Source: Hydrotalea flava
Lineage (GTDB): Bacteria; Bacteroidota; Bacteroidia; Chitinophagales; Chitinophagaceae
DNA length: 64,000 bases
Assembly: GCF_001623405.1 (NCBI RefSeq)
Contig: NZ_LUHG01000082.1
Location: 1 to 64,000, forward strand
Reading direction: 5' to 3'
Position numbers and translations under genes: made by a program. The notes below the pieces were generated by a model. It saw only the letters and a list, made by a program, of their open reading frames with translations. It was not told the origin of the DNA and searched no databases. Below are positions 1-64,000 of this stretch, piece after piece. Every line of letters begins with the position of its first letter. The first letter of the stretch is position 1.

Positions 1-1127
1 CTTATGCCTGTGCGGGCTTATATGGTGTAGCCATTGCTGCTGCAGGCATGATGGCAACTACGGCTATGCAATTAGCCATTGATGCTTTTGGACCAATTGC
101 AGATAATGCAGGGGGTATTGCCGAAATGAGCGAATTACCTGGCGATGTTCGTGAAAAAACAGATGTGTTGGATGCAGTGGGTAATACAACGGCAGCTACC
201 GGAAAAGGTTTTGCGATTGCTTCGGCTGCTTTAACTGCGCTGGCTTTGTTTGCAGCCTATGTTGGAGTGATTAACAACAATGGTTATGAAATGCATGGTA
301 TTGATATTTATAAAGCAAAAGTGTTGGCCAGTTTATTTGTTGGCGGCATGATTCCATTTATTTTTTCTTCTTTAGCTATTCGTGCGGTGGGTCAGGCTGC
401 CATGGCTATGGTAGAAGAGGTTCGTCGTCAGTTTAAGCATATTCCCGGCATTATGGAAGGAACCGGTAAGCCGGAATATGATAAATGTGTTGCCATTTCT
501 ACCAAAGCATCCATTAAAAAAATGATGTTGCCCGGAGCAATTACTATTATTGCACCTTTGTTAATTGGGTTTATTTTAGGACCTGAAGCTTTAGGCGGAT
601 TTTTAGCGGGTGCTACTGTAAGTGGTGTTTTAATGGGTATGTTTCAGAACAATGCAGGTGGAGCTTGGGATAATGCTAAAAAATCTTTTGAAAAAGGAGT
701 TGAAATAAATGGTAAAATGCATTATAAAAAATCTGAGCCTCATAAGGCTTCAGTTACCGGCGATACAGTTGGTGATCCGTTCAAAGATACTTCAGGCCCG
801 TCAATGAATATTTTAATTAAATTGATGTCCATTGTTTCTTTGGTGATTGCACCTACATTGGCACACCTGCATCAATCTGATTTGAGTCAGATTCATGCAC
901 AAACCATAGAAATATCTGTTTCTGACAGTACTAAAAACATTTCAGGACATGATTCATTTTCTTCCGGTAATAATAATTCCATGAATGCATTGTTACAACA
1001 ATTGCGTAATGATGGCGTGATAAAAGGGAATGATCTTAAACTGGAAATTCGTGACAGCAAAATATTCATTAATGGCAAAGAGCAATCAGAAGCTGTTATG
1101 GAAAAATATAAAGCTTTTCTGAAATAA
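1..1127 (+). CDS. hppA: Membrane-bound pyrophosphatase (ion-pumping), C-terminal part
   Basis: This is the 3' part of a gene that runs in from the left edge; the frame is open from base 3. The product hydrolyses pyrophosphate and pumps Na+ and/or H+ across the inner membrane. The family signature is visible around the first complete ATG (base 48): a [10 protein letters not shown] stretch, then [32 protein letters not shown] and later GGAWDNAKK. The TAATGKG segment has alanine rather than lysine at the site known to decide K+ dependence, so a K+-stimulated enzyme is inferred. The ion pumped cannot be read from this fragment. After the last membrane helix there is an unusual soluble tail of about 80 residues ending in a [15 protein letters not shown]-type segment. 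A strong terminator follows. Confidence 0.93.
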
Positions 1128-1144
1128 ATTTACCCGGTTGATTG

Positions 1145-1181
1145 AAAAATCCTTTGGCGCTTTGTTCCAAAGGATTTTTTT
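1145..1181 (+). terminator. Rho-independent terminator after the pyrophosphatase gene
   Basis: A perfect 13-bp stem, AAAAATCCTTTGG (1145-1157) with CCAAAGGATTTTT (1167-1179), and a 9-nt loop, ending in a run of T. It lies 18 bases after the stop codon. Confidence 0.9.
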
Positions 1182-1223
1182 GCCCGCTTATTTGTATATT
1201 AGAGTTTGATTTGATTCTATTTT

Positions 1224-2129
1224 ATGCCGCAATCCCCTAATATACTATTGCATGCCGTACCTGCTTTTGTTTCCCTCATTATTGTAGAAGTGGTTTATGC
1301 CTATCACATACAAAAAGAATTATACCATGTAAAAGATACTGCCACCAATATTGCGCTTGGATTAGGGAATTTTTTCACCGGTATTTTTACTAAAGGATTT
1401 ATTCTGTTGTTTTTCACCTGGCTGTATACCCATCGTATTTACACTATACCATACACTGCCTGGTGGGCTTGGGTATTGTTATTTTTTGCCGACGATTTTA
1501 GTTATTACTGGTTTCACAGAATGGCACATACCGTTCGTTGATTTTGGGCAAGCCAAGTGGTACATCATTCTTCTGAAACGTATAATTTGGCGGGGCCGCA
1601 TTGCGGCAAACATGGATAGGTAATTTAGCAGGTTCTTTTATTTTTTGGTCATAAATGAAATGCCATTGATTGGATTTCATCCAGCCATGATTTTACGGAT
1701 GCTATCCCTTAGTTTACTATATCAATTTTGGATTTTTGGATTCATACCCAAACCGTTCAAAAATTTTGAAAATGGTTCGAGTTTATTTTAATATCTCATG
1801 GCACCATCGGGTACACCACGGCAGTGATATTCTGTATTTAGATAAAAATCATGCAGGTACTTTAATTATCTGGTACAGATTGTTTGACACTTTTCAGGAA
1901 GAAATTTTCACACCCAAATTTGGTCTTACTAAAAATGTAAATATATTTAGTTCTATTAAAATTGCTTTTTTTTGAATGGATAAAAATGGCTGGTGATTTT
2001 TTAAAATCACACCATATTCGGCATTTAATAGGATATTTATTTGGTCCACCCGGCTGGAGCCATGATGGGAGCAGCCAAATTACCAGCGAATTGCGTAAAA
2101 GGCAGGCTTCTGCCGAAAAAAAGCGTTAA
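1224..2129 (+). pseudogene. Sterol desaturase / fatty acid hydroxylase family pseudogene
   Basis: Reading across frames gives a recognisable membrane di-iron hydroxylase of about 300 residues: an N-terminal membrane region, FADDFSYYWFHRMAH (first histidine box), WASQVVHHSSETYNL (second), WHHRVHHGSD plus NHAGTLIIWYRLF (third), and a tail ending SELRKRQASAEKKR. The frame is broken many times. A TGA stands at 1539-1541 where the family has Trp. A frame change follows near 1595, a TAA and another frame change near 1650, and further disruption around 1730-1790, with the tail in a different frame again from about 1976. All three histidine boxes survive, which suggests fairly recent decay. Neighbouring genes are intact, so generally poor sequence is unlikely. 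If it had been active, it would have used O2 to desaturate or hydroxylate a lipid. Confidence 0.85.
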
Positions 2130-2232
2130 ACTTATTTTATCTTTTCTTTTACAGAGAAGCTGTGTAAATTGCTTACGAATGAAATCGTACCAACTTCAAT
2201 GATTGTGAAATTGTATAACAAGTTTTAGTGAT

Positions 2233-2255
2233 AAATCTATCATTTCAATAGATTT
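2233..2255 (+). promoter_or_regulatory. Inverted repeat upstream of blaI-like gene, candidate operator
   Basis: A perfect 8-bp inverted repeat, AAATCTAT and ATAGATTT, separated by 7 bases, lies 41-63 bases before the repressor start codon. BlaI-family repressors bind dyads in their own promoters, so autoregulation is a reasonable inference. The half-site is not the textbook TACA/TGTA form, and AT-rich DNA can produce such dyads by chance. Confidence 0.4.
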
Positions 2256-2296
2256 TGTTGGATTGTTTGTTTTACACCCAAAATTCTCAAGTAAAT

Positions 2297-2674
2297 ATGA
2301 AAAAAATAAAACCTACCGAAAGTGAGCTAGAAATTTTGCAGATATTATGGCAAAAAGGTAGTGCCACTGTTCGTGAAGTGCATGAAGTGCTTAGTTTACA
2401 CAAAGATTCCGGATACACTACTACTTTAAAACTCATGCAAATTATGTATGAGAAAGGACTGGTGATTCGAAATGATCAAAATAAGACACATATTTATCAG
2501 CCAAATGTTAGCAAAGAAAACACCCAGCAACAGTTAGTAGGAAAAATGATACACAGTTTATTTGGGGGTTCGGCAACTGCTTTGGTTATGCAGGCTTTGG
2601 GTACAAATAAGCCCAATGCAGAAGAATTACAGGCAATACAAACTTTATTGGATAATTTGAAAAGTGCAAAATAA
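2297..2674 (+). CDS. BlaI/MecI/CopY-family transcriptional repressor
   Basis: A 125-residue winged-helix repressor of normal family length. The helix-turn-helix covers the first 75 residues (KPTESELEILQILWQKGSATVREVHE, then GYTTTLKLMQIMYEKGLV), followed by a short dimerisation and cleavage region. An in-frame ATG at 2255 exists, but the family alignment begins MKKIKPTE, so 2297 is preferred. The stop overlaps the next start by one base (TAATG), making a coupled repressor-sensor pair with the M56 peptidase. By analogy with BlaI/BlaR1, the peptidase would relieve repression when it senses a signal. The regulon is unknown. No beta-lactamase is co-transcribed, and the two serine hydrolases further on are not in this operon. 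Confidence 0.88.
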   Translation: MKKIKPTESELEILQILWQKGSATVREVHEVLSLHKDSGYTTTLKLMQIMYEKGLVIRNDQNKTHIYQPNVSKENTQQQLVGKMIHSLFGGSATALVMQALGTNKPNAEELQAIQTLLDNLKSAK

Positions 2675-4515
2675 TGGGCATGTTACCTGCTATTTTTACC
2701 AATTTAGGAGCAGCTATTATTTGGAATGTACTGCAGGGTAGTATTGTCTGGTTATTGTTTGTGCTCTTTAAAATATTATTTCCCAACAAAGTTGCAATGC
2801 ATTACAATGTTGCGATAATAGCCATTGCAGGTGTTTTCCTGCTTTTTATTTTTTCTTTTATACATTATCTTTCAATTGCTGAACCGGTTGCCAATCAACC
2901 ATTGATACTGCCTGTTTTTATTGTTGAGTCCTTAAATGGGGTGACCCAGGCAGCAAATGAACCCATTTTTTATTATGTTTTTAATGCAATAGCAGGAATC
3001 TATTTAGTATGGTTGGTGGTACAACTGATTAGATGGCCATTAATTTTTCGGCAGCATAAAAATTTATTAGCAAATACATTGCAACCGTTACCGGAAGAAT
3101 TTATAAAGTTTATTGAAACAAAAAAACAGTGGCTGCATTTAAAAAAGTCCATTCGACTTTTTATAATTTCAGGTATTAAAAGCCCCATGACCATTGGATT
3201 TTTTAAACCATTTATTTTATTGCCGATTGCAGGAATTACACATTTGTCAACTACAGCGGTTGAAGCAATTTTGTTACATGAATTGGCACACATTAAACGG
3301 AATGATTATCTCATCAATATCTTAGTGCAGCTGTTACAGTCAATCATCTGGTTTAATCCTTTTGCCAAATTATTGGTGAAGGAAATGGAACGCAGCAGAG
3401 AAATTTGTTGTGATGAATATGTGTTGCAACAAAAGTATGAACCGTTATTGTATGCTGAAACCCTGTTGCAATTAGCCCGAATATCACAAAATTATTCCTT
3501 GCCCATTTTGTCGATGCCGGCTGTGCAGCATAAGGGTGAATTGTTGTTTCGAATTAAACATATATTGTATGCGAATAAGCATGCAGTATATTCAGGTCGT
3601 TTGGTATTTAAATGGCTGTCTGTTTTAGTTTTCATGATGGCAGGGTTTGTATTTGTGTATACCATGCAATTAAAGCAGCCTGTATTGGTATTGCATCCGA
3701 ATGAGATGGTGCAGCAAAATCAACTATTTATTCATACAGTTGCTGATAAGAATAGTATGCTTCAGCCCTTAAAAATTTCAATGGAGCCTGTACATTATAC
3801 ATACAAAAAACAAAAAATAAAGCTACATTCAGACAAGAAAATGATTGCTGTTTCAAAATCTGCAACTTCCTATTTGCCTAAAGCAACTGTGCCTGTTTCA
3901 AACCTGATTATTGACCAGTCTTTGCCTGTTGTTCAAACAGAAAATAAAGCAGAATCAACATTGCCCGAAGGCACTACATTCATTCAAACAAAAAATTTGC
4001 TTTCTTCAAATTCGAACCAACAAAATAGTGCTAAAACACATTTTAATCTATTCAGCCTCACTACTTCACAATCCACTTTAAAATTGGTTACCGCAGATGA
4101 TATAAACCAGCATGCACTGAAATTTTTCGCAAGTATTCAGCATCAACGGCATTTAATAAAGACTACTGATCTGAAATGGTGGATGAAAGCACTCTTGTAT
4201 CAAATGCAACAGCAACAGATTGAGTTACAATCCATACATCAATTCATTCCCGTTATGGCTCATCAATACATTTTCGATGAAAATGCCTGTATTTTAAATA
4301 CTTCTGCATGTCAGGTGTTTTTGGTTCAAGTACAAAAAAGCAATTGGTGCAAAGAATTTGAGCCTGGCTATTTTATGTTACTGATTATGAATCCTGCTAA
4401 TAATGAAATGCCTGAAGAGGATTATGTGTATTGGTTTTCTAATCAATCTGATGGGTTTGAAGAGTCATTGCCCATCATGAATGATACTGCTTGTGATGTT
4501 GTTTCATTCAATTAA
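2674..4515 (+). CDS. M56-family membrane metallopeptidase, BlaR1-like
   Basis: A 613-residue multi-pass membrane protein. N-terminal helices are near residues 12-35 and 45-66. The cytoplasmic zinc peptidase motif HELAH is at 202-206, followed by the family segment EMERSREICCDEYVL. One more helix lies near 310-330, then a periplasmic region of about 280 residues. That last region shows none of the SxxK or KTG motifs of a penicillin-binding sensor, so it is unlikely to sense beta-lactams the way staphylococcal BlaR1 does. It is rich in Gln, Ser and Lys in its first half. The gene is translationally coupled to the BlaI-type repressor. The ligand is unknown. Confidence 0.85.
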   Translation: MGMLPAIFTNLGAAIIWNVLQGSIVWLLFVLFKILFPNKVAMHYNVAIIAIAGVFLLFIFSFIHYLSIAEPVANQPLILPVFIVESLNGVTQAANEPIFYYVFNAIAGIYLVWLVVQLIRWPLIFRQHKNLLANTLQPLPEEFIKFIETKKQWLHLKKSIRLFIISGIKSPMTIGFFKPFILLPIAGITHLSTTAVEAILLHELAHIKRNDYLINILVQLLQSIIWFNPFAKLLVKEMERSREICCDEYVLQQKYEPLLYAETLLQLARISQNYSLPILSMPAVQHKGELLFRIKHILYANKHAVYSGRLVFKWLSVLVFMMAGFVFVYTMQLKQPVLVLHPNEMVQQNQLFIHTVADKNSMLQPLKISMEPVHYTYKKQKIKLHSDKKMIAVSKSATSYLPKATVPVSNLIIDQSLPVVQTENKAESTLPEGTTFIQTKNLLSSNSNQQNSAKTHFNLFSLTTSQSTLKLVTADDINQHALKFFASIQHQRHLIKTTDLKWWMKALLYQMQQQQIELQSIHQFIPVMAHQYIFDENACILNTSACQVFLVQVQKSNWCKEFEPGYFMLLIMNPANNEMPEEDYVYWFSNQSDGFEESLPIMNDTACDVVSFN

Positions 4516-4535
4516 ATGATAAAATTTAATATCGC

Positions 4536-5558
4536 TCACCACAGTCTTCTGGGGCACCAGTCAGCATAACGATTATTTAATAAAAAGCCAATTAAAATTT
4601 CATGGGTACCACTACTAACAGTTCCTAATGCTGAGGTAGTATAATCGTATGAATAACTAATATTTATAGATTGATTTAAATTGATGCCTAACATGGCTGC
4701 AAATCCATTTTTATAACGCAATGATGTACCTGCCCACAATAAATCCTGGTATTGCAATTTTACATTCACATCTATCCCCAATGGCAATGGTTGAATATAT
4801 CGGATTTGGAAGGAAGGAAGTGCACTGATATCGTCAGAAAGGCTATACCGATAGCCGGCGGTAAAAAACAAATGGGGTACCAATTTGCCCGGAACAATAC
4901 CAACCGGATGATTGGAAAAATAAATCTGGTCGGGAATAATTTGCTGTGCAGATAATCCCAAAAAATAATTGGCTGCATATAACCACAAACCGGCACTGAT
5001 ATCCGGTTTTATCCGGTTAATGGTGTTGGCATTGGCTACTGCCGGATCAACCGGTACAGCAAAATTGAGATTGGACGTATTTAAACTGAGTTGCGAAATG
5101 CCGGCTGATATTCCGGCAGACAAATTGGTGTTAGGAGTTAATCCTACATGATAGGCATAAGTAGCATAAGCAGCAAAACGGTTCAGTGATCCGAACTTGT
5201 CGTTCAGAATGGTTAAACCAACGCCTGCATGGGCGGGTGCGCTGGTGTAATTTCGCCAATAGGCATTGCCACGAGGGTTTTCGCCAGGGGTATGGTAGCC
5301 GGTTGCAGTTTTTTCAGGAAAGCTGCTTTTATGCAATGGCCCCTGAATGGTGAAATAGGTAGTAACAGGTGCATCTGTTAAACCTTCCCATTGAATACGG
5401 TGACTCAATTTTACATCAGTATAATTTTCAATTCCGGCAACTGCCGGATTAATAATAAAATTGTTTAAAATGTATTGCGTATAATAGGGTCTTTGTTGTG
5501 CTGATGTTGCAACAAAGAAAAAAGGAAATACTACTAAAATGAATAGGCGAAGCTTCAT
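4536..5558 (-). CDS. PorP/SprF family type IX secretion membrane protein
   Basis: A 340-residue outer-membrane beta-barrel protein. It starts with a signal peptide (about residues 1-20, cleaved near TSA-QQ) and then shows the family opening QRPYYTQYILNNFIINPAVAGIENYTD, with repeated amphipathic strands such as HAGVGLTILND and LSAGISAGIS. It ends with the family's CP...W tail (CPRRLW). PorP/SprF proteins support the type IX secretion system or gliding machinery and are often paired with a specific large cargo protein. No such partner is adjacent here; the flanking genes point the other way or are unrelated. It converges with the M56 gene with only 20 bases between. Confidence 0.88.
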   Translation of the reverse strand: MKLRLFILVVFPFFFVATSAQQRPYYTQYILNNFIINPAVAGIENYTDVKLSHRIQWEGLTDAPVTTYFTIQGPLHKSSFPEKTATGYHTPGENPRGNAYWRNYTSAPAHAGVGLTILNDKFGSLNRFAAYATYAYHVGLTPNTNLSAGISAGISQLSLNTSNLNFAVPVDPAVANANTINRIKPDISAGLWLYAANYFLGLSAQQIIPDQIYFSNHPVGIVPGKLVPHLFFTAGYRYSLSDDISALPSFQIRYIQPLPLGIDVNVKLQYQDLLWAGTSLRYKNGFAAMLGINLNQSINISYSYDYTTSALGTVSSGTHEILIGFLLNNRYADWCPRRLW

Positions 5559-5655
5559 TATTATTCAGACCCGAATGTATTATAAATTCAGGGAACTATC
5601 TACAGAAAAACAATAATCTGATGAGAATCAAATACAAATAATCTAAATCATCAAA

Positions 5656-6879
5656 TTATTCTTCAATGCGGGAAGTGTCTGACTGGCCGGAGAAAACTGA
5701 AGTCATTTTTCTAGCGCTGTAAATGTTTCGATTATACTTATTTCCCAATATAATTAAAGTGGCCGTATCATTAATTAATCGGGTAAATACGGTATTGTTG
5801 CCATGCCACCAGCCATTATGGTAAATAATGGGGCCGTTACTGCCATCTAACAACATACGCCATCCCAAACCATAATTGTGGTTCGATTTAATTTCAAGGC
5901 TTTTTGGCTCAAATGCTATTGAGAGTGTTTGTTGTTTTACAAAACTGCCTTCATACAAGGCTTTATCCCATAAAAGCATATCTCTTACCGTACTGTACAC
6001 ATTTTTATCACCATAAATACAATCTAATTTTTCTAATTTAAATGGTGCTTTATTGGGTTGATAAGAAGGTATATACCGATTGGTATCTGCAATACTGAAT
6101 ACATACGTATGCTTCATGCCCAAAACATTAAACACACTGTCTTTCATGTATTGCGGAAAAGGCATTTTGGTAATTTTTTCAATAATCAATGCCAGTAGTG
6201 CATAATTGGTGTTACAGTAATGAAATTTTTTATTGGGCAAGGAAAGGATAGCGGGTTGATGTGCAATCATATAGTTTAATACATCCTGATTGGTTTGAAA
6301 GCCTTTTACTTCATTCCCAGAAGGAACCAGATGTACAATTTTAATTCTTTTCCCTCTTTTGTTTCTTGCATAAGAAACCACTGCTTTCTTTTCATCCATG
6401 AAATAAACATAATTGGGAAGCCCGCTTCGGTGCGATAGTAAATCAGTTACGGTTATATTACGATAAGGAAAACTTGGGAAAAATTTTTGTAGGGTATCGG
6501 TTAGTTCAATTCTGCCTTGCTCCCATAATCGCAGAAGCGTCATGGCAGTATAAGTTTTTGAAATTGAGGCCAAATGAAAAGGATCATCGGGTGTTATTTT
6601 TTCATTTGTTTTAAAATTGTAATAACCATGGTAATCTTCAAAAACCACTTCGCCGTTCTTCGCCATTAAAATGGCGCCATTAAAACCTTTATCTAATAAA
6701 TCTTTTTTATACAATGGATAAATGGCATCTGCATAGGCTTGTTTCTGTTGCGGGGTCAGTGTATCGAAATGAAAAGTAACCGGTGCAATAGTTTGCTGTA
6801 TGGCATTTTTTTCTTTCTGCGATTTGCAGGATAAAAACAACAATGTAAACAGAGATGAAAGTACCAATAATTTGTGCAT
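5656..6879 (-). CDS. Serine hydrolase, beta-lactamase family (S12), lipoprotein
   Basis: A 407-residue protein with a lipoprotein signal (LLFLSC, acylated Cys at 18) and a class C beta-lactamase/esterase fold. The catalytic SxxK is S105-I-S-K108. A YxN motif occurs in KFHYCNTNYAL, and a late HNGWWHGNN segment stands where the third motif falls. Family members act as D-aminopeptidases, esterases or carboxypeptidases; true beta-lactamase activity is not implied. It would be anchored in the inner or outer membrane facing the periplasm. It is transcribed alone and diverges from serA. Confidence 0.85.
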   Translation of the reverse strand: MHKLLVLSSLFTLLFLSCKSQKEKNAIQQTIAPVTFHFDTLTPQQKQAYADAIYPLYKKDLLDKGFNGAILMAKNGEVVFEDYHGYYNFKTNEKITPDDPFHLASISKTYTAMTLLRLWEQGRIELTDTLQKFFPSFPYRNITVTDLLSHRSGLPNYVYFMDEKKAVVSYARNKRGKRIKIVHLVPSGNEVKGFQTNQDVLNYMIAHQPAILSLPNKKFHYCNTNYALLALIIEKITKMPFPQYMKDSVFNVLGMKHTYVFSIADTNRYIPSYQPNKAPFKLEKLDCIYGDKNVYSTVRDMLLWDKALYEGSFVKQQTLSIAFEPKSLEIKSNHNYGLGWRMLLDGSNGPIIYHNGWWHGNNTVFTRLINDTATLIILGNKYNRNIYSARKMTSVFSGQSDTSRIEE

Positions 6880-6998
6880 GCCTCAATGGTTTCAAAAGGC
6901 GCAAATATAAAGGATAATGTGCCGAGTTTCGTTAAGCAAAAACAAAAGTAAAATTTGCATCAACTATTAATTGGAGAATATGATTTAATTTAGCAGCC

Positions 6999-8243
6999 AT
7001 GAGCAAGCAAACAACCAACCCAACCAGTTACCCCAAAGAAAAAATTAACATACTGCTTTTAGAAAACATCAGTGATAAAGCAGTGCAATATTTTAAACAA
7101 AGCGGGTATGCAAACGTTAAAAAATTAAATGGTGCTTTAAGTGAAGAACAATTAATAGATGCGGTAAAAAATGTACATCTGTTAGGCATTCGGTCTAAAA
7201 CCAAAATTACCGAAAATGTATTAAAAGCTGCAACAAAATTACAGGCCATAGGATGTTTTTGTATTGGCGTAAATCAGGTAAACCTGAAAGCAGCAACCGA
7301 TAATGGGGTAGTAGTGTTTAATGCGCCATACAGCAATACAAGAAGTGTGGCCGAATTGGTAATTGCATTATCAATTATGTTGATAAGAAGAATTCCGGAT
7401 AAAAATAAAGCAGCTCATGAAGGTATTTGGCTCAAAGAGTCGAAGGGCAGTTTTGAATTACGGGGTAAAACATTGGGTATTATTGGCTATGGAAATATTG
7501 GTTCGCAGGTAAGCGTTTTGGCCGAAGCAATGGGTATGAAAGTTCGTTTTTATGATATTGAAAACAAGTTGCCATTAGGTAATGCCATTGCCTGTAAAAG
7601 CATGAAAGAATTGGTGGGTATGTCCGATATTATTACACTGCATGTTCCGGAAACACCACAAACCAAAAATCTGATTACAAAAGCGGTCATTAAAAATTTT
7701 AAACCGGGTGCCATTTTAATTAATTATGCACGTGGTGAAGTGGTTGATTTGAAAGCGTTGGCAGAAGCAATAAAAGCCGATGCAGTTGGTGGAGCAGCCA
7801 TTGATGTTTTCCCATGGGAGCCTGAAAAAAGCGGCGATCATTTTGAAACGCCATTGCAAGGGTTACCCAATGTAATTCTAACACCACATATTGGTGGCTC
7901 CACCGAAGAAGCGCAGGAAAATATTGGTGAAGATGTAAGTGTTAAATTGTTTCATTATCTTGAAAGAGGCATTACCAATGGTTCACATACCGTTCCTGCC
8001 ATTAGTTTGCCTCCTGTAGATGGTGCACATCGTATTTTACACATTCACAGAAATAAACCCGGTGTACTAAGTGCCATCAATAGTGCCTTGTCAAGTCATC
8101 ATATTAATATCGTTGGCCAATATTTAAAAACAAATGATGCCATTGGTTATGTAGTATTGGATGTAGATAAAAAATTATCTAATCAGGCTGCGGCATTATT
8201 AAAAGAGGTAAAAGATACCATTAAAGTGAGAATGTTGTACTAA
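6999..8243 (+). CDS. serA: D-3-phosphoglycerate dehydrogenase
   Basis: A 414-residue protein that follows the E. coli-type SerA along its whole length. It oxidises 3-phosphoglycerate to 3-phosphohydroxypyruvate with NAD+, the first step of serine biosynthesis. Visible marks are IGCFCIGVNQV, FNAPYSNTRSVAELVI, the nucleotide-binding GIIGYGNIGSQV, the active-site NYARGEVVD, and PHIGGSTEEAQENIG with the catalytic His. The C-terminal ACT domain begins around HIHRNKPGVLSAIN and suggests feedback control by serine. It is monocistronic here, with no serC or serB alongside. Confidence 0.96.
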   Translation: MSKQTTNPTSYPKEKINILLLENISDKAVQYFKQSGYANVKKLNGALSEEQLIDAVKNVHLLGIRSKTKITENVLKAATKLQAIGCFCIGVNQVNLKAATDNGVVVFNAPYSNTRSVAELVIALSIMLIRRIPDKNKAAHEGIWLKESKGSFELRGKTLGIIGYGNIGSQVSVLAEAMGMKVRFYDIENKLPLGNAIACKSMKELVGMSDIITLHVPETPQTKNLITKAVIKNFKPGAILINYARGEVVDLKALAEAIKADAVGGAAIDVFPWEPEKSGDHFETPLQGLPNVILTPHIGGSTEEAQENIGEDVSVKLFHYLERGITNGSHTVPAISLPPVDGAHRILHIHRNKPGVLSAINSALSSHHINIVGQYLKTNDAIGYVVLDVDKKLSNQAAALLKEVKDTIKVRMLY

Positions 8244-8337
8244 TATCATCACCACGATATGACGAACAGATGATGGTAGCAAACGGATAATCAGGCTTGT
8301 TGGCAGGCATCAACATCTTCTATACTTAACATTTTTT

Positions 8338-9528
8338 ATGAAACGTATTGCTGCTATTGTAGTTTGTATCATTTTAGGTTGTATAAGCAGTCGAAATGCA
8401 TTGGCCTATACTCTTAAAGGTATAGTTACCAATGCTGTTACACATCAGCCGGTTAGTGGTGTATATATTTATGTGAATCAGTCAACCTATCTTACCATCA
8501 CCAATAGTGCCGGTCAGTTTGATTTGGGTAATATTACAGGTATTGAAGCTGATTTGATTGCTACCAAAGCAGGTTTTGAAACCTTAACTTATCACATTAC
8601 CACTCAAAAAATTCCAACGCAAATCCGATTTGAAATGACGCAGTTGGATACTGCCCGTTTTAATGGATGGATAGGTTCCGGTTCTGCAAATGGGAAAGAG
8701 TGGTTTCAGTTATTCCAAAACTTTTTTATGGGCCATGCGGCCTATGCTGCTCAATGTGAAATTTTGAATTCTGATGCATTGAAATTTAAATGGAACGATT
8801 CTACACAAATTTTAGATGTGCTGGCTGATGGGCCCCTCATGGTGAGTAATGAAGCGCTGGGTTATATGTTATTGATGAATTTGGAAAGTTTTAAGATGAA
8901 TAAAAATGGCGACATGGTGTATGATGGCACAATTGCATTTAAGCCGCTGCATTCACAAAGTTTAGATATTAGAAATAAATGGATAGAAAATAGAAAACAA
9001 AACTATCCAACCAGTCAGATTGCTTTTTGGAAAAGCCTGTATAATGACAGTTTGCATCAAAATGGTTTTACTGTTCAATTTATACAACGCATTTTTGAAA
9101 ATGAATCCGGTTATGCCAGTGCTGTTGCTAATAAAAAAAATACAACAGGTATGCAATCTTTAAAAGAAGGAAATACCATTGTTAAGAAAAAGTTTGTTGA
9201 TGTTGCTGCAACCGGTGCACAGAATTTGTTATCTAATTTCCTGAAAAAGAATCAGGATAATCTTGCTGTATTATTGGCCTCACAGCACATTATGGAGGTA
9301 AAATATAAAAAAACAGATGCATGGGAACCGATTGACAGATCCAATGGGTTTAATCCATTTACCAGCTCATTAGCAGAAAACTATTCGTACATTATTTTCT
9401 CTGATAACCCGGTTTATATTGCCAATACCGGATATTCTTTTCCATCTTCTGATTATTGGGTAATTGGTGATTGGAACTGGATGGGCTTATCCACTGCCAT
9501 GCCTTATGATTATGGGTTGAAAAATTAA
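8338..9528 (+). CDS. Exported protein with carboxypeptidase-like regulatory domain
   Basis: A 396-residue protein with a signal peptide (residues 1 to about 23, cleaved near NALA-YT), then a beta-sandwich of the carboxypeptidase regulatory type at about 24-100 (LKGIVTNAVTHQPVSGVYIYVN, NSAGQFDLGNI, KAGFETLTYHI). The remaining roughly 290 residues are mixed alpha/beta and I do not recognise a catalytic motif. Proteins of this shape are common at the cell surface in Bacteroidota, but the function is unknown. No TonB receptor region is present, and it is shorter than SusC-like proteins. Confidence 0.7.
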   Translation: MKRIAAIVVCIILGCISSRNALAYTLKGIVTNAVTHQPVSGVYIYVNQSTYLTITNSAGQFDLGNITGIEADLIATKAGFETLTYHITTQKIPTQIRFEMTQLDTARFNGWIGSGSANGKEWFQLFQNFFMGHAAYAAQCEILNSDALKFKWNDSTQILDVLADGPLMVSNEALGYMLLMNLESFKMNKNGDMVYDGTIAFKPLHSQSLDIRNKWIENRKQNYPTSQIAFWKSLYNDSLHQNGFTVQFIQRIFENESGYASAVANKKNTTGMQSLKEGNTIVKKKFVDVAATGAQNLLSNFLKKNQDNLAVLLASQHIMEVKYKKTDAWEPIDRSNGFNPFTSSLAENYSYIIFSDNPVYIANTGYSFPSSDYWVIGDWNWMGLSTAMPYDYGLKN

Positions 9529-9538
9529 TTAGCATGTG

Positions 9539-10261
9539 TTAACATTGTTGTAGTATTTGTTTTAATGCTGCAATTTCTGATGTATCTACCATTATTCTTT
9601 CGCTTTTGTCCTGCATGGCATCTACCCAAAATTGCATGGGCGATGGTTCCAATTTTTTTGCACTGCTATGCACTTCATCTGTTCCGGTAAATAAAAGCAA
9701 CTCCTCCAAATTACTGCTTCTAATACCTCCTCCCGGCACAATCACAATTCTGTCTGCCGCTGCTACAATCAGTTGTTGTATTAATGCTTTTCCCAATAAG
9801 GCATTGGGCTGTTGTCCACTGGTTAAAATACGCTGACAGCCACATTGAATAATGTTTTCCATGGCTTCCAATGGCTGTTTGCACCGATCAAATGCCCGGT
9901 GAAAGGTAACTTCCATTGGGTAAGCCAACGCTACTAATTGCTGTGTTCTTGCTATATCAATACTACCATCGGTTTTTAAAATGCCAAATACTATGCCATC
10001 AAAACCCATTTGCTTGCAAAGTTTAACATCTGCCTTCATGGCTGCAAACTCTGCATCAGTGTACACAAAATCTCCGGCTCTTGGGCAAATCATTACGAAA
10101 AGTGGCAGATCAATCTTTTGTCGAACCGTTTTTAAATATCCATAGGAAGGAGTAGTGCCGCCATTTTCATAGTTTTCACATAATTCAAGTCGATTGGCAT
10201 CGGCTTTATAAGCAGCGATAGCAGACTCAATTGAGAAAACCGCTATTTCAAGTAGTTTCAT
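9539..10261 (-). CDS. cutC: CutC family protein
   Basis: A 240-residue TIM-barrel protein of the CutC family, recognised by the opening KLLEIAVFSIESAIAAYKADANRLELCENYENGGTTPSYG, then FVMICPRAGDFVYTDAE, GFDGIVFGIL and EVTFHRAFDRC. CutC was named for copper tolerance in E. coli, but that role has been questioned and the enzymatic activity is unsettled. It begins immediately after the stop codon of the glycosylasparaginase gene (TAAATG), so the two form one operon. That context suggests a link to amino-sugar or glycoprotein catabolism rather than copper (inference). Confidence 0.92.
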   Translation of the reverse strand: MKLLEIAVFSIESAIAAYKADANRLELCENYENGGTTPSYGYLKTVRQKIDLPLFVMICPRAGDFVYTDAEFAAMKADVKLCKQMGFDGIVFGILKTDGSIDIARTQQLVALAYPMEVTFHRAFDRCKQPLEAMENIIQCGCQRILTSGQQPNALLGKALIQQLIVAAADRIVIVPGGGIRSSNLEELLLFTGTDEVHSSAKKLEPSPMQFWVDAMQDKSERIMVDTSEIAALKQILQQC

Positions 10262-11296
10262 TTATGGTAATATAAATTTTGCGTTTTCTAAAAAGTTTTT
10301 ATCATCTGCAAAACAAACTGCATAATTAAATCCTTTCTGTAAACAATAGCCGCCATATTCTCCTTTTTTATTCAGAGCTACGAAACCTATTTGAATTTCT
10401 TTTGCTTTACTGCCTTTAATTTTTGCAATTCTTTCAACCGCCATTTTACAGGCTTGTTCCGGCGGCCATCCTTGCCGCATCAGTTCAACCACTGTATGCG
10501 AACCACAAATTCTAATGATATCTTCCCCCTGGCCGGTAGCAGCAGCAGCGCCTACCTCGTTATCCACAAATAAGCCGGCACCAATTAGCGGCGAATCGCC
10601 TACACGGCCATGCATTTTAAAGGCCTGACCACTGGTGGTACAGCTACCGCTTAAATTGCCGGCACTGTCTAACGCCAACATAGCAATGGTATCATGATTC
10701 CATTGTCCGGTGTCTAATTTTGCAGGAACCGAAGTGGGCACAAAAGAAGTTTTTCCTTCATTCCGTTCAATGTTGATAATAGGTTTATATTCACTTTTTT
10801 TCAGCCAGTTTTCATAAGCTTTTTTGGCTTCATTGCTAAGTTGCTCCGGTTCCAAAATAAAGCCTTCGGCAATGGCAAACTGTTGGGCTCCTTCACCAGC
10901 CAATAAAACATGAGGTGTTTTCTCCATTACCCTTCTGGCTACTGAAATGGGATGCTTAATGCGTTGCAAACAGGCAACCGCACCGCAGTTAAAATTTTCA
11001 TCCATAATAGAGGCATCTAATGTAACATAGCCATCTCTGTCAGGATTGGCACCTAACCCTACACAACAATTGATGGATGATTCAGTAACCATTACCCCTT
11101 TTTCAACTGCATCCAATGCACGTCCGTTATTTTTTAAAATAAGCCATGCGGCTTTATTGGCGGCAATACCCGCATCCCAGGTAGCAATAACAATTGGTTT
11201 TTTAACCGGCCCGGCAAAGCCCGACAGCCTGTTTTTCGGCATAGCCAATGCAGTCAATCCTAAAGAACTCAGCGATAAAAAGTTTCTTCTTTTCAC
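10262..11296 (-). CDS. N4-(beta-N-acetylglucosaminyl)-L-asparaginase (Ntn hydrolase)
   Basis: A 344-residue glycosylasparaginase-type Ntn hydrolase, which splits GlcNAc-asparagine into aspartate and an amino-sugar. The precursor is expected to cleave itself before Thr203 in NHDTIAML, the new N-terminal nucleophile. Other family segments are IATWDAG, NPDRDGYVTLDASIMD, GSCTTSGQAFKMHGRVGDSPLIGAGLFVD and GAAAATGQGEDII. A GTG start at 11296 is chosen because it places a twin-arginine-like signal (KRRNFLSLSSLGLTALA) at the N-terminus; the upstream ATG at 11383 would add 29 unlikely residues. Export by Tat is likely. It is the first gene of an operon with cutC. Confidence 0.88.
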   Translation of the reverse strand: MKRRNFLSLSSLGLTALAMPKNRLSGFAGPVKKPIVIATWDAGIAANKAAWLILKNNGRALDAVEKGVMVTESSINCCVGLGANPDRDGYVTLDASIMDENFNCGAVACLQRIKHPISVARRVMEKTPHVLLAGEGAQQFAIAEGFILEPEQLSNEAKKAYENWLKKSEYKPIINIERNEGKTSFVPTSVPAKLDTGQWNHDTIAMLALDSAGNLSGSCTTSGQAFKMHGRVGDSPLIGAGLFVDNEVGAAAATGQGEDIIRICGSHTVVELMRQGWPPEQACKMAVERIAKIKGSKAKEIQIGFVALNKKGEYGGYCLQKGFNYAVCFADDKNFLENAKFILP

Positions 11297-11506
11297 AATA
11301 AAAAATTTAGTTTGTCTGAAGTAGTAATTTGTTGATTTAAAGATAACACATTCAGTTCTATCATCATCGGGATATTGATGCATGTCAGCAATGTTTCCAT
11401 GATTTTCTTTTCTGAAAAGGTAAATGAACCCTTTTAAACAGGTGTACCTTTACAAAAGCAGCGGAGTGTGGAAAGCAACTGATTATTCATCATAAACGGA
11501 ATCATT

Positions 11507-12808
11507 ATGAAAGTGGTACTCATTGGAGCAGGATTTGCAGGTTTAAAAATTGCACGAACACTCAACAATCAAAAAGGGATTGAATTATTGCTTTTGGATA
11601 AATACAATTACCATCAGTTTCAACCTTTATTTTATCAGGTAGCAACTGCCGGCCTCGATGCCAGTAATATTTCTTTTCCGCTCAGAAAAGTGTTTCAGAA
11701 CAGTAACAATATACGTATCCGGATGGCCAACGTTTTATCCGTCGATACGCATTTAAAAGAAGTGCATACAGATATTGGTAATTTTCATTATGATAAACTT
11801 ATTATTGCTACAGGGGCCGACACCAATTTTTTCGGCAATAAAAAAATTCAGGAAGCAGCATTGCCCATGAAGAGTACTGTTGAGGCGTTGCAATTGCGTC
11901 ATCGTTTTCTGCACAATTTAGAAGAAGCACTTCAAATTACAGACAGAGCCATTTTGGCAAAATTGCTAACGGTAGTTGTTGTGGGAGGTGGGCCAACGGG
12001 GGTGGAATTGTGTGGTGCTTTGGCCGAAATGCGCAATTTGATATTACCGAAAGATTATCCTGAGTTAGATTTTTCGTTAATGAAAATTTTTCTGATTGAA
12101 AATAATGCACATACACTGGCTGCCATGTCTGAAAAAAGCAGGATTCAGTCAGAGCAATATTTAAAAAAATTAGGAGTGGATGTGTTAACCGGAATATCTG
12201 TTTTTGATTATGATGGCGAAACAGTAGTTTTAAACAACGGTAACAGTATTGCTTCTAATACATTAATTTGGGCAGCAGGTATTAAAGGTAATGTACCCAC
12301 TGGGCTTGACGAAAGCCTTATTGTGCGTGGTAATCGTATAAAAGTAAATCGATTGAATGAAGTAATTGGTGTACCGGATATGTATGCAGTAGGCGATGTA
12401 GCTTATATGGAAACACCACTGTATCCGCATGGCCACCCACAGGTGGCGAATGTAGCAATAACACAAGGGCTGCAAGTGGCTAAAAATTTATTACACCCCG
12501 GCAATCCTCAACCGTATGAATATCACGACAAAGGAAGTATGGCAACAGTTGGCAGAAACTTAGCGGTGGTAGATATTCCAAAACCCAAATTACATTTTGG
12601 TGGATTTTTAGCCTGGTTGGTATGGATGGGATTGCATCTCTTTCTATTAGTAGGTGTAAAAAACAGGATTCAGGTTTTTATAAACTGGATTTACAATTAT
12701 TTTACAAAAGATCCTAACCTTCGTTTAATATTTAGAGAATTTTATAAGCCAAAGCATCCGATACATGTTACCAACTCATCTGTTACAACAACTTCAACAG
12801 AAATATAA
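11507..12808 (+). CDS. Type II NADH dehydrogenase (NAD(P)/FAD oxidoreductase)
   Basis: A 433-residue flavoprotein of the NDH-2 family, which passes electrons from NADH to quinone without pumping protons. The FAD-binding GxGxxG is at residues 7-12 (GAGFAG), followed by NYHQFQPLFYQVATAGL, a family signature. The NADH-binding motif is VVVVGGGPTGVELCGALAE, and the second FAD segment is VPDMYAVGDVA. The C-terminal region (GFLAWLVWMGLHLFLLVGVKNR) is the hydrophobic membrane-attachment part. Its 3' end overlaps the start of the following kinase gene by 44 bases. Confidence 0.93.
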   Translation: MKVVLIGAGFAGLKIARTLNNQKGIELLLLDKYNYHQFQPLFYQVATAGLDASNISFPLRKVFQNSNNIRIRMANVLSVDTHLKEVHTDIGNFHYDKLIIATGADTNFFGNKKIQEAALPMKSTVEALQLRHRFLHNLEEALQITDRAILAKLLTVVVVGGGPTGVELCGALAEMRNLILPKDYPELDFSLMKIFLIENNAHTLAAMSEKSRIQSEQYLKKLGVDVLTGISVFDYDGETVVLNNGNSIASNTLIWAAGIKGNVPTGLDESLIVRGNRIKVNRLNEVIGVPDMYAVGDVAYMETPLYPHGHPQVANVAITQGLQVAKNLLHPGNPQPYEYHDKGSMATVGRNLAVVDIPKPKLHFGGFLAWLVWMGLHLFLLVGVKNRIQVFINWIYNYFTKDPNLRLIFREFYKPKHPIHVTNSSVTTTSTEI

Positions 12809-13826
12809 CTGGACAGGAAATATTCAGGTTCAACCAATATCCGGCGGACTCATTAACCATACCTGGAAAGTGATTACCAATACTGGTGATTTTATTTTGC
12901 AGGCAATCAATACCCATGTTTTTCCTCATCCGGAAAAAATGGATGTAAACCTGCAAATGCTTGCTGACTATTTTTTTAAAGAAGCGTCGGATTATTTATT
13001 TGTTGGCCCGGTTGCAAATGTTGATGGGAAAACAATGATGGTTGTTGACAATACTGTTTACCGGGTTTTTCCTTTTATTCAAGGTTCACATACCCAGGAA
13101 ATCTTATCAAGGTCGGAAGATGCATTTGAGGCTGCTCAGCAATTTGGAAAGTTTACCGCAGCATTGGTACATTTCAATACCAATCATTTACAAATTACCA
13201 TCCCTTTTTTTCACCATCTTTCATTTCGCTATTGGCAATTTAAACAAGCCTGGCAACAGGCTGATGATGGGTTAAAAAAGCAGGCTCAAAAATATGCCAC
13301 TCAAATTGCCGGACAAACACAAATTATAGAAAAGTTCAATTATTTCATTCACAAAAATACTTGCCTGCAAAGAACCATGCATCATGATACAAAAATTTCA
13401 AATGTATTGTTCAATGAAGCAGGAAAAGGTGTGGCGGTAATTGATTTAGATACAGTAATGCCCGGATTTTTTTTCAGTGATATGGGTGATATGATGCGCA
13501 CCTATTTAAGTCCGGTTGGCGAAGAAGAAAAAGATATCACATTTATTGAAGTAAGACCTGATTTTTTGCAAGCTGTAACCGAAGGGTATCTTTCAGCAAT
13601 GGTGCATGTGTTGACTGATTTTGAGAAAGAACATTTGTTGTATTCCGGCCAGATAATGACATATATGCAGGCCTTGCGGTTCTTAACAGATTATTTGCAA
13701 CATAACTGTTATTATGCCTGTAGTTATGCAGAGCAAAATTTAGTGCGAACTGCCAATCAATTACAATTATTGGCTCAGATGCAAAACATAAGTACTCCAA
13801 AACCGAAGCAGTATTTTATGGAATAA
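12765..13826 (+). CDS. Aminoglycoside-phosphotransferase-fold kinase (N-acetylhexosamine kinase-like)
   Basis: A 353-residue small-molecule kinase of the APH/choline kinase fold. Visible are an N-terminal nucleotide-binding lobe (ISGGLINHTWKV, FILQAIN), the catalytic loop HHDTKISNVLF, and the metal-binding VIDLDTVMPG followed by FSDMGDMMRT. The overall pattern resembles bacterial N-acetylhexosamine 1-kinases, but the substrate cannot be assigned from sequence alone. The start ATG lies inside the upstream NADH dehydrogenase gene, and no later Met would preserve the N-terminal lobe, so the 44-base overlap appears real and implies translational coupling. A glycosylasparaginase about 1.5 kb away would release the kind of sugar such a kinase uses (inference). 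Confidence 0.78.
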   Translation: MLPTHLLQQLQQKYNWTGNIQVQPISGGLINHTWKVITNTGDFILQAINTHVFPHPEKMDVNLQMLADYFFKEASDYLFVGPVANVDGKTMMVVDNTVYRVFPFIQGSHTQEILSRSEDAFEAAQQFGKFTAALVHFNTNHLQITIPFFHHLSFRYWQFKQAWQQADDGLKKQAQKYATQIAGQTQIIEKFNYFIHKNTCLQRTMHHDTKISNVLFNEAGKGVAVIDLDTVMPGFFFSDMGDMMRTYLSPVGEEEKDITFIEVRPDFLQAVTEGYLSAMVHVLTDFEKEHLLYSGQIMTYMQALRFLTDYLQHNCYYACSYAEQNLVRTANQLQLLAQMQNISTPKPKQYFME

Positions 13827-13876
13827 CTGACTTATGTTCTGCCAGATGTAAATCATCAATATTTGCGGCAGATTTT

Positions 13877-13884
13877 TATCTTTG
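13877..13884 (+). promoter_or_regulatory. TATCTTTG, candidate -7 element of yajQ
   Basis: Matches the Bacteroidota -7 consensus TAnnTTTG, 13 bases before the yajQ start. I find no matching TTTG -33 element at the normal spacing. Confidence 0.35.
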
Positions 13885-13897
13885 TAAAAAAATTATT

Positions 13898-14389
13898 ATG
13901 CCTTCATTTGATATAACCAGTAAAGTAGATTTACAATTATTGGATAACACCATCAATACGGTTAAAAAAGAAATTCAGGGGCGCTTCGATTTTAAAGATT
14001 CTCCGGTAATCATTGAACTTAATAAAAAAGATTTTACAATTATGCTGGAAGTGGAAAGCGATATGAAAATGAAGCAGGTGATTGATATTTTAATTAGCCG
14101 TGGCATGAAACAAGGTATTTCTGCCAATGCTTTTGATTTTGAAAAAGATGCTTATCCAAGCGGAAAAGTGATCAAAAAAGAAGTGGCCGTAAAAAATGGC
14201 CTAAAGCAAGATAATGCCAAAAAAATTGTAAAATCAATCAAAGACAGCGGTTTAAAAGTACAAGCGGCTATTATGGATACCATTATTCGTGTTACGGGTA
14301 AAAAAATTGATGACCTGCAGGCGGTAATTAAATTGTGTAATGAGCAGGATTTTGGCGTTCCACTTCAGTTTGAAAACATGAAATCTTAA
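13898..14389 (+). CDS. yajQ: YajQ family nucleotide-binding protein
   Basis: A 163-residue protein, full length for the family, with the tandem ferredoxin-like fold. Signature segments are MPSFDITSKVDLQLLDNTINTV, EIQGRFDFKDSP, the central KQGISANAFDFEKD, and the C-terminal KIVKSIKDSGLKVQAAI...RVTGKKIDDLQAVI. Some homologues bind cyclic di-GMP (shown in Xanthomonas), others bind RNA or tRNA, so the ligand here is open. It is cytosolic and apparently monocistronic. Confidence 0.93.
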   Translation: MPSFDITSKVDLQLLDNTINTVKKEIQGRFDFKDSPVIIELNKKDFTIMLEVESDMKMKQVIDILISRGMKQGISANAFDFEKDAYPSGKVIKKEVAVKNGLKQDNAKKIVKSIKDSGLKVQAAIMDTIIRVTGKKIDDLQAVIKLCNEQDFGVPLQFENMKS

Positions 14390-14489
14390 ATAAATTTGGT
14401 TTTTCTGATAGTTTAATAGCTTAATATAGAGGTTTGTTGGAGGTTTTACTCATCTAAATGCTAAAAAATTGTGTAACAACCATCTTAAT

Positions 14490-14521
14490 TTTGGTAAAAA
14501 CTTACCCAACCCTTATTTTTG
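14490..14521 (+). promoter_or_regulatory. Promoter of rpmE2, Bacteroidota type
   Basis: A TTTG at 14490-14493 and TATTTTTG at 14514-14521, separated by 20 bases, match both halves of the Bacteroidota primary-sigma consensus (TTTG about 19-21 bases before TAnnTTTG). Transcription would start near 14528, leaving a leader of about 50 bases. Confidence 0.65.
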
Positions 14522-14545
14522 CACCCTCAAAAAAAATTAATAATC

Positions 14546-14562
14546 GTACGGCCAAACCGTAC
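14546..14562 (+). promoter_or_regulatory. Hairpin in the L31 mRNA leader
   Basis: A perfect 6-bp stem, GTACGG (14546-14551) with CCGTAC (14557-14562), and loop CCAAA, 18 bases before the L31 start codon and within the predicted leader. L31 leaders in other phyla carry autoregulatory hairpins, so this is a candidate binding site for L31 or another regulator. No homology to a described leader motif is claimed. Confidence 0.4.
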
Positions 14563-14579
14563 CACCTAAATCATTCATT

Positions 14580-14831
14580 ATGAAGAAAGGTATCCATCCC
14601 GAAAGTTACCGCTTAGTGGTATTTAAAGATATGAGTAACGGGTACTCATTTTTAAGTCGTTCAACTGCTGCTTCTAAAGAAACTGTTGCATGGGAAGATG
14701 GCAATGAATATCCATTAATTAAATTAGAAATTTCTAATACTTCGCATCCGTTTTATACCGGCAAAAATGTATTGGTAGATACTGCAGGCCGTATTGATAA
14801 GTTCAAGAAAAGATATGCGAAGAAAAGCTAA
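14580..14831 (+). CDS. rpmE2: 50S ribosomal protein L31 type B
   Basis: An 83-residue large-subunit ribosomal protein. It begins [21 protein letters not shown] and has [27 protein letters not shown] at the end, both typical of type B L31. It lacks the CxxC zinc ligands of the zinc-binding paralogue, so it is the C-minus form. It stands alone between a clear promoter and a terminator. Confidence 0.97.
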
Positions 14832-14854
14832 TTTACACGTGAGAATAGAGCAAG

Positions 14855-14885
14855 AACCCGGTCTTTTAAACTGACTGGGTTTTTT
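14855..14885 (+). terminator. Terminator after rpmE2
   Basis: Stem AACCCGGTC (14855-14863) with GACTGGGTT (14873-14881), including one G-T pair, followed by T residues. It lies 23 bases after the L31 stop. Confidence 0.85.
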
Positions 14886-14994
14886 GTTTTATTGAACAAT
14901 AGCTTTGCTTAAATTTATAATAAATATGCAACCTTTCAAATAGAATACTGTTGAAATGATTGAAAGTTGTAACGTTTGAATAAAATTGTAAAAG

Positions 14995-15729
14995 ATGAAA
15001 TTAGATATTTTAGCTTTTGGTGTACATCCCGATGATGTGGAATTAGGTTGTTCAGGCACCATTATGGCTGCAGCTGCAGAAGGGAAAAAAATAGGTGTTG
15101 TAGATTTAACAAAAGGTGAATTAGGTACCCGCGGAACGGCAGAAACCCGTTTGCAGGAATCTGCAAAAGCTGCAGAAATAATGGGTGTATTAGTGAGAGA
15201 AAATTTAGAAATGGCCGATGGTTTTTTTGAACATGATGAAGCTCATCTGCGCAAAGTAATTACCGTTATTAGAAAATATCAACCCGAAATTATTTTATGT
15301 AATGCACCTGAAGATCGTCATCCGGATCATGGTCGAAGCGCAAAATTAGTAGCTGATGCAGCATTTTTAGCAGGGTTGCGAAAAATTGAAACAACAGATA
15401 ATGAAATACCACAGGAAAAATGGCGCCCAACTTATGTTTTTCATTATATACAAGACCGGTTTATTCAACCTTCATTTGTAATAGATATATCAGCTTATAT
15501 GCCTAAAAAAATTGAGACAGTACTTGCTTATACAACTCAGTTTTATCAACCTGAAATCAACTTAAACGAACCGCAAACCTATATTTCTTCACCACAATTT
15601 TTAGAAACAGTAAAAGCCAGAGCTATGATGCTGGGTAAAAGAATAGGAGTGGAATATGCCGAAGGCTTTATTTCCGAAAAAGTATTGGGCATTCGTTCTT
15701 TTGATGCTATTGTGAAAAATGTTACCTAA
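14995..15729 (+). CDS. bshB1: Bacillithiol biosynthesis deacetylase BshB1
   Basis: A 244-residue LmbE-family zinc deacetylase. It removes acetate from GlcNAc-malate in the second step of bacillithiol synthesis. The metal site is seen in GVHPDDVELGCSG (the HPDD motif) and in PEDRHPDHGRSA. BshB1-type features are ILAFGVHPDDVE at the start, DLTKGELGTRGT, and the C-terminal RAMMLGKRIGVEYAEGF. The gene for the last step, bshC, lies about 30 kb further on in this window; bshA was not found here. Confidence 0.95.
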   Translation: MKLDILAFGVHPDDVELGCSGTIMAAAAEGKKIGVVDLTKGELGTRGTAETRLQESAKAAEIMGVLVRENLEMADGFFEHDEAHLRKVITVIRKYQPEIILCNAPEDRHPDHGRSAKLVADAAFLAGLRKIETTDNEIPQEKWRPTYVFHYIQDRFIQPSFVIDISAYMPKKIETVLAYTTQFYQPEINLNEPQTYISSPQFLETVKARAMMLGKRIGVEYAEGFISEKVLGIRSFDAIVKNVT

Positions 15730-15741
15730 TACAATAAAGTA

Positions 15742-16347
15742 TTAAGGTAACGTAACCGCTTGTTGTTTAGCAATAATAAAAGCAATCAGATCATCCAACT
15801 GTACACCGGCACGGGTGCATGCATCTTGTATATCTTTTCTGGAAACATTTGCTGCAAATGATTTTTCTTTTAATCGCTTTTTTACGCCTTTTACATCCAT
15901 GCCTTCATAACCATTGGGGCGCATTAAAGAATATGCATGTATTAATCCGGAAAGTTCATCAAATGCATACAGCATTTTGTCCATTCTGGTTTCAGGTACT
16001 ACCCCAAAATGTGCAGGCCCATGTGAGGCAATGGCATGTATAATTTCAGGATCAATATTTCTGATTTCTAACTCTTCAATAATTTTGCTGCAATGCAGTT
16101 CAGGCCACTGATCCCAATCTGCATCATGCAATAAACCCGCCATTTCCCATTTCCATTGTGTTGCTTCAGGCAGTTGTTCAATTTTTGCAGCCCAGCATTG
16201 CATTAAATGGGCTACTTGCAACATGTGCAATTGCAGTTTAGGATTCAATACCCAAGCCTGCATTAGTTGCATGGCATCTTCTTTTGTTAAAACATTATCC
16301 TGATTGGCCGGATTGCCAAAAACAGTTCTGCCTAAATGTAATGACAT
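15742..16347 (-). CDS. HD-domain hydrolase
   Basis: A 201-residue protein with an HD phosphohydrolase core. The metal ligands are a His in MLQVAHLMQ, the HD pair in MAGLLHDADWDQWPE, and later AIASHGPAHFG. Homologues in many bacteria are annotated simply as HD-domain proteins, and the substrate is unknown. The start at 16347 (MSLHLGRTVFGNP) is preferred to the ATG at 16434, which would run into the divergent gene's upstream region. The stop lies 12 bases from that of bshB1, with the two genes converging. Confidence 0.82.
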   Translation of the reverse strand: MSLHLGRTVFGNPANQDNVLTKEDAMQLMQAWVLNPKLQLHMLQVAHLMQCWAAKIEQLPEATQWKWEMAGLLHDADWDQWPELHCSKIIEELEIRNIDPEIIHAIASHGPAHFGVVPETRMDKMLYAFDELSGLIHAYSLMRPNGYEGMDVKGVKKRLKEKSFAANVSRKDIQDACTRAGVQLDDLIAFIIAKQQAVTLP

Positions 16348-16395
16348 ATATTTTTTTGGGTAAAGATACAATCCTGAATAATTTTTTAAGGTCTG

Positions 16396-16403
16396 TACTT
16401 TTG
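16396..16403 (+). promoter_or_regulatory. TACTTTTG, candidate -7 element of the ketoacyl synthase gene
   Basis: An exact TAnnTTTG match, 47 bases before the start codon, in the short region shared with the divergent HD gene. There is no good TTTG at -33 spacing. Confidence 0.35.
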
Positions 16404-16450
16404 TGTGTGAACTATCCTTACTTTTAAAGTTCACTATTATACCAACTATA

Positions 16451-17527
16451 ATGCCTGCATTACGAACAGTAATTACCGGTACGGGATGTTATATACCTGA
16501 GGTAATAAAATCGAATAAAGATTTTTATGTAAACCATTTTTATGATGAAAATGGACAACCCATCGCTTTGCCATCTAATATTATTGCCGAAAAATTTAAA
16601 AATATTACCGGGATTGAAGAACGGCGTTATGCACCGGGTAATATGAATAATGTTGATATGGCTATTGCAGCAGCCACTGCCGCTATTGCAGATGCCGGAA
16701 TTAACAAAGAATCCATCGATCAAATTATCCTGGCGCATAATTTCGGTAATGTTATTCAACATACCATACAAACAGATACCATGCCTGCATTGGCTTCAAG
16801 AGTAAAGCACGGTTTAGGAATTAAAAATGCACAATGTATTCCTTATGATATTGTGTTTGGTTGTCCGGGTTGGCTGCAAGGTATTATTCAGGCCGATGCA
16901 TTTATAAAAGCAGGTGTTGCAAAAACATGTTTAGTAATTGGTGCGGAAACCTTATCGAGAGTAATTGATATTTATGACAGGGATAGTATGATATTTTCAG
17001 ATGGGGCAGGAGCCTGTATTGTAAATGCAAAGGAAACAGATGAAGCTGTGGGTATTTTATCTTACAGTGTCCAGTCGCATGCATTGGAAGAGTTAGATTA
17101 TTTATATATGGGTAAATCTAATTTTCCGCATTCTGATCCACGTATTCGTTTCATTAAAATGAAAGGAAGAAAAGTGTATGAATATGCCATGCGTTATGTG
17201 TCCGCAGCTATGAAAGATTGTTTAGATAAAAGTGGAGTTGATATCAAAACTTTAAAAATGATTTTTCTCCATCAGGCCAATGAAAAAATGGATGAAGGTA
17301 TTGTTAAAAAATTGTATGAGTTGTATGGCATACATGAATTACCACCCTGTGTTATGCCCATGAGTATTCATACATTAGGCAATAGTTCTGTTGCAACAAT
17401 TCCTACATTATTAGATTGGGTTCGGAAGGGGCAAATTCCGGATCACCATCTTCAGCCGGGCGATACCATTCTTTTTGCTTCTGTAGGTGCAGGAATGAAC
17501 ATTAATGCTATTTGTTATAAATATTAA
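16451..17527 (+). CDS. 3-oxoacyl-ACP synthase III family protein
   Basis: A 358-residue thiolase-fold condensing enzyme related to FabH. The catalytic triad is visible: Cys138 in VFGCPGWLQG, His in FLHQANEKMDEG, and Asn in HTLGNSSVATIP. The N-terminal TGTGCYIPE and ITGIEERRY are also family marks. It is slightly longer than housekeeping FabH (about 330) and not in a fab cluster, so it may use a specialised starter or acceptor rather than being the main initiator of fatty acid synthesis. The start at 16451 matches the family; an in-frame ATG at 16403 is inside the promoter region. The downstream amidase starts 6 bases after the stop. Confidence 0.88.
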   Translation: MPALRTVITGTGCYIPEVIKSNKDFYVNHFYDENGQPIALPSNIIAEKFKNITGIEERRYAPGNMNNVDMAIAAATAAIADAGINKESIDQIILAHNFGNVIQHTIQTDTMPALASRVKHGLGIKNAQCIPYDIVFGCPGWLQGIIQADAFIKAGVAKTCLVIGAETLSRVIDIYDRDSMIFSDGAGACIVNAKETDEAVGILSYSVQSHALEELDYLYMGKSNFPHSDPRIRFIKMKGRKVYEYAMRYVSAAMKDCLDKSGVDIKTLKMIFLHQANEKMDEGIVKKLYELYGIHELPPCVMPMSIHTLGNSSVATIPTLLDWVRKGQIPDHHLQPGDTILFASVGAGMNINAICYKY

Positions 17528-17533
17528 TTGGTT

Positions 17534-18346
17534 ATGAAAAAATATCTTATTCTTTGCACTTTTATGGTTGGTATCTGTGCTTGTTCCCGCAATTCTTATC
17601 AGTCAACCAACAGAACCTATAAAAAAGAAGTATCTCGTTTTAGCCGACAGCTAAAAATAATTCCTGCAGTTCCTGCAAATGATACCATTCAACAGCCACC
17701 TTATTTTGTTGGAACCACCAACTTTAATTTACGTAAACCCAATTACGTTATTATACATCATACCGCACAAAATAGCTGTCCTGCAACACTTAAAACCTTT
17801 ACCAAACCTGCAACACAGGTTAGTGCACATTATGTAATATGTAAAGATGGAACAGTATACCATATGTTGAACGATTATTTAAGAGCCTGGCAGGCAGGAG
17901 TAAGCAGCTGGGGAAATGATAAAGACATCAATTCATCGTCCATTGGAATTGAATTAGATAACAATGGCTTTGAGCCATTTGACAGTACACAAATCAACAG
18001 TTTGTTAAGTTTGTTAAGCCGTTTAAAACAAACATATCACATCCCAACACCCAATTTTATTGGGCATGGCGATATTGCACCCACACGTAAAAACGATCCC
18101 AACTACCGTTTTCCATGGCAATTATTGGCGCAACATGGTTTTGGCAATTGGTATGATGCAATGATTACTGACACTATACCCAATGCATTTAATACCTTAA
18201 CGGCATTGAGGATTATTGGGTATAATGTAAAAGATACTGCTGCAGCCATTATTGCTTTTAAACGTCATTTTCTGCAGGATACAACACCCGGCATGACCGC
18301 ACCGGCAAGATTGGTACTTTACAATCTTCAAAAAAAGTATATGTAG
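17534..18346 (+). CDS. N-acetylmuramoyl-L-alanine amidase (Amidase_2 family), lipoprotein
   Basis: A 270-residue peptidoglycan amidase of the AmpD/AmiD fold. It cuts the bond between N-acetylmuramic acid and the peptide stem. A lipoprotein signal (MVGICAC) anchors it in the envelope. Zinc-site and core motifs are NYVIIHHTAQNSC, SAHYVICKDGTVYHM, IGIELDNNG, and GHGDIAPTRKNDP. The ATG at 17534 is used. The gene follows the ketoacyl synthase gene closely and is probably co-transcribed. Confidence 0.9.
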   Translation: MKKYLILCTFMVGICACSRNSYQSTNRTYKKEVSRFSRQLKIIPAVPANDTIQQPPYFVGTTNFNLRKPNYVIIHHTAQNSCPATLKTFTKPATQVSAHYVICKDGTVYHMLNDYLRAWQAGVSSWGNDKDINSSSIGIELDNNGFEPFDSTQINSLLSLLSRLKQTYHIPTPNFIGHGDIAPTRKNDPNYRFPWQLLAQHGFGNWYDAMITDTIPNAFNTLTALRIIGYNVKDTAAAIIAFKRHFLQDTTPGMTAPARLVLYNLQKKYM

Positions 18347-18400
18347 CAATTGAAAATAAAATTCCTTTGTACAAATAATGGCTACTAACAATCGTTAGCT

Positions 18401-18408
18401 TATTTTTG
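18401..18408 (+). promoter_or_regulatory. TATTTTTG, candidate -7 element of the acyl-CoA dehydrogenase gene
   Basis: An exact match to TAnnTTTG, 20 bases before the start codon. No TTTG was seen at -33. Confidence 0.35.
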
Positions 18409-18428
18409 TGTGCATTAAATTAAACGCT

Positions 18429-19583
18429 ATGGATTTTAAGTTGAGTGAAGAACATTTGATGATTCAAAAAGCTGCTCGTGATTTTGCCAAAAACTATTGT
18501 TTACCAGGTGTAATTGAACGCGATGAACACCAAAAGTTTCCGAAAGAACAAATAGAACAGTTGGCCGATTTAGGTTTTATGGGCATGATGGTGAAACCAG
18601 AATATGGCGGTGCAGGAATGGATACCATTAGTTATGTTTTGGCTATGGAAGAAATTAGTAAAATTGATGCCAGTACCAGTGTGTGTATGAGTGTAAACAA
18701 CAGCTTAGTATGTTATGGTTTACAGGAATTTGGTACAGAAGCCCAAAAACAACAATACCTCACACCGCTTGCACAGGGGAAAAAAGATGGTGAACTCTAT
18801 ATTGGCGCATTTTTATTAAGTGAACCGGAAGCGGGCAGTGATGCTACCTCACAGCAAACAACTGCTGAAGATATGGGTGATTACTATTTATTGAATGGTA
18901 CAAAAAATTGGATTACCAATGGTTCAAGTGCCAGCGTTTACTTAGTAATGGCTCAAACACATCCTGAAAAAGGTGCGCATGGTATCAATACATTTATTGT
19001 TGAAAAAAACTGGCCAGGTGTTACAGTTGGTGCCAAAGAAAATAAACTGGGTATTAGAGGCAGCGATACACATAGTATTTTGTTTAATGATGTAAAAGTG
19101 CCTAAAGCCAATAGAATTGGGGAAGATGGCTTTGGATTTAAGTTTGCCATGAAAACACTGGCAGGTGGCAGAATTGGCATTGCCTCTCAGGCATTGGGTA
19201 TTGCAAGTGGGGCTTATGAACTGGCATTGCAATATGCCAAACAAAGAAAAGCTTTTGGAAAAGAAATTGCCAAACATCAGGCCATTCAATTTAAACTTGC
19301 TGACATGGCCACCCGTATTGATGCTGCCCGTTTGCTTTGTTTAAAAGCTGCCTGGGAAAAAGACCATGGAATGAATTATGACATTAGCAGCTCAATGGCC
19401 AAAGTATATGCGAGTGAAACGGCCATGTGGATTACTGTTGAGGCGGTTCAAATTCATGGTGGATACGGTTACGTGAAAGAATACCATGTTGAACGATTGA
19501 TGCGTGATGCAAAAATTACCCAAATTTATGAAGGTACCAGTGAGGTGCAGCGGATTGTAATTAGCAGAAATATTTTAAAATAA
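18429..19583 (+). CDS. Acyl-CoA dehydrogenase
   Basis: A 384-residue FAD enzyme of fatty acid beta-oxidation, probably for short or medium chains. It makes the trans-2-enoyl-CoA and passes electrons to ETF. The sequence shows AFLLSEPEAGSDA (FAD/substrate segment), NGTKNWITNGSSA, the mid-domain RIGIASQALGIA, and the C-terminal QIYEGTSEVQRIVISRNIL with the catalytic Glu. The start at 18429 (MDFKLSEEH) fits the family. No electron-transfer or enoyl-CoA hydratase genes are adjacent. Confidence 0.95.
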   Translation: MDFKLSEEHLMIQKAARDFAKNYCLPGVIERDEHQKFPKEQIEQLADLGFMGMMVKPEYGGAGMDTISYVLAMEEISKIDASTSVCMSVNNSLVCYGLQEFGTEAQKQQYLTPLAQGKKDGELYIGAFLLSEPEAGSDATSQQTTAEDMGDYYLLNGTKNWITNGSSASVYLVMAQTHPEKGAHGINTFIVEKNWPGVTVGAKENKLGIRGSDTHSILFNDVKVPKANRIGEDGFGFKFAMKTLAGGRIGIASQALGIASGAYELALQYAKQRKAFGKEIAKHQAIQFKLADMATRIDAARLLCLKAAWEKDHGMNYDISSSMAKVYASETAMWITVEAVQIHGGYGYVKEYHVERLMRDAKITQIYEGTSEVQRIVISRNILK

Positions 19584-19627
19584 GCAAATCCGTTTTGCAG
19601 TTATTTGAGTAAGTTTATATAACTGCA

Positions 19628-20812
19628 ATGAAAAAAATCAGCTTCATACTATTTATCTTTTTTTGCAGCCATTTGCCAACCGGGTTGATGGCTGCATCAA
19701 CTGATACGATTAGCGCTCACATGCTGATTCATTTATTAGCTCAACAACAGGTACAGTCTGCTAAGTTTTTTACAACAGGCACATTTCCATCATACAGAAC
19801 ATACCGGTACAATACATCTAAACCAGATGATAATATATTTTTTACGGGACTCATTGTATTCACACTAAAACAATTATATCCTTTAGCAGACAGTGCCGAT
19901 AAAATTTTAATTGATTCCATCATCGAACGTGCAAAGTCTGCTTTCAAAAAATTTAAAAATAAAAAGGGAAGAAATACTTATAATTTCTGGGCAACCCATC
20001 CTTCTGTAGTATTTCCAAATGGTGGTTGGTTAAATCTGATGAACCGATCTATGGCGCTTCCCGATGATATGGATGATACGGTAATTGACTTGTTGGCTTT
20101 AGGCACAGATAGCATCTCTGCCAGTGCAGTACATTTACTGATGCAACAATATACCAATCATTTAAATGGTAAAATAATTCGCAATACAAAGAAGCCACTT
20201 AAAAAATTACGGGCATATTCTACATGGTTTGGGAAAAAAATGCCCATTGATTTTGATGTATGTGTTTTGGCCAATATACTCTATTTTGTTCAGGCCTATC
20301 ATTTACCTTTCACAAAAGCAGATAGTGCCTCGGTGGGTCTTTTAAAAATAAGTATTGAAAAAAAATACATTTTAAACAGCAGTGCGATCATATCCCCACA
20401 TTATCAAAGAACCCCGGTAATTTTGTATCATTTGGCCCGTTTAATGAGTTTGTCTGGTTTTGATTTGCTGGACGAATCTAAACCTGTACTCATGCAAACA
20501 GCGCATCAAATTTTATCAAATTCATCTACTAATTATTTTGATAAAATAATTGTTGCAACCGCTTTATTAAGATGGAGTGAAAATATAAATTCTCCCTTAA
20601 AAATGGGTGTACCTCAAATCCAAAACTTTTTTAAGAATAATCAATTTGTATTTTTTAAGGCCAATATGGGTTCTATTTTACCCAATCCTTTTAAAATGAT
20701 ATTTGAAAAACTGAATATTGGACAGTTTAATTATTATTCACCAGCATACAATATTGTTTTGTTATTAGAATATCTTTTGTTGCAACAACAATACAATCAG
20801 GCTCATCCTTAA
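19628..20812 (+). CDS. Exported protein of unknown function with DDMDD motif
   Basis: A 394-residue protein with a signal peptide (1 to about 22, cleaved near GLMA-AS). I do not recognise a named family. It appears largely alpha-helical with repeated hydrophobic helices, and carries NGGWLNLMNRSMALPDDMDDTVIDLLAL with DDMDD at 146-150. A Pro-Asp-Asp-x-Asp-Asp-Thr stretch like this occurs in the alpha/alpha-toroid fold of terpene cyclases and related proteins, where DxDD is the acid motif. Catalysis of that type in the periplasm would be surprising, so a binding or degrading role on the same fold is equally possible. yggS starts 9 bases after its stop. Confidence 0.6.
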   Translation: MKKISFILFIFFCSHLPTGLMAASTDTISAHMLIHLLAQQQVQSAKFFTTGTFPSYRTYRYNTSKPDDNIFFTGLIVFTLKQLYPLADSADKILIDSIIERAKSAFKKFKNKKGRNTYNFWATHPSVVFPNGGWLNLMNRSMALPDDMDDTVIDLLALGTDSISASAVHLLMQQYTNHLNGKIIRNTKKPLKKLRAYSTWFGKKMPIDFDVCVLANILYFVQAYHLPFTKADSASVGLLKISIEKKYILNSSAIISPHYQRTPVILYHLARLMSLSGFDLLDESKPVLMQTAHQILSNSSTNYFDKIIVATALLRWSENINSPLKMGVPQIQNFFKNNQFVFFKANMGSILPNPFKMIFEKLNIGQFNYYSPAYNIVLLLEYLLLQQQYNQAHP

Positions 20813-20817
20813 ATTTG
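20810..20817 (+). promoter_or_regulatory. TAAATTTG, possible -7 element overlapping a stop codon
   Basis: A TAnnTTTG match that begins in the stop codon of the previous gene and ends only 4 bases before the yggS ATG. If used, the yggS transcript would have almost no leader. It could also be a chance match. Confidence 0.25.
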
Positions 20818-20821
20818 CACT

Positions 20822-21490
20822 ATGGCAGCAGCAATAGAAGTATATCAGCAAATTTTACAGGAATTAAATGTAACCAACACTACTTTAATTGCGGTTAGCA
20901 AAACCAAACCGGTTGAAGATATTGTAGCTTTATACAACGCCGGTCAAAGAGATTTTGGTGAAAATTATGTTCAGGAGTTGATAGATAAAGCTGCATTATT
21001 ACCTACAGATATTCAATGGCATTTTATTGGTCATTTACAAAAAAACAAAGTAAAATACATTGCACCTTTTGTTTATTTAATTCATGGGGTAGATAGTTTG
21101 TCTTTACTGGCTGAAATTAATAAACAAGGGCTAAAATGTAACCGGGTTATTGATTGTTTGTTACAAGTTTATATTGCAAAAGAAGAAACAAAGTTTGGAT
21201 TGAATGCGGAGGAACTAACCGAAATACTATCAACTGTTCAATCAGGTATTTTTTCAAATATTCGGTTAAAGGGATTAATGGGTATGGCAAGCTTTACTGA
21301 AAATCAATCTCAAATTAAATCAGAGTTTCAATATTTGAAGCATTTGTTTGAAAGCTGTAAAAAAAAATATCAAAAGCTATCAGATTTCACCATTCTTTCT
21401 ATGGGAATGAGTAGCGATTATAAAATTGCCATTGCATGTGGCAGCAATATGGTACGTATTGGCAGTTTATTATTTGGCAGCAGGTCATAA
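20822..21490 (+). CDS. YggS-family pyridoxal phosphate homeostasis protein
   Basis: A 222-residue PLP-binding TIM-barrel protein. The lysine that binds PLP lies in TLIAVSKTKP. RDFGENYVQELIDK, IQWHFIGHLQKNKVKYI, and the C-terminal LSMGMSSDYKIAIACGSNMVRIGSLLFG are all family hallmarks. Members lack known catalysis and buffer free PLP in the cytosol. It is probably co-transcribed with the upstream exported protein. The pdxJ gene of PLP synthesis is elsewhere in this window. Confidence 0.94.
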   Translation: MAAAIEVYQQILQELNVTNTTLIAVSKTKPVEDIVALYNAGQRDFGENYVQELIDKAALLPTDIQWHFIGHLQKNKVKYIAPFVYLIHGVDSLSLLAEINKQGLKCNRVIDCLLQVYIAKEETKFGLNAEELTEILSTVQSGIFSNIRLKGLMGMASFTENQSQIKSEFQYLKHLFESCKKKYQKLSDFTILSMGMSSDYKIAIACGSNMVRIGSLLFGSRS

Positions 21491-21514
21491 TCATTCTTAA
21501 TTTCGTATAATGGA

Positions 21515-21561
21515 ATCTGGTTTTGAATTGATATTTATCAAAACAAAACCAGATAATTTTT
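21515..21561 (+). terminator. Probable terminator after yggS
   Basis: A perfect 11-bp stem, ATCTGGTTTTG (21515-21525) with CAAAACCAGAT (21544-21554), then AATTTTT. The 18-base loop is longer than usual. It also lies just after the convergent amidohydrolase gene. Confidence 0.55.
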
Positions 21562-21598
21562 GAGCAGTATTCTTTTAAAATTTCAATCCAATTTTATC

Positions 21599-22891
21599 TT
21601 AAGGATGTGTTTTTGTATATTGAAAAACGATATTACAAAAAGCTTTTACACCTACAGACAACATACTGTCATCAATATAGAAATCCGGAGTATGATGTGG
21701 TGGCGCTTTTGCAGGGTCCATTCCCTTGGGCATTCCACCTAAAAAGAAAAAGAATGCAGGCGCTTTATCACCATAAAAAGAAAAATCCTCGGCTCCGGTA
21801 GTCCAGTCAGATTCTGATACATTATTTTTCCCTGCAGCCAGTTCTAATGCCGGTAAAGTTGCTTTCACTAATTCGGGGTTATTGTAAGTAACTTCTGTTT
21901 TTGTATCAATAGAAACTGTTGCAGTTGCACCGGATGCTTCTGCAATTTTTTCTGCCGTGCGTATCATTCTTTCATGCACATCTTTCTGCATTTTACTGTC
22001 TAATGTTCTAATGGTGCCTTCCATTGTTAATGTTTCCGGAATAATGTTGCTGCGCACTCCACTATTAATTTTACCAACAGTAATTACAACAGGTGCTTTG
22101 GTTAATTCTTCCTGTCTGCTTACAATGGTTTGAAAACTCTGAATAATTTGTGCAGCTATTACAATAGGATCAATTCCGCTCCAGGGTTGCGAGCCATGCG
22201 AAGATTTACCTTTTACTTTTACGGTAAACCAATCGCTGGAAGCCATGGTAGCTCCGGATTTATATTTTATTTTTCCGATTTCGGTTTGAGAATTGATGTG
22301 TAAACCAAAAATAGCATCTACTTTCGGATGGTCCATTACCCCTTCTTTAATCATTAAAGGTGCACCACCTTCTTCATTACCGGGAGGGCCTTCTTCGGCA
22401 GGTTGAAATATGAAAACAACGGTACCGGGTACTTCATTTCTCATTTTTGTAAGCACTGTAGCCGTTCCCATTAAAATAGCAATATGAGAATCATGCCCAC
22501 AGGCATGCATTACGCCCACTTTATTGCCTTCATATTCTCCGGTAACTTTACTGGCAAATGGTAATTGAACGCGTTCAACAACAGGTAGTGCATCTATATC
22601 GGCCCTTAAAGCTACAACGGGGCCAGGCTTGCCGCCTTTTAAGATGGCCACTACACCGGTTTTAGCAACAGGATATTGTACATTTAATCCTAATTTTTTT
22701 AAATAAGCTGCAATGTAGGCGCCTGTATTGTATTCTCTGTTCGATAACTCAGGGAATTGATGGAAATGTCTTCGCCAGGTAATTACCGAATCATTTACAG
22801 CATTTGCATAAGTATTAATGGTATTTGTTTCATTTTGCGCAAATGCCAGTGAAGGCAGCATTAGTAAAAACAGTAGTTTGGCAACTTTCAT
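21599..22891 (-). CDS. M20-family metal-dependent amidohydrolase, exported
   Basis: A 430-residue zinc peptidase/amidohydrolase of the IAA-amino acid hydrolase and N-acyl-amino acid hydrolase type. The signal peptide (about 1-18, LPSLAFA-QN) places it in the periplasm. Metal and catalytic motifs are VALRADIDALPV, GVMHACGHDSHIAILMGTA, and FQPAEEGPPGNEEGGA. The dimerisation domain has HGSQPWSGIDPIV and the last ligand is in TTGAEDFSFY. The substrate, an N-acylated amino acid or peptide, cannot be decided. Confidence 0.9.
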   Translation of the reverse strand: MKVAKLLFLLMLPSLAFAQNETNTINTYANAVNDSVITWRRHFHQFPELSNREYNTGAYIAAYLKKLGLNVQYPVAKTGVVAILKGGKPGPVVALRADIDALPVVERVQLPFASKVTGEYEGNKVGVMHACGHDSHIAILMGTATVLTKMRNEVPGTVVFIFQPAEEGPPGNEEGGAPLMIKEGVMDHPKVDAIFGLHINSQTEIGKIKYKSGATMASSDWFTVKVKGKSSHGSQPWSGIDPIVIAAQIIQSFQTIVSRQEELTKAPVVITVGKINSGVRSNIIPETLTMEGTIRTLDSKMQKDVHERMIRTAEKIAEASGATATVSIDTKTEVTYNNPELVKATLPALELAAGKNNVSESDWTTGAEDFSFYGDKAPAFFFFLGGMPKGMDPAKAPPHHTPDFYIDDSMLSVGVKAFCNIVFQYTKTHP

Positions 22892-22962
22892 AATGTTCGT
22901 TTTGATGGTTGGTATTCAAATGTAATGATTGCTTGGTATAAAATTACTTACTGCTGGTTACA

Positions 22963-24486
22963 TTATTTTTTTATAAACAGATAGGGATCAAATTCAACAA
23001 AATCGCTGGCTTTAATTGGAATGCCTGTTACGGTATTATTTTTGGTTAAAAAGGAAGTAGTAAAAACGCCAAAAGCCGGGTTGTTATAAGTGAGCAGCCA
23101 TTCATCATTATCCAAATATTGCAGTGTTGCCATTAAGTTTTGATGGCTGTTGAATTTGATCAATAAATTGCCTGGATTATTTTTTTCTTCAGAAATAGTG
23201 ATCGTTCCATATAATGTATTTTCATATTGACCTGTATAGGATTTTAAAGGTAACGGTGGTGTATTGCCTTTAATTCGATCTTTCCATCCATCTATCTTTT
23301 TTATTGCTCTTGTTTCTTCATCTAAAAATCCGGGCAATACTGTTTTACTTAAATTTTCAAAAGGTAATTTTAAATAGGCATTTAAAATTTGATAGCGTAG
23401 TAATTCAAAAAAATCCTGATTATCCTGATTGGTAAGAATGGTGATACCCAGATTTTCTTCGGGAACAAAACAGGTATTGGTTACAAATCCAAATGCCCCA
23501 CCGGTATGCCAGAAAACCTGTTTGCCATGGTAATCAGTTTCGAATATACCGAGTCCATAACCACTAAAATGTGACTCACCTCTTTTACGGCTGGAGATGA
23601 TGGTAGCCATATCTCGGGTTGTTCTTAGAACTTCCCAGGGAATAATTCTTTTGCCATTATACCTGCCACTGTCTAATTGCATCATCAGCCATTTGGAAAG
23701 GTCGGAAACACAACTTAACAAACTTCCTGCCGGGCCTAAATTATCTACCTGATCGTAGGGGAGCAGTTGTAGTTTGCCCGAGAATGCAGTGGTATGTGGC
23801 TTGGCAGCGTTGGGCATTCTGCTGATACCATAGCCTAAGGTTTGTGTATGCTCCATTCCTAATGGTTGTATTAAACTATCGTATACATAAACTTCCCAGG
23901 GTTTTCCGGTAACTTTCGGTATAATTTCACCTGCAGTTAAAAAGCAGCTATTGCAATAACCAAAATCCTGCCTGAAAGTACCCGATGGTTTTAAATAGCG
24001 CATTTTGTACATGATTTCATGCCGCGAATTTTTGCTGTCCCAAAAAGAAAAATCGCCCTGAAATGTTTTGGTACCCAAATGATGCGATAGCATATCATGA
24101 ATGGTTACCATTTTGGTTACGGCAGAATCATACAATTGAAAATCGGGAAAATATTTTATAATCTTATCATTTAAAGAAAGCTGATGATCATAAGCCAATT
24201 GTGCAAGAGAGGTAGCTGTAAATAATTTTGAATTACTGGCTATCATAAAAAGCGTGTTTTCATCAACAGGCGCTTTTGTTGTAACATCTCTTACGCCAAA
24301 GCCTTTCATTACTATTATTTTGCCATCTTTTATAATAGCAATGGCTAAACCGGGAATATTCCAGTCCTGCATGCCCTGCTCAATGTAGGTATTTAAACTA
24401 TCTTTAATAAAAGTAGGTTGCGCATTTAGCTTGGTAGTGCCGGTACAAAGCAAAATGAAACTTAGAAAGCTGATCAATTTTCTCAT
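22963..24486 (-). CDS. Serine hydrolase, beta-lactamase family, with C-terminal domain
   Basis: A 507-residue exported protein. A signal peptide (about 1-22, cleaved near LNA-QP) precedes a class C beta-lactamase fold with SxxK at S84-N-S-K87, YxN at Y177-C-N179, and an HTGG motif (WHTGGAFGF). A C-terminal all-beta domain of about 100 residues follows (GQYENTLYGTITISEE), as in many Bacteroidota serine hydrolases. It may act as a peptidase or esterase. It stands upstream of the amidohydrolase on the same strand with 71 bases between, so co-transcription is possible. Confidence 0.87.
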   Translation of the reverse strand: MRKLISFLSFILLCTGTTKLNAQPTFIKDSLNTYIEQGMQDWNIPGLAIAIIKDGKIIVMKGFGVRDVTTKAPVDENTLFMIASNSKLFTATSLAQLAYDHQLSLNDKIIKYFPDFQLYDSAVTKMVTIHDMLSHHLGTKTFQGDFSFWDSKNSRHEIMYKMRYLKPSGTFRQDFGYCNSCFLTAGEIIPKVTGKPWEVYVYDSLIQPLGMEHTQTLGYGISRMPNAAKPHTTAFSGKLQLLPYDQVDNLGPAGSLLSCVSDLSKWLMMQLDSGRYNGKRIIPWEVLRTTRDMATIISSRKRGESHFSGYGLGIFETDYHGKQVFWHTGGAFGFVTNTCFVPEENLGITILTNQDNQDFFELLRYQILNAYLKLPFENLSKTVLPGFLDEETRAIKKIDGWKDRIKGNTPPLPLKSYTGQYENTLYGTITISEEKNNPGNLLIKFNSHQNLMATLQYLDNDEWLLTYNNPAFGVFTTSFLTKNNTVTGIPIKASDFVEFDPYLFIKK

Positions 24487-24585
24487 AAAAATTAAAATAT
24501 AGAGTGGAAGGTACTACATGCAAAGTGAACTGTTTCAAATTGCTTTAAAAATATTCGTTTTCATCAGTTATCATATCATCTATTA

Positions 24586-25452
24586 TTATTGGAACAATAT
24601 TGGCATAACAGTGTAACCTTGTTTACGGAATAATGCAATTAATCCTTCATTTCCACCTAAATGTCCGGCACCAACAGCTATAAAACAGGAAGTTGCTTGC
24701 ATTAATTGTGTTAATTTGGTTACCCAATTTTTATTGCGCTGAACCACCAGTTCATTTTGGTATTGTAGTAAATCATCCTCAGTGGTCAGACTTTGTTGAA
24801 TGCTATCTATGTTCATACGTTTGTACATTGCCACCATATTTTTAAGTTCTATTTTCGACCGATTGAAATGCAGCAGCGTTTCTTTTAACATATTGGCTTG
24901 TTGTTGGTAAGGTATGTCATCCAATATTTTAAATTGAAAACCGGCTGTTTCTAAACCCTCAATTGGAATATGATGCTGTTCTGCAATTTTTTGAATAGAA
25001 GTTTCTAAAGAAATGGGAGTGCAGCCCATTAATGCAGGATATAAGAACGAAGTAATTAGAATGGGTTTATAAAATTGAAAAAAACTGAGATTAATATTTG
25101 TTTTCTCTTGAAAAATATGATTCATAGAATCATAAGCAGGCGTGGATACAAAATTTTTAAGTGTTTGATTGTTTTGCATGGTCATTTCCTGCATCATGTT
25201 ATTAAATAGAGAAGGGTCGTCTAATTTAATTTCAAAATAAACGGTATCAACTTTTTGAATGATGCTGGAAATGGTATCTGGAAGTATAAATTCATTAGGG
25301 CATAATAAGTGGAAGGTACCGAAGATATAGGCATTGGCTGGAAGATGATTGCCTGATATGCGCCAGAGCAATGATTGTTGTTGCGGCTCTTGTGACTGTA
25401 ATAGCAACGGTAATAAAAATAAAAAGAGGTAATATTTCCATTTTGTATTCAT
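24586..25452 (-). CDS. TraB/GumN family protein
   Basis: A 288-residue protein with an N-terminal signal peptide (about 1-20). The family opening LLWRISGNHLPANAYIFGTFHLL is clear, as are the mid-protein EGLETAGFQFKILDDIPYQQQ and the C-terminal FIAVGAGHLGGNEGLIALFRKQGYTV. The two conserved GT/GH segments are thought to form a metal-dependent hydrolase site related to Tiki proteases, but no activity is known for close relatives. It is transcribed alone, downstream of the metal efflux operon's terminator. Confidence 0.87.
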   Translation of the reverse strand: MNTKWKYYLFLFLLPLLLQSQEPQQQSLLWRISGNHLPANAYIFGTFHLLCPNEFILPDTISSIIQKVDTVYFEIKLDDPSLFNNMMQEMTMQNNQTLKNFVSTPAYDSMNHIFQEKTNINLSFFQFYKPILITSFLYPALMGCTPISLETSIQKIAEQHHIPIEGLETAGFQFKILDDIPYQQQANMLKETLLHFNRSKIELKNMVAMYKRMNIDSIQQSLTTEDDLLQYQNELVVQRNKNWVTKLTQLMQATSCFIAVGAGHLGGNEGLIALFRKQGYTVMPILFQ

Positions 25453-25490
25453 GTAATAGTTTTTTGATGAAGAAGCAATACAGCATAATA

Positions 25491-25520
25491 AAGCCGCTTC
25501 ATGAAGATAAGAAGCGGCTT
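25491..25520 (-). terminator. Terminator of the heavy-metal efflux operon
   Basis: A perfect 10-bp GC-rich stem, AAGCCGCTTC (25491-25500) and GAAGCGGCTT (25511-25520), with a 10-base loop. On the minus strand it is followed by TATTAT. It sits 30 bases after the pump gene. Confidence 0.75.
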
Positions 25521-25549
25521 TTAATTTCTACTAAAATTAATATAGAGAA

Positions 25550-28500
25550 TTAGCTTTTTGTTTCAGTAGTATTATCATTATCTGTGAGCGACTTATGTTT
25601 ATTATCTACATTTCTGTAAGCCCATCCAAAGATTAATGGGAATACCCATAGCGAAAAGATCATGGCACATAAAATACCTCCAATTACAACTCTGGCCAAA
25701 GGTCTGGAACTTTCAGAACCAATACCATGTGAGATGGCCGCAGGCAATAAACCAATGGCTGCCATTAAGGCGGTCATCATTACAGGGCGTATGCGCGATT
25801 TAACCCCTTCTTTAATGGCTGAGTATAATGTATTGGACGCACCCTTTATGTTTTCAAGATTGTGCTTAAATACTGTTATCAGTAAAACCCCATCCTGAAT
25901 ACAAATACCAAATAAGGCTATAAAACCAATACCTGCGGAGATACTGAAATTGGTACCCGTTATATGCAGTGCTGCAATTCCACCCACTATTGCAAAAGGC
26001 ACATTTAAAAAAACAAGCCCGGCATCTTTTAAATTGCCAAACATGGTAAACAGCAATAGAAAAATTAATAATAAGCTGATGGGAACTACCTGTGCCAGTC
26101 TATGTTCGGCTCTTTTCTGATTTTCAAAATCGCCCTGCCATGCCATGGTGTAACCGCGTTTTAATTGTACAGCCTGGTCAACTTTTTTCTGCGCTTCTGC
26201 AATCGTACTGCCCATGTCTCTATCGCGTACAGAAAATTTAAGTGCAGAGTAACGTTGGTTATCATCCCTGAAAATTAAGCAGGGGCCTGTTTTTTCTGTG
26301 ATGGTGGCAATTTCTTTAATGGGCACTTTAGAGCCACTTTGTGTTGGCACCAAAAGGTTCCCAATATCTTCCGGTGTTTTTCTGAAATTTTCCGGAAGGC
26401 GAATACGAATATCAAATGTTTTAATACCCTCATACAATGTTGAGGCTGCTAAACCGCCTATAGCCATAGCAACCACTGCATTGGCATCGGCAGTGGCAAC
26501 GCCATACATGGCCATTTTGTTCTGATCAAGATTTACATCTAACTCCGGTTGCCCAATGTTATGGATCACACCCAAATCGGTAATGCCACGAACATTTTTC
26601 AAGATATTATATACTTCCTGTATTTTGCCTTCCATATAATTTAAAGAATCACCATATACTTTTACACTGATGGAACCTTTTACACCGGAAACAGCTTCTT
26701 CTACATTATCCATAATGGGCTGCGAAAAGTTTAGGTCAATACCTGGTATATTGGATAAAGATTTGTTCATTTCTGCAATCAATTCATCTTTGCTAATTTT
26801 AGGTTTCCAGGAATCTTCGGGATATAGCATCACAGAAAATTCATTGTTGTAAAATCCAGCTACATCTGTACCATCATCGGGCCGGCCTGTTTGCGATACT
26901 GCATATTTTACTTGTGGAAAGCCCATTAAAATTTTACGAACCTGTTTTGAAATTTCAACCGATTTATCTAAGGAAATGCTGTAAGGTGTTTGCACCCTTA
27001 ACCAGATAGAACCTTCATCTAATTCAGGTAAAAACTCAGAGCCCAGGTATTTGAAAGAATAAAGACCACCTACCATAATTACCAATGCAATGGGTACAAC
27101 CCATTTTCTTCTTTTGTAAGCACCTGCAAATCCTTTCTGCATAAAACCAGTGAGGGCTTCTACAAAAGGATTGTGTTTTTCGTGCACATTTTTTCTAAGC
27201 AATAAGCTTATTAAAACAGGTACCAGTGTTAGTGTTGTAATCAGTGCACCCAATAAGGCAAAACCCAATGTATAAGCCAATGGCGAGAACATTTTCCCTT
27301 CCACTTTCTGAAAAGCAAAAATGGGTAAGAGGCCTGTTATAATAATCACTTTTGCAAAGAAAATAGCTTTCCCTAATTGGGCTCCATTTTTCCTGATTAA
27401 CCCTAGTTTGGCAATTTTATTGAATCGCTCCATGCCCATTTCTTTGGCTTTATGGTCAAGTATTACAAACATACCTTCCACCATGACGACCGCACCATCT
27501 ATAATAATACCAAAGTCAACTGCACCCAATGATAACAAATTGGCACTCATGCCCATTAAGCGCAAACAAATAAAGGCAAACAACAAGGCCATGGGGATAA
27601 TAATGGAAACAATTAAAGTGGTACGCCAGTTAAACATGAAGAGCGAAACCAATAAGGTAACCAGCAATATGCCTTCCACCAAATTATGCAGTACGGTATG
27701 TGTTGCATAATTAATTAAATCGGTTCTATCGTAATAAGGAACAATTTGTGTATCAGCAGGTAAAATAAACTGATTCAGTTTATCTATTTTATCTTTAATG
27801 GCATTCAATACTTTGGTAGGATTTTCACCTTTGCGCATTAAGATAATGGCTTCTACTACATCGGGTTCATCGGTTGCAACCCTTGTTCCATCCTTGTTTA
27901 CCAAGCCATTTGAACGGGCTACCCAGCCTAAGCGGGGTAAGTTAGAAATTTCAACGTTAGCAACATCTTTTACCAGTACCGGTACCCCGTTGATGTTTTC
28001 AATAATGATGTTTTTGATTTCATTAATATCATTCAATAAACCAATACCTCGCACTACAAAAGCCTGGTTATTTTGAATAATAACATCTCCGCCAATATTA
28101 ATATTTGTTTTTTGTACAGCAGTAAATACATCGAGCGGAGTAATACCCAGATTGGTGAGTTTTTCGGGGTTTACCTGTATTTCATAAGTTTTAGTTTTTC
28201 CGCCAAAACTTACAATATCGCCAACACCGGGAACGGAGCGCAATTGACGATCAATGACCCAGTCTTGCATGGTTTTTAATTCTCTTACATCTCTGATATT
28301 GCTTTTGAGGGTATAGCGATAAATTTCGCCGGTTGGGCCGGTAGGAGGTTGAACTGAAGGATTAACGCCTGCAGGAAGATTGGCATTACCCAACAAATTC
28401 ATTACCTGCTGACGGGCTTGTGGGTCTTTTACATTATCATCAAATATCAATTTTACATAGGACAAGCCAAAAATGGTTGATGAACGAAGACTCACTTTAT

Positions 28501-28741
28501 CTTGTACCGGATTCATGGCCAATTCTATAGGAATGGTAACAAACTTTTCAACCTCTTCTGCGCTTCGGCCTGGCCATTGGGTGATAATGCTAATTTCAGT
28601 ATTGGTAACGTCAGGAAATGCTTCAATGGGCATATTTTTAAAAGTAATAATACCCACAATAATCATGGCCAACGACGCCAATAGTATAAAAAATTTATTT
28701 TTAAGCGAAAATCCAATTACGCTTTTTAATATTTTGATCAT
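25550..28741 (-). CDS. CusA/CzcA-type heavy-metal efflux RND pump
   Basis: A 1063-residue inner-membrane proton-driven pump of the HME-RND class, with 12 helices and two large periplasmic loops. It opens with a helix at residues 15-32, then the IEAFPDVTNTEISIITQWPGRSAEEVE porter motif. The helix 4 signature is VDFGIIIDGAVVMVEG, with the two Asp and one Glu characteristic of divalent-cation pumps (CzcA/CnrA type) rather than the CusA copper/silver type. Zn, Co, Cd or Ni export is therefore inferred. It is the last gene of a four-gene operon with the adaptor, the outer-membrane channel and a small leader protein. Confidence 0.93.
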   Translation of the reverse strand: MIKILKSVIGFSLKNKFFILLASLAMIIVGIITFKNMPIEAFPDVTNTEISIITQWPGRSAEEVEKFVTIPIELAMNPVQDKVSLRSSTIFGLSYVKLIFDDNVKDPQARQQVMNLLGNANLPAGVNPSVQPPTGPTGEIYRYTLKSNIRDVRELKTMQDWVIDRQLRSVPGVGDIVSFGGKTKTYEIQVNPEKLTNLGITPLDVFTAVQKTNINIGGDVIIQNNQAFVVRGIGLLNDINEIKNIIIENINGVPVLVKDVANVEISNLPRLGWVARSNGLVNKDGTRVATDEPDVVEAIILMRKGENPTKVLNAIKDKIDKLNQFILPADTQIVPYYDRTDLINYATHTVLHNLVEGILLVTLLVSLFMFNWRTTLIVSIIIPMALLFAFICLRLMGMSANLLSLGAVDFGIIIDGAVVMVEGMFVILDHKAKEMGMERFNKIAKLGLIRKNGAQLGKAIFFAKVIIITGLLPIFAFQKVEGKMFSPLAYTLGFALLGALITTLTLVPVLISLLLRKNVHEKHNPFVEALTGFMQKGFAGAYKRRKWVVPIALVIMVGGLYSFKYLGSEFLPELDEGSIWLRVQTPYSISLDKSVEISKQVRKILMGFPQVKYAVSQTGRPDDGTDVAGFYNNEFSVMLYPEDSWKPKISKDELIAEMNKSLSNIPGIDLNFSQPIMDNVEEAVSGVKGSISVKVYGDSLNYMEGKIQEVYNILKNVRGITDLGVIHNIGQPELDVNLDQNKMAMYGVATADANAVVAMAIGGLAASTLYEGIKTFDIRIRLPENFRKTPEDIGNLLVPTQSGSKVPIKEIATITEKTGPCLIFRDDNQRYSALKFSVRDRDMGSTIAEAQKKVDQAVQLKRGYTMAWQGDFENQKRAEHRLAQVVPISLLLIFLLLFTMFGNLKDAGLVFLNVPFAIVGGIAALHITGTNFSISAGIGFIALFGICIQDGVLLITVFKHNLENIKGASNTLYSAIKEGVKSRIRPVMMTALMAAIGLLPAAISHGIGSESSRPLARVVIGGILCAMIFSLWVFPLIFGWAYRNVDNKHKSLTDNDNTTETKS

Positions 28742-28766
28742 TGCTTCAGATTGAAATAAATGAAAA

Positions 28767-29870
28767 CTAATTGTTTAGAGTATCATAAATTAAAAGTGCT
28801 TGCGAGGCAATAATGCGATCGCCTACGTCAATGCCGGAAGCAATATAAGTTTTATCGCCAATGGTATTGATAACCTCTACTGGCGTAATGACGGCTACGC
28901 CATTACCCTGGTATTTTAAAACATAATACCGGCTGTTATCGAACACCAATGCTTTAGATGAAATGCAAATAGATTGTTTGTTTTCTTTATTGGTAACCAA
29001 TATACTGGCAAACATTTGTGGTTTTAATGCATAATCATTATTGGGCAAAACCACTTTTACTTTCATTACTTTATTGGTGGGGTCTAACACATTCATCATT
29101 TTATCAACCCTGCCTTTAAATATGCGGTTGGGATATGAAATAGTGGTTACATCAACCGGGTTGCCGAGATGAATTTTACTGATATTCGATTCATATACAT
29201 TGGCATAAATCCAAACATCTTTCAAATCAGAAATTGTAAAAAGGTTAGAGCTATTATCAGTTCTTATGGCTGTATTATTGGTTACATTTTTTTGAACAAT
29301 AAAACCACTGATAGGTGCTTTAATCACATAATTGCCTTGTGTATTATTACCATTAATTTTTAAAACTCTATTCACCATTTCTAGTTGGGCTACAGCTTGT
29401 TGATAAGCAGCTTCAGCTGCATTTACATCTAATTGTGAGGCAAGTCCACTTTTAAATAAATCGCGTTGAGCATCTAAATTTTTCTTGGCAACCGCTAAGT
29501 TAGTTTCTGCATTCACTAAGCTGTTGCTATATCCAGCCATTTCACTACTTTTAATAACAGCCAATATCTGACCTTTTTGAACATAATCTCCCAATTGTAC
29601 TTTTACATCTTCCACATTACCACTTACTAACGGATATACATTTACTTGTTTATCCTGATTAAAATCAACAGTTCCGGTTAAGGTTAATGCGTCTACAAGT
29701 GGGCATTTTTGAACTGTATCTATTTTTAATGTTTTTAATAATGAGTCAGGAATTACATATTGTTGCCTTTCTTCTTTTTTTACCGATTCCTCTTTGCAGG
29801 CGGTAATACTGCATATAGAAACGGCTATAAAAAAAGCGGATACTATCCATTTGTTATTAATATTTTTCAT
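28767..29870 (-). CDS. Periplasmic adaptor subunit of metal RND efflux (CusB/CzcB-like)
   Basis: A 367-residue membrane-fusion protein. A lipoprotein signal (SICSITAC) anchors it. The beta-barrel and lipoyl halves are split by a helical hairpin (AETNLAVAKKNLDAQRDLFKSGLASQLDVNAAEAAYQQA), with the lipoyl segment GNVEDVKVQLGDYVQKGQILAVI before it and APISGFIVQKNVTNNTAI after. It bridges the inner-membrane pump and the TolC-like channel. It lacks the N-terminal Met-rich copper site of CusB, consistent with a divalent-metal pump. Confidence 0.92.
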   Translation of the reverse strand: MKNINNKWIVSAFFIAVSICSITACKEESVKKEERQQYVIPDSLLKTLKIDTVQKCPLVDALTLTGTVDFNQDKQVNVYPLVSGNVEDVKVQLGDYVQKGQILAVIKSSEMAGYSNSLVNAETNLAVAKKNLDAQRDLFKSGLASQLDVNAAEAAYQQAVAQLEMVNRVLKINGNNTQGNYVIKAPISGFIVQKNVTNNTAIRTDNSSNLFTISDLKDVWIYANVYESNISKIHLGNPVDVTTISYPNRIFKGRVDKMMNVLDPTNKVMKVKVVLPNNDYALKPQMFASILVTNKENKQSICISSKALVFDNSRYYVLKYQGNGVAVITPVEVINTIGDKTYIASGIDVGDRIIASQALLIYDTLNN

Positions 29871-29888
29871 ACTTGAATATTTCAGGGT

Positions 29889-31169
29889 TTAATAAAGTGA
29901 TGTTCCAGTATAATAATTTAGATCTTCAAATGCGCTGATGCGGTTGAATTTAATGGAATTGATTTGTAATGTATTTTGTTTATAAGCATCATAAAAATCT
30001 AAAAAGTCCAGCAAACTAATATTTCGTTTTTTGTAATTCGATAAAACTTCATCCTTCAACCGGTCAAAATCTTTTCCGAAAGCCGGATCAATTTTTTGGT
30101 ACAATGCGGAATTGTCGTATGCCTTTTGCAAAGCCCGGTATATTTGTGCTTCAATACTTGCCTCCGTACTTTTTTGGCTGGTGGTACTATAATCAATCAT
30201 CGACTTTGCCGATTTGATATTACCCTGATTTCTGTTGAAAATAGGAATATCTATTCCAAAACCAACATTATTAAAGTTTTGTATATAGTTGCCTTGTTGG
30301 TCATATCCTAATTGCAGGGCAAGATCGGGAACAGCCAAAGCTTTTTGCAGGTCATAATTTTGTTTACTCATATCTGTATAAGCCTTTGCAATTTTAAGAT
30401 CGGTTCTGGCCTGATAAGCCGAATCGATTAATATCGCAATAGGATATTTGGCAGGGCTGATTTTTGCCAGTTCGGTTTCATTAACTTCCGGTTGTATAAA
30501 ACTGTCTTTTAACTGCAATACCAGCCGCAATTCACTTTCTGTATCATTAATTTGATTGATTAAATCGTTGTATTCGCTTTCTAAGCTATACAATTGCGCT
30601 TTAATTCTAACTACTTCTTTTTCGGCAATATATCCCCTTGATTGTTGTTGTTCAAAGGCTTTTACCACTTGCAGCAACGATTGAATTTCCTGTTGGTATA
30701 CTTTAGAGGATTGCGTTAAATAATAAATATTATAAAAATCGGTTCTTAGTGTATACCGTAAAGTGCGCATTAAATCATAAAACTGATATTCAGCCAACTT
30801 GGCATTGGTTTCGGCCAGTTTAATTTGCTTATTTCTTTTGCCTGCCAAAATAATCATTTGTGAAAGCGTAGCCTGAATTTCGCCTTCCGAACCAAAGGGC
30901 AGCACTTTTTTTGAAACTGGCTGCAGCATCATTTGCGAAATGTTGATATTCGGATTGGGATAAAGTTTGGCTTGTATAATTAATGCCTTTTGCGCATCTA
31001 CATTATAACGTTGGGCTAAAAGCAGCAAATTATTTTGCAAGAAGATACTTTCAGCACTATCTATACTTAAATGGACAGTATCACTAGTGGGAGGTTGCCA
31101 TTGTGCCATTGCAATTCGGGAACAAAGCAATATTGCCCCAAACAAAAAAATCGTTTTTAGTTTTTGCAT
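29889..31169 (-). CDS. Outer-membrane channel of metal efflux (TolC family, CzcC-like)
   Basis: A 426-residue TolC-family protein with a signal peptide (about 1-22, AMA-QW). The two-fold repeat of long helices is visible: SAESIFLQNNLLLLAQRYNVDAQKALIIQAKLYPNPNI in the first half and DLALQLGYDQQGNYIQNFNNVGFGIDIPIFNRNQGNIKSAK in the second. PNPNI and GIDIPIFNRNQG are typical of the CzcC branch. It completes the tripartite system with the adaptor 19 bases downstream. Confidence 0.92.
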   Translation of the reverse strand: MQKLKTIFLFGAILLCSRIAMAQWQPPTSDTVHLSIDSAESIFLQNNLLLLAQRYNVDAQKALIIQAKLYPNPNINISQMMLQPVSKKVLPFGSEGEIQATLSQMIILAGKRNKQIKLAETNAKLAEYQFYDLMRTLRYTLRTDFYNIYYLTQSSKVYQQEIQSLLQVVKAFEQQQSRGYIAEKEVVRIKAQLYSLESEYNDLINQINDTESELRLVLQLKDSFIQPEVNETELAKISPAKYPIAILIDSAYQARTDLKIAKAYTDMSKQNYDLQKALAVPDLALQLGYDQQGNYIQNFNNVGFGIDIPIFNRNQGNIKSAKSMIDYSTTSQKSTEASIEAQIYRALQKAYDNSALYQKIDPAFGKDFDRLKDEVLSNYKKRNISLLDFLDFYDAYKQNTLQINSIKFNRISAFEDLNYYTGTSLY

Positions 31170-31267
31170 ATAAAACCTGTAATATTCTATGAATAAATTA
31201 TATCTGTTAAAATACTAAGCATTTGTCAATATTTCAACCAAATACACACAATAATTGTAAAATAATT

Positions 31268-31672
31268 TTATGCTATGAATGGCTTTGGAGGGGGAGGTGT
31301 GATTTCGCGGATAAACAGTAAAGTAAAAAATTCGTTTCTGCTTCTACGGTAAGTATTATCCTCCACATGTTGAAGCGGGATTAATTTAACAGGTAGTTGC
31401 TGGCAAATTTTTACATCAAAATGTTTGATGTTTTGAGATTCTCTGGCATTGTGTTTACAATATTCCGGGAAGGCATCTTTATTGCCTAAAATAATTTCAT
31501 CGAAATATTCTACCATTGAATTTAAATAGTTAAAATCGCTGATAGTATTTCTGTGTTTATGTGGATGAAAATCGATAGAGTCCATGCTGAAGTTTAAAAT
31601 TTGCAGGGCTACAACCAATAAGAGGAATTTCGTTACAAAACTTTTTATTCTATTTTTAAATAATACATCCAC
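31268..31672 (-). CDS. Small envelope protein heading the metal efflux operon, unknown function
   Basis: A 134-residue protein with an N-terminal hydrophobic segment (residues 12-28: signal peptide or membrane anchor). Next comes DFHPHKHRN, a histidine cluster that could bind metal, then two cysteines (YCKHN, KICQQ) and a proline-rich end (EITPPPPKPF). No named family is recognised. Its position as first gene before the TolC-like, adaptor and pump genes suggests a metal-sensing or metal-handling accessory in the periplasm (inference). About 98 bases separate it from the channel gene. Confidence 0.6.
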   Translation of the reverse strand: MDVLFKNRIKSFVTKFLLLVVALQILNFSMDSIDFHPHKHRNTISDFNYLNSMVEYFDEIILGNKDAFPEYCKHNARESQNIKHFDVKICQQLPVKLIPLQHVEDNTYRRSRNEFFTLLFIREITPPPPKPFIA

Positions 31673-31677
31673 GTTTG

Positions 31678-31685
31678 CAAATTTA
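31678..31685 (-). promoter_or_regulatory. TAAATTTG, candidate -7 element of the efflux operon
   Basis: Read on the minus strand this is an exact TAnnTTTG match, ending 5 bases before the start codon of the operon's first gene. It implies a very short or absent leader if functional. Confidence 0.3.
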
Positions 31686-31782
31686 AAAATAATACGGGCT
31701 AATCGGATATATCTGCATACTTTAATAATCTTTTAACGTAGAACATTTAGGCTGGCTGCTTTACTTCTACGACTGATTATAT

Positions 31783-31816
31783 AAAAAACCTGTTGCATGG
31801 GTACAACAGGTTTTTT
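31783..31816 (-). terminator. Terminator after secDF
   Basis: A perfect 13-bp stem, AAAAAACCTGTTG (31783-31795) and CAACAGGTTTTTT (31804-31816), with an 8-base loop. It is symmetrical, so it can stop transcription in both directions. It lies 25 bases after the secDF stop. Confidence 0.88.
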
Positions 31817-31840
31817 AAATTAAATTTATTGATGTTGCAA

Positions 31841-34800
31841 TTATTTCTTTTCAGAAGAATCGCCCAGTGGTTTATCTTTTGCCATATCAACCAAAATCGG
31901 TGCGGCAACAAATATGGAAGAGTAAGTACCGGTAATTACACCAATTAACATTGCGAAAGAAAATCCGCGGGTAACCTCACCACCAAATATGAATAATATT
32001 AACAAGGTGAGAAATACGGTTAATGATGTCATAATGGTACGACTCAATGTATCATTAATCGATTTATTGATAATGGCTCCTTTTGTGGCCCCTTTCATTA
32101 AGTGACTGTTTTCCCTGATTCTGTCGAACACAATTACGGTATCGTTCATAGAGAAACCAATTACGGTTAAGATGGCCGCAATAAAATGCTGATCAATTTC
32201 TAATGGGAATGGTACAATTTTTCTAAAGAAAGAGAATACAGCCAAAGTAACGCATACATCATGCATTAAAGAGAAAATAGTACCCAGCGAATATCTCCAG
32301 TCTCTAAAACGGATGAAAATATACAAACATATAATAATCACTGCAATGATGGTTGCTTTTTTGGCACCTGCTTTCAAATCATCTGAGATAGAAGGCTGAA
32401 CAGTTTGAGAACTTTGCTTGTATTTTTTATCAAAATCGTAGAAAGTAGTACCGGCCGGTAAATAATTCTTCAATCCTTCAAATATAGTATGTTCTACAAT
32501 TGAATCAGTATTGGGTTTTGATTCTTTAATCAGATAAGCTGTTGTAATATTTAACTGATTATTGGTTCCAACTGTTTTAATTATCGGCAATTCACCACCC
32601 AAAACAGGACGCAATTCATCGGCTAATTTTTGCTGATTTACCGGTTTATCGAACTTAACGGTATAGCTACGCCCCCCTTCAAATTCAACGCCTTCATCAA
32701 AACCATTGAAATAAGAGGCAATTCCCAATGTAAATACAATGGCAGAAATAATATAAGTAATTTTTCTATACTCAATAAATTTGAATGCAGAATGTTTAAA
32801 TATTTTTCTGGAGATGGCAGTGAAATAGTTAAAGTGGCGCTTCCTGGTCATGTATATATCGGTAATCATTCTGGAAACCAGAATACCACAGAACAGTGAT
32901 AATAAAATACCGATAATTTGTGTGGTAGCAAATCCTAACACAGGACCCAATCCAAAATAAGCCAAAATAATAGCGGTTAACAAAGTAGTTACGTGGGCAT
33001 CTAATACAGGTGCCAATGAACGTTTATAACCGTCGTTAATTGCATTTTGATAGCTTTTACCCTTGGTAAGTTCTTCTTTAATTCTTTCAAATATAATAAC
33101 GTTCGTATCTACCGCCATACCTACCGTTAATACCAAACCTGCTATACCGGCTGCGGTAAGGGTAAATCCTAATGCACTCAATATACCTATGGTAAATAGT
33201 AAGTTTAGGATTAATGCAATATTGGCTACCCAACCACCATTGTTATAATAAATAAGCATTAAAGAGAATATAACCAGGAAGGAGATAAAGAATGCCAAAG
33301 CACCACCTTTAATGGCTGCACTACCCAAAGTAGGCCCTACAATTTGTTCCTGTACAATTTTGGCAGGAGCAGTTAATTTACCACTGGTTAATATTTCGGC
33401 AAGGTCTTGTGCTTCTTTAACAGTATAGTTACCGGAAATTTGTGAATTACCGGTTGTAATGGCATCATTTACATTGGGTGCAGAGTAAACAAAATTATCT
33501 AATACAATAGCAATAGGTTTGTCAATATTTCTGGCAGTCATTTTTGCCCAGATATTGGTACCCACATTATCCATTGACATGCTGATTACCACACGGCCTC
33601 TTTCATCATTATCCTGACGTGCATTGGTAACATGTTCACCTTCTAATTCAGCCTGTCCGTTGTCTAAAGTTTTGATAGCATATAGATTCAGGAAATTTTT
33701 TGCCTTAGGATCATCACTGGTATTATCGGGTTTACCATACATGAACACGAGGTTAGATGGAAATTTGCTTTTCACAATATCCATATTGAAGTACCTGTTA
33801 AACGTGCCTGTATCTTTAACCTGAATCATGGCAATAACACCCGGATATACCACTTTGCCGGTAGCATTACGATAGGGTTGCGGGCCGGGTAACAACAATC
33901 TTCTTAACGGATTTTCATTGTTTTTGAATGTGGTAGAATCGGTTGTAGTGGTATTGTTATTTGAAGCAGATGATAATTGCGATAATGTAGCGGTTTGTGT
34001 TGTATCTGTTTTTTCTGATTTTTTTGCTACAGGTGCAGTTTCCGATTTTGCTTTTGCAGTATCAGTAGCTTTGATGCCATTTAAATAATCCTGTAAAGCT
34101 TTGTCTGCACTTAATAAACCATTCACTAACTCCGGATTTTCGGCGGTATACACTTCAAAGAATTGTAAGTTGGCAGTAGATTGCAGGTAATTTCTAACCC
34201 TTTCCGGATCAGTAATGCCGGCCAATTCTACATTGATAATCCCTTTGGCAGGATCGGGGTTGATATTGGGAGAAGAAACCCCAAATTTATCAATACGTGT
34301 TCTTAAAACCCGTAATGTGTTATTAAAAGCAGCAGTAGCCTGTTCTCTTAAATAATTGGTAACATCATCATTAGATGTGTTGTATTTTAATTTGCCATTA
34401 CTTCTGGCTACAAAGAATGGTGCCAATTGTGCATTGGGATTAATTTTTTTGTATTCATCAATAAACAGGGTAATTAAATCTGCTCCACTATTTGCTTTTT
34501 TATTGACTGCAGCTGCTAAAGCCTGATTAAATTGTGGGTCTTTGGTATAATCGGCCAACGATTTGATTAAAGCATCTAACTGTACTTCTAAAGTAACACT
34601 CATACCTCCCTGCAAATCAAGCCCCAATAATAGTTCTTTATCTTTTGCGCTGCGGTAGGTTGTTAAACCGAATGGCCCAATTTTAAAATCTTGGGTACTG
34701 TCCAATAACCTTTTGTATTCAGCTTCTTTTAACTGTTTTAAGGTATCGGCATACAAATCCCGCAAATCAGTATTATCAGGATATTTTACTGATGGGGCAG

Positions 34801-34939
34801 GGTAGGCCTGTACATATTTTTCGGCCTTGGCTTCCATGGCACTTTCGTGGCTCTTTACAATCCATGTAAAAGAGAGCTGGTAAATACAAATTAAAATAAG
34901 AGCAATCGTAAAAAATCGCACTAAACCTTTCAGTTGCAT
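31841..34939 (-). CDS. secDF: Fused protein translocase subunit SecDF
   Basis: A 1032-residue fusion of SecD and SecF, the proton-driven partner of SecYEG that helps finish protein export. The SecD half begins with a helix at residues 8-25 and shows LGLDLQGGMSVTLEV, LRTRIDKFGVSSPNINPDPAKGIINVELAGI, and the membrane segment TAAGIAGLVLTVGMAVDTNVIIFERIKEEL. The SecF half has FEGGRSYTVKF and IGFSMNDTVIVFDRIREN. An extra Thr/Ser/Asn/Lys-rich stretch of about 50 residues (roughly 290-345) in the periplasmic SecD region is poorly conserved in character. The fusion is the standard arrangement in Bacteroidota. Confidence 0.96.
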   Translation of the reverse strand: MQLKGLVRFFTIALILICIYQLSFTWIVKSHESAMEAKAEKYVQAYPAPSVKYPDNTDLRDLYADTLKQLKEAEYKRLLDSTQDFKIGPFGLTTYRSAKDKELLLGLDLQGGMSVTLEVQLDALIKSLADYTKDPQFNQALAAAVNKKANSGADLITLFIDEYKKINPNAQLAPFFVARSNGKLKYNTSNDDVTNYLREQATAAFNNTLRVLRTRIDKFGVSSPNINPDPAKGIINVELAGITDPERVRNYLQSTANLQFFEVYTAENPELVNGLLSADKALQDYLNGIKATDTAKAKSETAPVAKKSEKTDTTQTATLSQLSSASNNNTTTTDSTTFKNNENPLRRLLLPGPQPYRNATGKVVYPGVIAMIQVKDTGTFNRYFNMDIVKSKFPSNLVFMYGKPDNTSDDPKAKNFLNLYAIKTLDNGQAELEGEHVTNARQDNDERGRVVISMSMDNVGTNIWAKMTARNIDKPIAIVLDNFVYSAPNVNDAITTGNSQISGNYTVKEAQDLAEILTSGKLTAPAKIVQEQIVGPTLGSAAIKGGALAFFISFLVIFSLMLIYYNNGGWVANIALILNLLFTIGILSALGFTLTAAGIAGLVLTVGMAVDTNVIIFERIKEELTKGKSYQNAINDGYKRSLAPVLDAHVTTLLTAIILAYFGLGPVLGFATTQIIGILLSLFCGILVSRMITDIYMTRKRHFNYFTAISRKIFKHSAFKFIEYRKITYIISAIVFTLGIASYFNGFDEGVEFEGGRSYTVKFDKPVNQQKLADELRPVLGGELPIIKTVGTNNQLNITTAYLIKESKPNTDSIVEHTIFEGLKNYLPAGTTFYDFDKKYKQSSQTVQPSISDDLKAGAKKATIIAVIIICLYIFIRFRDWRYSLGTIFSLMHDVCVTLAVFSFFRKIVPFPLEIDQHFIAAILTVIGFSMNDTVIVFDRIRENSHLMKGATKGAIINKSINDTLSRTIMTSLTVFLTLLILFIFGGEVTRGFSFAMLIGVITGTYSSIFVAAPILVDMAKDKPLGDSSEKK

Positions 34940-34971
34940 ACTAGTAAGGGTTTATAAAATTTTAGAGTGGG

Positions 34972-34979
34972 CAAAGATA
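34972..34979 (-). promoter_or_regulatory. TATCTTTG, candidate -7 element of secDF
   Basis: An exact TAnnTTTG on the minus strand, 32 bases before the secDF start codon. No clear TTTG was found at -33. Confidence 0.4.
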
Positions 34980-35037
34980 GGGGAATGAAAATGATATTTA
35001 ATTAGAAATTAACAACAGTAAAATTGTTTAAAAAAAA

Positions 35038-35523
35038 TTATTGTACATCCACCAGATTCACATCAAAAAATAGCGGCGCATTGGGGGGTATCGGGCCACT
35101 GCCAATACATCCGTAAGCCAAAACAGAAGGAATAACCATTTTAATTTCGCCTCCTTTCTTAATCAGCGGAATGGCAATTTGCCAGCCCTGAATCAGTGAA
35201 TACAAATTCCATCCTGTTTGACTGGCATTGGGCTGCATATCGAAGGTGGTTCCATTTAATAATTTTCCGGTATATGTTATATATATTTTTGAATTGAGTG
35301 AAGGGGTTGCGCCTGTTCCCGATGTGATAATTTGATATAAAATGCCACTGGTATCAGTTTGGTAGGTAATGCCATTGGCCACACAAAAGGCTACCATGGC
35401 ATTTTTTTCTGAAGCTACCGTTGCTGACTGGCAAGGAGCACCTCCACCGGAATTGGATTTTGAACAGGCAGAAAAAAAGATTACTGAAATAAAAGCGGCT
35501 GTTAACAGTTGCTTCACCATCAT
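35038..35523 (-). CDS. FKBP-type peptidyl-prolyl isomerase, lipoprotein
   Basis: A 161-residue lipoprotein (signal VIFFSAC, acylated Cys at 20) with one FKBP domain. It catalyses cis-trans isomerisation of X-Pro bonds in exported proteins. The domain is seen in SGILYQIITSGTGATPSLNSKIYITYTGKLLNGTTFD, GWQIAIPLIKKGGEIKMVIPSVLAYG, and GPIPPNAPLFFDVNLVDV. The start at 35523 gives a proper lipoprotein signal; the longer reading from 35589 overlaps the previous gene. It lies 7 bases after the upstream small membrane protein gene, so they form an operon. Confidence 0.9.
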   Translation of the reverse strand: MMVKQLLTAAFISVIFFSACSKSNSGGGAPCQSATVASEKNAMVAFCVANGITYQTDTSGILYQIITSGTGATPSLNSKIYITYTGKLLNGTTFDMQPNASQTGWNLYSLIQGWQIAIPLIKKGGEIKMVIPSVLAYGCIGSGPIPPNAPLFFDVNLVDVQ

Positions 35524-35530
35524 TGTTTTT

Positions 35531-35896
35531 TTATGAATGAGTAGAATTGTTTGGGTTGTTAGAACCAGTTGTTGTATTATTTTTTTCAAGTTTTCGTTTT
35601 TTGGATAGTAATTCTAAATAATGCTGCTGGTTCATTTCCCATCGGTAATTCCTGTACAAAAAAGCCATAAATATTGAAATGATGAGAATGATCAACAATA
35701 AAAAAAATGGGTTTAGTTTGGTATGCGCTTCCATATCTGCACGTTCATACCATCCGGCAGCTATCAGCAAAATGATGCCTGCACCCATACTGATTCCTGA
35801 TGAAAATCCTTTCAATAATGTGCGGACACTGGTTTTTTGCTTTTCCCCGTTAGCAGACCAATAAACAATAAATTTTTCTTCCTCCTCGGTTAACAT
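35531..35896 (-). CDS. Small two-helix membrane protein, unknown function
   Basis: A 121-residue protein with an acidic N-terminus (LTEEEEKFIVYWSANGEKQK), two membrane helices (about residues 34-50 and 62-82), and a charged, Asn/Thr-rich C-terminal tail (ENNTTTGSNNPNNSTHS). The family is not recognised. Its gene runs directly into the FKBP lipoprotein gene, which suggests a shared envelope role, perhaps in folding or assembly (inference). Confidence 0.6.
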   Translation of the reverse strand: MLTEEEEKFIVYWSANGEKQKTSVRTLLKGFSSGISMGAGIILLIAAGWYERADMEAHTKLNPFFLLLIILIISIFMAFLYRNYRWEMNQQHYLELLSKKRKLEKNNTTTGSNNPNNSTHS

Positions 35897-35974
35897 GTCG
35901 CAAATGTAATATTTAAGCTTTCAAAATTGCTGCTATGGTATAAAAAATCGATTTTTTGGGTTAAAATGTCAAAA

Positions 35975-36002
35975 TCAGGTATTACATATTGTATCTACCT
36001 GA
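35975..36002. promoter_or_regulatory. Inverted repeat between divergent genes, candidate operator
   Basis: A 7-bp inverted repeat, TCAGGTA and TACCTGA, spaced by 14 bases. It lies 79 bases from the small membrane protein start and 92 bases from the lysoplasmalogenase start. A 16-bp palindrome, AAAAAATCGATTTTTT, lies nearby at 35942-35957. The regulator is unknown. Confidence 0.3.
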
Positions 36003-36093
36003 CATTATTATACTTTTAGCATACATTTTTTTAAAACAGAAATTATATTCCTGAATCGGCTTATTTTCGTAGCATACACTTAAAATTAACTGC

Positions 36094-36780
36094 ATGCGCT
36101 TACTTAAAAAGCATGGCATATTGGTATTCTGGTTTTTTTTATTGGCCGATTGTTACCTCCTTCTTACAGAAAAAGAGCAATTGCAGATATTTACTAAACC
36201 CTTGTTAATACCCATTTTGCTTTTCTTTATTTTTTTAAACGCAAAACATAATTTGTTTAAACATACTAAAACATTGGTGTTTTTAGCATTCGTATTTGCC
36301 TGGATAGGCGATATTTTGTTAATGGGGAAAGGAACCCTTTTCTTTATTTTCGGAATGGTGGCATTTATTGTTGCACACATTTTTTTCATCATTACTTTTT
36401 TAAGAATGCACCAGCCTGAACTAAAACATAGCCAGGAAGCATTTATTGGTGTGGTTATTTTGTTTTGTTGGAATTATTTAATCTTTCACTTTATTGGTGC
36501 CAATTTAGGGGGCATGAAATGGCCTATACTAATATATATGTTGATAATTAGTACAATGGCTGTTAGTACGGTTAATTTATTAAGTAGTAGAAGCAAGAAA
36601 AATTTAGCCATTAATTTTTTTATACCTGGCGCTGCATTGTTCATGATTTCTGATTCGGTACTGGCATTAAAAATGTTTTTATATACCGATGTATCTTTTC
36701 TTGGTGTAGTAGTAATGGTAAGTTATGGTTATGCGCTGAGTTTATTGGCAGATGGGTTTACCCGTTATTTTAGGGGATAA
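36094..36780 (+). CDS. Lysoplasmalogenase-like YhhN family membrane protein
   Basis: A 228-residue protein with about eight predicted membrane helices. The family's polar motifs within helices are present: FAWIGDILLM and PGAALFMISDSVLALKMF, with conserved Asp residues thought to form the active site. YhhN/TMEM86 proteins hydrolyse the vinyl-ether bond of lysoplasmalogens. Whether this bacterium makes plasmalogens is not shown by this window. It is transcribed alone. Confidence 0.85.
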   Translation: MRLLKKHGILVFWFFLLADCYLLLTEKEQLQIFTKPLLIPILLFFIFLNAKHNLFKHTKTLVFLAFVFAWIGDILLMGKGTLFFIFGMVAFIVAHIFFIITFLRMHQPELKHSQEAFIGVVILFCWNYLIFHFIGANLGGMKWPILIYMLIISTMAVSTVNLLSSRSKKNLAINFFIPGAALFMISDSVLALKMFLYTDVSFLGVVVMVSYGYALSLLADGFTRYFRG

Positions 36781-36924
36781 AAAAATACCTCATAAAATGA
36801 GGTAAGGATTGTTAAAGTCATCATCTTTCTTCAGTAAAAAATAATTCAAAACTTTTTTCCACCATTGTATCCATTTCATAGTTCAACTGTTTTGTCATAA
36901 AACAATAAAGGAATTGATTGGAAA

Positions 36925-36967
36925 AAAAATCCCGAAAAAAATAATGACTATTCGTTTCGGGATTTTT
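36925..36967 (-). terminator. Terminator after groL
   Basis: Stem AAAAATCCCGAAA (36925-36937) with TTTCGGGATTTTT (36955-36967), all 13 bp matched, with a 17-base loop. Minus-strand transcription from groL ends in a run of T. Confidence 0.85.
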
Positions 36968-36989
36968 ATATGTTGTATGGTTAGAAGGA

Positions 36990-38624
36990 TTAGTAACCCA
37001 TTCCGCCCATATCAGGTGCAGGATGTGCTGCAGGTGCTTCCGGTTTTGGTTTGTCGGCAATTACACATTCGGTAGTTAAGAACATACCTGCAATAGATGC
37101 GGCATTTTCTAAAGCTACGCGGCTAACTTTTGTAGGATCAATAACGCCGGCTTTAAACAGGTTTTCGTATTGTTCTGTTCTGGCATTGAAACCAAAATCA
37201 CCTTTGCCTTCTTTAATTTTTTGCACTACAATTGAACCGTCAACACCGGTATTGGTAGTTAAGATGCGGATGGGTTCTTCCAAAGCACGGCGAATAATGG
37301 CCATACCGGTTTGTTCATCAGCAATTTGGCCTTTAATTTTGTTTTCCAATACCTCAATGGCGCGGATGTAAGCAACACCACCGCCGGGAACAATGCCTTC
37401 TTCAACGGCTGCTCTTGTAGCATGTAAAGCATCATCCACACGGTCTTTCTTTTCTTTCATTTCCACCTCGGTAGCTGCGCCAACATACAATACTGCAACA
37501 CCCCCGGCTAATTTAGCCAAACGTTCCTGCAGTTTTTCTCTGTCGTAATCAGAGGTAGTATTTTCAATTTGTGCTTTGATTTGATTCACTCTTGCTGTGA
37601 TATCTTGTTTTTTACCTTTTCCGCCAACAATAGTAGTATTGTCTTTGTCGATGGTAACAGAAGCAGCCTGTCCTAAGTAACTTAAATCAGCATTTTCTAA
37701 TTTAAATCCTTGTTCTTCGCTTACTACAGTACCTGCAGTTAAAATAGCAATATCGTTCAACATTTCTTTTCTTCTGTCGCCAAATCCGGGAGCTTTTACA
37801 GCAGCCACTTTAATGGTACCACGCAATTTGTTCACCACCAATGTAGCCAATGCTTCCCCTTCTAAATCCTCTGCAATAATTAATAACGGACGGCCACTTT
37901 GCGCAACTTTTTCAAGTATGTGCAAAATATCTTTCATGGCAGAAATTTTCTTATCATATATTAATATGTAAGGGTTCTGCAATTCAGCTTCCATTTTTTC
38001 GCTGTTGGTAACAAAGTAAGGAGAGATATAGCCACGATCGAATTGCATACCTTCTACAACATCAACTGTAGTATCGGTTCCTTTAGCTTCTTCAACGGTA
38101 ATAACACCTTCTTTACCCACTTTTAAGAAAGCTTCTGCAATTAATTTACCGATGGTTTCATCGTTATTGGCAGAAATAGTTGCCACCTGTTGTATTTTTT
38201 TAGAATCATTTCCAACAGTTTGGCTTTGTGCTTTCAGGTTTTCAACCACTAAGCTAACAGCTTTATCAATACCACGTTTTAAATCCATTGGATTGGCACC
38301 GGATGCAACCATTTTTAAACCTTCACTAATAATCGCTTGTGCCAAAACGGTAGCAGTTGTAGTTCCATCACCGGCTAAATCGGCGGTTTTAGAAGCCACT
38401 TCTTTTACCATTTGTGCGCCCATATTTTCAATAGGGTCTTCTAATTCAATTTCTTTTGCAACGGTAACACCATCTTTAGTTACCTGAGGTGCACCGAATT
38501 TTTTCTCAATTACAACATTTCTGCCTTTAGGCCCTAATGTTACTTTTACGGCGTTGGCTAATACATCAACACCTTTTTTCATTTTATTTCTTGCTTCAAT
38601 GTCGAAGAAAATTTGTTTTGCCAT
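36990..38624 (-). CDS. groL: Chaperonin GroEL
   Basis: A 544-residue Hsp60 chaperonin, full length. It folds proteins in a double-ring cage capped by GroES using ATP. Clear segments are [22 protein letters not shown], the ATP-site [16 protein letters not shown] read here as [24 protein letters not shown], and [15 protein letters not shown]. The C-terminus is a short GGMGY tail rather than long GGM repeats. groS lies upstream on the same strand, with 109 bases between. Confidence 0.98.
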
Positions 38625-38733
38625 CTTTTATTTTTTAAAAGTTTGGAAATATTTTGTTTGAATATTTTTTCGAAAATGGATAAGATTCTCAATTAATGCA
38701 TCATTCGGTTAGGATGTTTGAATGGCTGATGAA

Positions 38734-39015
38734 TTAAACTATCGCCAAAATATCGCTTTCCCGCATAATTAATAAATCTTCTCCTTCAATTTGAATTTCA
38801 GTTCCGGCATATTTACCATATAAAACGGTATCGCCTACTTTTACAGTTAAAGGTTCATCTTTTTTACCGGCCCCGGCAGCAACAATAGTTCCTTTTTGGG
38901 GTTTTTCTTTTGCAGTATCAGGAATGATAATTCCACCTGCTGTTTTTTCTTCTGCCGCAGCAGGCTTAACAATTACCCTGTCATGTAATGGAGTAACGTT
39001 TACTTTTTTAGCCAT
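38734..39015 (-). CDS. groS: Co-chaperonin GroES
   Basis: A 93-residue co-chaperonin that caps the GroEL ring. It has [34 protein letters not shown] (including the mobile loop), [15 protein letters not shown], and [13 protein letters not shown]. It forms the usual groS-groL operon. I looked for a CIRCE inverted repeat upstream and did not find one, so HrcA control through CIRCE is not supported here. Confidence 0.98.
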
Positions 39016-39190
39016 ACGTTATAGATTTTTAGTTGTTAAAAGAAAACTGATTTTGATGAAACGTTACTTGCTATTTTTATGCCACCGCGACATAACAAGT
39101 CAAATTTGCAGACTTTGCCTATTTTCTTTTCAGTAAATTCCCCAGCTTGGCAGCAATCTTTGGTTAAGTAACCTTCATAAAATAAGCTAA

Positions 39191-39207
39191 GTGTCAAAAT
39201 TTCACAC
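39191..39207. promoter_or_regulatory. Near-perfect dyad resembling a Crp/Fnr-type site
   Basis: GTGTCAAAATTTCACAC is symmetrical around its central A, apart from one C-C mismatch. Its TGTCA-N5-TCACA layout is like a Crp/Fnr-family site, 99 bases before the small ferredoxin-like protein gene. The regulator is unproven. Confidence 0.3.
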
Positions 39208-39305
39208 CCTAACCATTTTTTATCGACTACCCGGATAAAAGAAAAAAAACTTTTTTTTCAATCCAAATGAAATCACACTTCGTAAGTGTCATTAAACTGT
39301 CATTT

Positions 39306-39725
39306 ATGAAAACAACAAAAATACTTCGTATAGGGGCCATTACCCTCTCTGTTTTAGTGGTTGTTTTATTTGTTCACATTTATTGGGTGACCCGGCCCCA
39401 AAAAATAGATGTAAACAGTATTGCAATGGCACGGATAGATTTTAAAACGCCATTAACCGAACAACAAGGTGCCGCCATTACCGAGTGGTTGTATGCCCAA
39501 AAAGGGGTTTTACATGTTTTATGTAATACTAAAACCAGGATTGCAGTGTTTACCTTTTATCCTGCTCAAATAAATGCCACTCAATTAACGGCTCAATTAT
39601 CAAAATCAATGGCACTGCCGGCCAGCCGTTATTTGCCTTCTTCGGAAGAAATGGCTTCCGGTTGTCCGGTACTGCCTAATTCAACCGAGAAAAAGCTGAT
39701 GCAAATGGTTCAATCTGTTTTTTAA
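39306..39725 (+). CDS. Membrane-anchored protein with a ferredoxin-like (HMA-like) domain
   Basis: A 139-residue protein with one N-terminal membrane helix (about residues 7-27), then a beta-alpha-beta-beta-alpha-beta pattern (ARIDFKT, TEQQGAAITEWLYAQKG, VLHVLCN, RIAVFTFYPA, TQLTAQLSKSM, SRYLPS) like a heavy-metal-associated domain. The CxxC metal motif is missing. Single Cys residues occur in HVLCN and SGCPVL. The start at 39306 is preferred; an in-frame ATG at 39267 would add 13 residues before the helix. It precedes the globin-like lipoprotein gene by 29 bases, so the two are probably co-transcribed. Function is unknown; a heme or metal role with the globin is inferred. Confidence 0.6.
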   Translation: MKTTKILRIGAITLSVLVVVLFVHIYWVTRPQKIDVNSIAMARIDFKTPLTEQQGAAITEWLYAQKGVLHVLCNTKTRIAVFTFYPAQINATQLTAQLSKSMALPASRYLPSSEEMASGCPVLPNSTEKKLMQMVQSVF

Positions 39726-39754
39726 TCATTCTTAAACAATAAAAATTCAACACA

Positions 39755-40318
39755 ATGAAAAAAGTACAAACCGTATTTCTGGTAACCGCATTTTTTGCAG
39801 CCATCGCTTTATTGGGCAGTTCGTGTAAAAAAAGTGACAGCGCGCCGTCTGTAATGACACAAACATTATATGATTCTTTAGGTGGAACAACAATGGTACC
39901 TGACCCGGCTGTTCAGGGTGCCATGATTGAAAAAGGGCGTTTGGGTATTCGTTCGGTAGTTGATAGCGCCATTTTTGTAATTGCTGCCGATACAAACATT
40001 AATGTCTACTTTAAAGTTTTGTTACAGGAAGTTTCATCCGGAAATTTGAGTGGATTTAAGGCTTTGAGCAAAAATTTAACTGATTTTTTCTGTGTAGGCA
40101 CCGGTGCTAAAAACTTTACTTATGGTGGGAAAGATATGGTATCTGCCCATAATCCTGCCACCAATCCACGTATGAATGGCAAAGCAATGAACGATGATTT
40201 TGATTCATTTATTAAGGATGTGGTTGTGGCAGCCAAGAAAAATGGATTACCCGATTATTTGATTGCAAGATTAGGTACCATTATTAATTCACTGCGTTCG
40301 CAAGTGGTGCAGGCATAA
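39755..40318 (+). CDS. Exported truncated-haemoglobin-like lipoprotein
   Basis: A 187-residue lipoprotein (signal ALLGSSC, acylated Cys at 24). The rest looks like a group 1 truncated globin: TLYDSLGGTTMV at 37-48 is the helix A/B start, and FTYGGKDMVSAHNPA places His132 where the proximal heme ligand falls. The end, DDFDSFIKDVVVAAKKNGLPDYLIARLGTIINSLRSQVV, matches helices G and H. There is extra sequence between the A/B region and the E helix. Globins of this type bind O2 or NO, but they are normally cytosolic; here the signal sends it to the envelope. It is the second gene of a pair and ends before a strong terminator. Confidence 0.72.
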   Translation: MKKVQTVFLVTAFFAAIALLGSSCKKSDSAPSVMTQTLYDSLGGTTMVPDPAVQGAMIEKGRLGIRSVVDSAIFVIAADTNINVYFKVLLQEVSSGNLSGFKALSKNLTDFFCVGTGAKNFTYGGKDMVSAHNPATNPRMNGKAMNDDFDSFIKDVVVAAKKNGLPDYLIARLGTIINSLRSQVVQA

Positions 40319-40357
40319 AACATAGTTGGTACTATAGTTAGGTAAATGTTGCGTGGT

Positions 40358-40399
40358 AAGTCCGCTATTTCCGGGGATGGATAATAGCGGACTTTTTTT
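40358..40399 (+). terminator. Terminator after the globin-like gene
   Basis: A perfect 12-bp stem, AAGTCCGCTATT (40358-40369) and AATAGCGGACTT (40383-40394), with a 13-base loop, ending in a run of T. Confidence 0.92.
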
Positions 40400-40448
40400 A
40401 TACCTATATTGTAATATTGTAAAAGTGTACATCTGTTACTCAATCACA

Positions 40449-40479
40449 TTTGGAAACTACGTATAAACCATTACTTTTG
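40449..40479 (+). promoter_or_regulatory. Promoter of the nusB operon, Bacteroidota type
   Basis: TTTG at 40449-40452 and TACTTTTG at 40472-40479, spaced by 19 bases, match both consensus elements. The transcript would begin about 20 bases before the nusB start. Confidence 0.65.
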
Positions 40480-40505
40480 CTGCCACTAAAACAGTTCTTT
40501 CAGCA

Positions 40506-41435
40506 ATGATTAGCAGACGAAATATACGCGTTAAAGTAATGCAGTTAATCTACATTATTGAGAGTGCAAAAGATCCTGAGTGCTTTAAAAATCCGGTACA
40601 ACAACTTGAAAATAATTTTAAAAAAACCGGTGAACTCTTTGTTTACCTGCTTTATTTTTTAACCGAAGTTGCAAAGTATGCAGAGCAGGACGCCCGTTTA
40701 AAAGCCAGTAAAAATATTACCAGTTTTGAAGATTTGAATGTCAGTACTAAAATTGCAGGGAACCAAATCCTGTGGAATATTTTAGAATTGCCAGCCATTC
40801 AGGAGGCCATCAAATCCAATCAACCGGATAAAATGATTGACAGGGAACTGGTAAAAAAAATTTATCACAATATGATCATCTCTACAGAGTATAAAACCTA
40901 TATTCTGGAAGAAGGTCGCGATTTAAAGAAGGAAAAAGCCATTTTACTCTATATTTTTAATCAGTTCATTTTACCGAATGAAGATTTTGAAGCACATGTA
41001 GAGTATTATTTCCCCAATTGGCAGGATGATGGCGATATGATGATGCAATCCATTACAGAAATCATTCAAAAACCGGCGGCAAGTAATTTTCCGCAATTAT
41101 TATCGGAAGATAAATGGAAGTTTGCCAAAGATTTGCTGATGACAGCCATAGAAAAAAAAAGTTTTACATTGAGCATCATTAAACCCAAATTAAATAATTG
41201 GGATGCAGAAAGAATTGCATTATTAGATATGATTATTATGCGTTTGGGTGTATGTGAATTTCTTTATTTTGAAACCATTCCAACCAAAGTAACCATTAAT
41301 GAGTACATTGATATTGCAAAAGAATATAGTACGCCGCAAAGCGGCCATTTTGTAAATGGCATTTTAGATTCTATTCACAAAGAGCTGGTGTCTGAAGGTA
41401 AAATTGAAAAAGTAGAATTTAAATCCGGGCAATAA
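40506..41435 (+). CDS. nusB: Transcription antitermination factor NusB
   Basis: A 309-residue protein, about twice the length of E. coli NusB, as is usual in Bacteroidota. The canonical NusB core is at about residues 200-300 (KFAKDLLMTAIEKKS, WDAERIALLDMIIMRLGVCEFLYFETIPTKVTINEYIDIAKEYSTPQSGHFVNGILDSI). The N-terminus has its own RRNIRVKVMQLIYI. NusB works with NusE to prevent early termination in rRNA operons. It is the first gene of a cluster with DUF1573, yajC and coaE. Confidence 0.93.
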   Translation: MISRRNIRVKVMQLIYIIESAKDPECFKNPVQQLENNFKKTGELFVYLLYFLTEVAKYAEQDARLKASKNITSFEDLNVSTKIAGNQILWNILELPAIQEAIKSNQPDKMIDRELVKKIYHNMIISTEYKTYILEEGRDLKKEKAILLYIFNQFILPNEDFEAHVEYYFPNWQDDGDMMMQSITEIIQKPAASNFPQLLSEDKWKFAKDLLMTAIEKKSFTLSIIKPKLNNWDAERIALLDMIIMRLGVCEFLYFETIPTKVTINEYIDIAKEYSTPQSGHFVNGILDSIHKELVSEGKIEKVEFKSGQ

Positions 41436-41443
41436 TACATTTG
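41436..41443 (+). promoter_or_regulatory. TACATTTG, possible internal -7 element
   Basis: An exact TAnnTTTG match, ending 5 bases before the start codon of the DUF1573 gene, just after the nusB stop. It could drive a nearly leaderless transcript, or it may be coincidental. Confidence 0.25.
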
Positions 41444-41448
41444 CAGCT

Positions 41449-41898
41449 ATGAAATTATTCCCATCAGTTACTATAACTTTACTGTTCTTTGCTATATTCG
41501 CCTGCAGTATGCATCATAAAGAAGCGAATACCGATATAAAAGCAGCATTAGATACTGCTCATTATACAACGGTAAAATGGTTAGATAGTACGGTTCAGTT
41601 TGGCAGCATACCTAAAGGTGAACATATTGCGGTGCGTTTTCGATGTAAAAATACCGGTAATAAACCATTCATATTGGTGAATGTAAGACCTGAATGCGGT
41701 TGTACAGTAACCAGTTATACAAAACATCCCATAATGCCGGGTTCTGAAGGGTTAATTGAAGCGGCGTTTAACAGTGAACATGTGCCGGTGGGAAATGTGC
41801 GTAAAACGGTTATTGCCAATACCAATACCAAAAATGGAACGGAACATTATTTGTTTTTTGAAGGGCAGGTTATTGCAGATAGTGTTGCCAACCATTAA
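41449..41898 (+). CDS. DUF1573 lipoprotein
   Basis: A 149-residue protein with a lipoprotein signal (FFAIFAC) and one immunoglobulin-like DUF1573 domain (VQFGSIPKGEHIAVRFRCKNTGNKPFILVNVRPECGCTVTSYTKHPIMPGSEGLIEAAFNSE). The CGC pair within PECGCT is typical. Function is unknown, though the domain is common in Bacteroidota envelopes. It follows nusB by 13 bases. Confidence 0.87.
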   Translation: MKLFPSVTITLLFFAIFACSMHHKEANTDIKAALDTAHYTTVKWLDSTVQFGSIPKGEHIAVRFRCKNTGNKPFILVNVRPECGCTVTSYTKHPIMPGSEGLIEAAFNSEHVPVGNVRKTVIANTNTKNGTEHYLFFEGQVIADSVANH

Positions 41899-41941
41899 CC
41901 ATTACTTTGTATCTATTTAATCAATTATAAAACAGAATTAC

Positions 41942-42280
41942 ATGTTCAATGTTATTTTAATGGCCGGTAATCCACAGCAGGGTGGTGGATCTATTCAATT
42001 GTTTTTAATGATTGCCATCATTGCCGTATTTTACTTTTTCATGATTCGTCCGCAGGCAAAAAAAGCCAAAGAGCAAAAAAAGTTTATCGATAACCTGCAA
42101 AAAGGGGATAAAATTGTTACACTTGCCGGCATACATGCCACTGTTAACAAGGTAAATGAAGATGGTACCCTGCAAATTGAAGTAAACCCGGGCAGCTATT
42201 TAAAAATTGAAAAATCTGCCATTAGTATGGAATGGACAGCAGCACTGAATAAAGCAACTGCTGTTGCCGAAAAAAAATAA
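41942..42280 (+). CDS. yajC: Preprotein translocase subunit YajC
   Basis: A 112-residue single-helix membrane protein that associates with SecDF. The helix is at residues 18-34 (LFLMIAIIAVFYFFMIRP), followed by QAKKAKEQKKFIDNLQKGDKIVTLAGIHATV. It is next to DUF1573 and coaE, as is typical in the phylum. secDF is about 7 kb upstream on the opposite strand. Confidence 0.94.
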   Translation: MFNVILMAGNPQQGGGSIQLFLMIAIIAVFYFFMIRPQAKKAKEQKKFIDNLQKGDKIVTLAGIHATVNKVNEDGTLQIEVNPGSYLKIEKSAISMEWTAALNKATAVAEKK

Positions 42281-42295
42281 TTAATTTAAGTAAGT

Positions 42296-42329
42296 AAAAC
42301 CCGGCTGTGCAAACATGGCCGGGTTTTTT
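42296..42329 (+). terminator. Terminator between yajC and coaE
   Basis: Stem AAAACCCGGC (42296-42305) with GCCGGGTTTT (42318-42327) and a run of T. It probably limits read-through into coaE, so coaE may need its own promoter. Confidence 0.85.
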
Positions 42330-42366
42330 ATGCACTTATATCAAAAGAGAAATACTAATTTTAACT

Positions 42367-42963
42367 ATGCTTAAAATAGGGTTAACAGGAGGAATTGGTA
42401 GTGGTAAGACAACCGTTGCAAATATTTTCAAAGTATTTGATATACCCGTGTTGGATGCAGATACTGTTGCAAAGGAATTAATGGAGAAAGATATTGCAGT
42501 TGTTACTGCCATTCGTAAAGTTTTTGGCAATGAAGTGTATCTGCATGGAAAATTAAACAGAGCTTATTTGGCTGGAATTGTTTTTAAGGATGAAAATAAG
42601 TTACATGCCCTAAATGCTATTGTACATCCGGCAACCATTGCTTTTGCTCAACAATGGATGGCACAACAGCAATCTGCCTATGTAATTAAAGAAGCTGCTT
42701 TGTTTTTTGAATCGGGGTCAGATAAGGAAATGGACTATATGGTTGGGGTTTCAGCCCCTTTGGAATTAAGAATTGCAAGGGTAATGAAAAGAGATAACAC
42801 CACAAGATCTGCCGTACTGGCACGGATGAATCAACAAATGGATGAAAATGAAAAATTAAAACGCTGCCAATTTGTACTGCAAAACGATGAAACACAACTA
42901 CTATTGCCACAGATAATAAAATTACACAACCATTTTTTAGCATTAGCAAAAACAACTGTGTAA
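42367..42963 (+). CDS. coaE: Dephospho-CoA kinase
   Basis: A 198-residue P-loop kinase that adds the 3'-phosphate in the last step of coenzyme A synthesis. The Walker A motif is GLTGGIGSGKTT; DIPVLDADTVAKELM and FFESGSDKEMDYMVGVSAP follow. The ATG at 42367 gives the usual MLKIGLTGG start; a longer reading from 42307 runs through the terminator and is rejected. Confidence 0.94.
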   Translation: MLKIGLTGGIGSGKTTVANIFKVFDIPVLDADTVAKELMEKDIAVVTAIRKVFGNEVYLHGKLNRAYLAGIVFKDENKLHALNAIVHPATIAFAQQWMAQQQSAYVIKEAALFFESGSDKEMDYMVGVSAPLELRIARVMKRDNTTRSAVLARMNQQMDENEKLKRCQFVLQNDETQLLLPQIIKLHNHFLALAKTTV

Positions 42964-42993
42964 TTCAGAAGTATAATGTTCCAATTGGATTGT

Positions 42994-43452
42994 TTAAAAT
43001 ATGTATTTGAATGCCCGGGAAATAAAAGGAATGACCAATGTTGCAAATCCGCCTGATATTCCAGCATAACCCATAAACTGCATACGAAATGCATCATTAT
43101 AAATTGGAATTGCAAACTTGTTGCCAATATGGCTGGCAGCTATAAAAAGAAAAATGGTTAATACTCCAAAACCAATCATATAAATAGTGGCACCGGCCAT
43201 TTTAAAATTTACAAACAAGAAATGGTATATTAAACTGGCAATAATCATAAACAACATGGAAGAGAATATGATTGACGAAACATTTACAATTTCTGAATAA
43301 GTAAAATTGGTTAATGAACGCAATAAAAAATCGTAAAACAGATTAAAAATTGTTAACAGATAACCTGCCAAAACGCCAACTGATAAATGTTTTGAGAGAG
43401 TGGTTTGTTGATATGTGTACTCCATAGATGAATTTTTAAAATTGATTGACAT
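42994..43452 (-). CDS. Four-helix membrane protein, unknown function
   Basis: A 152-residue protein with four predicted membrane helices (about residues 24-43, 58-80, 86-106 and 127-147) and no recognised family. The start could also be the ATG at 43425 (MEYTYQQ). It converges with coaE and is not clearly in an operon with the methyltransferase 68 bases upstream. Confidence 0.6.
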   Translation of the reverse strand: MSINFKNSSMEYTYQQTTLSKHLSVGVLAGYLLTIFNLFYDFLLRSLTNFTYSEIVNVSSIIFSSMLFMIIASLIYHFLFVNFKMAGATIYMIGFGVLTIFLFIAASHIGNKFAIPIYNDAFRMQFMGYAGISGGFATLVIPFISRAFKYIF

Positions 43453-43520
43453 GCTGTTTATTTTGTAAAATTAAAGAATGTGCCGCTGCTTTTAAAATTA
43501 AAATATGCTAAGCTAAACAT

Positions 43521-44504
43521 TTACTTTACAATAAGGTAACACCATCTTTTTAATTTCCCTTCAAAATCAAATGGTGTTGTGGCTCTTGTAATGTCTTTAA
43601 TAGCAGCGGCTCTAATATTGTCCTTATCTATCACAAATCGGGTAAAATTGGTGCTGAAATATATTTTACCGCCTGTGGGTAATGCAGTCAGCACATCATT
43701 CAATAACTCCACATGATCACGTTGTATATCTAAAATATCCTTCATTCTTTTACTGTTACTAAAAGTGGGCGGGTCCATGATTACCAAATCAAAACTATTG
43801 GGTGGCAAAGTTTTTAAGTATGGTTTTACATCAGCATGTATAAAATGAAATGCGTTTGCATTTTTCAATCGGTTAATCGAAAAGTTATCCTGAGCCCATT
43901 GTAAATATGTTTTCGATAAATCAATTGTTGTAACACTTGCAGCTTTTCCTGCTGCCGCATACACTGAAAAAGAACCGGTATAAGCAAATAAATTCAAAAC
44001 ACGTTTGCCACCAGCCTCGTTGCGAACCATTTGGCGGGTAATGCGGTGGTCTAAAAACAAGCCGGTATCTAAGTAGTCGGTTAAGTTTACTAAAAATTTT
44101 AACCCATTTTCTGTAACAGTAAAATATTGTTTGGTATTGCCTGTTTTTTCATATTGATCGTTTCGGTTGGCCTTTCTTTTGCGTTCTTTAATGTAAATAT
44201 TTTCGTTGGCTATCCCAAGATATTTGCTTATCAAAGCAACACAAGCCTCTAACCATTCCGTATGCTGCTCCTCTGTCATCTGGTGCCTGCGCTGGTATTC
44301 GGCTAAATACACTTTATCCTCATACAAGTCAATACAAAAAGGAAATTCTGGTAAATCATGATCATAAACCCGCCAGCAGGTAATATTTTGTTTTTTTGCA
44401 ATTTTATATTTGTGTTTAAAAACCTTCATTAAGCGGTTCTCAAACATTGCAGCTTTTTGAGGTGAAAGAATGGAGCTGAAAGGGCTTTCATTGGGTGTAT
44501 TCAT
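43521..44504 (-). CDS. RlmK-like class I SAM-dependent methyltransferase
   Basis: A 327-residue protein resembling the C-terminal RlmK half of E. coli RlmKL, which makes m7G2069 in 23S rRNA. The SAM site is VLNLFAYTGSFSVYAAAGKAASVTTIDLS, the catalytic-type segment is MDPPTFSNSKRM, and KANRNDQYEKTGNTKQYFTVTENGLKFLVNLTDYLDTGLFLDHR precedes it. The RlmL half is absent from this gene. The start at 44504 (MNTPNESP) is chosen over an ATG at 44525. It diverges from rimO. Confidence 0.85.
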   Translation of the reverse strand: MNTPNESPFSSILSPQKAAMFENRLMKVFKHKYKIAKKQNITCWRVYDHDLPEFPFCIDLYEDKVYLAEYQRRHQMTEEQHTEWLEACVALISKYLGIANENIYIKERKRKANRNDQYEKTGNTKQYFTVTENGLKFLVNLTDYLDTGLFLDHRITRQMVRNEAGGKRVLNLFAYTGSFSVYAAAGKAASVTTIDLSKTYLQWAQDNFSINRLKNANAFHFIHADVKPYLKTLPPNSFDLVIMDPPTFSNSKRMKDILDIQRDHVELLNDVLTALPTGGKIYFSTNFTRFVIDKDNIRAAAIKDITRATTPFDFEGKLKRWCYLIVK

Positions 44505-44678
44505 AAAGCCCAAAATTAAGTGCAATACTTAATGAATAGATAAAATTTTTCTACGGTAGCCTTGCTGAATAGAATGGTTGCCGTACAAGTGTGCGATGCA
44601 ACCGGTGTTACATAGTAGTGCTGAAGCCGGTAACAAAATTATCTTCAACAGCATCGTTATATGCTTTAGAATATCAAC

Positions 44679-44686
44679 TACCTTTG
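44679..44686 (+). promoter_or_regulatory. TACCTTTG, candidate -7 element of rimO
   Basis: An exact TAnnTTTG match, 8 bases before the preferred rimO start. It supports a very short leader, and also supports 44695 rather than the upstream ATG at 44578 as the start. Confidence 0.35.
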
Positions 44687-44694
44687 CGCCGAAT

Positions 44695-46002
44695 ATGAAG
44701 TCAAAAACACTGAAACAAAATAAAATTAACATTATTACACTTGGTTGCAGTAAAAACCTGGTGGATAGTGAGGTACTGAGTGGGCAATTGATGGCCAATG
44801 CTATTCCGGTGGTGCATGAAAACATAAAAACCGACCATAATATTGTAGTGGTAAATACTTGCGGATTTATTGATAAAGCGAAAGAAGAAAGTATTGATAC
44901 TATCTTGAATCAGGTAGAATTAAAACGTAGAGGGAAATTAGATAAAGTGTATGTAACAGGTTGTTTGAGTGAACGCTACAGAAATGATTTGGAACAGGAA
45001 ATACCCGAAGTTGATGCCTGGTTTGGTACCATGGAACTGCCTTTAATTTTAAAACAATTGGGTGCCGATTACAAATCTGAACTATTGGGCGAACGCTTAT
45101 TAAGTACGCCAAAACATTATGCCTATCTTAAAATTAGTGAGGGCTGTAACAGAACCTGTGCTTTTTGTGCCATACCCCTGATGCGGGGCGGCCATGTTAG
45201 TAAGCCTATTGAAGCCATTATTGCCGAAGCAGAAGCGTTGGTAAAAAAAGGGGTAAAGGAAATAATGCTCATAGCACAAGAATTAACTTATTATGGTTTA
45301 GATATATACAAAAAACGATCATTGCATATTTTGTTAGAACAATTGGCTGATGTAAAAGGGTTGGAGTGGATACGTTTACATTATGCATATCCCAATAAAT
45401 TTCCATTGGAAGTGTTGGCTGTAATGCGTGAAAAGAAAAACATTTGCAATTATTTAGATATGCCCTTGCAGCATGCCAGCAATAACATGCTAAAGGCCAT
45501 GCGCCGAAACAGCACTAAAGAAGAAATGAGTGCATTGATTAAAACCATACGGGAGGAAGTACCGGGTATATGTTTACGTACAACACTAATTGCAGGTTTT
45601 CCGGGAGAAACGGAAGAAGATGTAACAGAATTGAAATCTTTTCTGGAAGATCACCGCTTTGACAGAGTTGGAATTTTTACATACAGCCATGAAGAAAATA
45701 CCGGCGCTTATACTTTAGAAGACAATATACCTGCTGAAGTAAAACAACAAAGAGCACAGGAAATAATGGAGGTACAGCAGGAAATTAGTTTAGAGAAAAA
45801 TCAGGAAAAAGTTGGGCAGGTTTTTAAAGTGCTGATTGATAAAAAAGAAGCCGGACGCTATATTGGCAGAACAGAGTTTGATAGTGTTGAGGTGGATAAT
45901 GAAGTAATTATTTCAACTGATCAAAAACTTTCTATTGGTGAATTTGTTAATGTATGTATTACTAAAGCATACGATTATGATATTGAAGGTGAACTGGTAT
46001 AA
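44695..46002 (+). CDS. rimO: Ribosomal protein S12 methylthiotransferase RimO
   Basis: A 435-residue radical SAM methylthiotransferase that modifies Asp89 of ribosomal protein S12. It has the N-terminal cluster-binding Cys18, Cys56 and Cys90 (ITLGCSKNLVDSE, NTCGF, VTGCLSERY) and the radical SAM triad C151, C155, C158 (EGCNRTCAFC). The TRAM domain is at the C-terminus. ITLGCSKNLVDSE is the mark of RimO rather than MiaB. Confidence 0.95.
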   Translation: MKSKTLKQNKINIITLGCSKNLVDSEVLSGQLMANAIPVVHENIKTDHNIVVVNTCGFIDKAKEESIDTILNQVELKRRGKLDKVYVTGCLSERYRNDLEQEIPEVDAWFGTMELPLILKQLGADYKSELLGERLLSTPKHYAYLKISEGCNRTCAFCAIPLMRGGHVSKPIEAIIAEAEALVKKGVKEIMLIAQELTYYGLDIYKKRSLHILLEQLADVKGLEWIRLHYAYPNKFPLEVLAVMREKKNICNYLDMPLQHASNNMLKAMRRNSTKEEMSALIKTIREEVPGICLRTTLIAGFPGETEEDVTELKSFLEDHRFDRVGIFTYSHEENTGAYTLEDNIPAEVKQQRAQEIMEVQQEISLEKNQEKVGQVFKVLIDKKEAGRYIGRTEFDSVEVDNEVIISTDQKLSIGEFVNVCITKAYDYDIEGELV

Positions 46003-46070
46003 TACTGTGAATTGAAATAATTGCGCTGATTGCCTTTATTACCTTTTTTAATAGAAACAAGCATTAATGC

Positions 46071-47669
46071 ATGGAAGCAACGTATCGTTATTTACCAATT
46101 GAGTCTACCGGTTTTTTTTCTAAAATTGCAGTAGATTATGTTCAACAAAATAAAAGCTTAAGCCCTTTTTATCAACATGCAGTTTCTATAGAAGGTATTC
46201 AGGCCGCTATTCAGGCACGGCAACAAACAACCAATCATCGTCAATTATTGTATGATGTTTTGGTGGAACAATATGCAGGTTTAACCCTAACCCCGCTACA
46301 GCAAAATAACTTAGCGGCTATTTTGAGCGAAAATACCTTTACCATTACAACGGCCCACCAACCTAATATTTTTACCGGCCCATTGTATTTTATTTACAAA
46401 ATAATACACGCTGTTCAACTGGCTGATTATTTAAAAGAACAATTGCCCCAATATTGTTTTGTTCCTTTTTACTACATGGGTAGTGAAGATGCTGATTTGG
46501 ATGAATTGGGAACCATTACCATTGATGGCAAACAACTTACCTGGCAAACCAAACAAACAGGTGCAGTAGGCAGAATGAAGGTAGATCAGCCTTTTCTGCA
46601 ACTGATTACGGAAATAAAAGGGCAAATTGATGTATTACCGTATGGTAAAGCATTAAGTACATTGTTCGCAAATGCCTATACGTTAGGCAAAACAATACAA
46701 CAAGCAACTTTAGAACTGGCGCATGCTTTATTTGCTGATTTTGGTTTGCTGATTGTAATACCCGATAATACCCGTTTAAAAAAAGTATTTGAACCGGTTA
46801 TTGTTAAAGAATTGACTGAACAGTTTTCGCATCAGGCAGTGGAAGCTACCATCCGGGAAATGCAGCAGCATTATCCCATTCAAACACAAGGGCGAAGTAT
46901 TAATTTATTTTATTTAATGGATACCTATCGGGAACGCATTGAATGGGAAAATAATGTATTTGTTGTAAAAAAAGCCGGTTTGCAATTTAGTAAAGAAGCT
47001 ATATTGGAAGAACTGCAACAGCATCCCGAACGATTTAGTGGAAATGTTATTTTAAGGGGGTTATTTCAGGAAACTGTGTTACCCAATATTGTTTTTATTG
47101 GTGGCGGTGGCGAATTGGCTTATTGGTTAGAATTAAAGCGGGTTTTTGAATCGGCAGGCGTGCCTTATCCTATGTTATTGTTGCGCAATTCGTTTGTTTT
47201 AATACAAGAACGTCGGTTGGAAATTTGGCGTTCGTTGCAATTTAGTGTAGAAGATTTATTTAAACCGGTATTGCATTTGCAAAATGAATATGCAAAAAGG
47301 CATAGCGATTATTCTTTATCATTAAATGATGAGATAGCGCAAATCAGCGCTATTTATGCGCTCATTTCGGCACATGCTGCTAAAGCAGATAGTGCTTTAA
47401 CTACACATGTTCAGGTATTACAGCATCGGGCCATTGAAAAAATTGAACAATTAGAGAAAAAAATGGCAAGAGCAGAAAGGCGAAAATATGCAACTGATAT
47501 GCAACGAATTGCCAACATTAAAACACAATTATTTCCTAATAATAATCTGCAGGAGCGTGTGGAGAATTTTTCTGTCTTATATGGAAAACATGGCCCTGAA
47601 TTATTTCATCATATTTATGCAGCTTCAAAATCATTTGGGCAGCAAATGGGCATTATTGCAATGTCTTAA
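46071..47669 (+). CDS. bshC: Bacillithiol biosynthesis cysteine-adding enzyme BshC
   Basis: A 532-residue enzyme for the last step of bacillithiol synthesis, adding cysteine to GlcN-malate. Family segments are [63 protein letters not shown], and [19 protein letters not shown]-terminal coiled coil is present ([28 protein letters not shown]). bshB1 is in the same window but 30 kb away. Its stop codon overlaps that of the convergent purE gene. Confidence 0.95.
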
Positions 47670-48187
47670 ATATCAAACTGATTTACCCAGTCTGATTTTA
47701 TTTTAGAAATTTTTTCTTTTACTTCCTGTTCTAACTGATTTTTATATTGTTCTACCAAAGTACCTGTAATGGGTTCAAAAGCACCAATTATTTCTGCGGC
47801 CAAAATACCGGCATTTTTTGCAGCATTTAAGGCAACTGTAGCTACCGGCACACCGTTGGGCATTTGCAGAATGGATAAAATAGAGTCCCACCCATCTATT
47901 GAGTTGGATGATTTGATGGGTACGCCAATAACCGGCAATGGCGTAATGGCAGCCAGCATGCCGGGTAAATGTGCCGCCCCACCGGCACCGGCAATTATTA
48001 TTTTTAAGCCTCTTTGTTTTGCTTTTTGAGCATATTCAACCATACGCAAAGGCGTTCTGTGTGCTGAAACAATGGTTAATTCAAACGGTATTTTAAATTG
48101 TGTTAGCATATCTGCAGCAGCCTGCATTACGGGCAAATCGCTGTCGCTTCCCATTACAATACCTACTTTAATGTTTCCTGTTTCCAT
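47666..48187 (-). CDS. purE: 5-(carboxyamino)imidazole ribonucleotide mutase
   Basis: A 173-residue enzyme of purine synthesis that converts N5-CAIR to CAIR. Motifs are [28 protein letters not shown], and [26 protein letters not shown]. The start at 48187 is used ([17 protein letters not shown]). It follows pdxJ by 10 bases on the same strand; purK is not adjacent. Confidence 0.95.
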
Positions 48188-48197
48188 ATCATTTTTT

Positions 48198-48929
48198 TTA
48201 TACTGCAATTTGTAATTGCCGCTTATATAATTGAATGGTATTTTCAAAACCCAAATACAATGCGTCGCAAATTAAGGCATGGCCAATGCTCACCTCATCC
48301 AAATTCGAAATATGTTGCCTGAAATAGTGAAGGTTATATAAATCTAAGTCGTGCCCTGCATTAATACCCAAACCTAAGGTGGACGCTAATTTTGCAGCTG
48401 ACTGATAGGGTTGAATAGCCATTTCCTTTTTCCCTGCAGCAAATTCACGGGCATACATTTCTGTATACAATTCAATTCTGTCGGTATTGGTTTTGGCTGC
48501 GGCTTCTACCATTTTTAAATCCGGGTCTATAAAAATTGATACCCGGATTCCTGCCTTTTTAAATGTGCCGATGATATCTATTAAAAAATCTTTGTGTTGA
48601 ATCGTGTCCCAGCCATGGTCGCTGGTTAATTGTTTTGTGGCATCGGGCACTAATGTTACCTGATCTGGTTTAGCAGCCAGCACCAGCTCAACAAACTTTT
48701 GTTCAGATGGGTTTCCTTCTATATTAAATTCAGTAATAATCACTTTTTTAATATCCAACACATCCTGGTAAGTAATATGCCGTTCATCAGGTCGGGGATG
48801 CACAGTAATACCTTCTGCACCAAAAAGCTGTGCATCGATAGCGGCTTTGACTACATTGGGATTATTGCCGCCCCTGGCATTGCGTAAAGTGGCGATTTTG
48901 TTTATATTAACACTTAAGCGGGTATGCAT
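48198..48929 (-). CDS. pdxJ: Pyridoxine 5'-phosphate synthase
   Basis: A 243-residue TIM-barrel enzyme that condenses 1-deoxyxylulose 5-phosphate with 3-amino-1-hydroxyacetone phosphate to make pyridoxine 5'-phosphate. Seen are [49 protein letters not shown], and [15 protein letters not shown]. It forms an operon with purE. Confidence 0.96.
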
Positions 48930-49107
48930 ACAATTGCACTATTTTTTGCAAAGTAATTATAAAAAATGTAAATGCTGCAGAGAATGATTGATATAGATTG
49001 CCTTTTTATAGATAACGGAATAAAAGGAGTTAAATGGTAATGTAGTTCATTTAAAACAATGCTAACTTCGCAAAGAACATTTTAAACGTACAATTGTTTT
49101 AACTGTT

Positions 49108-50946
49108 ATGTCGTATGCCACATTAGAAACCTGCCTTCTGGATTTAGAAAAAAACGGTCACTTAGTGCGTGTTAAAGAAATGGTTGACCCGCATTTAGAA
49201 ATGGCTGCTATTCATTTAAGGGTGCATGCTGCCGGCGGGCCTGCATTGTTATTTGAGCATGTAAAGGGTACACCGTTTAGAGCTGCATCGAATATTTTTG
49301 GAACAGTTGAACGCAGTAAATTTATTTTTAGAGATACTTTTCAGTTAGTACAGCAGTTAATTGAGTTAAAAGACAATCCTGCAAAAGCTTTACAATCGCC
49401 TTTTAAATATTTATACACCGGATGGGCTGCATTGAAAGCATTTCCCTTAAAAAATCCCATTCTAAAGCCGGTATTAGCTAATCAAATTCAAATCAGTGAT
49501 TTGCCGTTAATACAGCACTGGCCTAATGATGGCGGGGCATTCGTTACGCTTCCGCAAGTGTATACGGAAGATGTTGAACAACCTGGCATTATGCATGCTA
49601 ATCTTGGCATGTACCGCATTCAATTAACAGGGAATGATTATGTATTGAATAAAGAAATTGGGTTGCATTATCAATTACACAGAGGTATTGGTATTCATCA
49701 AACAAAAGCCAATGCAAAAGGCGTTCCATTAAAAGTAAGCTGTTTTGTGGGTGGCCCGCCGGCACATAGTTTGGCAGCAGTAATGCCATTACCAGAGGGC
49801 ATAAGCGAAATGACTTTTGCAGGGGCATTGGGTGCCAGAAGATTTCGTTATACCTATGTAGATGGATTTGCCATTAGTACTGATGCTGATTTTGTAATTA
49901 CGGGTGAAGTAATGCCGGGAGGAAACAAACCGGAAGGACCATTTGGTGACCATTTAGGTTATTATAGTTTGAAACATCCATTTCCTGTAATGAAAGTGCA
50001 TAAGGTATTTGCAAAGAAAAATGCCATTTGGCCATTTACGGTTGTAGGCAGGCCACCACAGGAAGATACCAGTTTTGGAGCATTAATTCATGAACTTACC
50101 GGTAATGCTGTTACAAAGGAAATTCCGGGTGTGCGTGAAATTCATGCAGTGGATGCTGCAGGTGTACATCCTTTGTTGCTGGCTATTGGCAGCGAAAGAT
50201 ATACGCCATTTAATCCTGCCAGAGAGCCTGTAGAAATTTTAACCATTGCCAATCATATTTTGGGAACCGGCCAATTGAGTCTGGCTAAATTTTTATTCAT
50301 TACTGCTGATGATACCAAACAGTTAACTACATCTAACGTACCTGAATTTATGCAGTTTGTATTGGAGCGAATTGATTTTACCCGTGATGTGCATTTTTAT
50401 ACCAATACCAGTATTGATACATTGGATTACAGCGGAGCAGGATTCAACAAAGGCAGTAAGGTAGTATTTGCTGCATACGGAAATCCAATTAGGCGCTTAT
50501 GCACTGAGGTGCCTGTTCAATTAAAAGAACTCCATTCTTTTGAAAATGCGCAACTGGTAATACCCGGGGTTATTGCCATAACAGCACAGCCTTATACAGA
50601 TACAGATGCAGCAAAACAAACTTTAGAAATTTTAGAAACACAACTCAAAGAGAGATGGAATACATTGTCTGATGTGGCTTGTATTGTATTATGTGACAGC
50701 AGTGCATTTACTGCGGCTACCCTCAACAATTTTTTGTGGGTTACCTTTACACGTTCCAATCCATCGCATGATATACATGGTATTGGTGCCTTTATTGAAA
50801 ACAAACATTGGGGTTGCAAAGGACCATTGGTAATTGATGCACGCATTAAACCACATCATGCTCCTCCGGTTGAAGTATTGCCGGAAACCAATAAAAAAAT
50901 CGATCCGCTTTTTGCAAAAAGCGGAAGTTTATATGGAATTGTATAA
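49108..50946 (+). CDS. UbiD-family decarboxylase
   Basis: A 612-residue prenylated-FMN-dependent decarboxylase. It has the central KPEGPFGDHLGYYS segment (catalytic Glu region) and the E-rich MPLPEGISEMTFAGALGARR and IVLCDSSAFTAATLNNFLWVTFTRSNP segments. In Bacteroidota, long UbiD paralogues are proposed to work in menaquinone synthesis or aromatic acid decarboxylation; no UbiX or other quinone genes are adjacent, so the substrate is open. It is monocistronic and converges with mgtE. Confidence 0.9.
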   Translation: MSYATLETCLLDLEKNGHLVRVKEMVDPHLEMAAIHLRVHAAGGPALLFEHVKGTPFRAASNIFGTVERSKFIFRDTFQLVQQLIELKDNPAKALQSPFKYLYTGWAALKAFPLKNPILKPVLANQIQISDLPLIQHWPNDGGAFVTLPQVYTEDVEQPGIMHANLGMYRIQLTGNDYVLNKEIGLHYQLHRGIGIHQTKANAKGVPLKVSCFVGGPPAHSLAAVMPLPEGISEMTFAGALGARRFRYTYVDGFAISTDADFVITGEVMPGGNKPEGPFGDHLGYYSLKHPFPVMKVHKVFAKKNAIWPFTVVGRPPQEDTSFGALIHELTGNAVTKEIPGVREIHAVDAAGVHPLLLAIGSERYTPFNPAREPVEILTIANHILGTGQLSLAKFLFITADDTKQLTTSNVPEFMQFVLERIDFTRDVHFYTNTSIDTLDYSGAGFNKGSKVVFAAYGNPIRRLCTEVPVQLKELHSFENAQLVIPGVIAITAQPYTDTDAAKQTLEILETQLKERWNTLSDVACIVLCDSSAFTAATLNNFLWVTFTRSNPSHDIHGIGAFIENKHWGCKGPLVIDARIKPHHAPPVEVLPETNKKIDPLFAKSGSLYGIV

Positions 50947-50950
50947 GCTG

Positions 50951-52360
50951 TTACAATAATATGCCTCTTAAAAGAAGATAGGCAACACTGAAATAAATAA
51001 TCAGGCCGGTAACATCCACCAATGTTGCCACAAAAGGCGCGGAAGAAACTGCAGGGTCGGCCCCCAATTTTTTAAGCAACATAGGTAACATTGAGCCGGA
51101 TAGGGTTCCCCATAAAACCACTCCAATTAAACTTACTCCAACCGTAAATCCAATTAACAACCAGTGGGTACCATATAAGTCCTGAATAATGCCATGCTGC
51201 ATTAAAACATGCCAGGATGCAATTCTGATAAAACCAATGAGTCCCAAGATACTTCCTAAAATAATTCCACTGCTAATTTCTCTGCGCATTACCCGCCACC
51301 AGTCGGTTAAAGAAACTTCGCCCACTGCCATTGCCTGAATAATAAGGGTAGAGGCCTGCGAGCCGCTATTGCCGCCACTCGACATAATGAGTGGAACAAA
51401 TATGGATAAAACAACAGCTTTTTCAATTTCATCGGCAAAATAGGCCATCGCTGTTGCAGTTAGCATTTCACTTAAAAATAAAACGATGAGCCATCCTACT
51501 CTTTTTTTGATGAGTTTAAAAAAAGAGATATCCAAATAAGGCTCATCTAATGCCTCCGTTCCACCTATTTTTTGTATGTCTTCACTAAATTCTTCATTGG
51601 TTACCCAAAGTATATCATCAATGGTAACAATGCCCAATAAAATATTATTGTCATCCACTACCGGTAAAGCTACCCGGTTATTCATTTTAAAAATTTTACC
51701 GGCATATTCCTGATCGTCATGTACATTCAATGTAATGACTCTTCCATCCATAATTTCAGAAACCAAAGCGTTGGGTGGCGCCAATAAAATATCCTTAATA
51801 CGTATATCATCTAATAATTTCCCCTTTTGGTTAATGACATAAATAACATCAATGGTTTCGCTATTCTTGGCAAATTTTCGGATAGTAGCAAAAACTTCCT
51901 CTATGGTATTGTATTCATATACATACACATAGTCGGGTGTCATTAAGCGGCCTACAGAATCTTCCGGATAACCTAATAAAGCCAATGTAATTTTTCTTTC
52001 TTCTGGATTGAGTAGTTTAATTAAATCGCGAATAATATGATTGGGCAATTCTGCTAAAAAAGCAGTTCTGTCATCGGGTGGCAATTCATTCAGTAATTCA
52101 GCAGTTTTGGCAGGTGGTAAGGCTTTAATAATGTCTTTCTGTTGCGCAATATCTAAAATTTTAAAAACATTGATGGCTCGGTGAATAGACATGTTAGAGA
52201 GGATGGTAGCCTCTTCATCCGGAAATTGGTTCACCAATTCAACAACATCGCTGATATGCAGGTTATTTAAAAAATAGGAAAGCCCTTCTTTGTTATCAGA
52301 TTGCAGATAATGCAGGAATTGATCTTCTTTGGAAATATTTTTTTTAAAAATTGCAGCCAT
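50951..52360 (-). CDS. mgtE: Magnesium transporter MgtE
   Basis: A 469-residue magnesium channel. The N-terminal superhelical domain (ELLNELPPDDRTAFLAELPNHIIRDLIKLLNPEERK) is followed by paired CBS domains (SVGRLMTPDYVYVYEYNT, and VALPVVDDNNILLGIVTIDDI), then five membrane helices with IMSSGGNSGSQASTLIIQAMA and PFVATLVDVTGLIIYF, the ion path. The CBS domains sense cytosolic Mg2+ and close the channel when it is plentiful. Confidence 0.95.
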   Translation of the reverse strand: MAAIFKKNISKEDQFLHYLQSDNKEGLSYFLNNLHISDVVELVNQFPDEEATILSNMSIHRAINVFKILDIAQQKDIIKALPPAKTAELLNELPPDDRTAFLAELPNHIIRDLIKLLNPEERKITLALLGYPEDSVGRLMTPDYVYVYEYNTIEEVFATIRKFAKNSETIDVIYVINQKGKLLDDIRIKDILLAPPNALVSEIMDGRVITLNVHDDQEYAGKIFKMNNRVALPVVDDNNILLGIVTIDDILWVTNEEFSEDIQKIGGTEALDEPYLDISFFKLIKKRVGWLIVLFLSEMLTATAMAYFADEIEKAVVLSIFVPLIMSSGGNSGSQASTLIIQAMAVGEVSLTDWWRVMRREISSGIILGSILGLIGFIRIASWHVLMQHGIIQDLYGTHWLLIGFTVGVSLIGVVLWGTLSGSMLPMLLKKLGADPAVSSAPFVATLVDVTGLIIYFSVAYLLLRGILL

Positions 52361-52443
52361 ATTGCAATTTAAGCCTTTAACAGAGGAAGAAAAAATTTGA
52401 GATACTGAATTCTGCTAACTTCGCCTACATTAGTGAATAAGAA

Positions 52444-52827
52444 ATGATATTACCAGATTTAATCATAGCACCCTCTCCAAAAGGAGGGAGAGGAGTATTT
52501 GCTTTAGCCGTTATACCATCCGGAACCATTATTGAAATTTCACCGGTGTTGGTTTTTAGTAAGCAGGAACGTTTGATTGTAGAGCAAACTTTGTTATATA
52601 ATTACATTTTTGAGTGGGGTAGGTCGCGGAAGCTGGCAGCATTAGGGTTAGGCTATCTATCTTTATACAATCATGATTATGATGCTAATGCTGATTATAC
52701 GATGGATTTTGAAAGCGCATTAATGACGATTACTACTGTAAAAAAAATTAATAAAGGCGATGAGATTTTTATTAATTACAATGCAAATCCAAATGATACA
52801 ACAAAAATTTGGTTCGATGCAAAGTAA
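52444..52827 (+). CDS. SET-domain protein, small
   Basis: A 127-residue protein that is almost only a SET lysine methyltransferase domain. GGRGVFA (14-20), LYNHDYDANADY (75-85, the NHxxxxN-type motif) and KGDEIFINY (104-112) are the cofactor and active-site segments. Bacterial SET proteins methylate proteins such as histone-like or ribosomal proteins, but no substrate is shown here. No nearby chromatin or ribosomal gene provides a clue. Confidence 0.82.
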   Translation: MILPDLIIAPSPKGGRGVFALAVIPSGTIIEISPVLVFSKQERLIVEQTLLYNYIFEWGRSRKLAALGLGYLSLYNHDYDANADYTMDFESALMTITTVKKINKGDEIFINYNANPNDTTKIWFDAK

Positions 52828-52845
52828 TGTGATACAGTTATAAAA

Positions 52846-52867
52846 GGGGCTGTAAGAATACAGCCCC
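52846..52867. terminator. Bidirectional terminator
   Basis: A perfect 9-bp stem, GGGGCTGTA (52846-52854) and TACAGCCCC (52859-52867), with loop AGAA. It lies between the converging SET-domain and TolC-family genes. The minus side ends in TTTTAT. Confidence 0.8.
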
Positions 52868-52897
52868 GTTATTCACCAAAACCCAACTATAAAAAAA

Positions 52898-54181
52898 TTA
52901 CCAATACTGATAGCCAATTAGTCGTGCTAATTCAATTTTAGCCAGGCATAATTGGTATTCATATTGCAATCTGGTTAAAGCAGCCCTTTGCACGTTGGTA
53001 CTGGCATTGGTTAACTCTAAATTGGTGCCTGTACCATTTAAAAACCGGGAAGCGGCTAATTTTTCTGCATATACAGCTTCTTCAATTTGTCCGGTTGTAT
53101 TTTGAATTCGTTCCATATTACTTTTAATATCGGTAAGGGCTTGCTGAATATTTTTTCGATAATTGTTATTTAAAGTTTCCTGTGCCAATTCATTTTGTTT
53201 TACAATATTTTGTGCCAGTTTAACCTGCTGTTTGATTTTACCGCCATTATAAATAGGAATGGTGATTCCAACACCTGCAACATAATTAAAACGGGGATTT
53301 TCAACTTCAGGAACATATCCATTTTTGTAACCTGCTGCTGCCTGTAAACCTACTATTGGTTTATTGGAAAGTTTGGCAATATTTACATCGCTTAAAGCCT
53401 CTTTTATTTTATCTTTCATAATAAAAAAATCCATATTGGTGGCTTGTGCAATGCTGATTAAATCATCAATATTATTGGGGGTTGTTAAATCAAAATCGAA
53501 TGTTGTTCCATTTTCAAAATTGGTGCCGGTAGTATATGCCAGTAAATTGAGTTGCTTTTGTAATGAATTTAGAAGATCAACTTTTCTGTTTTGTTCATTA
53601 TCAATTGCGGCTTGTATATTCAATACATCAATTTTAAGTGCATCGCCATTTTTTAATTTTGCATCTACTATTTTTTTATTGTCATTTAAAAACTTTAAAA
53701 CACTATCCTGAATTGCAATTGCTTTTTTCAAATAAATCATATTATAATAAATAATGGAAACCTGATTGGCTAATTGCGATTTTACATTTGCAAGATTATG
53801 TGTGGCAGTTTGCAATTCATCTTTCGATTTTTCAATATTGGCTTTCAATCTTCCAAAATCAAATAATGCATATTGCACATTCATACTGGCATTCATACTG
53901 TTAACAGGTGCAAACTGAAAATCAGTACCACCTAAAGGAATGGTGATTTTAGGTTGTATGTATGCATAACTGGCATTACCGGTAATTTCCGGCATATTAT
54001 TCAGTTTGGTGAGTTCTAATTTTTCTTGTGCAGTACTAATGGTATTATTTACTTCTTTTACTTTGGGATAAAAAGTAAAAGATTGATTAATTAAATTTTT
54101 TAATTCTGTGTTTACCTGTACTTGTGCCCGGCAAAAGAAAGCCATTAAAACAAATAATATTAAAAAATTATATTTTTTCAT
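52898..54181 (-). CDS. Outer-membrane channel, TolC family
   Basis: A 427-residue TolC-family protein with a signal peptide (about 1-19, FCRA-QV). It has the paired helix repeats (SQLANQVSIIYYNMIYLKKAIAIQDSVLKFL, VGLQAAAGYKNGYVPEVENPRFNYVAGVGITIPIYNGGKIKQQVKLAQN). It completes a tripartite exporter with the MFS transporter 47 bases upstream. Confidence 0.92.
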   Translation of the reverse strand: MKKYNFLILFVLMAFFCRAQVQVNTELKNLINQSFTFYPKVKEVNNTISTAQEKLELTKLNNMPEITGNASYAYIQPKITIPLGGTDFQFAPVNSMNASMNVQYALFDFGRLKANIEKSKDELQTATHNLANVKSQLANQVSIIYYNMIYLKKAIAIQDSVLKFLNDNKKIVDAKLKNGDALKIDVLNIQAAIDNEQNRKVDLLNSLQKQLNLLAYTTGTNFENGTTFDFDLTTPNNIDDLISIAQATNMDFFIMKDKIKEALSDVNIAKLSNKPIVGLQAAAGYKNGYVPEVENPRFNYVAGVGITIPIYNGGKIKQQVKLAQNIVKQNELAQETLNNNYRKNIQQALTDIKSNMERIQNTTGQIEEAVYAEKLAASRFLNGTGTNLELTNASTNVQRAALTRLQYEYQLCLAKIELARLIGYQYW

Positions 54182-54228
54182 TTTCCGTATTTTAATTCAT
54201 TTTACATTTTAAATATTACCTCATTTAT

Positions 54229-55815
54229 TTAATGTGCTTCACTGGCTGCTTTCATCATAGCTGCTTTTTCAGCAGTACTTTGTTTTTTCACTCTTAAAAA
54301 TGCCACTAATGGTATTACTATTATAAAAAATATTGCCACTAGTCTAAACGTATCCAGATAAGCTAAGTAATAGGATTGTCTTTCTACCGAAGCATTAACA
54401 AAACCATAAGCCTGATGGGTTGCATCTTGTAAGCCGGCACCTGTTTTAGAAATCAAGCCATTTGCAATAGTTTGCACACGCTGCAATAATAATGGTGACC
54501 CTGCAGGCATATTGCTTACTATATCGCTTCTATGTTGCGCATATTGATGCGATATATAATTGTTGGCCATAGCAATACCAAAGGCACCGCCTAATTGCCG
54601 GATCATATTATTTAATGAAATACCTGCAGCATAATCTTTGGGTTCAAGTCCGGCTACTGCCTGATTAATAAGTGGTAATTGTACCATTGAAATGCCAATG
54701 GCTCTCAACAATAATGGGAAAAAGAAATCCCATTTTCCTACATCAGGACTAACTTGTGAAGTTAATATACTGTAAGCAGCAAACAATAAAAAACCTGCTA
54801 CTACAAATGGAATGGGTGAAACTCCTTTACTCATAATTTTACCTACAATGGGTAACATTACAACGGCCATAAGGGTAGGAGGCAGTAAAGAAATACCGGT
54901 TTCATAAGCTGTAAAACCCAGTATCCGTTGTGCCAATACCGGATATACAAATACGGATGTAAATAATCCTAATCCTGCAACAAATGTAAATATGGTAGTA
55001 AATGCCAGATTACGATTACCCAATACCCTTAAATTTACTGCAGGCTCTTTAATACTTAGCTCATAAATAATAAAGCCTACAATACTTATAACTGCAATAA
55101 CAGAGCAAATACGAATGGCTTCACTACTAAACCAATCATCAGCTTCACCACGTTCCAATACAAATTGTAAACAACCAATGCCTGCTGCCAGCAATAGTAT
55201 ACCGTTATAATCGATATGTATAGATTTTTTCTTTTTCCCTTCCCCTTCCTTTTTTTCAATAAAGTAAAAGGTAAGCATGGTAGCAATAATACCAATTGGA
55301 ATATTGATCATAAAAATAAGCGGCCAGGAAGCGTGGTCTATAATATATCCGCCTAATGTTGGCCCCAATGTTGGCCCTAACACAACACCCATCCCAAACA
55401 ATCCGGAAGCAATTGGCCGATCTTGTGGTTCAAATGCATCGAATAAAATAGCTTGGGAGGTGGATAGTAATGCACCACCACCAATACCTTGCACAAAACG
55501 CCACGCAATAATTTCAACCAGTGAGGATGATTGAGCGCACATATATGATGCTGCTGTAAAAATAACCATGGATACCAGATAATAATTTTTACGGCCAAAA
55601 TATTCTGCTAAAAATCCTGTTAGGGGAATAATAATTACGTTTGCTATGGCATAAGAAGTAATTACCCAGCTAATATCTTCTATACTTACGCCCAAACTTC
55701 CACTCATATCATTTAAAGCCACGTTTACAATAGATGTGTCAATTAATTCCATTACGGCTGCCGTAACGGTAGTTAACACAATAATGGTACGGGCAAATCC
55801 TTTTGGTGTAGCCAT
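54229..55815 (-). CDS. MFS multidrug exporter, DHA2 (EmrB/QacA) family
   Basis: A 528-residue transporter with 14 predicted membrane helices. Motifs are LIDTSIVNVALNDMSGSL (helix 1, motif D1), TGFLAEYFGRKNYYL (motif A), and GLFGMGVVLGPTLGPTLGGYI (motif C of drug:H+ antiporters). It pumps drugs or lipophilic compounds, with HlyD and TolC partners encoded on either side. Confidence 0.93.
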   Translation of the reverse strand: MATPKGFARTIIVLTTVTAAVMELIDTSIVNVALNDMSGSLGVSIEDISWVITSYAIANVIIIPLTGFLAEYFGRKNYYLVSMVIFTAASYMCAQSSSLVEIIAWRFVQGIGGGALLSTSQAILFDAFEPQDRPIASGLFGMGVVLGPTLGPTLGGYIIDHASWPLIFMINIPIGIIATMLTFYFIEKKEGEGKKKKSIHIDYNGILLLAAGIGCLQFVLERGEADDWFSSEAIRICSVIAVISIVGFIIYELSIKEPAVNLRVLGNRNLAFTTIFTFVAGLGLFTSVFVYPVLAQRILGFTAYETGISLLPPTLMAVVMLPIVGKIMSKGVSPIPFVVAGFLLFAAYSILTSQVSPDVGKWDFFFPLLLRAIGISMVQLPLINQAVAGLEPKDYAAGISLNNMIRQLGGAFGIAMANNYISHQYAQHRSDIVSNMPAGSPLLLQRVQTIANGLISKTGAGLQDATHQAYGFVNASVERQSYYLAYLDTFRLVAIFFIIVIPLVAFLRVKKQSTAEKAAMMKAASEAH

Positions 55816-55824
55816 GAATTTTTT

Positions 55825-56871
55825 TTATTTGTTATTAGCAACTACATATACACTTAAACCGGCCCTCAATAAATCTTTGAATTGATCAATATTGTCGAAA
55901 TTTATTTTAACAGGCACACGTTGGGTAACTTTTACAAAGTTGCCGCTAGAATTATCTGGAGGAAGCAAGGCAAATTTGGCACCTGTAGCATCACTTAAAT
56001 TGGCAATGGTTCCTGTAATTTTTAAATTCGGATAAGCATCTATATTAATTTCAACTTTTTTGCCTCTATATAAATGGCGAAGCTGGTTTTCTTTAAAATT
56101 GGCCACTACCCAATAAGTACTATTGTCAACAATCGAAAACAATGGGGTACCCTCTTGCACAAACTGGCCTTCGCTAACATTTCGTTTGCCAATTTTTCCC
56201 GATTGTGGTGCAAAAATTTTAGTGTAAGTTAATTTCAGTTTTTGTTGGTCAATTTTTGCTTGTTGCACAGCAATAGATGCTTCGGCTTTTTCAACAGAAG
56301 CTCTTAAAACTGCCAATCTGCTATCGGCTGCATTATAATCTTTATGCGAATTTTGGTATTGTTGCAAAGCTGTTTCGTAATTGTACTGCGAGTCATCCAA
56401 TTGTTTTTTGGTAATGGCTTCTGCTGCAAATAAATTTTTATCTCTATCCAAATCCTGTTGCGCTTTCTTCAGTCTTAATTCGCTTAAGTCAATATTTCCT
56501 TTGTTTACTTTTAAAGCAACCAATGCATTATTTAAAGTAGCTCTGGCATTTACAATATCTATTTTTGTTTGAGCCAAAGTAGCCTCCATTTCTTTCAGTT
56601 GCAACAATAAATCTGCATCATCAATTTCTGCCACCAGTTGTCCGGATTTTACACTGTCGTAATCTCTTACATACAATGTTTTAATATAACCTGAAACCCT
56701 CGGTAAAACAGGTGTAATTTGCCCCTCTACCTCTGCATCGTCGGTAGTTTCATGGGTTAGTGCAAATTTTATTTTATCGAATATAAAATATCCTGCCACC
56801 AATAAAACCGCAATGAGTATAATTAATCTGATGGGTGATTTTTTCTTTTGTTCCTGTGCTTGCTGTTCCAT
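55825..56871 (-). CDS. HlyD/EmrA-type adaptor protein
   Basis: A 348-residue membrane-fusion protein with a single N-terminal membrane helix (about residues 14-29), the biotinyl-lipoyl LYVRDYDSVKSGQLVAEIDDADLLLQL, a long coiled coil (about 90-185), and LTYTKIFAPQSGKIGKRNVSEGQFVQEG. It bridges the MFS pump to the TolC channel. The gene is 9 bases upstream of the MFS gene. Confidence 0.92.
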   Translation of the reverse strand: MEQQAQEQKKKSPIRLIILIAVLLVAGYFIFDKIKFALTHETTDDAEVEGQITPVLPRVSGYIKTLYVRDYDSVKSGQLVAEIDDADLLLQLKEMEATLAQTKIDIVNARATLNNALVALKVNKGNIDLSELRLKKAQQDLDRDKNLFAAEAITKKQLDDSQYNYETALQQYQNSHKDYNAADSRLAVLRASVEKAEASIAVQQAKIDQQKLKLTYTKIFAPQSGKIGKRNVSEGQFVQEGTPLFSIVDNSTYWVVANFKENQLRHLYRGKKVEINIDAYPNLKITGTIANLSDATGAKFALLPPDNSSGNFVKVTQRVPVKINFDNIDQFKDLLRAGLSVYVVANNK

Positions 56872-56894
56872 TTATTTTGATGATTTATTTTTTA

Positions 56895-57518
56895 TTATTG
56901 TAATAATGTAGAATGAACCATTTGTTGAATGTGTGTAACGAGTCGTTTCCTAAATTGTTCATTGGAGTAAGGATTAAAATCTTTATTACTTTCTCTGAAA
57001 ATATATACACAACAAATTTGTTTCGATTTCAGTACCTGATTAATGGTTCCAATAATGCTGGCAAAAAGGAGGGGAGCATCTACCTTTTTAAATACTTTTT
57101 TTCGAATCCCTTTTTCAATAATTTTTGTAAAATTGTTGATGTTCTGTGTAACAACCTCAATCACTTTTTGATGCAAATCTTCTCGCTGCGATACCAGCAT
57201 TTCCTGTTCCATTACCTTATGAAAATCTGGATAGGATAAGAAGCGATTTACATAAGCTTCTATAATTAAATCAATTTTTTCAATTTCAGTAAGGTTTTTA
57301 TCATTTTCCAAATCCTCAATTCGCCCCTTTATATAGCGAACCTTTTCTTCTACTATGGCTTCAAACAATTTCTCTTTTGAACCAAAGTAGTAGTTTACCA
57401 TAGCAATATTCACTTCTGCTTTCTGTGCTAAATCACGAATGGATGTACCCTCAAATCCCTTCTCTGAAAAAAGGGAAATGGCGGTTTGCATAATCAATTC
57501 CTTCTTGTCTATACTCAT
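56895..57518 (-). CDS. TetR-family transcriptional regulator
   Basis: A 207-residue TetR-type repressor. The DNA-binding domain covers about residues 5-50 (KKELIMQTAISLFSEKGFEGTSIRDLAQKAEVNIAMVNYYFGSKEKLFEAIV). The C-terminal ligand-binding domain is divergent, as usual. It heads the exporter operon, 23 bases before the adaptor, and tandem palindromes upstream make autorepression likely. The start at 57518 (MSIDKKEL) is preferred to 57539. Confidence 0.92.
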   Translation of the reverse strand: MSIDKKELIMQTAISLFSEKGFEGTSIRDLAQKAEVNIAMVNYYFGSKEKLFEAIVEEKVRYIKGRIEDLENDKNLTEIEKIDLIIEAYVNRFLSYPDFHKVMEQEMLVSQREDLHQKVIEVVTQNINNFTKIIEKGIRKKVFKKVDAPLLFASIIGTINQVLKSKQICCVYIFRESNKDFNPYSNEQFRKRLVTHIQQMVHSTLLQ

Positions 57519-57544
57519 AGTGTAACTATTAAAATGCAAATTTT

Positions 57545-57575
57545 AAACAAATGTTTGAATTAAACAAACGTTTGA
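57545..57575. promoter_or_regulatory. Tandem TetR operators
   Basis: Two copies of a 14-base site, AAACAAATGTTTGA (57545-57558) and AAACAAACGTTTGA (57562-57575), repeat at a 17-base period. The second has a perfect 10-bp palindrome, CAAACGTTTG; the first differs only by one centre base (CAAATGTTTG). They begin 27 bases before the TetR start codon and 68 bases before the divergent beta-glucosidase gene. Confidence 0.75.
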
Positions 57576-57642
57576 TTTATTTTTATCAAATTTTAATGTG
57601 TATATCAAAATAATCATGGAATTTTAGGACATTCAAATTAAT

Positions 57643-59004
57643 ATGTATACAGCTACATCGTTCAATGCAGCAGATTTTGGTTCTGATTTTTTATGGGGTA
57701 TTGCCATTGCAGCCGCACAAAATGAAGGTGCTCATAATTTATATGGACGCGGCCCCTCCATTTGGGACCAGTTTGCCATTCGTAGCGGAAAAATTAAGGG
57801 GAATGCCAAACCTGATGAGTGTTGCGATTTTTACCACCGTTATAAAAATGATTTGCAGTTAGTAAAACAGATGGGATTTAAAGTATTTCGTTTTTCAATT
57901 TCCTGGAGCCGAATTATACCGAATGGAACCGGTTCTGTGAATAAAGAAGGAATTCTTTTTTATCATCATGTTATAGATGAATGTATTGCTTTAGGGTTAA
58001 CACCCTGTATCACTCTCTATCATTGGGATTTACCATTGGCATTGCAAAAGGAGGGTGGATGGACTTCACATTCCTTACTTAAATGGTTTACAAAATATGT
58101 TACGGTTTGTATGCACGAATATGGCAATAAAGTAAAGCAGTGGATTATTCTGAATGAACCAATGGGGTTTACCTCATTGGGGTATATGCTGGGTAAACAT
58201 GCACCAGGGAAATCGGGTATACAACAATTTTTTGCTGCTGTACATAATGCGGTATTGGCTCAGGCTGAAGGCGGCAGAATTGTTCGTGCAATGGTGCCAG
58301 ACGCAGTGATTGGTATCACATTTTCGTGCAGTGAAGTTGTACCGGCTTCAGAAAAAAAAGCAGATATTGTGGCATCCAAAAAAATGGATATTTTATTAAA
58401 CCGATTATTTATTGAACCTGCTTTGGGTATGGGTTATCCTTCGGATGATTTTATTTTAATGGATCGATTACACCTTTATACCAAAGCATGGAAATATACC
58501 GAAAGGATGAAATTTGATTTTGATTTTATCGGCCTTCAAAATTATTTTCCCGTTACGGTAGCCCATCAGGCTATGATTCCTTATGTGCAGGCTATTGAGG
58601 TGAAAGCTGCCAAACGTAAAGTACCGCATACTGATTTGGGATGGGAAATTAATGCAAAAAGTTTTTATAATATTTTAAAACAGTTCGCAGATTATCCGAA
58701 TGTAAATAAAATGATTATAACTGAAAATGGTGCCTGCTTTAAAGATAAACTGCACAATGGTATGATTCATGATGTGCAGCGTATTGCATATTTTAAGAGT
58801 TATTTAGGGGCACTGTTACAAGCAAAAAAAGATGGAATACCTATAAAAGGATATTATGTATGGACATTAACCGATAATTTTGAATGGTCAGAAGGTTTTC
58901 AGGCTCCATTTGGGTTGGTACATGTTGATTTTAAAACGCAACAACGTACCATCAAAAATTCAGGTTTCTGGTGGCAGCAATTTTTATTAAACACAAAACA
59001 ATGA
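57643..59004 (+). CDS. GH1 family beta-glucosidase
   Basis: A 453-residue glycoside hydrolase family 1 enzyme. The acid/base Glu172 is in ILNEPMGF and the nucleophile Glu361 in IITENGA; both lie at the expected strand ends of a TIM barrel. The start also has DFLWGIAIAAAQNEGA and FRFSISWSRIIPNG. No signal peptide is seen, so it acts in the cytosol on imported beta-glucosides or related sugars. Its stop overlaps the next start (ATGA), coupling it to the thioredoxin-fold protein gene. Confidence 0.95.
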   Translation: MYTATSFNAADFGSDFLWGIAIAAAQNEGAHNLYGRGPSIWDQFAIRSGKIKGNAKPDECCDFYHRYKNDLQLVKQMGFKVFRFSISWSRIIPNGTGSVNKEGILFYHHVIDECIALGLTPCITLYHWDLPLALQKEGGWTSHSLLKWFTKYVTVCMHEYGNKVKQWIILNEPMGFTSLGYMLGKHAPGKSGIQQFFAAVHNAVLAQAEGGRIVRAMVPDAVIGITFSCSEVVPASEKKADIVASKKMDILLNRLFIEPALGMGYPSDDFILMDRLHLYTKAWKYTERMKFDFDFIGLQNYFPVTVAHQAMIPYVQAIEVKAAKRKVPHTDLGWEINAKSFYNILKQFADYPNVNKMIITENGACFKDKLHNGMIHDVQRIAYFKSYLGALLQAKKDGIPIKGYYVWTLTDNFEWSEGFQAPFGLVHVDFKTQQRTIKNSGFWWQQFLLNTKQ

Positions 59005-60272
59005 TTAAAACAATGATTAAAGCAATAATGCAAAACGAACAACGAAAATTCATTTTATTTTTTCTTTTCATTACTTTTTTTGTTACACAACAAGTAAATG
59101 CCCAAAGTATTTGGACTGCGGGTATGAAACGTCCGGATGGGAATACTATAGTATTTAATTTTCAATTGGCTACCCTGCAGCACAAAGCCGTTTTGTATCT
59201 GTTAAATGGTTCGGATAAATTTTTGGTGGACAGTGTTCAATTCAGAAACGATTCTGTTTTTATACAGATGCCTGTATTTGAATCGCAGTTTAAAGCCAAA
59301 GTACTGGCACCTGATTTATGGCAGGGGGTTTGGAAAAAAGAAACCTCCACAATACCTGTTGAATTACCTTTTACAGCAACGGTTCAACCAGATAAATTTC
59401 AACAAACAAGCCCTGCTTCTGCTAATTTATCGGGCAGATGGCAGGTAACATTCACCAGACCCAACGGAACTTTACGGCCTGCCATTGCTGAATTTAAACA
59501 AAACGGTAACAATATTACAGGTACATTTTTAACACCCAGTGGCGATTACAGATACCTGAGTGGAATTGTAACCGGCGATACATTAAAGCTCTCTACTTTT
59601 GATGGAGGCCATGCTTATCTTTTTGAGGCCATTGCTGAAAACGACACCATTTTAAAAAATGGTTTTTTTTATTCTGATGCTACGGCTACTGAAAAATTTT
59701 CTGCTATTAAAAACAGCAACGCACAATTGCCCGATTCAATTGCTGCCACTTATATGAAACCCGGTGAAACAACATTGCATTTTACTTTTCCCGATTTAAA
59801 TCATCATCCGGTTTCTTTGCAGGATGCTGCGTTTAAAAATAAAGTAGTGGTTTTGCAAATTATGGGTTCCTGGTGCCCTAACTGCATGGATGAAACACAA
59901 TTCCTCAGTAAGTTTTATGATGCCTATAAAGATAAAGGCCTTGCAGTCATTGCTTTGGCTTATGAATTGAGTACTGACTTTAACCGATCAAAAGCCAGTC
60001 TTGAAAAATTTCAGCATCGGTTTAATGTACAATATCCCATTTTAATTACAGGCGCAGCGGTAAATGATAGTTTGAAAACAGAGAAAACTTTACCGGCTTT
60101 ACAGTCCATTAAAGTATTTCCAACGCTTATCTTTATTGGTAAAGATGGGAAAGTTGCCAAAATAGATACCGGCTTTTATGGCCCGGGTTCAGGTGAATAT
60201 TATAAAAAATTTCAGGAAGATTTTGAACATACTATACAATATTTGTTGCAGCAAAATAGTACTACAGAATAA
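59001..60272 (+). CDS. TlpA-like thioredoxin-fold protein, exported
   Basis: A 423-residue protein with a signal peptide (cleavage near VNA-QS), a beta-rich N-terminal region (about 40-270, with WQVTFTRPNGTLRPAIAEFKQNGNNITGTFLTPSGDYRYLSGIV), and a C-terminal thioredoxin domain with the CxxC of MGSWCPNCMDET. Such proteins reduce disulfides in the periplasm. Three ATGs are possible (59001, 59013, 59028); 59001 is chosen because it overlaps the beta-glucosidase stop codon. Confidence 0.87.
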   Translation: MIKTMIKAIMQNEQRKFILFFLFITFFVTQQVNAQSIWTAGMKRPDGNTIVFNFQLATLQHKAVLYLLNGSDKFLVDSVQFRNDSVFIQMPVFESQFKAKVLAPDLWQGVWKKETSTIPVELPFTATVQPDKFQQTSPASANLSGRWQVTFTRPNGTLRPAIAEFKQNGNNITGTFLTPSGDYRYLSGIVTGDTLKLSTFDGGHAYLFEAIAENDTILKNGFFYSDATATEKFSAIKNSNAQLPDSIAATYMKPGETTLHFTFPDLNHHPVSLQDAAFKNKVVVLQIMGSWCPNCMDETQFLSKFYDAYKDKGLAVIALAYELSTDFNRSKASLEKFQHRFNVQYPILITGAAVNDSLKTEKTLPALQSIKVFPTLIFIGKDGKVAKIDTGFYGPGSGEYYKKFQEDFEHTIQYLLQQNSTTE

Positions 60273-60397
60273 TTCTAAGTATTTGTGAAATTTTAAGCAA
60301 CGGATTGTAACTTTATCTATCAACATTTGCGGGTAAATGAAATCATGTAAACAATTATTTCATTCATTTTTTTCATTCACTAAAACTGTATTGCTAT

Positions 60398-60862
60398 ATG
60401 AAAACAATTCGTCAATTTTTAATTGCTATATTAATTATTGCAGCCCTTACTGCATTGTATATCGGATTTAGCTTAATCAACGATTCCAGTGGCCGTTCAT
60501 TAGGATTGTCATACGATGATTTACAAGGCACTCCATTTTCATCTTATAGCACACCGGGTTGGTTATTGGTTGTTTTTATTGGCTTGGGAAGCCTGATTGC
60601 AGCCTGGGGCTGCATACAGCATATTGCATTTCATCCTATTCTTGTTATGGCAGAAGGTATTATTTTTGCTATTTGGATTATAATACAAATTACCATTACC
60701 GGTAACATTAATTTCCCTATTATTTTGTTTGCATTGTTTGCACTTGCCCTTATTTTATTAGGCAATCTGTTACGCAAAAAAATGTTACAACCTACGCATC
60801 ACCCACCGCAAACGCACCAATACAAGCATCGCGTTAAAAAAACAACTTCACATAAAAAGTAA
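60398..60862 (+). CDS. Small membrane protein with His-rich tail
   Basis: A 154-residue protein with four predicted membrane helices (about residues 6-26, 53-71, 80-98 and 104-122) and a basic, His-rich C-terminus (THHPPQTHQYKHRVKK). The family is not recognised. The tail could bind metal, or it may be only a basic anchor. It is followed by a strong terminator shared with dps. Confidence 0.6.
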   Translation: MKTIRQFLIAILIIAALTALYIGFSLINDSSGRSLGLSYDDLQGTPFSSYSTPGWLLVVFIGLGSLIAAWGCIQHIAFHPILVMAEGIIFAIWIIIQITITGNINFPIILFALFALALILLGNLLRKKMLQPTHHPPQTHQYKHRVKKTTSHKK

Positions 60863-60868
60863 TTTCAT

Positions 60869-60898
60869 AAAAAAACCGGGTAATAATCCCGGTTTTTT
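60869..60898. terminator. Bidirectional terminator
   Basis: A perfect 11-bp stem, AAAAAACCGGG (60870-60880) and CCCGGTTTTTT (60888-60898), with a 7-base loop. It lies between the converging membrane protein and dps genes. Confidence 0.9.
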
Positions 60899-60921
60899 AT
60901 GCGCTAAAATTGCTTCAACTT

Positions 60922-61392
60922 TTATTTAAGATAACTTCTTACAAACCATGCCCATTTTTCGTGCATTTTCAACAAACCGGTTAAAAAATCTGCATTTCCC
61001 AAATCCTTGTATTCGTCAGAAAATAAAACAATATCATTGCGTAAACTGCGAATCATGGTTTCGTGATCATTCAACAAATTTTCTAATTGTTTCTTTTGGT
61101 TATTGGTATATTCTTCTTCCAATAAGTTGGTTAAAGCTAAAAAATCTTTTAGTCTGCCTTCTGCATAATGGCCTAACATTCTAACTCGTTCAGCAATTTC
61201 GTCAATTATTTCATCAATGCCATTGTACATATCTTCATAAAATTTATGCATTTCAATAAAGTTGCTGCCTTCAATATTCCAATGGCAATTCCTTACTTTA
61301 GTGTATAGTACATATTCATCGGCCAATATCTGGTTTAATTTTTTTGCGGCTGATTGCGCATGTTGATCGTTGATTCCAATATTTGCTTTCAT
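60922..61392 (-). CDS. dps: Dps-family ferritin-like DNA-protection protein
   Basis: A 156-residue Dps protein that stores iron as a 12-mer and consumes H2O2. The ferroxidase ligands lie in VRNCHWNIEGSNFIEMHKFYEDMYNGIDEIIDEIAERVRMLG (His, Asp, Glu). The tail WAWFVRSYLK is standard. The N-terminus lacks a strongly basic tail, so it may protect by iron oxidation rather than DNA binding. Confidence 0.93.
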   Translation of the reverse strand: MKANIGINDQHAQSAAKKLNQILADEYVLYTKVRNCHWNIEGSNFIEMHKFYEDMYNGIDEIIDEIAERVRMLGHYAEGRLKDFLALTNLLEEEYTNNQKKQLENLLNDHETMIRSLRNDIVLFSDEYKDLGNADFLTGLLKMHEKWAWFVRSYLK

Positions 61393-61417
61393 AAAATTTA
61401 TTTTTAATGGCTTCTTG

Positions 61418-61425
61418 CAAAATTA
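61418..61425 (-). promoter_or_regulatory. TAATTTTG, candidate -7 element of dps
   Basis: An exact TAnnTTTG on the minus strand, 25 bases before the dps start codon. No TTTG was seen at -33. Confidence 0.35.
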
Positions 61426-61471
61426 GCAAATAAATTTAATTATCTTGTTATAAGATTGCTATAAATTGCGT

Positions 61472-61489
61472 GTATTACATCTGTAATAC
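61472..61489. promoter_or_regulatory. 18-bp palindrome between dps and the his operon
   Basis: GTATTAC (61472-61478) and GTAATAC (61483-61489), spaced by 4 bases, form a perfect 7-bp inverted repeat containing TACATCTGTA. It lies 80 bases upstream of dps and 113 upstream of the his promoter, so a role with dps is more likely. The regulator is unknown. Confidence 0.4.
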
Positions 61490-61578
61490 GGAATATTTTC
61501 TTTTCTATTCAAGTGTTTAGGCTATTTTGAATTTTCGATGGCAGCATACATTCCGGTGTACTGTTATTCTAAAAAAAA

Positions 61579-61609
61579 TTTCTCCTTTCCAATCAATACC
61601 TTACTTTTG
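61579..61609 (+). promoter_or_regulatory. Promoter of the his operon
   Basis: TACTTTTG at 61602-61609 matches TAnnTTTG, and TTTC at 61579-61582, 19 bases before it, is one base from the TTTG -33 element. Transcription would start just ahead of the leader peptide. Confidence 0.5.
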
Positions 61610-61627
61610 CTGCGTAATTAAAAATCA

Positions 61628-61678
61628 ATGAATTTAAACAACGTATACATGCATCATCATACACTGCCTACTTTGTAA
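61628..61678 (+). CDS. His-operon leader peptide
   Basis: A 16-residue reading frame, MNLNNVYMHHHTLPTL, ending TAA, contains three consecutive His codons (CAT CAT CAT, 61652-61660). The ATG directly before them (61649) could also start it. Ribosomes that stall on the His codons when charged tRNA-His is short would leave the sequence at the stop codon free, allowing antitermination. The number of His codons is lower than in E. coli (seven). The linkage to a perfect terminator and then hisG makes the case strong. Confidence 0.75.
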   Translation: MNLNNVYMHHHTLPTL

Positions 61679-61725
61679 GCAGACGATGTTTGGTGTTTAT
61701 ACTTTTCATAACATTTGAAGCTTAC
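61675..61725 (+). promoter_or_regulatory. Candidate antiterminator of the his attenuator
   Basis: GTAAGC (61675-61680), which covers the leader's stop codon, is the exact complement of GCTTAC (61720-61725), the 3' six bases of the terminator's left arm. The two structures exclude each other. A ribosome that reaches the leader stop would cover GTAAGC and let the terminator form; one stalled at the His codons would leave it free. Confidence 0.6.
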
Positions 61726-61742
61726 TCCGGTAAGCTTTTTTT
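61718..61742 (+). terminator. Attenuator terminator before hisG
   Basis: A perfect 8-bp stem, AAGCTTAC (61718-61725) and GTAAGCTT (61730-61737), with loop TCCG and a T run to 61742. It lies 40 bases after the leader stop and 36 bases before hisG, where an attenuator would be expected. Confidence 0.85.
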
Positions 61743-61777
61743 ATTTTACAAACATTCACAAAATTGTGAAAAACAAA

Positions 61778-62647
61778 ATGCGTATGCAAAACGAAAAATT
61801 AAAATTGGCAATTCAAAAAAGTGGCAGATTACATGATGATTCGATGAAATTATTAAAGGAATGTGGTATTGATATTACCAATGGTGTAAATAAATTAAAA
61901 ACCGAAGCCAGCAATTTCCCCATTGAAGTATTTTTTTTAAGAGACGATGATATACCGCAATATGTAGAAGATGCTGTTGCAGATATTGGATTTGTTGGTG
62001 AAAATGTGGTGTATGAAAAAAATAAAAAGGTAACTGTGGTTGAAAAATTGGGTTTTGGAAAATGCAGATTGTCTATTGCCGTTAGAAAAGGCGATGTGTA
62101 TGCCGGGCCGGAATATTTGCAGGGTAAAAAAATTGCAACCAGTTATCCCGTTTTATTACAACAGTACTTACAACAAAAAAATATCAATGCCGAAATACAT
62201 GAAATTAGCGGCAGTGTTGAAATTGCGCCGGGAATTGGTTTAGCAGATGCTATTTGTGATTTGGTAAGCAGCGGTTCAACTTTATTTATGAATGGATTGG
62301 CAGAATCGGAAGTAATTTTAAATTCACAGGCAGTATTAATTCAAAATGAACAATTACCACAGCACAAACAACAATTACTGAACAAATTATTGTTTCGTAT
62401 ACAGGCAGTAAAAAAAGCTAAGAATAACAAATACGTTTTATTAAATGCGCCCAACCATAAATTAGCTGAAATCATTGCTTTGTTGCCGGGTATGAAAAGC
62501 CCAACGGTACTGCCCTTGGCAGAACAAGGGTGGAGCAGTGTGCATAGTGTATTAAGCGAAAATCAATTTTGGGATATTATTGAACAATTGAAACAAGCCG
62601 GCGCTCAGGGCATTTTAGTAGTACCCATTGAAAAAATGATTATTTAA
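61778..62647 (+). CDS. hisG: ATP phosphoribosyltransferase (long form)
   Basis: A 289-residue enzyme that joins ATP and PRPP in the first step of histidine synthesis. Signatures are LKLAIQKSGRLHDDSMKLLKECGI, DIGFVGENVVYE, SGSVEIAPGIGLADAICDLVSSGSTL, and a C-terminal PII-like regulatory domain, so it is the long form that is inhibited by histidine and needs no HisZ. The start is 61778; 61784 (MQNEKLK) is an equal alternative. The operon continues with hisD 12 bases downstream. Confidence 0.95.
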   Translation: MRMQNEKLKLAIQKSGRLHDDSMKLLKECGIDITNGVNKLKTEASNFPIEVFFLRDDDIPQYVEDAVADIGFVGENVVYEKNKKVTVVEKLGFGKCRLSIAVRKGDVYAGPEYLQGKKIATSYPVLLQQYLQQKNINAEIHEISGSVEIAPGIGLADAICDLVSSGSTLFMNGLAESEVILNSQAVLIQNEQLPQHKQQLLNKLLFRIQAVKKAKNNKYVLLNAPNHKLAEIIALLPGMKSPTVLPLAEQGWSSVHSVLSENQFWDIIEQLKQAGAQGILVVPIEKMII

Positions 62648-62659
62648 AAAAGTTTTGTC

Positions 62660-63943
62660 ATGCAAATTTTTGAAAATCCTTCCCATCAGCAATGGAAAGC
62701 AATATTACAACGTCCGGCATTAGATAATGCCGGTTTGCAGGCTACCGTGCAAAATATTTTGCAGGAAGTACACAAGAATGGTGATGCAGCTATTCGTGCA
62801 TTTACACATTCACTGGATAAAGTTTTATTGGATAATTTTGCGGTGCAGGAAGCTGAGATTGCATCTGCAAGCTTCAAAATAAAACCTGAACTTAAAAATG
62901 CCATTCAGGTTGCAGTTAATAACATTACATTATTTCATGAAAAGCAATTACAACCTGTTGAGAAAATTGAAACAATGCCGGGTGTTACCTGCTGGCGCAA
63001 ATCAGTACCTATTGAGAAAGTTGGATTGTATATACCCGGTGGTTCAGCTCCTTTATTTTCAACCCTGTTAATGTTGGCTATTCCTGCAAAAATTGCCGGT
63101 TGTAAAGAAATTGTTTTGTGTACGCCTCCACGTAAAGATGGTACCGTTGATGAAGTAATATTATATACAGCATCCTTACTTGGAATTAAAAAAGTATTCA
63201 GTATTGGAGGAGTACAGGCCATTGGCGCCATGGCATACGGCACCAATACCATACCGCAGGTATATAAAATTTTTGGACCGGGTAATCAGTATGTAACCGC
63301 TGCTAAGCAATTGATACAACAGGAGGGTGTTGCTATTGACATGCCTGCCGGCCCCAGCGAAGTATGCGTATTGGCCGATGAATCGGCTAATGCAGCATTT
63401 ATTGCAGCAGATTTATTATCGCAGGCTGAGCATGGACCAGATAGTCAGGTAATGTTGGTAACAACACATGCTTCATTGGTAACCTTGGTCTTGGAGGAAA
63501 TTGAAAAGCAACTGAAGGTTTTGCCTCGTAAAACATTAGCTAAAAAATCTTTGGATAATAGCAAATGTATTGTACTTCAAAAAATGGAGGAAGCCATTGC
63601 ATTTGTAAATGCTTATGCAGCCGAACATTTAATTCTGCACTGCCGGCAACCGGAACTGATTGCCGAACACATTACCAATGCAGGTTCTGTATTTTTAGGT
63701 GCTTATTCTCCTGAAAGTGTAGGCGATTATGCCAGTGGCACCAATCATACCCTTCCCACCAATGGTTTTGCAAAAGCTTATAGTGGTGTAAGTGTAGACT
63801 CATTTGTAAAAAAAATTACCTATCAGCAACTATCACAGGATGGATTGGCATTAATTGGCCCATCAGTAGCATTAATGGCAGCAGCAGAAAGATTGGATGC
63901 GCACCGTAATGCTGTTCAAATCCGATTAAATACGATGGAATAA
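62660..63943 (+). CDS. hisD: Histidinol dehydrogenase
   Basis: A 427-residue zinc enzyme that oxidises histidinol to histidine in two NAD+ steps. Segments seen are VGLYIPGGSAPLFSTLLMLAIPAKIAGC, GPGNQYVTAAKQLI, DMPAGPSEVCVLADESAN, the zinc-site LLSQAEHGPDSQ, and the C-terminal YASGTNHTLPTNGFAKAYSGVSVDSF. It is in order with hisG, as in typical Bacteroidota his operons. Confidence 0.97.
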   Translation: MQIFENPSHQQWKAILQRPALDNAGLQATVQNILQEVHKNGDAAIRAFTHSLDKVLLDNFAVQEAEIASASFKIKPELKNAIQVAVNNITLFHEKQLQPVEKIETMPGVTCWRKSVPIEKVGLYIPGGSAPLFSTLLMLAIPAKIAGCKEIVLCTPPRKDGTVDEVILYTASLLGIKKVFSIGGVQAIGAMAYGTNTIPQVYKIFGPGNQYVTAAKQLIQQEGVAIDMPAGPSEVCVLADESANAAFIAADLLSQAEHGPDSQVMLVTTHASLVTLVLEEIEKQLKVLPRKTLAKKSLDNSKCIVLQKMEEAIAFVNAYAAEHLILHCRQPELIAEHITNAGSVFLGAYSPESVGDYASGTNHTLPTNGFAKAYSGVSVDSFVKKITYQQLSQDGLALIGPSVALMAAAERLDAHRNAVQIRLNTME

Positions 63944-63970
63944 TGTTTTCTGTTTAAAAAATCATATATC

Positions 63971-64000
63971 ATGTCATTCTCACTACAACAATTAATTAGA
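63971..64000 (+). CDS. hisC: Probable histidinol-phosphate aminotransferase, first ten codons
   Basis: An open frame from ATG 63971, reading MSFSLQQLIR, runs off the right edge. It begins 27 bases after hisD, where Bacteroidota his operons usually place hisC, and the LQQLIR start resembles that family. The ten residues alone cannot prove it. Confidence 0.5.
   Translation, partial: MSFSLQQLIR

Follow-up and report, generated by a model that had tools for sequence, protein, structure and literature searches.

A probable four-region, ribosome-mediated histidine attenuator upstream of hisGD in Hydrotalea flava and its relatives among the Bacteroidota

The window, a stretch of 64,000 nucleotides from Hydrotalea flava, contains the first genes of a histidine operon, whose products both match NCBIfam equivalogs, confirming their identification as hisG and hisD. 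The hisG frame opens at 61778, and an ATG at 61784 that is common to two close relatives (L002 and L003) may be the true start. Upstream of hisG, an earlier note had described a promoter-like TAnnTTTG element, a 16-residue leader peptide with three consecutive His codons, an 8-bp terminator stem with a T run and, at the leader stop codon, the hexamer GTAAGC, complementary to GCTTAC in the left arm of the terminator. All of these were checked base by base and are present, and their coordinates are collected in Table 1. The nearest relatives by HisG sequence are two metagenome bins (L002 and L003, 95 and 93% identical) and Hydrotalea sandarakina (L004, 89%), and the 16-codon leader recurs in all three (in L002 as judged by eye).

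Table 1. Features of the his leader region and of the genes that follow it, in positions of the window
Feature	Position	Strand	Details	Basis
Candidate promoter −33 box, TTTC	61579..61582	+	3 of 4 letters match TTTG; 19-base gap to the −7 box	sequence; TTTG in many relatives
Promoter −7 box, TACTTTTG	61602..61609	+	18 bases before the leader ATG	sequence
Leader ORF, MNLNNVYMHHHTLPTL	61628..61678	+	ATG 61628-61630; stop TAA 61676-61678	sequence and relatives
Three His codons in the leader ORF	61652-61660	+		sequence
Region 1	61643..61671	+	5' arm of the 1:2 hairpin, with the His codons, CUGC and UAC inside it	minimum-energy fold, covariation
Region 2	61675..61702	+	GUAAGC (61675-61680) and AUGUU (61686-61690); also 3' arm of the 1:2 hairpin	folds, alignment counts
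Region 3	61710..61725	+	AACAU (61710-61714) and GCUUAC (61720-61725); partners region 2; terminator left arm	alignment counts, folds, cross-family energies
Intrinsic terminator	61718..61742	+	8-bp stem, UCCG loop, T run	sequence, fold, covariation
Parts of the terminator		+	AAGCTTAC 61718-61725; loop TCCG 61726-61729; GTAAGCTT 61730-61737 (region 4); T run to 61742	sequence
hisG, ATP phosphoribosyltransferase	61778..62647	+		TIGR00070, 1.9e-56
hisD, histidinol dehydrogenase	62660..63943	+		TIGR00069, 2.3e-159

The earlier note had proposed aligning the regions upstream of hisG from relatives and asking whether the His codons, the complement and the terminator go together, a check that was run and passed. 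Among 130 upstream regions, comprising the window and its closest relatives (L002-L130, with some species represented twice and most, not all, labelled Chitinophagaceae), a His leader was present in 128 and the full combination of leader, terminator and complement in 123; by the rule used, five of the remaining seven had the leader only and two had neither. The full combination was found in 0 of 2600 first-order Markov-resampled controls and on 0 of 130 reverse strands, where a His ORF alone occurred in 45 and 4, respectively. The combination is far beyond chance, and the suggestion that the attenuator is typical of the clade is borne out by the same 123 regions. The automatic terminator rule missed imperfect stems, in L026 and L128 in this set and in L169 and L367 (by eye) in the phylum set described below. 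A covariance model (R1) built from 83 leaders matched 168 of 195 family genomes at E <= 0.01; the strong matches that were compared with hisG positions (e.g. G027, G063, G018) sit immediately before hisG, and the weak ones include other leaders and plain terminators.

Loci with hisG and without His codons, which the earlier note had named as its refuting case, are rare in the family. An ATG-based search found no leader at three family loci, L103, L113 and L139: by eye, L103 has a leader with a GTG start, L113 (genome G041) has a strong model match (1.2e-16) about 500 bases upstream, and L139 is the sole one of the three without a leader. In L113 another reading frame apparently lies, by eye, in the roughly 500 bases between the his leader and terminator and hisG. 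Three other his-model matches in the H. flava genome (E <= 1) were considered as further his attenuators and rejected by eye; two (L180, L181) look like terminators after other genes and the third (L182) has no recognisable leader.

Folding of positions 61600-61777 revealed, in both the minimum-energy structure and the centroid, a hairpin (61643-61702) in which the His-codon stretch pairs with the stretch after the stop codon and encloses GUAAGC, through the helices GUAUA x UAUAC, GCAUCA x UGGUGU, CAU x AUG, CUGC x GCAG and UAC x GUA. The free RNA folds with z = −2.63, and 2 of 200 shuffles folded equally well. The antiterminator extends beyond its six-pair core, GUAAGC x GCUUAC, by a further helix, AUGUU x AACAU. 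This helix and the 1:2 hairpin are features that the earlier note overlooked. When the window RNA was folded in states that differ in ribosome position, the two-helix antiterminator was predicted with a ribosome placed at the His codons and RNA made to 61729, and was absent from the predicted structure with the ribosome at the stop codon or for the free RNA. In the full-length RNA, each of the four states keeps the terminator in its minimum-energy fold, including the one with the ribosome at the His codons. Read-through would therefore have to be a kinetic outcome, set by the order of synthesis, as it is in known attenuators.

The pairings were examined in an alignment of 83 dereplicated sequences, obtained from 129 sequences that dereplicated to 93 by omitting ten divergent rows (L114, L127, L131, L136, L137, L140, L141, L143, L147, L148), of which five (L136, L137, L140, L141 and L147) show, by eye, a 2:3 pair restored by compensating changes. 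For alignment A1, RNAalifold gave the terminator only; the 1:2 and 2:3 helices were for this reason written by hand from the window fold and the consensus and then counted, and they are not independent of that fold. The terminator helix is paired in 98.4% of cells, and 7 of its 10 pairs show changes on both sides. In the 2:3 antiterminator the core is paired in 95.8% of cells and the second helix in 70.8%, and the covariation score was reached in 0 of 500 shuffles; pairs with a double change (214/500) and further pair types (227/500) showed no clear excess over shuffles, and the core is nearly invariant within the family. The 1:2 hairpin is paired in 79.0% of cells versus 28.2-49.4% when slid, with shuffles matching its covariation score in 0/500, its further pair types in 1/500 and its double-change cells in 18/500; its pairs with a double change showed no clear excess (81/500), and double-change cells are more numerous in two slid versions than in the actual structure (53 and 44 versus 30). 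Taken together, 1:2 and 3:4 have 98 cells changed on both sides versus 36.3 in shuffles (0/500), mostly from the terminator. The 1:2 hairpin covaries, less clearly than the terminator, and is the weakest of the three pairings.

Energy swap tests, which lean less on the column alignment and whose permutations ignore relatedness, favour both pairings. The native mean was −18.76 versus −16.77 swapped for 1:2, and −17.10 versus −15.75 for 2:3, each reached in 0 of 5000 permutations, and the reversed control gave 4234 of 5000. With partners swapped within the family, the native partner fell in the best tenth for only 12 of 83 sequences (1:2) and 16 of 83 (2:3).

A wider set was drawn from 213 genomes with hisG across the phylum and held 79 loci from 28 families, 29 of them the best-matching loci fetched and 50 picked to spread the families. 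Thirty-nine have a His leader and a terminator, 14 a His leader only, and 26 no His leader; simple shuffling gave a His ORF alone in 25 of 1580 cases. Helix sequences vary from family to family (GGTAAGC x GCTTACC; CTCAAGCG x CGTTTGAG; AGACGG x CCGTCT; GCCGG x CCGGC), and regions 2 and 3 change together. Region 2 pairs with its own region 3 at −14.44 kcal/mol, compared with −12.33 when partners are swapped within a family and −8.76 across families; 0 of 10,000 permutations were as low as the native arrangement. The own partner was at least as good as every partner from another family for 18 of the 39 loci tested, with a mean rank of 0.064 where 0.5 is expected. These 39 of the 79 loci were chosen without asking for complementarity, and a few (f44, f49, L173) may be chance His ORFs. 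We take the cross-family fit as the strongest evidence that the complement is functional.

Some loci depart from this plan. At L350-L353 (f23), at L154, L157 and L159 (f28), and at L144 and L146 of the same order, a His-rich ORF precedes hisG and the rule used finds no intrinsic terminator; the f28 ORFs and those of L144 and L146 end in HHSS. At such loci the output step may differ. Locus L148 (G004), of the same family as H. flava, has a hisG leader and terminator that resemble those of family f25 and not those of its own family, and its HisG shows only 59% identity; gene and leader were possibly transferred together.

The placement of the complement at the stop codon is the commonest arrangement and not a general one. 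The motif GTRRGC overlaps the stop in 104 of 138 rows (a set that includes duplicates and other families of the order), is kept off it in 21, where it lies 4-8 bases after or 7-23 before the stop, and is missing from 13. Distances were measured in 128 distinct rows, left from 149 loci once 6 without a leader, 5 without a terminator, 9 duplicates and 1 without an antiterminator had been dropped. Region 2 is defined here as the best complement, which favours the fit. The median distance from the final His codon of the run to its start is 13 bases (exactly 13 in 62/128; range 2-19), and in 10 rows this distance is below 8. A ribosome at the stop, with an assumed footprint of −18 to +12, would cover region 2 in 126 rows, the two exceptions being among those 10, and the stop moves by 30 bases or more relative to region 2 among the rows. 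The common rule seems to be that region 2 falls under a ribosome parked at the stop, rather than that it coincides with the stop itself.

Of 124 scored relatives, 104 have the −7 box at most 10 bases ahead of the leader ATG (median 8; a looser box was allowed where TAnnTTTG is absent), and 5 more relatives have no box; the 18 bases of the window are a longer spacing than this. Across the phylum set this spacing is greater and less uniform: of 39 loci, 22 have the box 4-35 bases before the ATG, and no box was found in the other 17. Transcription in Bacteroidota starts about 4-6 bases after the −7 box; if it does so here, then with the box this close to the ATG many of these leaders would be almost leaderless. 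With only a few bases between the predicted transcript start and the leader ORF, the element would offer a natural test of near-leaderless translation coupled to transcription. Passages of PMC7366714 put 5' UTRs of fewer than 10 bases at about 3.7% in Bacteroides thetaiotaomicron, and passages of PMC9723704 put leaderless mRNAs at 5.5% in Flavobacterium psychrophilum and describe the phylum as lacking Shine-Dalgarno sequences.

Anatomy, conservation, pairing covariation, geometry and the structures predicted for each assumed ribosome position lead us to read the element as a classical four-region, ribosome-mediated transcription attenuator of the operon beginning with hisGD, with a probability of about 0.9. 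Hallmarks of a his-type attenuator that are found here are a run of cognate codons, in a predicted leader, before the cognate operon (HHH before hisGD); an intrinsic terminator before the first gene; an antiterminator that excludes it; a protecting 1:2 hairpin that excludes the antiterminator, this being the weaker element; and distances at which, under the assumed footprint, a ribosome at the His codons would free region 2 and one at the stop would cover it. From these we infer leader translation, pausing, coupling of polymerase and ribosome, and a response to histidine. With ample charged His-tRNA, the ribosome would reach the stop codon and cover GUAAGC in region 2, and terminator 3:4 would form. 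Without translation, the 1:2 hairpin would sequester region 2, and the terminator would form as well. When charged His-tRNA is scarce, the ribosome would stall at the His codons with its leading edge just short of region 2, which could then pair through both helices with region 3 once the latter has been made, letting the polymerase read through into hisG. The earlier assignment of termination to a ribosome at the stop and of read-through to a ribosome at the His codons is supported.

The same note had taken the element for a minimal two-state switch, simpler than the four-region leader of E. coli, in which the stop-codon complement competes with the terminator only and no 1:2 hairpin operates. 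The complementarity of GUAAGC and GCUUAC, the overlap of GUAAGC with the stop in the window and of the motif with the stop in most rows, and the standing of the 1:2 hairpin as the weakest pairing all suit such a switch, but the hairpin appears in both the minimum-energy fold and the centroid, is paired in most cells and covaries, and the motif is kept away from the stop in 21 rows. Because this hairpin encloses GTAAGC, is present in fold and centroid and covaries, pairings 1:2, 2:3 and 3:4 all exist, and the simpler switch is improbable. An ordinary terminator of the upstream region with a chance ORF has a negligible likelihood: a terminator alone would be unremarkable, but the combination recurs in 123 of 130 regions and in none of the resampled controls or reverse strands.

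The remaining alternatives concern what is sensed. One is a ligand riboswitch or T-box that would itself respond to histidine or uncharged His-tRNA and in which the His codons would be incidental; it has nothing in its favour beyond the presence of a terminator and an antiterminator. No Rfam family reaches its gathering score anywhere in the window; 61560-61780 gives 18 matches at E <= 10, all scoring far short of the gathering threshold and with no T-box among them; and the His codons belong to an ATG frame and are spaced from region 2 as expected for the edge of a ribosome. We consider this reading scarcely credible. It was rejected on the Rfam results, the two-state switch on fold and covariation, and the chance ORF on conservation. 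A His-rich nascent peptide that arrests its own ribosome through its sequence, and not through a lack of charged tRNA, could account for the conservation of His-rich peptides among relatives. The residues after the His run vary, however, and the string CTTACC persists while the frame in which it is read changes (FLP in L005, TYL in L118), which points to selection on the RNA and makes peptide arrest very unlikely.

The attenuator reading places the element beside the his attenuator of E. coli and Salmonella (hisL, Rfam His_leader), in which hisG is preceded by a leader peptide containing a His run, an antiterminator and a terminator that exclude each other, and a protecting first hairpin. The Hydrotalea element shares all of these and differs in its sequence, its three consecutive His codons, its more compact form, a region 2 that begins at the stop codon, and a leader ATG near the promoter. 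His_leader gave no match at gathering score in the window, nor was it among the matches at E <= 10 in 61560-61780. Part of PMC9723704 reports in F. psychrophilum an element upstream of hisG that is conserved in Flavobacteriaceae and has no Rfam match, along with strong clues for leader-peptide attenuation upstream of amino-acid operons. Phylum, gene, proposed mechanism and lack of an Rfam match are thus alike, and the section on the hisG element gives no gene-by-gene mechanism. Our family f25, in which 12 of 13 loci have a His leader and terminator, is at a guess the same group; its helix is CTCAAGCG x CGTTTGAG, in contrast to GGTAAGC x GCTTACC in the Hydrotalea element. In some Firmicutes, a different phylum, portions of PMC9413887 describe His-leader attenuators that are alike in having three to five consecutive His codons and a terminator and antiterminator before his genes, and its main text has no word beginning with Bacteroid. 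The authors of PMC2965389 wrote in 2010 that they knew of no demonstrated example outside Proteobacteria and Actinobacteria earlier than their own Firmicutes cases. PMC7366714 mentions that long 5' UTRs in B. thetaiotaomicron contain small ORFs resembling leader peptides, and the available text of PMC8305728, on his genes of the superphylum, has no word beginning with 'leader'. A literature search with incomplete journal coverage found only brief mentions of amino-acid attenuation in Bacteroidota and no paper on a Chitinophagaceae His attenuator or on a lysine leader peptide. Lopatovskaya et al. 2010 may cover Bacteroidetes. The principle is well known, and little was found in print for the Bacteroidota, where the His attenuator is common; the present account gives a complete, testable description of histidine control in this phylum.

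Leaders of similar build occur before other amino-acid genes. A scan of the H. flava genome found no leader at thrA (L263), at two lysC-like genes (L264, L265), at two leuA-like genes (L287, L306) or at one of two chorismate-binding genes (L327). Twenty further his-model matches, picked by hand, lie before hisG (3), before asd (5), before an aminotransferase gene and/or lysC (8), and elsewhere (4); the asd and lysC leaders among them are Lys-rich by eye. Leaders with Lys codons and a his-like plan were seen by eye at L184, L189, L193, L195, L197, L200, L201 and L202, before an aminotransferase-lysC pair in five cases, an aminotransferase gene in L201, and lysC in L195 and L200. A search of 59 relatives upstream of asd gave, among the 30 best loci, 23 with a Lys-rich leader and terminator, 22 of them with a complement, and 7 with no terminator by the rule. 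Counted among these, the asd gene of H. flava itself has a Lys-rich leader, MNKVIYTKRTKKPV, with a terminator (L219, G000:C83, upstream of 33788). L219 and L203-L225 encode peptides of the KHTKRTKK type, and their terminator is mostly CCTTCC..GGAAGG. Neither L219 nor L187 has an Rfam match at gathering score. The asd leader is a candidate lysine (or lysine and threonine) attenuator; elsewhere, lysine control is exerted by the lysine riboswitch. There is perhaps an even chance that the Bacteroidota share a single compact plan of attenuator, re-coded for several amino acids, with the ATG almost at the 5' end and region 2 one ribosome edge past the last sensing codon, and that this plan includes a lysine-sensing leader upstream of asd and of the aminotransferase-lysC pair. 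A WWW leader with a terminator and a complement was seen near a chorismate-binding (trpE-like) gene at L344 (G005). Upstream of pheA, 10 of 13 loci (L307-L309, L311-L313, L315-L318) have a Phe/Tyr-rich leader with a terminator and a complement, and in H. flava the leader is MKQITANTGFCFFFYYYFIQ (L308, G000:C31, minus strand, near 221590).
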